Source: a virus. From it: a stretch of 22,541 nucleotides of DNA. Shown piece by piece: positions 1-22,541 of the stretch. The translations under genes were made by a program, and so were the position numbers. How positions within the stretch are numbered: the stretch's first letter is position 1; each line of letters begins with the position of its first letter. The notes under the pieces were generated by a model. It was not told the DNA's origin. It searched no databases and was given only the letters and a program-made list of their open reading frames with translations. The stretch spans positions 1 through 22,541 of IMG/VR virus record IMGVR_UViG_3300022752_000423. One strand, given 5' to 3'.

Positions 1-185
1 CGGGTCAATCTTGCTGGTTTACTGTGCCTAATGTGTATGCGATTCGTGATGCTTTAGAGCAGGCTTATCAGCGTGGTAAAGGTAATTTTGTTGACACTAT
101 TTCTTTTGCTAAACAGTATGATGCTGACAAGGTTTTTGATGAATCTTGGAAACCTCTTATTGAGAAGATGAGTAAAAAAGTATGA
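1..185 (+). CDS. Glycosyltransferase, C-terminal end (partial)
   Basis: The frame is open from the left edge (first full codon at 3) to TGA at 183-185 and gives 60 residues. It includes VPNVYAIRDAL, then AYQRGKGNFVD, and ends in a Lys-rich helix. A stretch of helices around an AYxRGK-type segment, ending in a lone basic helix, looks like the last part of a GT-B type glycosyltransferase, where the C-terminal helix packs back on the fold. No catalytic residues are in the window, so this rests on general resemblance and on the neighbours: the stop overlaps the start of a second glycosyltransferase by ATGA and two nucleotide-sugar enzymes follow. The donor and acceptor cannot be told. It could also be the tail of another cytoplasmic enzyme. 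Confidence 0.6.
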   Translation, partial: GQSCWFTVPNVYAIRDALEQAYQRGKGNFVDTISFAKQYDADKVFDESWKPLIEKMSKKV

Positions 186-820
186 AATTGATTGTGCCAG
201 TAATCAACAGATTCGATTTGTTGAGACGAATGCTTGAATCTATTGATATTGAAGCGACTGTTTACATAATAAATAATTCTGGTAGAGCTTGGCCTTTGAA
301 AATTATTAACCCTAAGGTGACTATTTGGTGGATTGATTTGCCACATAATTTAGGGTGTTCTACCTCTTGGAATCTTGGTATCAAAATGCTTCCCTTTGAG
401 GAGAAATGGATTATTACGAGTGCTGACGCTTATTTTCTGCCTGGTGCTTGTCAAATGTTTGCTGATGCTGCTGATGATGCGATAACTCTTTGTGATACTT
501 TCCCTCACTGGCAGACGGTTGCTATTGGTCAAAAGGTTGTCGAGAAAATTGGGTTATTTGATGAGGGCATTCATCCAGCTTATTTTGATGACACTGAGTA
601 TGAGTGGAGGGCGAGGCAAATGGGTGTGAGGATTGATTATTTACCTATTCCTATTGGGCATGATAATAGTGCAACTATAAATAGTGATTCTAATTATGCG
701 AATCGTAATCAGGTTTCTTTCAGAAATAATAAAGCCTATTTTGATAAAAAAGTTAGTGAAAACAATTTAGATCAAGGGGTTTGGAGTTTGGCAACTAGGA
801 GGGCTAATTCATGGGATTGA
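182..820 (+). CDS. GT-A (family 2-like) glycosyltransferase
   Basis: This 212-residue protein starts MKLIVPVINRFDLLRRMLES, the usual opening strand and helix of family 2 glycosyltransferases. It continues with a nucleotide-binding strand (YIINNSG), the NLG..WNLGI segment around residues 56-68, a DxD-like SADAYF near residue 80, and GLFDEGIHPAYFDDTEYEWR around residues 124-143, which matches the acceptor-side ED motif region. It is short for the family but contains the full GT-A core, so it is probably cytoplasmic and active. It transfers a sugar to an unknown acceptor. Its ATG overlaps the upstream TGA, and the next gene starts inside its last ten bases, so the cassette is translated as a unit. 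A role in decorating virions or host cell-wall polymers is inference. Confidence 0.8.
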   Translation: MKLIVPVINRFDLLRRMLESIDIEATVYIINNSGRAWPLKIINPKVTIWWIDLPHNLGCSTSWNLGIKMLPFEEKWIITSADAYFLPGACQMFADAADDAITLCDTFPHWQTVAIGQKVVEKIGLFDEGIHPAYFDDTEYEWRARQMGVRIDYLPIPIGHDNSATINSDSNYANRNQVSFRNNKAYFDKKVSENNLDQGVWSLATRRANSWD

Positions 821-1833
821 AAAAAACTGTTTTGATTACTGGAACAGGTGGTTTTTGTGGTCATCATTTTGTTGACCATTTTCTTGTAAATACTGATTGG
901 AACATTATTGGTATTGATTCTTGGAGACATAAAGGCGTTTCTGAACGCATAACAGATTCTAAACATTATCAAGCAAACAAAGACAGAGTCACTATTTTGA
1001 CTCACGATTTGAACTCACCATTCAGTGATGTTTTTATTGATCGTTTAGGTCATGTTGACTATATCGTGAATTTAGCGAGTATGTCTCATGTGGATACTTC
1101 TATTGAGAATCCTGTTCCGTTTGTTCAAAATAATGTGAATCTTGTTTTGAATATGCTTGAGTTATCTCGGAAAATCAAACCTGAAAAGTTTATTCAGTTT
1201 TCTACCGATGAAATTTATGGGCCAATGTATGACGGTGTTGCTCATCCTGAATGGGATGCTGTTGTGCCATCTAATCCTTATTCTGCTTCTAAGGCAGCTC
1301 AAGAGGCGATTGGTATTTCGTATTGGCGTAGTTATGGTGTTCCTTTGATTATTACTAACATGATGAACATTATCGGTGAACGACAGGATGGTGAAAAGTT
1401 TCTACCTAAAATTGTTTCTAAAATTCTGAGTAATGAAGTTTTGACTATTCATGCTGATGGTGATGTTCCTGGTAGTCGTTTCTATCTTCATGTGCGTAAT
1501 GCTGCTGATGCTATTTTGTTTATTTTGCGTAATGTTTCGCCTGTTCAACATCCTGCTTCTAGGTTACCTGAGAGATTCAATTTGGTTGGTAAGACTGAAT
1601 TAGACAATTTGTCTTTAGCTCAGATGGTTGCCAAAATTTTGGGTCGAGAGTTGAAGTTTGAGTTTATGGATGTTCGTTTTGGAAGACCTGGGCATGATTT
1701 GCGTTATGGTTTGGACGGGTCAAAACTTGAGGCTTTAGGTTATGAATATCCTGTTGATTTTGAGACGAGTTTACGGAAAACTGTTGAATGGATGGTTGAT
1801 CCTGTGAATCGTAAGTTTATTGATAAGTTGTGA
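811..1833 (+). CDS. NAD-dependent NDP-sugar 4,6-dehydratase/epimerase
   Basis: This is a 340-residue short-chain dehydrogenase of the extended class, acting on nucleotide sugars. The Rossmann glycine motif GTGGFCG is at residues 11-17, the catalytic Tyr157 and Lys161 are in PYSASK, and FSTDEIYG at residues 130-137 carries the Thr-Asp-Glu triad typical of RmlB-type dTDP-glucose 4,6-dehydratases. Plain epimerases usually lack the Asp-Glu pair, so dehydratase is favoured over GalE. Length fits the family (330-350). A strong ribosome site, AGGAGGG at 798-804, precedes the ATG, which lies inside the previous gene. The likely product is a 4-keto-6-deoxy sugar nucleotide used by the neighbouring transferases; the exact nucleotide and sugar cannot be read from sequence. 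Confidence 0.85.
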   Translation: MGLKKTVLITGTGGFCGHHFVDHFLVNTDWNIIGIDSWRHKGVSERITDSKHYQANKDRVTILTHDLNSPFSDVFIDRLGHVDYIVNLASMSHVDTSIENPVPFVQNNVNLVLNMLELSRKIKPEKFIQFSTDEIYGPMYDGVAHPEWDAVVPSNPYSASKAAQEAIGISYWRSYGVPLIITNMMNIIGERQDGEKFLPKIVSKILSNEVLTIHADGDVPGSRFYLHVRNAADAILFILRNVSPVQHPASRLPERFNLVGKTELDNLSLAQMVAKILGRELKFEFMDVRFGRPGHDLRYGLDGSKLEALGYEYPVDFETSLRKTVEWMVDPVNRKFIDKL

Positions 1834-2711
1834 CAATTCATATTGTCGGGGCTGGCATTGTTGGTTTGACTATTGCTGAATTATTGCCAACTGATGATGT
1901 GATTGTTTATGAGCGTGAACAAGTTGGTGGGGCTTGTATAGATAATCCTAATTATCAAAAATTTGTTCATATTATGCATACTGATTATGAGGATGTTTGG
2001 CAGTTTGTTGCTGATAGGACAGAGATAAAGCCTCATAATACGGTTTCTAAATCTTATGTTGATGGTGAATTGTGGGATTGGTTGCCTAAACAATTGACTG
2101 ATGTTGTTTGGGATAAACAGGTTAAAGGTTATTCACAGAAACAGTGGTTGAGTGAGCCTCCTATTGAAGCTAAGACTCGAATAAAGACTGACCCTGAGGG
2201 CAAGATTTTTAGGGACAAGTTTGAGGGTGTGCCACAGTATTGGAAGTTATTTGACAATTTGAGTCAAGGTAAAACTATTTTGATGAAAAATGTGAAGCAT
2301 GGTGATTTGCCGATTGGGGATAAAGTTATTTTAACTGGGGCTGTTGACGAGTATTTTGGTTATTGTTTTGGTGAGTTGCCTTATCGGGGTATGCGTTCAG
2401 TGCATTTTCAATCTGAGGTGCGTTTGGATGCTGACATTATTACTTTTAGCGACATGAAAATTCCGTTTCAAAGAATGATTGATTATGATCGTTTAGGTTA
2501 TTCGGGTGGTTGGATTGGTTTAGAGATAGCTTGTAATGATAAACATTATCCTGTTCGTAATGCTGAATCTGAGGCTTTGTATAAACGGTATGTTGATTTG
2601 GCTTTAGAACATAATGTTTCTTTAGTTGGTAGGTTGGCTACTTATAGATACATTGATTCTGATGAGGCTATAAAACAGGCGTTTGACTTTGTTGAGGGTT
2701 TCAAACTCTAA
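1830..2711 (+). CDS. glf: UDP-galactopyranose mutase (short form)
   Basis: UDP-galactopyranose mutase is an FAD enzyme that contracts UDP-galactopyranose to UDP-galactofuranose, the donor for galactofuranose in actinobacterial arabinogalactan. Visible signatures are the FAD motif GAGIVG (residues 7-12), VYEREQVGGACID (residues 25-37), HIMHTD with the His facing flavin, YSQKQW, the diagnostic VDEYFGYCFGELPYRGMR, and a C-terminal LVGRLATYRYID. It has 293 residues against roughly 370-400 in bacterial enzymes. The shortening lies mainly between YSQKQW and VDEYFGY, part of the substrate-binding domain. The start is GTG at 1830, overlapping the previous stop as GTGA. No other start fits, since the Rossmann strand begins at residue 2. 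Activity is plausible but the deletion leaves it open. Confidence 0.85.
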   Translation: MTIHIVGAGIVGLTIAELLPTDDVIVYEREQVGGACIDNPNYQKFVHIMHTDYEDVWQFVADRTEIKPHNTVSKSYVDGELWDWLPKQLTDVVWDKQVKGYSQKQWLSEPPIEAKTRIKTDPEGKIFRDKFEGVPQYWKLFDNLSQGKTILMKNVKHGDLPIGDKVILTGAVDEYFGYCFGELPYRGMRSVHFQSEVRLDADIITFSDMKIPFQRMIDYDRLGYSGGWIGLEIACNDKHYPVRNAESEALYKRYVDLALEHNVSLVGRLATYRYIDSDEAIKQAFDFVEGFKL

Positions 2712-2719
2712 AGTAGAAT
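2692..2719 (+). promoter_or_regulatory. Candidate promoter for virion genes
   Basis: TTGAGG (2692-2697) and TAGAAT (2714-2719) are separated by 16 bases, ending just inside the 31-bp gap before the connector gene. The -10 fits the actinobacterial TANNNT form. A leader of about 17 bases with the ribosome site AAAGGAG (2731-2737) would follow. It may separate expression of the sugar cassette from the tail genes. Weak -35 and no experimental support. Confidence 0.35.
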
Positions 2720-2742
2720 GAATAGAGACTAAAGGAGTTTTT

Positions 2743-3348
2743 GTGGCTGTAACTAACGGGTATTGTAGTTTAGCTGATGTCAAGGCTGCGCTTCGTATCA
2801 CCGATACTTTGGATGATTATCTTATTGAGCAGTCTATCAATGCTGCTTCTCGCATGATTGACCAATACTGTAACCGGTATTTTTATTCAGGTAGTGCTGG
2901 TGAAATCAGGTATTACAAAGCTAATGATGCTCAAACTTGTTGGATTGATGATTGTCAAAGTATTACTGCTTTGAAAACTGCTGTCACTGACCCTGTTGTT
3001 TTTGATACTGTTTGGGCTAGCACTGACTATCAAACTATTCCTTCTAACAGGTATGCCAATGGTGCTTACTATCCGATAACTGGTTTGACTGTGATTCAAA
3101 ACTATTATTTTCCTACTTGGGCTGATATGGCTTTGGTGCAGGTGACTGGCACTTTTGGTTGGCCTAGTGTGCCTGAACCTATCAAGTTTGCGACCATTAT
3201 CCAGGCATCAAGACTTTTCAAGAGACTTGAGTCACCTCTTGGTGTTGCAGGTGTTTCTGATATTGGCATTATGCGTGTGGGTTCGAGTGTTGATGGGGAT
3301 GTTGCTCAACTATGTAATCCTTACCGCTTGTTGAGGACTAACGCCTGA
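2743..3348 (+). CDS. Head-tail connector (gp6-like adaptor)
   Basis: The 201-residue protein opens with YCSLADVKAALRITDTLDD, a helical start shared by the gp6/gp15-like head-tail adaptors of long-tailed phages, which form a ring under the portal. SINAASRMIDQYCNRYFY is the typical second helix, and the C-terminal VPEPIKFATIIQASRLFKR is the conserved last helix. The middle is a beta-rich insertion with many Tyr and Trp residues. The start is GTG at 2743 with AAAGGAG six bases upstream. It is the first gene after the sugar cassette and is followed by the tail terminator-like and tail tube genes, which is the usual order. The family call is by motif and position. Confidence 0.75.
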   Translation: MAVTNGYCSLADVKAALRITDTLDDYLIEQSINAASRMIDQYCNRYFYSGSAGEIRYYKANDAQTCWIDDCQSITALKTAVTDPVVFDTVWASTDYQTIPSNRYANGAYYPITGLTVIQNYYFPTWADMALVQVTGTFGWPSVPEPIKFATIIQASRLFKRLESPLGVAGVSDIGIMRVGSSVDGDVAQLCNPYRLLRTNA

Positions 3349-3743
3349 TGGCTATCAGTGATCTAAGGCAGGGGCTTGTAGATAATCTGCAAACTATTTC
3401 TGACATTAGGGTTTATGCGACTTTACCTGATGTGGTGAATCCGCCTAGTGCGTTGATTACTTTAGATAAGATTCAGTATCAACAGCAAAACAATAACTCT
3501 ATGGCTATTTACACTTTCAAGGTCACTGTTGTTTTAGGTAGGGTTTCGGAGCGGGTTGCTCAACAGAATCTTGATGTTTTGGTTGCCCCTGATGGGGTGA
3601 AAGCTGCAATAGAATCTGATAGGACTTTAGGCGGTAATGCTTACGAGGTGAACATTCAAGAGATGTCTGCTTATGGTGCTGTTAGTATCAATGGAATAGA
3701 CTATTTGAGTGCCGAGTTTTCGGTGCTCGTTTATGCAAGATAA
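3348..3743 (+). CDS. Tail terminator/completion-like protein
   Basis: A 131-residue alpha/beta protein with no recognised catalytic residues. It begins with an amphipathic helix (ISDLRQGLVDNLQTI), followed by VYATLPDVVNPPSALI, a segment typical of tail terminator proteins that cap the tail tube and join it to the head connector. The rest alternates strands and one helix (VAQQNLDVLVAP). It lies directly between connector and tail tube genes, exactly where terminators sit in siphoviruses, and its ATG overlaps the previous stop (TGATG). The family is very divergent in sequence, so the call depends on size, order and the N-terminal pattern. A neck protein is the alternative. Confidence 0.6.
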   Translation: MAISDLRQGLVDNLQTISDIRVYATLPDVVNPPSALITLDKIQYQQQNNNSMAIYTFKVTVVLGRVSERVAQQNLDVLVAPDGVKAAIESDRTLGGNAYEVNIQEMSAYGAVSINGIDYLSAEFSVLVYAR

Positions 3744-3752
3744 AGGAAAAAC

Positions 3753-4163
3753 ATGGCAATTTTTGTCGCAACAGACTTTAGCGTGAGCATCAATGGTTCA
3801 ACTGCTTTAGCTTCATATCTAACTCAGGTTGAATTGAAAGCCACCGCTAATGACATTACAACAACTACTTTTGGAAACACTTGGGTTACTCGTGTTGCTG
3901 GTCTAAAAGAAGGTTCACTGACACTTCAGTTCAATCAGGATTATGCTGCTTCAGCTGTTGATGCTACTTTGTGGCCTTTGCTAGGTTCTAATGCAACTGT
4001 AGTTATCAAGCCGACTACCTCAGCAGTATCAACCGCTAACCCTTCTTACACTGTGACCTGTCTAGTGACTGATTTAACTCCTGTTTCTGGTCAGATCGGT
4101 GACTTGGCTACCTTCTCTGTCACTTGGCCAACTAACGGCTCGGCTGTGAGAGCTACCGCCTAA
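3753..4163 (+). CDS. Major tail tube protein
   Basis: This 136-residue protein is almost all beta strand, rich in Thr, Ser, Ala and Val, and lacks Cys apart from one in the C-terminal half. The opening AIFVATDFSVSINGSTALASYL, then VELKATANDITTTTFGN and a central RVAGLKEGSLTLQFNQD match the pattern of short actinophage tail tube subunits, which stack as hexameric rings around the tape measure. The last strand (LATFSVTWPTNGS) resembles the tube-fold closing strand. Ribosome site AAAGGAAAA lies 6-14 bases before ATG. It precedes the frameshifted chaperone pair and the tape measure, which strongly supports the role. It is likely the most abundant tail protein. Confidence 0.8.
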   Translation: MAIFVATDFSVSINGSTALASYLTQVELKATANDITTTTFGNTWVTRVAGLKEGSLTLQFNQDYAASAVDATLWPLLGSNATVVIKPTTSAVSTANPSYTVTCLVTDLTPVSGQIGDLATFSVTWPTNGSAVRATA

Positions 4164-4405
4164 TGAATCAACTACTCCTACGCATCCTGTTGACTGACGA
4201 TTCTAGCCTTGAAGTGAAAACTACTGCAGGCGATATTGTGAAATGGGAAACTAAATTTGATTTGAGTATTGTCGAGTTGAGTAAGACAACACATTTGCTT
4301 TATCTTGCATGGTTAGCAATTACTCGTCTCGGTAAGACTGGTTTAGGTTTTGAAGCTTGGATTGATACTGTAGCGAATGTTGAGTTAGATGACCCAAAAG
4401 GATAA
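4163..4405 (+). CDS. Tail assembly chaperone, short (G-type) product
   Basis: This is the 80-residue protein made when ribosomes stay in the original frame and stop at TAA 4403-4405. It contains a strand pair (LLRILLTDDSSLEVKTT), then an amphipathic helical region with Trp and Leu residues. Short tail chaperones of this kind bind the tape measure protein and recruit tube subunits; they are absent from the finished virion. The ATG overlaps the tail tube stop (TAATG). Position between tail tube and tape measure, together with the slippery heptamer six bases before its stop, identifies it better than sequence similarity does. The last two codons after the slip site are Gly and stop. Confidence 0.75.
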   Translation: MNQLLLRILLTDDSSLEVKTTAGDIVKWETKFDLSIVELSKTTHLLYLAWLAITRLGKTGLGFEAWIDTVANVELDDPKG

Positions 4406-4551
4406 AGGGTCTTGGTGAAGATTCTTATCATTGGTTGATTGCTAATTTAGCGGTTGCTACTGGGATTGCTCCTAGCGTTTTGATGCAGGAAAGTGATCGC
4501 ATGATAAACACTATGTTGTTTGCTGTGAAGTATCAGCGTGGTGGTGAGTAA
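4163..4551 (+). CDS. Tail assembly chaperone, -1 frameshift (GT-type) fusion
   Basis: A second product is predicted by -1 slippage at CCCAAAA. The first 79 codons are read in the frame of the short protein; reading then resumes at AGG 4399-4401 in the -1 frame for another 50 codons to TAA 4549-4551, giving about 129 residues. The extension is helical (EDSYHWLIANLAVATGIAP, then a helix ending in YQRGGE) and reads like the T domain of tail chaperones. That reading explains 146 bases that otherwise hold no gene. The extension has no good start codon near its beginning, and its stop overlaps the next ATG. Known in lambda G/GT and many siphoviruses; here it is seen as sequence and inferred as function. 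Confidence 0.75.
4393..4399 (+). promoter_or_regulatory. -1 ribosomal frameshift site CCCAAAA
   Basis: The heptamer is read C CCA AAA in the starting frame and re-pairs as CCC AAA after slipping back one base, a canonical X XXY YYZ site. A zero-frame stop follows four bases later. Downstream, 4408-4423 can fold into a weak stem (four Watson-Crick pairs plus two G-T around loop GGTG) starting about eight bases after the site, so slippage may rest mainly on the heptamer. Confidence 0.75.
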
Positions 4552-5117
4552 TGGCTGAATCAATTATTTATGATGTCAAAGGGTTACTTAAAGATTTAGA
4601 TGGCTTAACCCCTGGTCTGCGAAAACAACTTGTCAAAGATGCGAAAGATGTTGCAAAACCTATTGCTCGCAACATAAAGTCACATATTCCTTCGACTGCC
4701 CCTTTATCCGGTATGACTTTGACTAATAACCCTAATGGCCGTTTGGCTTGGGGTGCAGTAAAACCTGCTAATCAAGTACAAGTGAAGTTTAGATCTGGTC
4801 GGTCAAGATTTACTGCTATTACTTCTTTATTGTCTATTTGGGTTACTTCTCCTGCTACCGCTATGGCCGATGTTGCCGGTAAGGGCGGTTTGTCTTATAG
4901 TGTCAAATTGACTAGAAGATATGCCTATAAAGAAGATACCAGGAGACATAAAGTCAATAATGGAAATGGTGGAGAAGGGTTTGTTCGTAACCTAAAATCT
5001 CGTGGGGCTAATGATTTTGTTTATCCCGCTGTCGGTGACTCTCTCGACGATGCTCAACAAGAAGTAAAATTGATTATTGATAAATATGCTCGCCTGGTGA
5101 ATAGGAAACTCAACTAA
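4551..5117 (+). CDS. Minor tail/neck protein, HK97 gp10-like
   Basis: The 188-residue product has the start of gp10-like proteins: a helix (IIYDVKGLLKDLDGL) followed by LRKQLVKDAKDVAKPIARNIKSH, a long basic helix often seen in tail completion proteins that touch the tube end. A Gly- and Tyr-rich middle is followed by VYPAVGDSLDDAQQEVKLIIDKYA, the usual terminal helix. What is odd is its place: gp10-like genes normally lie before the tail tube, while here it falls between the chaperone pair and the tape measure. It could therefore be a different minor tail protein with the same general design. Its ATG overlaps the frameshift product stop, and its own stop overlaps the tape measure start. Confidence 0.5.
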   Translation: MAESIIYDVKGLLKDLDGLTPGLRKQLVKDAKDVAKPIARNIKSHIPSTAPLSGMTLTNNPNGRLAWGAVKPANQVQVKFRSGRSRFTAITSLLSIWVTSPATAMADVAGKGGLSYSVKLTRRYAYKEDTRRHKVNNGNGGEGFVRNLKSRGANDFVYPAVGDSLDDAQQEVKLIIDKYARLVNRKLN

Positions 5118-6454
5118 TGTCCGTCATTGTAAAACTACTCTCGAAGTTTGATGATTCGGGTATTAAGAAGGCTAAACATGAGTTTGGTGGGCTGAAGAAG
5201 GTTGCTGCCGGTCTTGGTATCGGTATGGGTTTGAAGGCTATTACTGAGGGTCTTTTGGATGCTGCTAAGGCTGCTGCTGCCGATAAGAAGAGCATGGATA
5301 TTCTTAACAGCATTTTGACTAAGAATGCTCATGCAACTAAAGCTCAGGTAAAGCAAAACAATAATTTCATTGATTCTTTATCTATCCAATCGGGGATTGT
5401 CGATGACGATTTGAGACCGAGTATGGGCAAATTCGCCAGAGTGACTGGGAATGTGTCGCAGGCTCAAAAACTTTTGAAAACGGCTTTGAATGCTAGTGCT
5501 TATGCTGGTGTGCCTTTGGAGAAGGTTTCTACTGCTTTGGCGAAAGCCTATACAGGTAATACTTCTTCTTTGATTCGATTGTTCCCTGAGTTGAAGAAGT
5601 CTAAGGATGCTATCAATGATTTGAGTGTTGCCAGCGAGGGTTTTGCTCAAAAGAATGCTGACCCTTTTATGCGTTTCAATAATGCTATGGACACTTTGAA
5701 GGAGAGTTTAGGTTATGTGATTCTTCCTATGATTAGTGATTTTGTTGATGAGATTAGCAAGCCTGGTGGTTTGATTGACATCACTAAGAAGTATTTGGAA
5801 GATTTGAGTGACCCTAAAACTGAGGCTGGGGCAACTTTTAAATCTATTAAGGATGCTGTTGAGCAGACTTTTGGTGCTGTAAAAGATTTCTTTGCTTTGT
5901 TTGGTGGTGGGGATGCTATGAAGGGTTTTGCTAATGCCGCTGAAACTCTTGTCAGAATGCTTCCTGCTTTGATTGCTTTGAAAGGTATTTTGTTTTTGGC
6001 TAAAAGCACTACAGTCATAGCTAATCTTGCTAAAGCTATTGGTTTGATGCAAGGAACTACTGCAGTTGGAACTGCTGCTACTGCTTCAGGGGTTGGATCT
6101 GCTGCTGTTGCAGGTAAAGCATTGGGGGGTTTGAAAATAGCACCATTATTGGGTGCTAGCAACCCATCTTTAACTAAGAGTCAGTTTGACACTCAACTAT
6201 TAGTTGATAGAAATATTGAAGCTTTTAAAAAAGCTGGTTATGAAACTGGTTTTGGTGGTAATGACCCTACTGTTCGTTTTATTGAAAGTTTATTTGGCAT
6301 GAAATTGAAAGCTAATCCTTATGAACTAACTCCTAAACAAGCTCAAGTTGTTATCAACAATTATTCTGCTGATCCTAAATCAGTGACTGATGCAGTCAAT
6401 AAGTATCTAAAGAATAATGGTGGTAAGTCTATTACTAATCCTGGCGGTCGCTGA
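5117..6454 (+). CDS. Tape measure protein (short)
   Basis: The 445-residue protein sits after the chaperones and has tape measure features. The N-terminal part has basic amphipathic helices (DDSGIKKAKHEFGGLKK) and an Ala/Gly-rich run (LLDAAKAAAAD). The middle, residues 75-230, is helical and resembles the conserved tail-length domain (VSTALAKAYTGNTSSLIRLFPEL). Hydrophobic segments lie at about residues 278-300 and 300-350 (LPALIALKGILFL), probably used for genome entry through the membrane. At about 0.15 nm per residue it predicts a tail near 65-70 nm, short for a siphovirus. No peptidase or muramidase motif was seen. It overlaps both neighbours by ATG/stop fusions. Confidence 0.85.
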   Translation: MSVIVKLLSKFDDSGIKKAKHEFGGLKKVAAGLGIGMGLKAITEGLLDAAKAAAADKKSMDILNSILTKNAHATKAQVKQNNNFIDSLSIQSGIVDDDLRPSMGKFARVTGNVSQAQKLLKTALNASAYAGVPLEKVSTALAKAYTGNTSSLIRLFPELKKSKDAINDLSVASEGFAQKNADPFMRFNNAMDTLKESLGYVILPMISDFVDEISKPGGLIDITKKYLEDLSDPKTEAGATFKSIKDAVEQTFGAVKDFFALFGGGDAMKGFANAAETLVRMLPALIALKGILFLAKSTTVIANLAKAIGLMQGTTAVGTAATASGVGSAAVAGKALGGLKIAPLLGASNPSLTKSQFDTQLLVDRNIEAFKKAGYETGFGGNDPTVRFIESLFGMKLKANPYELTPKQAQVVINNYSADPKSVTDAVNKYLKNNGGKSITNPGGR

Positions 6455-8292
6455 TGGCTGTGCCTTCTTATGTTGTTGAGTTACAGTTTGGGGCTGACGG
6501 CACTTATATTGATGTTTCTAGTTATGTCAAAGATCTAACATTTTCTCGTGGTATTAGTCGTGTTATGGAGGATTATTCTGCTGGCACTTTGAGCATTACT
6601 TTTGTGAATAATAGTCGTGTTTTTGACCCGACAAATACTAGTTCACCGCTTTACGATTCGACTAATGGTTATACGAGGGTTCAGCCTGGTGGGAAGATTC
6701 GTGTCACTGCTAATGGGGTGCGTAGGTTTACTGGGTTTGTGCGTGACTGGATGTTTGCTTATGATGAGGCAGGCTATAACGGGGTTGCTTCTGTTTCGGC
6801 TTTGGATGCTCTCTACTATTTTGGGCAGGCTACTTTGGATTCAGGTCAGGGTTGGGAAGTTGATTCCACTGATGCTCGTATCAAAAACATAGCTTTTCTT
6901 GAGTATTTGGATTTGACTAAGGTTGCTGGTGTTCAGGCAGGGCAGACTTTACTTGGTAATGATACTTGGACTGCAGGGCAATCTGTTTTGTCTTACATTC
7001 AACAAGTGGCTAGAAGTGAGCCGGCTGATTTGTATTCAAATGCTTCAGCTGTTTTGGTTATGAAAGATCGTAGTTTTACTGACTATCAGTGGTCTAATAC
7101 TATGAGATACAATTTTGCTTCTTATCCTGGAACTGCTTATCCTGTTGGGGATTTGAATAATGGTTATTGGTCTATTATTGGCACTCAACCTCAGAATCTT
7201 GCTGCTAATGGTCGGATAAGAAATTTTGGGACTGCTACAGCTTGGATGGGTGGCACTGTTAATGCTGTTGACCCTGCAGAGCAGTTTGTTGGGTTTGAAT
7301 ATCGGGATAACGCTAATCCTCAAAGATATGAGTTCAATGGGTCTAGCTATGTTTTTAGTGCCTATGGTTTAGGTATCACAGATTATAGGTTGGAAGCGTT
7401 TTTATTAGATTCGACAGGTAGTTTTATTGGCACTGCTATTGGAACTGCTTCCGCTTCAAGCACTGGCACTTGGACTCAAGTTTCGGCTACTGCAACGGCT
7501 GCAGGTGGAGTGGTTGCGGGTGTTCAGTTTGCTTTTGGTTATTATGGTTCGACTGCCGTTCAATTGTGGGGTGATGGTTTTATTGTTGAGCCTGGTTCGG
7601 CTTATGTGAATTATTTTGATGGGGGTTATGTTCCTGTTGCTGATTCTGCGACTGTGAGGAATAGGGTTGCTTGGGGTGGGGATGCTTATGCTTCGATGTC
7701 TGGCTATGTGAAAGGCACTGCTACTGCTTCTTCTTCAGCAACTATTTTGACTTTCGCTGACTCAAACAGTCAGGGTGCAAGTTATGGTAATGGCACAGGT
7801 ATTCCTTTCATGGATTTACAGGTTGTTTATGGTTCAGATAATCTTTACAACAAAGTGCAGATTATAGGCACTAACGCTACTGCGACTGTTGAGGATACTA
7901 CTAGTCAATCAAAGTATGGTTTGTATTCGTATTCTCAGACAGATAATTTGACTACTTCACTTGATAGGCCAGCACAGATTGCAGCTGACTTGTTGGCTTC
8001 TTGGCGACTGCCAGAATATAGGGCTCAACAGATTACAGTGCCTTTAGAGGCTTTGACTTCTGCTCAACAGAACCTTGTTTTAGCGTTAGAGTTGCGTGAT
8101 GTTGTTAGGGTTTGTTTTCAACCTTCTGCTACTGGTGCGATTGTTGATAAGTATTATCAGGTTTTAGGTTTAGATGCTAATAGTGACCCTGAGCGTGATC
8201 ATTTGATTATTAGGTTGGCGAGTTTAGATCAGTTACCGATTAGGCTTGATGCGACTTTGCTGTCAATTTTAGACACTGATACTTTGGGCTAG
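6454..8292 (+). CDS. Tail-tip (distal tail/baseplate) protein with lectin-like insertion
   Basis: The 612-residue protein follows the tape measure, the position of distal tail or tail-tip genes. Residues 1-130 (SSYVKDLTFSRGISRVMEDY, then GTLSITFVNNSRVFDP, later RRFTGFVRDW) resemble the hub-like start of actinophage minor tail proteins. Residues about 235-425 form a separate beta-sandwich-like block (YWSIIGTQPQN ... WTQVSATATA ... VQFAFGYYGSTAVQLWGDGF) with the layout of carbohydrate-binding modules of the CBM4/9 or jelly-roll type. The C-terminal third (SLDRPAQIAADLLASWRLPE onward) returns to the hub pattern. The arrangement suggests a binding module inserted into a structural scaffold, pointing to host cell-wall sugar recognition. 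Domain names come from pattern only. Confidence 0.7.
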   Translation: MAVPSYVVELQFGADGTYIDVSSYVKDLTFSRGISRVMEDYSAGTLSITFVNNSRVFDPTNTSSPLYDSTNGYTRVQPGGKIRVTANGVRRFTGFVRDWMFAYDEAGYNGVASVSALDALYYFGQATLDSGQGWEVDSTDARIKNIAFLEYLDLTKVAGVQAGQTLLGNDTWTAGQSVLSYIQQVARSEPADLYSNASAVLVMKDRSFTDYQWSNTMRYNFASYPGTAYPVGDLNNGYWSIIGTQPQNLAANGRIRNFGTATAWMGGTVNAVDPAEQFVGFEYRDNANPQRYEFNGSSYVFSAYGLGITDYRLEAFLLDSTGSFIGTAIGTASASSTGTWTQVSATATAAGGVVAGVQFAFGYYGSTAVQLWGDGFIVEPGSAYVNYFDGGYVPVADSATVRNRVAWGGDAYASMSGYVKGTATASSSATILTFADSNSQGASYGNGTGIPFMDLQVVYGSDNLYNKVQIIGTNATATVEDTTSQSKYGLYSYSQTDNLTTSLDRPAQIAADLLASWRLPEYRAQQITVPLEALTSAQQNLVLALELRDVVRVCFQPSATGAIVDKYYQVLGLDANSDPERDHLIIRLASLDQLPIRLDATLLSILDTDTLG

Positions 8293-8298
8293 TAAACT
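8269..8298 (+). promoter_or_regulatory. Candidate promoter before fibre/lysis genes
   Basis: TTAGAC (8269-8274) and TAAACT (8293-8298) are 18 bases apart, at the end of the tail-tip gene. The -10 fits TANNNT and a start near 8305 would leave a short leader with TTTAGGAG (8304-8311) before ATG 8318. It is one of the few places in the tail region with a gap between genes, which favours a real start site. Not proven. Confidence 0.3.
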
Positions 8299-8317
8299 AG
8301 GGGTTTAGGAGAACAAA

Positions 8318-8671
8318 ATGTCTGCAACTAAAACATGGAATATTGGGGATGTCTTAACAGCCTCAGATTTGAACAGCAACTTCACTAAACTGCCTTACAG
8401 TGTGATGCCTTTCACTGCAACCTACACTTCAGGAGCTATAGCGGCTAACGCTACTGCTTTGGTTGCTATCCCTTTCACTGCATCAAGATTTAGTGTTGCC
8501 CCAATAGTTTCAGCCTCAACAGATTCCAGGTATTTGACTGCCTATGTGTCTAGCGTAACCTCTGGAACAGTCACTATCGGTTTGAGCAATAACGGTAATG
8601 CTTCTTCTGCTGCAACAGTCGTGATAACTGGGTTTGCCATGCAGTTTAGCTCTGGAACGGCTGCGGGGTAA
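8318..8671 (+). CDS. Tail-associated beta-rich protein
   Basis: This 117-residue protein begins with TWNIGDVLTASDLNSNF, a short segment commonly placed at the start of phage fibre and base-plate-attached proteins. The rest (FTASRFSVAPIVSASTDS, then AYVSSVTSGTVTIGLSNNG, ending in GFAMQFSSG) is a run of strands that resembles small lectin-like or receptor-contacting domains found at fibre tips. There are no catalytic residues, Cys or membrane segments. It follows the tail-tip gene and precedes the fibre genes, so a virion location is likely. The ribosome site is TTTAGGAG at 8304-8311. Function beyond structural or adhesion is unknown. Confidence 0.5.
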   Translation: MSATKTWNIGDVLTASDLNSNFTKLPYSVMPFTATYTSGAIAANATALVAIPFTASRFSVAPIVSASTDSRYLTAYVSSVTSGTVTIGLSNNGNASSAATVVITGFAMQFSSGTAAG

Positions 8672-8674
8672 TAA

Positions 8675-8791
8675 ATGTTTTCATGTCAAACAGTGAACTG
8701 TAGTGAAAAGGATGTTCAACATTCTGCTCATCCTGAAGGTGTGCCTTTGTATTGTGGTGTTTGTGGGCAGGAGATGACCGCAAATGAGTGA
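8675..8791 (+). CDS. Small zinc-ribbon protein (38 aa)
   Basis: A 38-residue gene fills the space after the previous stop. It reads MFSCQTVNCSEKDVQHSA and ends with YCGVCGQEM, so Cys residues lie at 4, 9, 29 and 32: a Cx4C and a CxxC pair spaced as in a minimal zinc ribbon. Its stop lies inside the next gene, as is usual here (ATG 8784 to TGA 8791), which supports it being translated. No clear ribosome site is seen; ATG is three bases after the previous TAA, so reinitiation is likely. Function unknown. Confidence 0.6.
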   Translation: MFSCQTVNCSEKDVQHSAHPEGVPLYCGVCGQEMTANE

Positions 8792-9011
8792 CCCTAAAAC
8801 AACAAATCAAGCATTACTGTTACAGATTGTCCGTGATATTGAGATTCTAAAAGCAAACTCGATACAGATTCTTCAGGCTTCACAAGATCATGAGACTCGT
8901 ATCCGTGACCTAGAAAAACAAACTAACAGGAACGCTTGGATACCAGCATTGATTACAGCTGTCGTCACGAGTGTTGCAGTGTATTTGATTAGTAGAGGAT
9001 TTGGTCAATGA
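8784..9011 (+). CDS. XhlA-like membrane-anchored coiled-coil protein (putative holin)
   Basis: The 75-residue protein has a long amphipathic helix (residues 8-48, heptad-like, with LLLQIVRDIEILKAN and HETRIRDLEKQ) followed by one membrane segment at about residues 52-70 (WIPALITAVVTSVAVYLI) and a short basic tail. This order, helix then C-terminal anchor, is that of XhlA/hemolysin-type small proteins often found with phage lysis genes. Here it sits among fibre genes about 2 kb before the endolysin, so it may be a holin partner or a membrane-contact protein. The start lies inside the zinc-ribbon gene and the stop overlaps the next ATG (ATGATG). Confidence 0.5.
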   Translation: MSDPKTTNQALLLQIVRDIEILKANSIQILQASQDHETRIRDLEKQTNRNAWIPALITAVVTSVAVYLISRGFGQ

Positions 9012-9355
9012 TTACTCCAGGTATTTACAACATTGTTTTATATCAGGGTGCAGATTACGATAAGACTTTCACTGTGCTACAGAATGGCACTGCATTGAAT
9101 TGGACTGGCTATACTGCTGCGATGCAGGTTCGTGAGGCAGCCGATTCGACAGCGTATCTTTTATCTTTGACTAGCGGTTCAGGAATAACTTTAGGTGGCA
9201 CTGCAGGAACAATACTAGTGACTATCAGTAACGCTCAATCTGCAGCAATCAACACCGGTTCGTATGCTTACGATTTAGAATTGATTTCGGGTAGTAGTGC
9301 TGTAACCCGTATTTTGCAGGGTTCGTTTACTGTTTCAGGTCAGGTAACTAGATGA
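9008..9355 (+). CDS. Fibre/baseplate accessory protein
   Basis: This 115-residue beta-rich protein begins PGIYNIVLYQGADYDKTFTV, contains LNWTGYTAAMQVRE and TGSYAYDLELISG, and ends with a strand. The pattern of GADY.KTFT, a W.GYTA.MQVR segment and a YDLEL strand is common to small phage proteins encoded next to fibre genes, likely an immunoglobulin-like beta sandwich attached to the tail. There are no Cys or charged clusters and no membrane segment. It overlaps both neighbours by four bases, so expression is tied to the fibre gene. Role is structural by position; exact partner unknown. Confidence 0.5.
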   Translation: MITPGIYNIVLYQGADYDKTFTVLQNGTALNWTGYTAAMQVREAADSTAYLLSLTSGSGITLGGTAGTILVTISNAQSAAINTGSYAYDLELISGSSAVTRILQGSFTVSGQVTR

Positions 9356-10569
9356 CAACAATCAATGTGACCGAATCAACGACAACTGTAACAACAACTA
9401 ATGATGTTACAACAATCAACATTTCTAACACAGGGCTACAAGGTGCTACAGGTGCGACAGGTGCTTCAGGTGTTATAGCTGTAACCTCCCCGATAACAAA
9501 CTCTGGTTCAGCATCCTCAGCAACAATAGGCATCAATCAGTCTTTACTATCGATAACTAAATCTCAAGTTAGTGATTTCACTTCGGGGACTGTTGCTTCG
9601 GCTAATACTGCTTTGACTGCTGGAACAGCCTCTTATGCAACAACATCTGGAACAGCATTAACAATTTCAGGAACAATAACTTATTCACAGGTCAGCGATT
9701 TTGCTTCTGGAACTGTCGCAAACATTTCAGGCACAGTGACACAAGCACAGGTATCAGGTTTGGGCACGGCTCTTGCAGGTAAGTTCACTTTATCGGCAAA
9801 CAACACTGCTACAGGTCAACAAATTTTTAATGCTGATTCTGATGCTTCTATTCCGCTACAGGTTCGTAGATTCTCTCCAACTGCCACAGGCAACATCCAG
9901 GAATGGGACACTTCTACAGGCACTGCTTTAGCTTCCATAGATTCACAAGCAAGAGGCAATTTCCCTAGAGTCACAGCAGGATCAGCAGCAGATTTAGGTT
10001 ACGGAATTCTATCAGTCAACACAGGTGCAACAGCAAACAAAGGAATTGTTGTCCGTGCTGCTAGCGGTCAGGCATCAAATCTACTTGAAATGCAGGATTC
10101 CGCTGGGTCTGTGCAAACACTATTTAATAACGCAGGTGCAATAGCGTCAGGTCAGAGGGCAACATTCGGCTCGACAGCTGTCAGTACAGCAGGTCACTTG
10201 TCGGTAATTCTTGGCGTTGACCGTGTTGGGTTAGCGGTTCGTGGGGCTAGCGGTGGGACTGCTAACTTGCAGGAATGGCAAAACTCAGGCGGAACAGTCC
10301 TAGCAAGCGTAACCTCATCAGGTCAAGTAAGAACAGGTAGCATTTCCTTTACAGATGGTTTGACTGCTATCAACATGCCTGGTAATAGAAATATTGGTTT
10401 CGGTTCAGGTGCAGGTTCATTTGGAGGAGGAACAGCCGTTATAGCAATTGCTAACGCTTCAGCAGTGCCTTCTTCTAACCCTACTGGTGGCGGTATTCTT
10501 TATGTTGAATCTGGTGCTTTAAAGTATCGTGGAAGTTCGGGAACAATAACAACTATTGCTGTGGCATAA
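9352..10569 (+). CDS. Tail fibre protein with short collagen-like segment
   Basis: The 405-residue product has a Thr-rich start, then four Gly-X-Y triplets at residues 28-39 (GLQGATGATGAS), a short collagen-like trimerising segment. Two similar blocks follow, each containing QVSDF.SGTV, and many repeated beta segments (for example the two lines ending in LLEMQDSAG and LQEWQNSGG) that look like fibre shaft repeats. The C-terminal part is Gly-rich (GFGSGAGSFGGGTAV) and ends with GGGILYVESGALKYRGSSG, a fibre-tip strand pattern seen in many phages. No catalytic residues were seen. It likely forms the trimeric side or tip fibre that contacts the host surface. The start overlaps the previous stop. 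Confidence 0.7.
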   Translation: MTTINVTESTTTVTTTNDVTTINISNTGLQGATGATGASGVIAVTSPITNSGSASSATIGINQSLLSITKSQVSDFTSGTVASANTALTAGTASYATTSGTALTISGTITYSQVSDFASGTVANISGTVTQAQVSGLGTALAGKFTLSANNTATGQQIFNADSDASIPLQVRRFSPTATGNIQEWDTSTGTALASIDSQARGNFPRVTAGSAADLGYGILSVNTGATANKGIVVRAASGQASNLLEMQDSAGSVQTLFNNAGAIASGQRATFGSTAVSTAGHLSVILGVDRVGLAVRGASGGTANLQEWQNSGGTVLASVTSSGQVRTGSISFTDGLTAINMPGNRNIGFGSGAGSFGGGTAVIAIANASAVPSSNPTGGGILYVESGALKYRGSSGTITTIAVA

Positions 10570-10580
10570 GATAGGTAAAT

Positions 10581-10796
10581 ATGAGTGATTTTGAAGTTTC
10601 AACAGAATACAAACTACAGATTTTGAATCAGCGTTTGGAGCAACTAAATGTTGAGGGTTGGCATAACGAGGAAGCTCGAACTGTTGCTTCAGCGTTAGGT
10701 AACAGTGAAGAAGTAGCCAGGTTGACAGACAACATTGAAACAATCAAAACTGCTATCACTGCGGTCAAGGAACAGATCACTGCTCTAACTGCATAA
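10581..10796 (+). CDS. Small coiled-coil protein (71 aa)
   Basis: A 71-residue protein dominated by two helices with heptad spacing: YKLQILNQRLEQLNVEGW and EVARLTDNIETIKTAITAV. It has no Cys or membrane segment. Directly after the fibre gene and before the endolysin promoter, it could be a fibre chaperone, a fibre-attached coiled coil or a cytosolic protein. A weak AGG ribosome site and a TAAGAT box (10567-10572) lie just upstream. Not recognised at family level, but codon use, length and spacing support a real gene. Confidence 0.55.
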   Translation: MSDFEVSTEYKLQILNQRLEQLNVEGWHNEEARTVASALGNSEEVARLTDNIETIKTAITAVKEQITALTA

Positions 10797-10808
10797 TCTT
10801 TTGATTGC

Positions 10809-10820
10809 TAAAATTGGGTT
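10809..10820 (+). promoter_or_regulatory. Leaderless promoter of the endolysin gene
   Basis: TAAAAT (10809-10814) is followed by exactly six bases and then ATG 10821, so transcription starting seven bases after the -10 would begin at the A of ATG. There is no Shine-Dalgarno sequence. The same arrangement recurs at 11949, 11952 (minus strand) and 22477. No clear -35 is seen. Confidence 0.6.
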
Positions 10821-11279
10821 ATGACTAAATATGTTGAGCCTTTTGCAGTAAAACTTCGTGGAGACGAATTCGGGAATCTCGCCCCATATCGTAATGGTCG
10901 GCCACATAGAGGGCAGGACTGGCATCCAGCAGAACTCTCTGAAATCAAAGCTATAACTGACGGAACAGTGTTCATCAATGAGTGGACTGATGTTCTTGGT
11001 TGGATTGTTATTCATTCGGCTAAAGATGGAATGTGGGTGCTCTACGCTCACCTGGCTAAACAGTCTGATTTGAAGAAGGGTGACAAAGTCAAAGCCGGTG
11101 AGACTGTTATCGGTAAAGTTGGCGGGGGTAAATACAAGTCAGGAAGTGCTTCTACAGGGGCACACCTTCACTTATCTATCGGTAAAGCTAATAAAGATTG
11201 GAGCAACCCGAACATTCATTTGGCTGCCTATGACGATCTTGTTGACCCGCTGAAACATATTGAGGCGAATAAAGCATGA
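10821..11279 (+). CDS. M23-family peptidoglycan endopeptidase (endolysin)
   Basis: The 152-residue protein is a LytM/M23 zinc peptidase that cuts peptide cross-bridges in peptidoglycan. Zinc ligands are visible: HRGQD supplies His29 and Asp33, and HLH supplies His117 as the last of His115-Leu-His117; His77 in YAHL is the catalytic-site His. KKGDKVKAGETVIGKVG is the family's usual turn-rich segment. It has no signal peptide and no added cell-wall-binding domain, so release depends on the holin-like gene that overlaps its stop (ATGA). A virion-associated hydrolase is the alternative, but the pairing with a membrane gene favours endolysin. Read from a leaderless transcript. Confidence 0.85.
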   Translation: MTKYVEPFAVKLRGDEFGNLAPYRNGRPHRGQDWHPAELSEIKAITDGTVFINEWTDVLGWIVIHSAKDGMWVLYAHLAKQSDLKKGDKVKAGETVIGKVGGGKYKSGSASTGAHLHLSIGKANKDWSNPNIHLAAYDDLVDPLKHIEANKA

Positions 11280-11584
11280 AACTAGTTTTGGAATCTTTGA
11301 AGGTAAAGGGTAAGGCTGTTGCTGAGGTTGTTGGGGCTCTTATTTGGCGTGGCTTTGGTATCGGCTTGTTTATTCTTGGCGGGTCTGCTGGTGTTGGGTC
11401 TGCTCTTACAGGGTCTTGGATAAATGGTGTTTTGGTTGCTTGGGGAACATTGATGATTAGCGTTATTGGTGTTTTGGGTTACGCTATTGCAACTACTGGT
11501 AAGGCTACTAAGGCTGATGTGGCTAAGGGTGCTGTTGATGCTATAAAACGGGCTGAAACCGAATCGCAGGCTAAAAACAAGTAG
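11276..11584 (+). CDS. Holin-like protein with two membrane segments
   Basis: A 102-residue membrane protein. Two hydrophobic stretches at about residues 19-46 (VGALIWRGFGIGLFILGG and following) and 50-73 (NGVLVAWGTLMISVIGVLGY) are separated by a short loop, and the C-terminal 28 residues are charged and rich in Ala and Lys. That design matches class II holins, which accumulate in the membrane and trigger lysis. It starts inside the endolysin stop, so both are made together. It is the last plus-strand gene before WhiB, meeting it tail to tail. The N-terminal basic helix (LESLKVKGKAV) lies in the cytosol by charge. Confidence 0.7.
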   Translation: MKLVLESLKVKGKAVAEVVGALIWRGFGIGLFILGGSAGVGSALTGSWINGVLVAWGTLMISVIGVLGYAIATTGKATKADVAKGAVDAIKRAETESQAKNK

Positions 11585-11591
11585 CAGTATG

Positions 11592-11636
11592 TTTTAGGGT
11601 CTAAAAGGGCTCTAAAAGGCGTTTAAAGGCGTTTTT
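11592..11636. repeat. Short direct repeats and hairpin between converging genes
   Basis: Four imperfect direct repeats follow each other: GGGTCTAAAA (11597), GGGCTCTAAAA (11607), GGCGTTTAAA (11618), GGCGTTTTT (11628). A perfect 6-bp hairpin TTTTAG-GGT-CTAAAA covers 11592-11606. It lies in the 55-bp gap where the holin-like gene and WhiB run into each other, so it may be a weak bidirectional terminator or a protein-binding array. No long GC stem is present. Confidence 0.4.
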
Positions 11637-11639
11637 GAC

Positions 11640-11945
11640 CTATATTTCGTATTCACGCTTGATTTGTTTACGCTGTTCAGGTGTTGTTCCACCCCAAATG
11701 CCGTAAGGTTCATGCATCCCCACTTTGAGACACAAAGCCATGATTGGGCATCTCAAACATATTTCACGGGCTGTTGATACTGCCTGTTCGTAAAGCTCAT
11801 GCTGATAGCCTGCAAAGTCTCTTGGAAAGAAGATGTCAGGCACTTGAGCACATTCAACTCCACCATTTCGGTCTACTGCTTCGATTAGCTCTATGTTGAG
11901 TCGTGAAATGTTTGGTGTGATTTGGGGTTGTTTGTCAGTGGTCAT
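11640..11945 (-). CDS. WhiB-family Fe-S transcription regulator
   Basis: The 101-residue protein has all WhiB marks: four Cys at residues 32, 63, 66 and 72 (VEC, then EICLRCP and ALC) that hold a [4Fe-4S] cluster, followed by GIWGG at 82-86 with the short basic region TPEQRKQIKRE after it. WhiB proteins bind the main sigma factor and adjust promoter choice; phage versions such as that of mycobacteriophage TM4 repress host WhiB function. It is the only minus-strand gene supported in the window. Its start lies 15 bp from that of the recombination operon, with overlapping -10 boxes. The 31-residue N-terminal extension before Cys32 is unremarkable. Family membership is certain; the regulon is not known. 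Confidence 0.95.
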   Translation of the reverse strand: MTTDKQPQITPNISRLNIELIEAVDRNGGVECAQVPDIFFPRDFAGYQHELYEQAVSTAREICLRCPIMALCLKVGMHEPYGIWGGTTPEQRKQIKREYEI

Positions 11946-11960
11946 AAATAGAGTTTAGTT
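11946..11960. promoter_or_regulatory. Divergent leaderless promoters with overlapping -10 boxes
   Basis: On the plus strand TAGAGT (11949-11954) is followed by TTAGTT and ATG 11961. On the minus strand TAAACT (11957 down to 11952) is followed by CTATTT and ATG 11945. Each start codon is exactly six bases from its -10. The boxes share bases 11952-11954, so polymerase cannot occupy both. No ribosome sites exist on either side. Control of this gap by WhiB is inference. Confidence 0.65.
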
Positions 11961-12851
11961 ATGACAAACCTAAATAATCCTGATTTCACAAAACATTTTG
12001 ATAACGCTAAATTCTTGGGTGACTTTGTTAATGGGTCTAAAGAGTGGCATGATCTACGCAATCAGCCTGGAGTTATTTCTGGGAGTGAGATTGGGGCTAT
12101 TTTAGGTTTGTCACCTTTTACTTCTGCCTATACTTTATGGGCACAAAAAACAGGTTTGATTGATTCAGAAGTGGCAGGCAATATTGCTATGCGTTTAGGT
12201 CAACTTGTCGAGCCGGCTATCCTGCAGTTGTATCGTGAACAGCATCCTGAACAACAAGTGTTTGAGGTTGGCACTTTTGCACACAAAGATTTTGATTGGG
12301 CTCACGCTAACCCTGACGGCCTATGTATTGACGAATCAGGTAAGCCTTTTATTTTAGAAATCAAACACACAGCAACTTATTGGGATGCTGTCCCTGAGCA
12401 TTATAAGGCTCAAGTGTTTTGGTATATGTGGGTTTTCAATGTGAAGAAGGCTGTTTTTGCTGTTGTCAATGCAGGTAGGTATAAAGAGTATGAACTTGAG
12501 TTTGACGATTTTGAGTTTGCAGCAATCCTTGACAGAGTCACAAAATTTAAGCGTCTAGTTGAAACAGGTGAAGCACCCGACTGGGATGGGTCAGAATCTA
12601 CTTTTGAGACAGTTAGATTACTATCGCCTGAGATTGAGGACACTCGTGAAGAATTAGGTCAACTGGGTATTGAACTTTGGAACGCTAATGAAGCTGTGAA
12701 GAAGGCTGAAACACATTTGACTGAAATGAAATCAAGAACTATTGCAGCGTTAAATGGGGCTAAATATGGTGTTGTCGAAGACACTGTTGTTTGTGTCTTA
12801 TCTCAGCGTGGAGCAGGTAAACCATTCCTAACAATCAAGGAGAACAAATGA
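11961..12851 (+). CDS. YqaJ-like phage exonuclease (recombination nuclease)
   Basis: The 296-residue protein is a lambda-exonuclease/YqaJ type nuclease with a PD-(D/E)xK site. The N-terminal signature EWHDLRNQPGVISGSEIGAI is the family's usual opening. Active-site residues are Glu84 (LVEP), Asp119 (ANPDG), Glu133 and Lys135 (ILEIKH), and Gln151 downstream in YKAQVFWYMW. The last 90 residues form a helical tail. These enzymes resect double-stranded ends so that a partner protein can anneal strands; a candidate partner lies at 13207-13722. It heads the rightward recombination and replication operon and is probably read from a leaderless transcript. Length is slightly above average for the family. 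Confidence 0.85.
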   Translation: MTNLNNPDFTKHFDNAKFLGDFVNGSKEWHDLRNQPGVISGSEIGAILGLSPFTSAYTLWAQKTGLIDSEVAGNIAMRLGQLVEPAILQLYREQHPEQQVFEVGTFAHKDFDWAHANPDGLCIDESGKPFILEIKHTATYWDAVPEHYKAQVFWYMWVFNVKKAVFAVVNAGRYKEYELEFDDFEFAAILDRVTKFKRLVETGEAPDWDGSESTFETVRLLSPEIEDTREELGQLGIELWNANEAVKKAETHLTEMKSRTIAALNGAKYGVVEDTVVCVLSQRGAGKPFLTIKENK

Positions 12852-13069
12852 GCAAAACAATACACGACATCAAAGGTCTAACAATAGGCAACAAGATAGC
12901 AATTGTTATACACAACCCTGACGGCAATAACACCGAAATCTCAGGTATCTGCACAGGTGTCCAGTCAATAGGTGAACACGAAACAGCAGGAATCACCATC
13001 AAAGGTATCCCTAATTGGCTTTGGATTGAAGACAACATGAGCGTAACTTGGGGAGCAAATAATGGCTGA
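12848..13069 (+). CDS. Small hypothetical protein (73 aa), beta-rich
   Basis: The 73-residue protein has alternating strands (NKIAIVIHNPDG, ISGICTGVQSIG, AGITIKGIPNWLWI) and ends with NMSVTWG, a pattern of a small beta barrel. There is one Cys and no membrane helix. It overlaps the exonuclease stop (ATGA) and has AAGGAGAAC seven to fifteen bases before ATG, a good ribosome site. I do not recognise the family. Between nuclease and annealing protein candidates it could be a recombination accessory. Confidence 0.6.
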   Translation: MSKTIHDIKGLTIGNKIAIVIHNPDGNNTEISGICTGVQSIGEHETAGITIKGIPNWLWIEDNMSVTWGANNG

Positions 13070-13220
13070 ATGTAAAGAATGTCAAACAACAGAGAATCTT
13101 GTTTACTCTGGGGTAGATGCTTTATTGCTGGGTATCCCTGGAGCAAAAACTCGTGACTATTGTTACGCCTGTGCAAAAAAACTATTTACAGACAAGGAAG
13201 AAACTGATGGCACAATTTAA
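13062..13220 (+). CDS. Small zinc-binding protein (52 aa)
   Basis: A 52-residue gene whose ATG lies inside the preceding gene and whose stop lies inside the next. It has CKEC at residues 4-7 and CYAC at 34-37, two CxxC pairs expected to hold one zinc, separated by a helix-loop segment. The residues after the second pair are charged. Its overlap on both sides is the rule in this operon. It carries no recognisable DNA-binding motif. Function unknown. Confidence 0.6.
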   Translation: MAECKECQTTENLVYSGVDALLLGIPGAKTRDYCYACAKKLFTDKEETDGTI

Positions 13221-13722
13221 TTTAGCTGAATACGAGACAGTAGCCGAAAGACTGAAGCGTGCTCTCAAAGACAACCCTGATTTGAGAATTGTTACCCATA
13301 ATCTCACTCAGCAACATGACAGAGCCATCTCAACATGGGTTGTTTATACCGAAGTTTTTTTGAATGGTGATGATCAGCGTGCTAATGCACCTAAAGCAAC
13401 AGGTCTAGCCTTTGAAGTTGATGGGACTAAAGGGGCAAACCTTACATCGGCCCTCGAGAATGCGGAGACCAGCAGCCTAGGCAGAGCACTTGCTCACATG
13501 GGCTACTTCGGGGATAAGAAGGCTAGCCGTGAAGAAATGGTGAAAGCATCTAAACCTGAGCCTGCCACTAAAAACTTTCCAGCATTGCTACAAAACATAA
13601 ATGATTTGGATGGTTTGAGGAGTCTATACTTGGAAGCAAAACAGTCAAAGCAACCGCAAGCTGTTTTGAACGCAATCAAGGCAAAGGCTGATGGACTCAC
13701 TGGAGAAACTAGCAAGAATTAG
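13207..13722 (+). CDS. Putative ssDNA-annealing protein (ERF/Rad52-like by context)
   Basis: The start is taken at ATG 13207, where MAQFNLAEYETVAERLKRAL begins and AAGGAAGAA lies upstream. An in-frame ATG at 13117 would add 30 residues encoded by DNA that is the zinc-protein gene in another frame. The 171-residue protein has a short alpha/beta N-terminal part (LRIVTHNLTQ, TWVVYTEVFL) and the motif TSALENAETSSLGRALAHMG (residues 80-99), which resembles the ATDALKRAL-type helix of Rad52/ERF annealing proteins. The C-terminal 60 residues are a Lys-rich tail. Next to a YqaJ-type exonuclease, an annealing role is the natural guess. The name rests on that pairing and one motif. Confidence 0.5.
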   Translation: MAQFNLAEYETVAERLKRALKDNPDLRIVTHNLTQQHDRAISTWVVYTEVFLNGDDQRANAPKATGLAFEVDGTKGANLTSALENAETSSLGRALAHMGYFGDKKASREEMVKASKPEPATKNFPALLQNINDLDGLRSLYLEAKQSKQPQAVLNAIKAKADGLTGETSKN

Positions 13723-13861
13723 TATTCTGCAGGCTCACATTGACGAGCTGTGGGAGTTAATTGTTGCTGCTGAAGACCCTATCTATCGGGGTTTGATGTT
13801 GTCTAGGGTGTCTGATTTGAGTATGCGTATTCAGGCACTCAAAAATTCTTTAACAAAATAG
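13691..13861 (+). CDS. Small helical protein (56 aa)
   Basis: A 56-residue gene starts inside the preceding one and ends at TAG 13859-13861, explaining most of the gap before 13898. It begins MDSLEKLARISILQAHIDEL and is almost all helix, acidic and Leu-rich, with a second amphipathic helix near the end (SMRIQALKNSL). There are no Cys or membrane segments. The codons look normal. It may be a small replication or recombination accessory. No family recognised. Confidence 0.5.
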   Translation: MDSLEKLARISILQAHIDELWELIVAAEDPIYRGLMLSRVSDLSMRIQALKNSLTK

Positions 13862-13884
13862 CCTCCTAAACCTGTTTTTTGTGT

Positions 13885-13897
13885 TATCTTCTTCCTC
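13885..13897 (+). promoter_or_regulatory. Candidate leaderless promoter
   Basis: TATCTT (13885-13890) is a TANNNT -10 and is followed by seven bases and ATG 13898. No ribosome site is seen before this ATG (the bases are CTTCCTC), unlike most genes here, so a transcript starting at the ATG would explain its translation. Confidence 0.45.
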
Positions 13898-14260
13898 ATG
13901 GGAGAGTCAGTCAAATGTGGTATCTGTGGGCAACCGCTCAGCATGGATGCCTACTATAAACGCCTTGCTCGTCAGTTACCGGATGCTGATGAATGTAAAG
14001 ACTGCCGTGACCTGCATAAAGCTCCTGCTAAAGAAGTTCGAGTCAATCACCCTGTTTTAGGTGAAATTTTTTGCACTCCACATAGAGGCGAACTTGATGC
14101 AGATTGGAATCCTATTGACTCTAAGGGCAGACCTTATTTGCCTGGAGTGAGGATTTGTGGGAAGAAGGATTGTGTTAAGAGAGATCACATTATTTTTCAA
14201 GAGGAAACCCCTGCCAGCACAGAAGTTTTGACAGGGGCTACTGATGAGAGGGGTCAGTAA
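13898..14260 (+). CDS. Zinc-finger/HNH-like small protein, copy 1
   Basis: The 120-residue protein has CGIC (Cys7, Cys10) and CKDC (Cys33, Cys36), then Cys59 with His62. It ends with GELDADWNPIDSKGR, PGVRICGKKDCV (Cys87, Cys92) and His97. The last part resembles the CxNPxH end of HNH nucleases, but the catalytic His pair is not clear. A shorter relative at 16363-16629 has the same order of motifs, so these are paralogs flanking the initiator and helicase genes. DNA binding is likely; a regulatory or nicking role is open. Its stop overlaps ATG 14260. Confidence 0.6.
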   Translation: MGESVKCGICGQPLSMDAYYKRLARQLPDADECKDCRDLHKAPAKEVRVNHPVLGEIFCTPHRGELDADWNPIDSKGRPYLPGVRICGKKDCVKRDHIIFQEETPASTEVLTGATDERGQ

Positions 14261-14421
14261 TGATAAGTTTAGCAACACAATTGGACAATAATCCTAAAGG
14301 GTATAAACTAAATGAGGAGCCAGTAGTTTTGGTTACTGACTCCTCTACCGATAAAGCGACTATCGGCTTTACTATTCTAGCAGTGGATGGCCGAAGAAAG
14401 GCCTATTTTGAAAACTGCTAA
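14260..14421 (+). CDS. Small protein (53 aa) overlapping the initiator start
   Basis: ATG 14260 overlaps the previous stop (TAATG), and the frame stays open to TAA 14419-14421, giving 53 residues with alternating strands (PVVLVTDSSTDKATIGFTIL). It overlaps the next gene by 35 bases, more than the usual four. The same bases hold a strong hairpin and an inverted repeat, so the stretch may instead be a regulatory leader. The protein reading looks reasonable in composition, but I cannot decide between the two, and both may hold. Confidence 0.45.
   Translation: MISLATQLDNNPKGYKLNEEPVVLVTDSSTDKATIGFTILAVDGRRKAYFENC
14314..14366. repeat. Two inverted repeats upstream of the initiator gene
   Basis: First, GAGGAG-C-CAGTA (14314-14325) pairs with TACTG-A-CTCCTC (14334-14345) around an 8-base loop: eleven pairs and one A-C mismatch. 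Second, CCGATA (14348-14353) and TATCGG (14361-14366) are perfect arms seven bases apart. The second sits where a -35 region would be for TATTCT at 14373, so it is a candidate operator. No T-run follows, which argues against a terminator. Confidence 0.5.
14373..14378 (+). promoter_or_regulatory. Candidate -10 box of the initiator gene
   Basis: TATTCT fits TANNNT and is eight bases before ATG 14387, so a transcript would have a leader of only one or two bases. The gene has no ribosome site (AGCAGTGG precedes the ATG). The inverted repeat CCGATA/TATCGG ends seven bases upstream. Confidence 0.35.
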
Positions 14422-15001
14422 ATGGCAAAATTATGAGTCTGTCTGGGAGCATTCTAAAGCTTCAGGTAATGACCTACTTTTACTTCTTGTTCTCATAAAA
14501 TTTCGTCAATCTAAAACTTTTGCGACTAAAGAAACTATTGCTTTGAAGATGCGTTGCAATGTGGATACTGTTGATCGCTGTTTGAAAAGATTGAAGCGTT
14601 TGGGTGAGTTGGATTGGGATAAGGGTTCAGCGAAGTCTCAAAGAGCTAATTCTTATCGTATTTTGTTGCCAGGTTTAGACCTTGATACCCCCGCAAATTC
14701 ACCTGCAGTTTCAAGTTCGATACCCCCGCAAACTCGTGCCGAATACCCCCGCAATATCACCCCTCCAAATATAAGTAAACAGAATTTAAATATATATATA
14801 GAAAATATGATTTTTGGTGATGAGAAATGGGTCGAGTTATCTACTGAGATTGCTAAGCAATTAGGTTTATCAGTTTTGCAGGTTAGGGAGTCTTTAGATC
14901 GTTTTAAAGCTTCTCCAGTGTTCACTGCTGCTAAGAGTGAGCGTGAGAAATGTTGGAGATGGTTCAATTGGTTGTTAGCTGAAAAGAATGAAGGTAGATA
15001 G
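14387..15001 (+). CDS. Winged-helix replication initiator (O/DnaD-like role)
   Basis: The 204-residue protein has an N-terminal winged helix: DLLLLLVLIKFRQSKTFATK, then IALKMRCNVDTVDRCLKRLKRLGEL as recognition helix and wing (residues about 25-75). A Pro/Ser/Thr-rich linker (about 98-128) follows, then a helical C-terminal domain ending KCWRWFNWLLAEKNEG, similar to helicase-contacting domains of phage initiators. Three DNA repeats and an AT-rich stretch lie in the linker codons, like lambda gene O with its origin. The DnaB-type helicase gene starts one base after its stop. It is expected to bind the repeats and load helicase. Similarity to DnaD or O is by layout, not by strong sequence identity. 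Confidence 0.7.
   Translation: MAEERPILKTAKWQNYESVWEHSKASGNDLLLLLVLIKFRQSKTFATKETIALKMRCNVDTVDRCLKRLKRLGELDWDKGSAKSQRANSYRILLPGLDLDTPANSPAVSSSIPPQTRAEYPRNITPPNISKQNLNIYIENMIFGDEKWVELSTEIAKQLGLSVLQVRESLDRFKASPVFTAAKSEREKCWRWFNWLLAEKNEGR
14684..14755 (+). repeat. Three 14-bp iterons inside the initiator gene
   Basis: GATACCCCCGCAAA occurs at 14684-14697 and 14719-14732, and AATACCCCCGCAAT at 14742-14755; all share ATACCCCCGCAA. Starts are 35 and 23 bases apart. Read in the gene they give DTPAN, SIPPQT and EYPRN, one in each frame, so the DNA rather than the protein is conserved. Confidence 0.8.
14684..14810 (+). other. Candidate replication origin
   Basis: The three iterons are followed within 30 bases by an AT-rich run (14783-14810, containing TTTAAATATATATATAG), the normal place for strand opening. 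The origin lies inside the initiator gene and just before the helicase gene, the arrangement of lambda ori in gene O. Protein binding and melting are inferred. Confidence 0.7.
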
Positions 15002-16300
15002 ATGATTAGTTTTGATGATGTTTTTGAGAATCAGAAGGATATGGAGGCAAGGATTTTGGGTGCTGTTATTGAGCATCATGGTGTTGGTTTTCAAGATTTT
15101 GATTTGAATGCACAGGATTTTACTGTTCCTGGTTTTGCTGTGATTTGGGATGCTTTGGTTGAGTTGCATGGGAAGCAGGGTTCTTTTGATTGGGCTTTGT
15201 TGTATCAGAGGTTTGCTGCTCAAAGGTTTGTGGCTGTTAGGCAGGATTTGATGTATGCACAGGCTTTGGGTTGTTTTGCTCCTCAGTTGTTGCCTGTTTG
15301 GTTGCCTTTTATTTATGAGCAGTCGGCTAATAGGTTGATTCGGCAGTTTAGTTTGGAAGCTCAGGATGCTGATTCTATGCGTGATGTGCAGGTTAAGATT
15401 CAGGGGTTGTTGGCTCGTATTGAGCGGTCTAGGTTTGAGTTGCCTGATTTGAAATTGCAGTTGGAGGAAACTTTGGCTTCTATTTTGAATCCGGTGAAGA
15501 AGATTGCTACTTGTTACCCAAAGTTGAATGATTTGATTGTTGGGTTTAGACCTGGTTCGTTTTATGTGATTGGTGCTAGACCTGGTGTGGGTAAAACGCT
15601 GGTTGGTGTCGAGTTGGCTTGGCAGGTGTCCAAGAGTGTTCCTGTAGCGTTTTTTAGTTTGGAGATGACTAAGGAGGATTTGTTGCAGCGTGTTTATGCT
15701 CAGGAGTTGAATATCAAGCTTGACGATATGGAGCGTGGTGTTGTTTCTTCTGTTGATCAAGATAGGATGGAGCATTTGATTTTGAATGTTGATAGTCAAT
15801 TGTTTATGAGTGATCCTGCAAGTTTGACTGTAAGTAATATTCGTAGGTTTATTTTGAAGGCTCGTGAGAGACATGATTTGCGGGTTGTTTTTGTGGATTA
15901 TTTGCAGCTTGTTACTGATGAGAGTAAGGATACTTTGAGGGAACGGATTTCTAAGATTAGTATTGGTTTGAAGGCTTTGGCTAAGGAGTTTGGTATTAGT
16001 GTGGTTGCTTTGGCTCAGGTGAATCGTAGGGCTGGGGATGATGATAGGCCTTTGGCTAGTGATTTGAAGGAATCTGGGCAGATTGAGCAGGATGCTGATG
16101 TGATTGTTATGTTGTCTCGTCAGGCTAGTGAGAGGGATGAGCTGAATGCTAAGAGTCAACAGACTTTCTCTAATTTGAATGAGGCTATTGTTGTGAATAA
16201 GTCTTTAATGTTGTTGGATGTAGTTAAGAATCGTCATGGTAATAAGGGCAGTTTTTTGATGACTGTTTTGGGTCACTATTCAAGGTTAGGAGTGCACTAA
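15002..16300 (+). CDS. dnaB: DnaB-type replicative helicase
   Basis: The 432-residue protein has the DnaB layout. The N-terminal domain (about 1-140) is followed by a linker and a RecA-like motor. Walker A is GARPGVGKT at 191-199, the catalytic Glu is in FFSLEM (Glu221), Walker B is VVFVDYLQL at 295-303, the glutamine of ALAQVNR is at 339, and the DnaB signature SDLKESGQIEQDADVI is at 353-368. Hexameric helicases of this type unwind the fork on the lagging strand. The start follows the initiator stop by one base. Leucine is coded mostly by TTG, and the whole gene is rich in G and T, which opens a long meaningless frame on the other strand. No intein or nuclease domain is visible. Confidence 0.95.
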   Translation: MISFDDVFENQKDMEARILGAVIEHHGVGFQDFDLNAQDFTVPGFAVIWDALVELHGKQGSFDWALLYQRFAAQRFVAVRQDLMYAQALGCFAPQLLPVWLPFIYEQSANRLIRQFSLEAQDADSMRDVQVKIQGLLARIERSRFELPDLKLQLEETLASILNPVKKIATCYPKLNDLIVGFRPGSFYVIGARPGVGKTLVGVELAWQVSKSVPVAFFSLEMTKEDLLQRVYAQELNIKLDDMERGVVSSVDQDRMEHLILNVDSQLFMSDPASLTVSNIRRFILKARERHDLRVVFVDYLQLVTDESKDTLRERISKISIGLKALAKEFGISVVALAQVNRRAGDDDRPLASDLKESGQIEQDADVIVMLSRQASERDELNAKSQQTFSNLNEAIVVNKSLMLLDVVKNRHGNKGSFLMTVLGHYSRLGVH

Positions 16301-16362
16301 TGTATTGGGGTTTTGTTTTTATTGCTTTGATTGTTTTGGCTGCTTGTTGGGCGATTATGTAA
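16300..16362 (+). CDS. Twenty-residue membrane peptide
   Basis: A 20-codon gene fits exactly between the helicase stop (TAATG overlap at 16298-16302) and the next ATG, which follows its TAA without a gap. The peptide is one hydrophobic helix from residue 2 to the end (starting MYWGFVFIALIVL), long enough to cross a membrane. TTAGGAG lies 9-15 bases before the ATG. Perfect packing and membrane-like composition support translation, but at this size chance cannot be ruled out. Function unknown. Confidence 0.5.
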   Translation: MYWGFVFIALIVLAACWAIM

Positions 16363-16629
16363 ATGGCTTTGAACAGGGTTGAGTGTAGGCGTTGTGGGTT
16401 TAAGTGGGTTGTTTCGCCTGATAAGAAGGATGCTCGTGACTTGTTGTGTAAGAGCTGTCGAGTGAAACCGGCAAGAGTAGTTCAAAAGGGTGAATATCGT
16501 TGTGAGGCTTGGCAGGGTGAGGTTGATGCTGAACTAAATCCGATAGATCATAACGGGTTAGTTTTGCCTGGTGAGCGTGTTTGTGGGATGAAAGATTGTG
16601 TGAATCCTAAACATATTGTCAGTGGCTAG
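16363..16629 (+). CDS. Zinc-finger/HNH-like small protein, copy 2
   Basis: The 88-residue protein shares motif order with the gene at 13898: CRRC (Cys8, Cys11), CKSC (Cys29, Cys32), Cys47, GEVDAELNPIDHNG, PGERVCGMKDCVNPKH with Cys74, Cys79 and His84. CVNPKH is close to the CxNPxH ending of small HNH nucleases, although the first catalytic His is missing. It may bind DNA as a degenerate HNH protein. It begins directly after the TAA of the membrane peptide and probably depends on coupling. It is shorter than copy 1 at both ends. Confidence 0.6.
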   Translation: MALNRVECRRCGFKWVVSPDKKDARDLLCKSCRVKPARVVQKGEYRCEAWQGEVDAELNPIDHNGLVLPGERVCGMKDCVNPKHIVSG

Positions 16630-16632
16630 TTA

Positions 16633-16671
16633 TAGAGTTTTCATATCGGTCAAATAAATTTAGGAGAAGTA
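16633..16671 (+). promoter_or_regulatory. Candidate promoter and ribosome site of the SSB-like gene
   Basis: TAGAGT (16633-16638), the same -10 as the plus-strand one at 11949, lies in the 42-bp gap. A start near 16645 would give a leader of about 27 bases with TTTAGGAGAAG (16659-16669) before ATG 16672. No good -35. Confidence 0.35.
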
Positions 16672-16956
16672 ATGGCTGTTGTAAAAGTAGAAGGAACTGT
16701 GACTAAGGTTTTCGGTTCAAGCAATCAGGGGCTTTCGCTGGTTGAGAAGTTTAAGGGTCTGAATGGGGAAGAGTATTCTCGAACTTGGAGTTGCTGGTTT
16801 GCTGTGGCACATAATCTTGTGGAGGGCAGTGAAGTGACTGTCACAGGTAATCTCAGCTACAAGATTGAAGAGTATGAAGATAAGACAGGTAAGGCAGGAA
16901 GAAAAGTAAAGTTAGATATTAACAATGCTCAAGTTGCTGCAGACTTGCCGTTTTAA
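16672..16956 (+). CDS. SSB-like single-strand DNA-binding protein (minimal)
   Basis: The 94-residue protein has the strands of an OB fold: VKVEGTVTKVFGSS, then LSLVEKF, YSRTWSCWFAVAHNLVEGS, VTVTGNLSYK and a closing KVKLDINNAQVAA. It ends with DLPF, similar to the IPF/LPF tips of SSB that recruit other replication proteins, though the acidic tail is very short. SSB is usually 110-180 residues, so this is a compact version. Position between helicase and resolvase genes supports a role in coating single strands. Good ribosome site upstream (TTAGGAG). Assignment is from fold pattern, tip and context. Confidence 0.65.
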   Translation: MAVVKVEGTVTKVFGSSNQGLSLVEKFKGLNGEEYSRTWSCWFAVAHNLVEGSEVTVTGNLSYKIEEYEDKTGKAGRKVKLDINNAQVAADLPF

Positions 16957-17103
16957 ATGAAATCTTGGTTTGTAGGGTTTGCGTTTGCAACAGTCTTCTG
17001 TGTGAACGCACTCTACACTCCTCAACCCCTAGCAGTCATTGATTGGTTGTTGGGGGTTTTCTGTTATCTAGTGATCTGTATGAATTACTATGGCAAGAAA
17101 TAG
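16957..17103 (+). CDS. Small protein with two membrane segments (48 aa)
   Basis: ATG 16957 follows directly on the SSB-like stop and the frame runs to TAG 17101-17103, inside the resolvase gene. The 48 residues contain two hydrophobic helices: residues 3-19 (SWFVGFAFATVFCVNAL) and 25-43 (AVIDWLLGVFCYLVICM), joined by a short TPQP turn, with a basic end (YYGKK). The helices explain the gap of 133 bases and are coded with normal codons. It may be a membrane-active early protein; I know no family. Confidence 0.6.
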   Translation: MKSWFVGFAFATVFCVNALYTPQPLAVIDWLLGVFCYLVICMNYYGKK

Positions 17104-17524
17104 TTTCAGTTTCAGTGTTTTTGGTTTGAATCCTGCTCCTCAAGGATCTAAGAAGTATGTGGGGACTAGGCGGACAGCTTCGGGGAACAATATTCCTTTG
17201 ATTGTTGAATCTTCGGCTGCGTTACCTGCCTGGAGGAAAGCTGTCAGCGATGCAGTAAAACATGCGATGCTTGAGTCAGGCGATGATTCAAAGTTTGATT
17301 CTGCTGTGCGGGTTGATGCTGTCTTTTACATGAGGAAACCTCGAACTGTGTCTAGGCAGTATCCTCAGACTCCTCCAGATATCGATAAAGTCTGTAGATC
17401 ATTGCTCGATGCTGTGACTCATGGTGGGGTTTGGGTTGATGATGCTCTGGTGGTTGAGTTGCATGCTGTCAAAACTTGGGCTACCAATGAACCTGGGGTT
17501 ATTGTTACGATTACCGCTATTTAG
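17090..17524 (+). CDS. RusA-like Holliday junction resolvase
   Basis: The 144-residue protein matches RusA: an N-terminal strand with NPAPQGSKK, then a long basic part, TPPDIDKVCRSLLDAVTHGG (Asp97, Asp99, then Asp107) and VWVDDALVVELHAVK (Asp117, Asp118, Lys128). In RusA the acidic residues hold the metal and resolve four-way DNA junctions. It follows exonuclease, annealing and SSB-like genes, closing the recombination set. The start ATG 17090 overlaps the end of the membrane protein gene; there is no strong ribosome site, so coupling is likely. Length is near the family norm (120-150). Confidence 0.85.
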   Translation: MARNSFSFSVFGLNPAPQGSKKYVGTRRTASGNNIPLIVESSAALPAWRKAVSDAVKHAMLESGDDSKFDSAVRVDAVFYMRKPRTVSRQYPQTPPDIDKVCRSLLDAVTHGGVWVDDALVVELHAVKTWATNEPGVIVTITAI

Positions 17525-17541
17525 GTAACAAAATCGTTACC
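17524..17541. promoter_or_regulatory. Perfect inverted repeat GGTAAC-N6-GTTACC
   Basis: The arms are six bases each and begin on the last base of the resolvase stop codon. No T-run follows, so it is more likely a binding site for a dimeric protein or a short RNA hairpin than a terminator. Confidence 0.55.
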
Positions 17542-17552
17542 ATTCGACATGC

Positions 17553-17588
17553 GATTTGCAGTGTCATTTGCGGTGTGATTTGCGATAG
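17553..17588 (+). repeat. Three tandem 12-bp repeats
   Basis: GATTTGCAGTGT (17553-17564), CATTTGCGGTGT (17565-17576) and GATTTGCGATAG (17577-17588) follow without gaps. All share ATTTGC, and the spacing is about one helical turn plus one base. The third copy runs into TAGGAT (17586-17591), a possible -10, so the array covers the likely -35 zone of a promoter for the small-gene operon. Confidence 0.65.
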
Positions 17589-17631
17589 GATTTTCCTTGT
17601 AGTCAACAACGACTATCAAAACAAAGGAAAA
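17586..17631 (+). promoter_or_regulatory. Candidate -10 box and hairpin hiding a ribosome site
   Basis: TAGGAT (17586-17591) could be a -10. TTTTCCTT (17591-17598) is complementary to AAGGAAAA (17624-17631), the ribosome site of the gene at 17637, and between them TAGTC (17600-17604) and GACTA (17611-17615) form an inner stem. If transcription starts near 17598, the masking strand is absent; if it comes from upstream, the site would be paired. This is inference from pairing only. Confidence 0.4.
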
Positions 17632-17636
17632 CAAAA

Positions 17637-17774
17637 ATGACAAAAGAACAAATCTGGGAACTGCTAGAAATCTACAAGACAATGCAATCTGCCAACACGA
17701 TTACTCAATACAATGATGCTTTTGAAGAATTACACATTTTTATTGAGGAACACTGCCTAAAGGTGGCTGCATAA
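17637..17774 (+). CDS. Small helical protein (45 aa)
   Basis: A 45-residue gene beginning MTKEQIWELLEIYKTMQSAN, acidic and largely helical, with one Cys near the end. AAAGGAAAA (17623-17631) is a good ribosome site six bases from ATG, and the stop overlaps the next start (TAATG). It opens the small-gene operon behind the repeat array. No family recognised. Confidence 0.6.
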   Translation: MTKEQIWELLEIYKTMQSANTITQYNDAFEELHIFIEEHCLKVAA

Positions 17775-17965
17775 TGTTAGATCAGTTTCTTAGAGCAACA
17801 AACGCTTATCAAGCTTGGCTTGACTGTGGAAAAGATTATGCGAGTTTTGAGCATCTTTACCATGAATGGGATAAAGAGTGTGTAGAAATGATGCGACTTT
17901 CTGGCATGAATCGCATGATGGTTATCAATCAGATTCGTAAAGCGTTAGGAATCGTGACATCGTGA
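17774..17965 (+). CDS. Small helical protein (63 aa)
   Basis: The 63-residue protein is made of three helices: LDQFLRATNAYQAWLDCGK, FEHLYHEWDKECVEMM and MNRMMVINQIRKALG. It has two Cys, many Met and aromatic residues and no membrane segment. Start and stop both overlap neighbours (TAATG, GTGA). I do not recognise it; such early actinophage proteins often interfere with host proteins, but nothing in the sequence tells which. Confidence 0.6.
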   Translation: MLDQFLRATNAYQAWLDCGKDYASFEHLYHEWDKECVEMMRLSGMNRMMVINQIRKALGIVTS

Positions 17966-18069
17966 AACGCATAATCGGGAAAGTTATTGAACTAACAATC
18001 TTTTATGGCCTGATTTTTTGGCTTGTCACTATTTGGTTTCAAGCGATGGCGAATGGGGATATGTTCTGA
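17962..18069 (+). CDS. One-helix membrane protein (35 aa), GTG start
   Basis: The 35-residue product starts at GTG 17962 (GTGA overlap as in the mutase gene). It has a basic start (MKRIIGK), one membrane helix at about residues 10-27 (ELTIFYGLIFWLVTIWF) and a short tail. The positive start predicts N-in, C-out. The TGA at 18067-18069 overlaps the ATG of the next gene. It explains most of the space between neighbours, and two more small membrane genes occur in this operon. Function unknown. Confidence 0.55.
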   Translation: MKRIIGKVIELTIFYGLIFWLVTIWFQAMANGDMF

Positions 18070-18308
18070 TGTGTGAGAAGTGTCGCCCTGCTCGTGAACT
18101 TACAGCAGACATAGCTGAACGGATGAATGCAACCGATTTATGTAATGCAGAAAAAACTCGTGAATACTATCGCAGGCAAGGCGAAAAGCGTGAGCGTGAA
18201 CGCATCATTGAATTATTGACTAGACAATCTTTTTTTTGGACTGGCGATAAACAAAATTTGACTTTAGGTAAAGATGAACTTATTGCTCTTATCAAGGGAG
18301 AGAAGTAA
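18069..18308 (+). CDS. Small cytosolic protein with ERxRII motif (79 aa)
   Basis: The start is taken as ATG 18069, overlapping the previous TGA. A TTG at 18018 in frame would add 17 residues (including CHYLV and EWGYV) and cannot be fully excluded. The 79-residue protein has CEKC at residues 2-5, a helix rich in Arg and Glu (REYYRRQGEKRERERIIELL) and a C-terminal helix (GKDELIALIKGE). The ERxRIIxLL segment recurs in the next gene. The conserved helix suggests a shared partner. Function unknown. Confidence 0.65.
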   Translation: MCEKCRPARELTADIAERMNATDLCNAEKTREYYRRQGEKRERERIIELLTRQSFFWTGDKQNLTLGKDELIALIKGEK

Positions 18309-18529
18309 TGGCTAATGATTCCAGCAGTGACCAATTAAGCGACTACTATCAGGCTTTGGAGCATGAAGCCAAGTTACAGCGTGAAGCAGCAAACGCTGAG
18401 CGTATCAGGATAATCAACCTGCTACTAGATCAAAACATTATTCGTAGATGTGCTGCAACAGACAAGCTCGTGGCATTCAACACACACGGGACTGAGGTCG
18501 TTTACATCAAAGACCTGGAGGAAAAGTGA
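18308..18529 (+). CDS. Small cytosolic protein with ERxRII motif (73 aa)
   Basis: The 73-residue product has a long first helix (DYYQALEHEAKLQREAANAE) running into ERIRIINLLLDQNIIRRC, like the preceding gene, and ends with VVYIKDLEEK. The order and charge pattern are the same, so the two are probably paralogs despite low identity. ATG overlaps the previous TAA (TAATG), with GGGAGAAG upstream. Function unknown. Confidence 0.65.
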   Translation: MANDSSSDQLSDYYQALEHEAKLQREAANAERIRIINLLLDQNIIRRCAATDKLVAFNTHGTEVVYIKDLEEK

Positions 18530-18744
18530 TGTTTAGTTGGTCAAATCAAACTCAGAGAAGAATTAGATATTTATCAAGTCAAATCTTTCAAACAGGTTTT
18601 CACGAAGGCTATCAAGAACATAAAAAATCTGTTTTAGATTTATTGATTGTTGCAAGAAAACATGCAACTGCAATTGAATCAGGTCTCAGATTAGATGTTA
18701 TTCAAGAGTTAGTTAATGCGATAGAAAACCTGGAGCAATCATGA
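18529..18744 (+). CDS. Small helical protein with TGFxxG motif (71 aa)
   Basis: ATG 18529 overlaps the previous TGA (TGATG) and has GGAGG seven bases upstream; a GTG three bases earlier is also in frame. The 71-residue protein reads FQTGFHEGYQEHKKSVLDLL, then a Leu-rich helix ending IQELVNAIENLEQ. The QTGF..G segment returns in the gene at 19272 and, more weakly, at 18890. It has no Cys or membrane part. Function unknown. Confidence 0.65.
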   Translation: MFSWSNQTQRRIRYLSSQIFQTGFHEGYQEHKKSVLDLLIVARKHATAIESGLRLDVIQELVNAIENLEQS

Positions 18745-18890
18745 ACAGTGAACTGAAGTTACTTATTGTTGCGACAAGTGTATTACTTGTTGGTTTCTTG
18801 TTTTTGTTGAACGCTAAAAGTCGCTGTGAAAATGTTGAATATCAAGATCTAAATGGCACACACACTACTTTGGTTTGTAAAGGAAAATAA
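18741..18890 (+). CDS. Membrane-anchored small protein with two Cys outside (49 aa)
   Basis: ATG overlaps the previous stop (ATGA). The 49-residue protein has one membrane helix at about residues 6-24 (KLLIVATSVLLVGFLFLL), followed by a 25-residue tail NAKSRCENVEYQDL and THTTLVCKGK, with Cys29 and Cys46. The tail is probably outside the cell and the Cys pair could form a disulfide. It looks like a signal anchor rather than a cleaved signal, since no AxA is seen. Its TAA overlaps the next ATG. Function unknown. Confidence 0.6.
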   Translation: MNSELKLLIVATSVLLVGFLFLLNAKSRCENVEYQDLNGTHTTLVCKGK

Positions 18891-19144
18891 TGATTGATTC
18901 AGGTGTAGTAAAAAACTGTAGCAACTGTGCTGAGACTGGCTGTCAATGTGCCAGGTCGAATGCTGTAAACATTTTTAGTCGAGAATACAAGGCAGGTGAA
19001 CTCAAAGGTCGCAGAGATGAAGCTACTCGCACTACTGATGCTCTAATCGAGTTAGAGCGTAAAGGTGTTATCACTAACGCTCAAATGCAAACAATTTTCG
19101 ACCTTATTTTAGAGAAGTTGACTGATGTGAAAGACATTCCCTAA
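18890..19144 (+). CDS. Small protein with Cys cluster and GELKGR helix (84 aa)
   Basis: The 84-residue protein has four Cys at residues 10, 13, 18 and 20 (NCSNCAETGCQC), a likely zinc site, followed by YKAGELKGRRDEATRTTDAL and two helices (LIELERKGVITNAQM, IFDLILEKL). The G...G R pattern followed by a long helix is like the genes at 18529 and 19272. It is coupled on both sides (TAATG). No known family, but it belongs to the same local group of small helical proteins. Confidence 0.65.
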   Translation: MIDSGVVKNCSNCAETGCQCARSNAVNIFSREYKAGELKGRRDEATRTTDALIELERKGVITNAQMQTIFDLILEKLTDVKDIP

Positions 19145-19275
19145 TGTTGGAGATTATTTTGACTGTATTCCTTGTTTCAGCGATCATTACGACAGGGATT
19201 ATTGCTTTCCATGTTTTAGTCACTTTTCTGACTAACGCAGTCTATTTGGATGCGACTAGGGAGGATGATGAATGA
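19144..19275 (+). CDS. One-helix membrane protein (43 aa)
   Basis: The 43-residue product begins MLEIILTVFLVSAIITTGII, continues into AFHVLVTFLTNAVYL and ends with charged DATREDDE. One long membrane segment (or two short ones, about 3-20 and 21-35) fills it. The acidic tail is likely cytosolic. ATG and stop overlap both neighbours, closing a gap of 128 bases. Third small membrane gene in this operon. Function unknown. Confidence 0.6.
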   Translation: MLEIILTVFLVSAIITTGIIAFHVLVTFLTNAVYLDATREDDE

Positions 19276-19490
19276 TTTTCGGGTATCTACCTAACAAGAA
19301 GTATCAGACAGGTTTCAAGCATGGCAATCTCACTGGCAGACAATACACTTTGACTGCTGTTCAAGGGTTGATTATGAGTGAAATCCGAAAACTAGACAAA
19401 GACCAACCGACCAATAAAGCTCTCATAAGTGAGCTGTGGTTACTTATTCACAAGATAGAGGAAATGTATGACCAGCCAAGACATAAATGA
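19272..19490 (+). CDS. Small helical protein with TGFxxG motif (72 aa)
   Basis: The 72-residue protein reads YQTGFKHGNLTGRQYTLTAV, then helices (IMSEIRKLDKDQ, KALISELWLLIHKIEEMY) and a basic end. It is the closest relative of the gene at 18529 in the shared QTGF..G segment and the Leu/Ile-rich end. Start overlaps the previous stop (ATGA) and the next gene starts within its last 23 bases. Function unknown. Confidence 0.65.
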   Translation: MIFGYLPNKKYQTGFKHGNLTGRQYTLTAVQGLIMSEIRKLDKDQPTNKALISELWLLIHKIEEMYDQPRHK

Positions 19491-19683
19491 AGCCATCCAC
19501 CTGTTGAAAGACGACAATCTAGTATGGGGGAGCGAGTTAGAGGAGATTAGACATGAGTTGGCTAGCTTGCTGCAGTTGAGTCAAGCGTATCCTTTATTGA
19601 TTCCTGTAGCTGAGGGCCTATCTAAGAGGCTAATCAATCCAGGTAAAAACTATTCGCTAAATTTGGAAACTCGTGATGCTTGA
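19468..19683 (+). CDS. Small helical protein (71 aa)
   Basis: A 71-residue product with helices EAIHLLKDDNLVWGSELEEI and HELASLLQLSQAYPLLIPV, followed by AEGLSKRLI. ATG 19468 lies inside the previous gene, with GAGGAAATG upstream. It has no Cys or membrane segment and no clear link to the TGFxxG group. Not recognised. Confidence 0.6.
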   Translation: MTSQDINEAIHLLKDDNLVWGSELEEIRHELASLLQLSQAYPLLIPVAEGLSKRLINPGKNYSLNLETRDA

Positions 19684-19900
19684 AGATCTAACTCCACCGG
19701 TGAAGATTTTGTCTTGCAAAGTTAGGACTATTGCTGCAACTCTCAATGAGAAGGATGCAGTGATTTTCAAGGAAGCCTGTGAATCACATACTTGGCAACC
19801 TTTTGTTTTATCTCGTGAACTCAGGAAGAAGGGCATTGATATCAGTGACCGGACAATTAGAACTCATCGAACTAAGGATTGTTCATGTTGGAAGATTTAG
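19676..19900 (+). CDS. Small helix-turn-helix-like protein (74 aa)
   Basis: ATG 19676 is chosen; GTG 19673 would add one residue. The 74-residue protein has TIAATLNEKDAVIFKEACES, then FVLSRELRKKGIDISDRTIR, a pattern like a helix-turn-helix in which the second helix meets DNA, and ends with HRTKDCSCW. A small DNA-binding regulator is likely. It begins MLEDLTPPVKI, similar to the next gene's start MLEDLALPAEK. It ends inside the phosphoesterase gene. Confidence 0.55.
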   Translation: MLEDLTPPVKILSCKVRTIAATLNEKDAVIFKEACESHTWQPFVLSRELRKKGIDISDRTIRTHRTKDCSCWKI

Positions 19901-21051
19901 CGTTACCTGCCGAAAAGGTGACAGTCCCTCAAGAGTATTCGCCTTCAGTAACTTTTGATGGTAATGGTGGTGAGGCTGTTTTGCCTCCTGTTGCTGATGG
20001 TAATCCGACTGATGTTGAAGGGTTTCTGATTGAGGCAGGAATCAACCCTAAAGAGATAGAAATTATTGGAGAGCCAAGAATCAGTCGCTGGCAGGTTGCA
20101 AGGCCTTTCCCTTTAGAACCGATGTGGATGACCTCTGTCCGAATCCGATGGAGAAGGATCAACCCTGAAATCTCTCTGCCTTTGCTTTATAAGCTCGTGA
20201 AAGCAACTAAACCTGTAACCCCTAAACCTGTTGATTCAGGTAAAGCGTTGATTGTTTTATGGTCTGATTTGCAGGTTGGGAAAGTAGATCATAGAGGTAA
20301 CAGTGAATCTTTGATTCAGCGTGTCCGTGAAACACAAGGCAAACTGCTCGCAAAAATTAGAGAACAGAAACCCGAAAAGATAATCTTCTGTGATGTGGGC
20401 GATACGATAGAGAATTTCAGTAATGCTGCCGACATGCATCAGCTACAGTCAAATGACTTGAGTATTATGCAACAGATTGATTTAGCGACATCTCTCGCAT
20501 GGGAAACCCTCAAGCTAATCAGTAAACATGCACCTGTTGTCTATCTGTCTGTAGGGTCAAATCACTGTCAATGGAGAAGTAATAAACAAAGAATCGGCAA
20601 GGTCACTGACGATTGGGGAATCTATATTGGTCGAACACTTGCCAGGCTAAGTAAAGAAGTAGGCTTGCCTATTGAGTTTCGTGAACCTGCTCAACATGAC
20701 GAGAGCCTTGCTTATGACATTTTTGACGATAAGTTTCACATTCTAGGGTTATGGCATGGACACCAATCGCCTAGACCAGATCAAGTGCCTACATGGTGGA
20801 GACAACAATCATTCGGTAAACAACCTGTCCACGCTGCAACAATAGGCGTATCCGGTCACTTCCACCATTTGAGAGTCCTAGAATTAGGGTCAACACCTAG
20901 AGGAACATCACGCTTCTGGATACAAGCCAGCACACTAGATAACGGGTCAAACTGGTGGCGGACAACAGCAGGAGAAGACAGTCAACCTGGACTCGTGTGT
21001 TTCGTGTTAGAGCGTGGCTTAGACTTTACAGGAACAGTCTGGAAGTTATAG
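19885..21051 (+). CDS. Calcineurin-like metallophosphoesterase
   Basis: The start is ATG 19885 (MLEDLALPAEK); a TTG two codons earlier is less likely. In this 388-residue protein the two-metal site is visible: Asp128 (WSDLQVGK), Asp170 and Asp173 (FCDVGDTIEN), Asn226-His227 (SVGSNHCQW), His291 (LWHGHQ) and His325/His327 (VSGHFHH). The first 115 residues are an extension without known motif, containing a Pro/Gly-rich part and an Arg-rich WMTSVRIRWRRIN. Proteins of this type cleave phosphodiesters in nucleic acids or nucleotides. The substrate is unknown; DNA metabolism is likely in this phage. The stop TAG shares its last base with the RNA gene that follows. Confidence 0.85.
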   Translation: MLEDLALPAEKVTVPQEYSPSVTFDGNGGEAVLPPVADGNPTDVEGFLIEAGINPKEIEIIGEPRISRWQVARPFPLEPMWMTSVRIRWRRINPEISLPLLYKLVKATKPVTPKPVDSGKALIVLWSDLQVGKVDHRGNSESLIQRVRETQGKLLAKIREQKPEKIIFCDVGDTIENFSNAADMHQLQSNDLSIMQQIDLATSLAWETLKLISKHAPVVYLSVGSNHCQWRSNKQRIGKVTDDWGIYIGRTLARLSKEVGLPIEFREPAQHDESLAYDIFDDKFHILGLWHGHQSPRPDQVPTWWRQQSFGKQPVHAATIGVSGHFHHLRVLELGSTPRGTSRFWIQASTLDNGSNWWRTTAGEDSQPGLVCFVLERGLDFTGTVWKL

Positions 21052-21128
21052 GGGCTGAAATGGTTTCGATTGCAATCAAGGCCTGCGGGGGCAGTTGCAA
21101 GAATCGAGTTCGAATCTCGACAGCTCCA
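21051..21128 (+). ncRNA. ssrA-like: tmRNA-like RNA, tRNA-like domain only
   Basis: Acceptor strands GGGGCTG (21051-21057) and CAGCTCC (21121-21127) form seven pairs including G3-U70, the alanine identity pair, followed by A as discriminator. GGTTTCGA (21062-21069) is the tmRNA D-analogue segment. The T arm is perfect: TCGAG (21104-21108), TTCGAAT loop, CTCGA (21116-21120). In place of the mRNA-like region and pseudoknots there is a 31-nt stem: TTGCAA (21070-21075) with TTGCAA (21095-21100), a 7-nt bulge, then CTGC-GGGG-GCAG (21083-21094). The 3' CCA is not encoded (ACT follows). The first base is the last base of the preceding stop, so processing from a longer RNA is expected. No normal anticodon arm fits. 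Confidence 0.75.
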
Positions 21129-21142
21129 CTAAAGGAGATCTA

Positions 21143-21316
21143 ATGGCTTCTTACGACTACAAATGTCAACTATGTTTAGAAACAAAAACAATAGTCATAT
21201 CAATCACGGAACAACCTGAAACCCCAAAATGTTCAACCTGTCAAACAGACATGGCTAGAACTTTCGGGATGCAAACCATCATATTCAAAGGAAACGGATG
21301 GGGTAAGGATGCCTAA
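21143..21316 (+). CDS. FmdB-like zinc-ribbon protein (57 aa)
   Basis: Start ATG 21143 has AAAGGAG (21131-21137) six bases upstream. An earlier in-frame ATG at 21095 falls inside the RNA gene and is rejected. The 57-residue protein reads ASYDYKCQLCLET, with Cys8 and Cys11, later KCSTCQTDM with Cys30 and Cys33, and ends IIFKGNGWGKDA, the FmdB-type pattern (Y.Y.C..C, then a CxxC pair and F.G.GW). FmdB-like proteins are small regulators of unknown mechanism and common in actinophages. Stop overlaps the next ATG (TAATG). Confidence 0.75.
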   Translation: MASYDYKCQLCLETKTIVISITEQPETPKCSTCQTDMARTFGMQTIIFKGNGWGKDA

Positions 21317-21810
21317 TGAAAAAACTAATCATAACCCTGCTATGTCTAATGGCAGTCAATACACCAGCAGAAGCAGCATCAAATCACAAACCTGTTGACT
21401 CCTATACTGTCAACATGAAACAACAACTCATAGCTGAATCCAACCGAATCAAACTAAACAAAGCAATAAGCACAGCTATAAGTCGAACCCAAAAAACCCC
21501 TTATGTGTTCTCAGGGTCAACACCTGCAGGATGGGACTGCTCAGGCATGGTCAGATGGATTTACGAGCAAGCAGGAATAACCCTCCCACATTCAGCAGAC
21601 GATCAGGCACATCTCGGAGTTAGAGTCAGCCAACCCGCTTACGGAGACATAATAGTTTTCGCTTATCGAGGGCAACAAGAGTTTTATCATGCAGCAATCT
21701 ATCTAGGTCAAGGGCTAATCTTGAACGCTAACCGAGAATACAATACGACAGTCATCGAACCGCTAACAAACTTCAAACACAGTCAAGTCAGGTATGTGCG
21801 AATAATATGA
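21316..21810 (+). CDS. Exported NlpC/P60 cell-wall hydrolase
   Basis: The 164-residue protein has a signal peptide: basic start MKK, hydrophobic IITLLCLMAV, and a cleavage site around PAEAA (residues 18-22). The mature part has the NlpC/P60 active site: Cys75 in AGWDCSGMVRW, His125 in YHAAIYLG, and Asn137 as the third polar residue. These enzymes cut peptidoglycan stem peptides. It sits far from the holin/M23 pair, among early genes, and can leave the cell without a holin. It may help late lysis or modify the wall in infection. ATG overlaps the previous stop, and the stop overlaps the next ATG (ATGA). Confidence 0.85.
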   Translation: MKKLIITLLCLMAVNTPAEAASNHKPVDSYTVNMKQQLIAESNRIKLNKAISTAISRTQKTPYVFSGSTPAGWDCSGMVRWIYEQAGITLPHSADDQAHLGVRVSQPAYGDIIVFAYRGQQEFYHAAIYLGQGLILNANREYNTTVIEPLTNFKHSQVRYVRII

Positions 21811-22007
21811 TTCGAGAAGTATGTTCATGTGGAGCAGAAATAGAAACAGATCTACCCAATCAAGAAGACATAGTAAAAACATGGAGGAAATCTCATAAAC
21901 ATCAAGCCGATAAGCCTGAGCGTAAAGACACCAGTGCCTTGAGCAACAGTGAAGTTGCTTTAGGATTCCAAATAACAGATAAGCGATACGAGGAAGAAGA
22001 TGAGTAG
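21807..22007 (+). CDS. Small zinc-finger-like protein (66 aa)
   Basis: The 66-residue protein begins IREVCSCGAEIET, with Cys6 and Cys8, and has WRKSHKH with His30 and His32, a likely zinc site of CxC/HxH type. The C-terminal half is charged and acidic (RYEEEDE). It overlaps both neighbours. No catalytic motif. Not recognised beyond the metal-site pattern. Confidence 0.6.
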   Translation: MIREVCSCGAEIETDLPNQEDIVKTWRKSHKHQADKPERKDTSALSNSEVALGFQITDKRYEEEDE

Positions 22008-22332
22008 ATTCCCTAAACCCTGCCTAGTATGCAATCGACTAACAACAGGTGCATCCTACTGTTCAACACATCAAGCTCAAGCAGACGAAAGAGAAAAGCT
22101 AAGACAGAAAGAAAGAAAGAAGGGGAAGTGGAGTTTATACAATGACGCAAACTACCGGAGGGTCAGAGCTCACCTGAAGGCCACCGCAACCCACTGCCAC
22201 ATCTGCAAACAAGCATTCATCAATCGTAATGACATCACCGCTGACCACCTGATACCTGGAGATCCACAGTCCCCCCTAGCTGCAGCACATTCACTCTGCA
22301 ACAGTCGCAGAGGCAACAAACCGCTAACCTAA
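22000..22332 (+). CDS. HNH endonuclease
   Basis: The 110-residue protein has an N-terminal Cys pair (CLVC, residues 8 and 11) with Cys21 and His24, a basic helix (EREKLRQKERKKGK), then the HNH core: CHIC (Cys66, Cys69), ITADHLIP with Asp82-His83, and HSLCNSRRGNK with His97, Cys100 and Asn101. HNH nucleases of this size are often encoded near the packaging genes of actinophages and help terminase cleavage. Here it is the last gene before a strong terminator. A homing nuclease is the alternative, but no intron or insertion signs are present. Confidence 0.85.
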   Translation: MSRFPKPCLVCNRLTTGASYCSTHQAQADEREKLRQKERKKGKWSLYNDANYRRVRAHLKATATHCHICKQAFINRNDITADHLIPGDPQSPLAAAHSLCNSRRGNKPLT

Positions 22333-22357
22333 ACAACCAAAACAAACACACATCTAA

Positions 22358-22410
22358 AGCCTCCTAGTCAATGACGGGGGGCTATCATTTTTGTTTTTTT
22401 GTTTTTGTTT
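22358..22410 (+). terminator. Strong rho-independent terminator
   Basis: AGCCTCC (22358-22364) pairs with GGGGGCT (22377-22383) in seven pairs with one T-G; GTC/GAC (22367-22369 and 22373-22375) add an inner stem. A long T-rich run from 22388 to 22411 follows. It ends the rightward operon after the HNH gene. Confidence 0.85.
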
Positions 22411-22476
22411 TACATCCCGCACCCACTTCTTTGCACCGCTCTGCGAAATTATTAAGATTCTGGAAGGCCTTTAGGT

Positions 22477-22488
22477 TAGGCTTTAGTT
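22477..22488 (+). promoter_or_regulatory. Leaderless promoter of the ParB-like gene
   Basis: TAGGCT (22477-22482) is followed by TTAGTT and ATG 22489. The sequence TTAGTTATG is the same as at 11955-11963, and no ribosome site exists. AGGCCTTTAGG and AGGCTTTAG are near-repeats just upstream (22466-22487). Bases 22412-22476 hold nothing else I can identify. Confidence 0.6.
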
Positions 22489-22541
22489 ATGAATGTTGAA
22501 TCTGTTTTGATTGATGATCTTGAACTTGACCCTGTTAATGC
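22489..22541 (+). CDS. ParB-like nuclease domain protein, N-terminal end (partial)
   Basis: Seventeen full codons are present before the edge: MNVESVLIDDLELDPVN. The I.DL.LDP.N pattern is the usual first strand and turn of ParB/sulfiredoxin-like domains, often found in actinophages as a stand-alone or fused to a methyltransferase. The start is set by the leaderless -10 and the distance to the preceding terminator. With so few residues the name is tentative. Confidence 0.5.
   Translation, partial: MNVESVLIDDLELDPVN

Follow-up and report, generated by a model that had tools for sequence, protein, structure and literature searches.

A tag-less tmRNA reduced to its tRNA-like domain in a phage genome, and a covarying family of related RNAs

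The window analysed here is the whole of a 22,541-base virus record. A small RNA gene in this window lies between genes for a phage exonuclease and an FmdB-type zinc ribbon protein (Table 1). All three features are on the same strand and are closely spaced: the TAG stop codon of the exonuclease gene overlaps the RNA, with the last base of the stop serving as the first base of the RNA (21051), and a gap of 14 nt separates the RNA from the zinc ribbon gene. This spacing suggests that the three are co-transcribed and that the RNA is excised from the transcript. The window genes include a WhiB-type regulator, and the host is for this reason predicted to be actinobacterial. In a blast comparison of the flanking 2.5 kb with known phages, no match was found.

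Table 1. Coordinates of the RNA, its structural parts and the adjoining genes in the window.
Feature	Position	Strand	Details
Upstream gene, phage exonuclease	19879..21051	+	PHROG 284, E 6.3e-55
mini-tmRNA (tRNA-like domain without mRNA-like domain)	21051..21128	+	77 nt plus discriminator A73 (21128); RF00023, R1
5' acceptor strand GGGGCTG	21051..21057	+	7/7 pairs with 21121-21127; G3 = 21053
D-loop GGTTTCGA, no D-stem	21062..21069	+	U17 = 21066, G19 = 21068 (E. coli numbering), SmpB contacts per PMC8363625
P2 (H2) 5' strand TTGCAAT	21070..21076	+	pairs with 21094-21100
P2 cap: purine-rich internal loop (CAAG) and small inner hairpin	21077..21093	+	no stop triplet
P2 3' strand GTTGCAA	21094..21100	+	pairs with 21070-21076
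Linker GAA	21101..21103	+	A at 21102 = A334 equivalent of E. coli tmRNA
T arm TCGAG-TTCGAAT-CTCGA	21104..21120	+	5/5 pairs
3' acceptor strand CAGCTCC	21121..21127	+	U70 = 21125; followed by A73 at 21128
Downstream gene, 57-aa FmdB-type zinc ribbon	21143..21316	+	Pfam Zn_ribbon_8, E 2.6e-7 (below curated cut-off); PHROG 1076

A cmscan of the window, akin to a check proposed in an earlier note on this DNA, identified a match to the Rfam tmRNA model RF00023 at 21051-21131 (+), with a score of 56.6 bits (E 5.6e-20) against a gathering cut-off of 47 bits. The alignment spans the model from end to end (positions 1-374), with approximately 310 of the 374 positions deleted and a 31-nt hairpin in their place. 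The element also scores 79.3 bits (E 1.3e-15) with R1, our own model, of which it is itself a member sequence. Positions 21051-21128 are a complete tmRNA tRNA-like domain (TLD). The coordinates in the earlier note are exact, and its description holds in each part: both tmRNA ends are present, with seven acceptor pairs, a TTCGAAT T loop, a 31-nt hairpin at 21070-21100, and the alanine-type G3-U70 pair at 21053:21125. The stemless D-loop, P2 helix and T arm follow one another in the standard tmRNA order, and the 5' acceptor strand comes first and the 3' acceptor strand last, unlike in two-piece (permuted) tmRNA genes. CCA is not encoded in the window copy, where A73 is followed by CTA. ARAGORN called neither a tRNA nor a tmRNA in the window. 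The RNA does not form a cloverleaf with D-stem and anticodon arm, and an ordinary tRNA was rejected on the ARAGORN result and the tmRNA-type D-loop.

What the RNA lacks is the message. The mRNA-like domain (resume codon, tag frame and stop) is absent, as are pseudoknots PK1-PK4, their place being taken by the hairpin alone. No stop triplet occurs in the window RNA between the D-loop and the T-stem, and the same is true of 45 of the 221 relatives listed (see below); a decodable, stop-ended tag is thus not shared across the family. The stop-triplet check and the RF00023 deletion bear out the earlier statement that this RNA has no tag frame or stop codon.

Seven related phage contigs, found by pattern, carry the RNA with 76-78 of 78 positions identical, whereas the alignable flanking DNA is 63-80% identical; in one of the seven (locus L028) the upstream DNA differs. 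The 78-nt form that the earlier note had suggested seeking in related phages is therefore present there, and compensating changes are found in relatives. The element in the window is real and constrained.

Relatives were sought in IMG/VR with a first pattern consisting of the two tmRNA ends and a short gap, which returned at least 35 stretches, all of them mini-tmRNAs of varied sequence and length. Following further pattern scans, the catalogue holds at least 221 distinct elements at a minimum of 285 loci. Elements of 74-80 nt make up most of those listed, and a second, shorter group spans 62-69 nt; just 61 of the 221 listed encode CCA. With the element masked, the carrier DNA falls into at least 128 nucleotide clusters (100 singletons among those listed). 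A full tmRNA was sought in 28 carrier records and found in none. Among 189 loci, 36 have a tRNA no more than 200 nt away and 144 have no tRNA near. A gap of 48-78 in the pattern for longer forms gave mostly other matches (tandem tRNA genes), and the plausible longer forms among the matches listed were limited to L182 (114 nt) and L191 (105 nt); these TLD-only elements are possible full-to-mini intermediates. One 136-kb viral contig (IMGVR_UViG_3300027749_000047; L089 and L119) carries two different mini-tmRNAs, at 42520 and 109671.

Covariation was assessed in two sets. Set A1 comprises 42 elements for which the acceptor and T stems served as a filter, so that 100% pairing of these stems is partly by construction; P2 was not used in selection. 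Set A2 comprises 53 further elements in which the D-loop was not fixed, in an alignment that was fitted to the model and hence leans towards structure. Within A1, 93.6% of cells are paired, and covariation is 0.734 versus 0.144 or less with partners slid. All seven P2 pairs covary in A1 (93% of cells pair) and six of seven in A2 (95% of cells pair), as do four of five T stem pairs in the relatives of both sets. The acceptor, P2 and T stems of the family covary. Because patterns blind to P2 yield relatives that nearly all form P2, with seven of seven pairs covarying, the element stands far above chance. P2 is closed by a cap with the consensus N-A-A-R-R-C-C, a small hairpin and G-G-R, in which column 29 is A in 41 of 42 elements and the inner pairs are formed in 69-86% (A1, A2). 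This cap is common to elements of many unrelated carriers, and it occupies the place of the tmRNA pseudoknots and tag. A kink-turn was rejected on inspection, the sequence being unfit. To our knowledge, the P2 cap (N-AARRCC-hairpin-GGR) has no known counterpart.

AlaRS recognizes both tRNA-Ala and tmRNA through the identity elements G3:U70 and A73 (PMC3968760). G3:U70 is found in 219 of the 221 elements listed. A scan with an unconstrained acceptor listed 94 distinct matches, 88 of them with seven acceptor pairs; 90 were kept as elements, and of these listed elements 89 have G3:U70 and all 90 have A73, the sole G:C at 3:70 being a slipped acceptor (L399). The adjacent pair 4:69 varies in the same scan (GC 62, CG 14, UA 5, AU 5 and GU 3); in Streptomyces phages BRock and LuckySocke it is U-A, with G3:U70 retained. 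The window RNA has a 7-bp acceptor, G3:U70 and discriminator A; the presence of these alanylation determinants agrees with the earlier note, in which the RNA was held to be chargeable with alanine.

In cryo-EM structures, A15, U17 and A334 form a pocket that holds Trp122 of SmpB, and G19 packs against the protein; the G19C change prevents SmpB binding (PMC8363625). A scan with an unconstrained D-loop listed 124 elements, two of which are tRNAs. The motif GG...GA followed by C or T, which includes G19-A20, is found in 119 of the 124 listed, and U17 in 118 of 119 readable D-loops. All 42 elements of A1 have A at the A334 equivalent, a base for which the A1 patterns did not select. Counting the preceding base, the linker is GGAC in most relatives versus GAA (21101..21103) in the window. 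U17, G19 and the A334 equivalent are nearly invariant in the relatives, and their presence in the window RNA agrees with the earlier note, in which SmpB was suggested as a possible binding partner. Two loci (L481 and L496) have the D-loop GGTTCTAC, with U in place of G19, and are possible natural SmpB-binding variants.

R1, which was built from IMG/VR sequences and a few contigs of metagenome-assembled genomes, also has matches in cultured phages: Streptomyces phages Shaeky, LuckySocke, GiJojo, BRock and pSt2308, and Stenotrophomonas phage Jojan60. Further matches, in Alone3, Tomas and Riptide, score lower. The Shaeky copy (L382 2501-2578; MT701595.1 42932-43009) is within a tRNA array, as are the mini-tmRNAs at cultured Streptomyces phage loci L383-L385, L391 and L567-L569. 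No RNA gene is annotated at the mini-tmRNA sites of the cultured phages. ARAGORN missed the tested relatives as it did the window copy, which explains the omission of mini-tmRNAs from phage annotation. Ruegeria phage RpAliso (25 bits), Gordonia phage GMA2 and Pseudomonas phage PA_L9 (22 bits each) gave blast matches that are not mini-tmRNAs. Matches in Synechococcus and other cyanobacteria (L283, L348, L370 and L375) were found by one pattern, have unpaired acceptors, and are probably parts of permuted tmRNA genes. A mini-tmRNA is also carried by a 27-kb plasmid of Pseudonocardia broussonetiae (NZ_CP053567.1; L570 2501-2578), possibly a phage-plasmid. The Bacillota metagenome-assembled genome Tb.RUG.116 has mini-tmRNAs on two contigs (L314 and L368), the first within an array of approximately 22 tRNA genes on a contig that is probably phage DNA binned with this genome.

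Five Candidatus Poribacteria genomes (L268, L279, L325, L330 and L364) contain a nearly identical 82-nt mini-tmRNA on chromosomal contigs, and three more (L559-L561) have R1 matches. Four of the five also have a full-length tmRNA (approximately 355 nt) adjoining smpB; in the fifth, full tmRNA and SmpB were sought and neither was found. In all five, the mini-tmRNA is followed at a distance of 64-103 nt by a large convergent gene. At L279, L325, L330 and L364 it encodes the same 543-556-aa protein, a PLP-dependent decarboxylase as identified in L330. Compensating changes occur in P2, the cap and the T stem. This looks like a cell-encoded mini-tmRNA alongside a normal tmRNA; PMC11915505 makes no mention of Poribacteria. 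A search of approximately 890 bacterial genomes with R1 returned only the known positive, with few candidates scored per genome, and is weak evidence of absence.

We interpret the window RNA, with moderate confidence, as a tag-less TLD tmRNA of a phage that most likely acts as a competitive decoy of host trans-translation. This is the best-supported function because a TLD-like molecule, according to the summaries of Mao et al. (2009) in PMC4131195 and PMC11915505, strongly inhibits tmRNA in E. coli whether or not it can be charged, perhaps via titration of SmpB. In the proposed mechanism, host tRNA-processing enzymes would cut the RNA from the exonuclease/zinc ribbon transcript and the host would add CCA, after which host AlaRS would charge it with alanine via G3:U70 and A73, both of which it has. 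SmpB would bind the elbow of D-loop and T arm via U17, G19 and the A334 equivalent, contact bases that are likewise present, and EF-Tu would bind the charged acceptor. The RNA would then deprive full tmRNA of SmpB and EF-Tu, and would compete for AlaRS too. Since the charging determinants are conserved, the charged RNA would probably also enter stalled ribosomes and take the nascent chain on its alanine, and would halt there because it brings neither resume nor stop codon. The net effect would be a lowering of host tagging, degradation and ribosome turnover during infection. Titration can suffice, as the uncharged TLD inhibits in the account given in PMC4131195; the fixed alanine identity favours a charged, ribosome-entering decoy over a pure SmpB sponge. 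Two features count against the simplest forms of the decoy: as inhibition needs no charging, a pure sponge leaves the near-absolute G3:U70 unexplained, and titration alone leaves the conserved cap unexplained.

The near-fixed alanine identity, which a sponge would not require, is also the principal argument for the main rival, an unlikely one: tag-less rescue, in which the charged RNA with SmpB would take the peptide on alanine, the non-stop mRNA would leave, and another factor would release the peptide, to the benefit of phage translation. Mitochondrial tmRNAs without a tag frame have been retained along with SmpB (PMC11915505), and some phages, such as Streptomyces phage Annadreamy, have a full tmRNA instead, both of which are consistent with rescue. 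Against it stand the inhibition of tmRNA by a similar molecule in E. coli, as summarized in PMC4131195, the absence of a resume or stop codon, and the fact that no partner release gene adjoins the element in the window. The tRNA arrays of cultured Streptomyces phages and the 36 tRNA-proximal loci would fit an anti-defence decoy that, like phage tRNA-array genes, soaks up or replaces the target of some host factor, a nuclease or sensor, that attacks tRNAs or tmRNA. We consider this distinctly unlikely, as no tRNA is near in the window or at 144 of the 189 loci, and conservation tracks the SmpB contacts and AlaRS identity and no cleavage site.

The G3:U70 pair and A73 (PMC3968760), together with the tRNA-like size, could denote an unusual alanine-type tRNA, used in decoding or as alanine donor in a non-ribosomal reaction, but the lack of a D-stem and of a 5-bp anticodon stem with 7-nt loop, the absence of an ARAGORN call, and the tmRNA-type D-loop with its SmpB contacts make this very improbable. 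Phages commonly integrate into tmRNA genes, and 31-nt tmRNA matches adjoin integrases in some phage records (e.g. Mycobacterium phage Shandong1), which could point to a relic: either a tmRNA gene with its middle deleted or an att site. For the window this is hardly credible, and for the family it is refuted. An att site would retain one end only, whereas both ends are present here with seven of seven acceptor pairs; the RNAs of the window and its relatives are not relics because they are better conserved than the neighbouring genes; and P2 covaries in more than 90 elements. An att site or tmRNA pseudogene was rejected on these grounds.

We tentatively suggest that mini-tmRNAs may be a large, many-lineage phage RNA family of alanine-charged rescue modulators with their own conserved cap, that one bacterial lineage at least, Poribacteria, may keep a chromosomal version as a regulator alongside its normal tmRNA and SmpB, and that inhibiting or diverting trans-translation may be a common strategy. 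If so, such inhibition or diversion would not be the oddity of one mycobacteriophage. DS6A is the single phage named with a tag-less tmRNA in the literature that we found; the present results define a family whose sequence signature can be tested, alanine identity and SmpB contacts being almost fixed and the stems covarying. Cultured carriers make phage attack on, or diversion of, trans-translation testable.

The earlier note supposed that no comparable RNA had been described from a phage, which is incorrect: Table 2 of PMC4131195 gives the tmRNA of Mycobacterium phage DS6A (tmID 11587) as "TLD only". Both are TLD-only phage tmRNAs by description; DS6A belongs to a different phage and host group, and the window form is part of a broad, covarying family. 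The full-length tmRNAs of Streptomyces phages Annadreamy and Faust share the phage-encoded TLD and alanine identity, but retain the tag frame (the Faust record gives ANSKNASAYALAA) that the window RNA is without; in the latter, 31 nt separate the D-loop from the T-stem linker. The two-piece tmRNA of marine phage Melnitz (PMC9004378) has the same two features in common with it but is permuted, whereas the window RNA has its ends in normal order. The tmRNAs of jakobid and oomycete mitochondria, which have no CDS, and the approximately 65-bp genes of Mallomonadaceae plastids (PMC11915505) are also reduced to the TLD and lack a tag frame; these derive from the organelle's own tmRNA, whereas the phage forms would act, if at all, beside a full host tmRNA. 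The ribosome-bound complex of a truncated tmRNA with SmpB and EF-Tu (PDB 4ABR/4ABS; PMC3968760, PMC8363625) demonstrates that a TLD fragment suffices for the A/T-state complex; that fragment was engineered, while the window RNA is a natural gene. Already known, then, are the TLD-only phage tmRNA as a kind and the inhibitory effect of such a molecule; new are the breadth of the family, its covariation, its near-absolute alanine identity, its cap and its cultured carriers.
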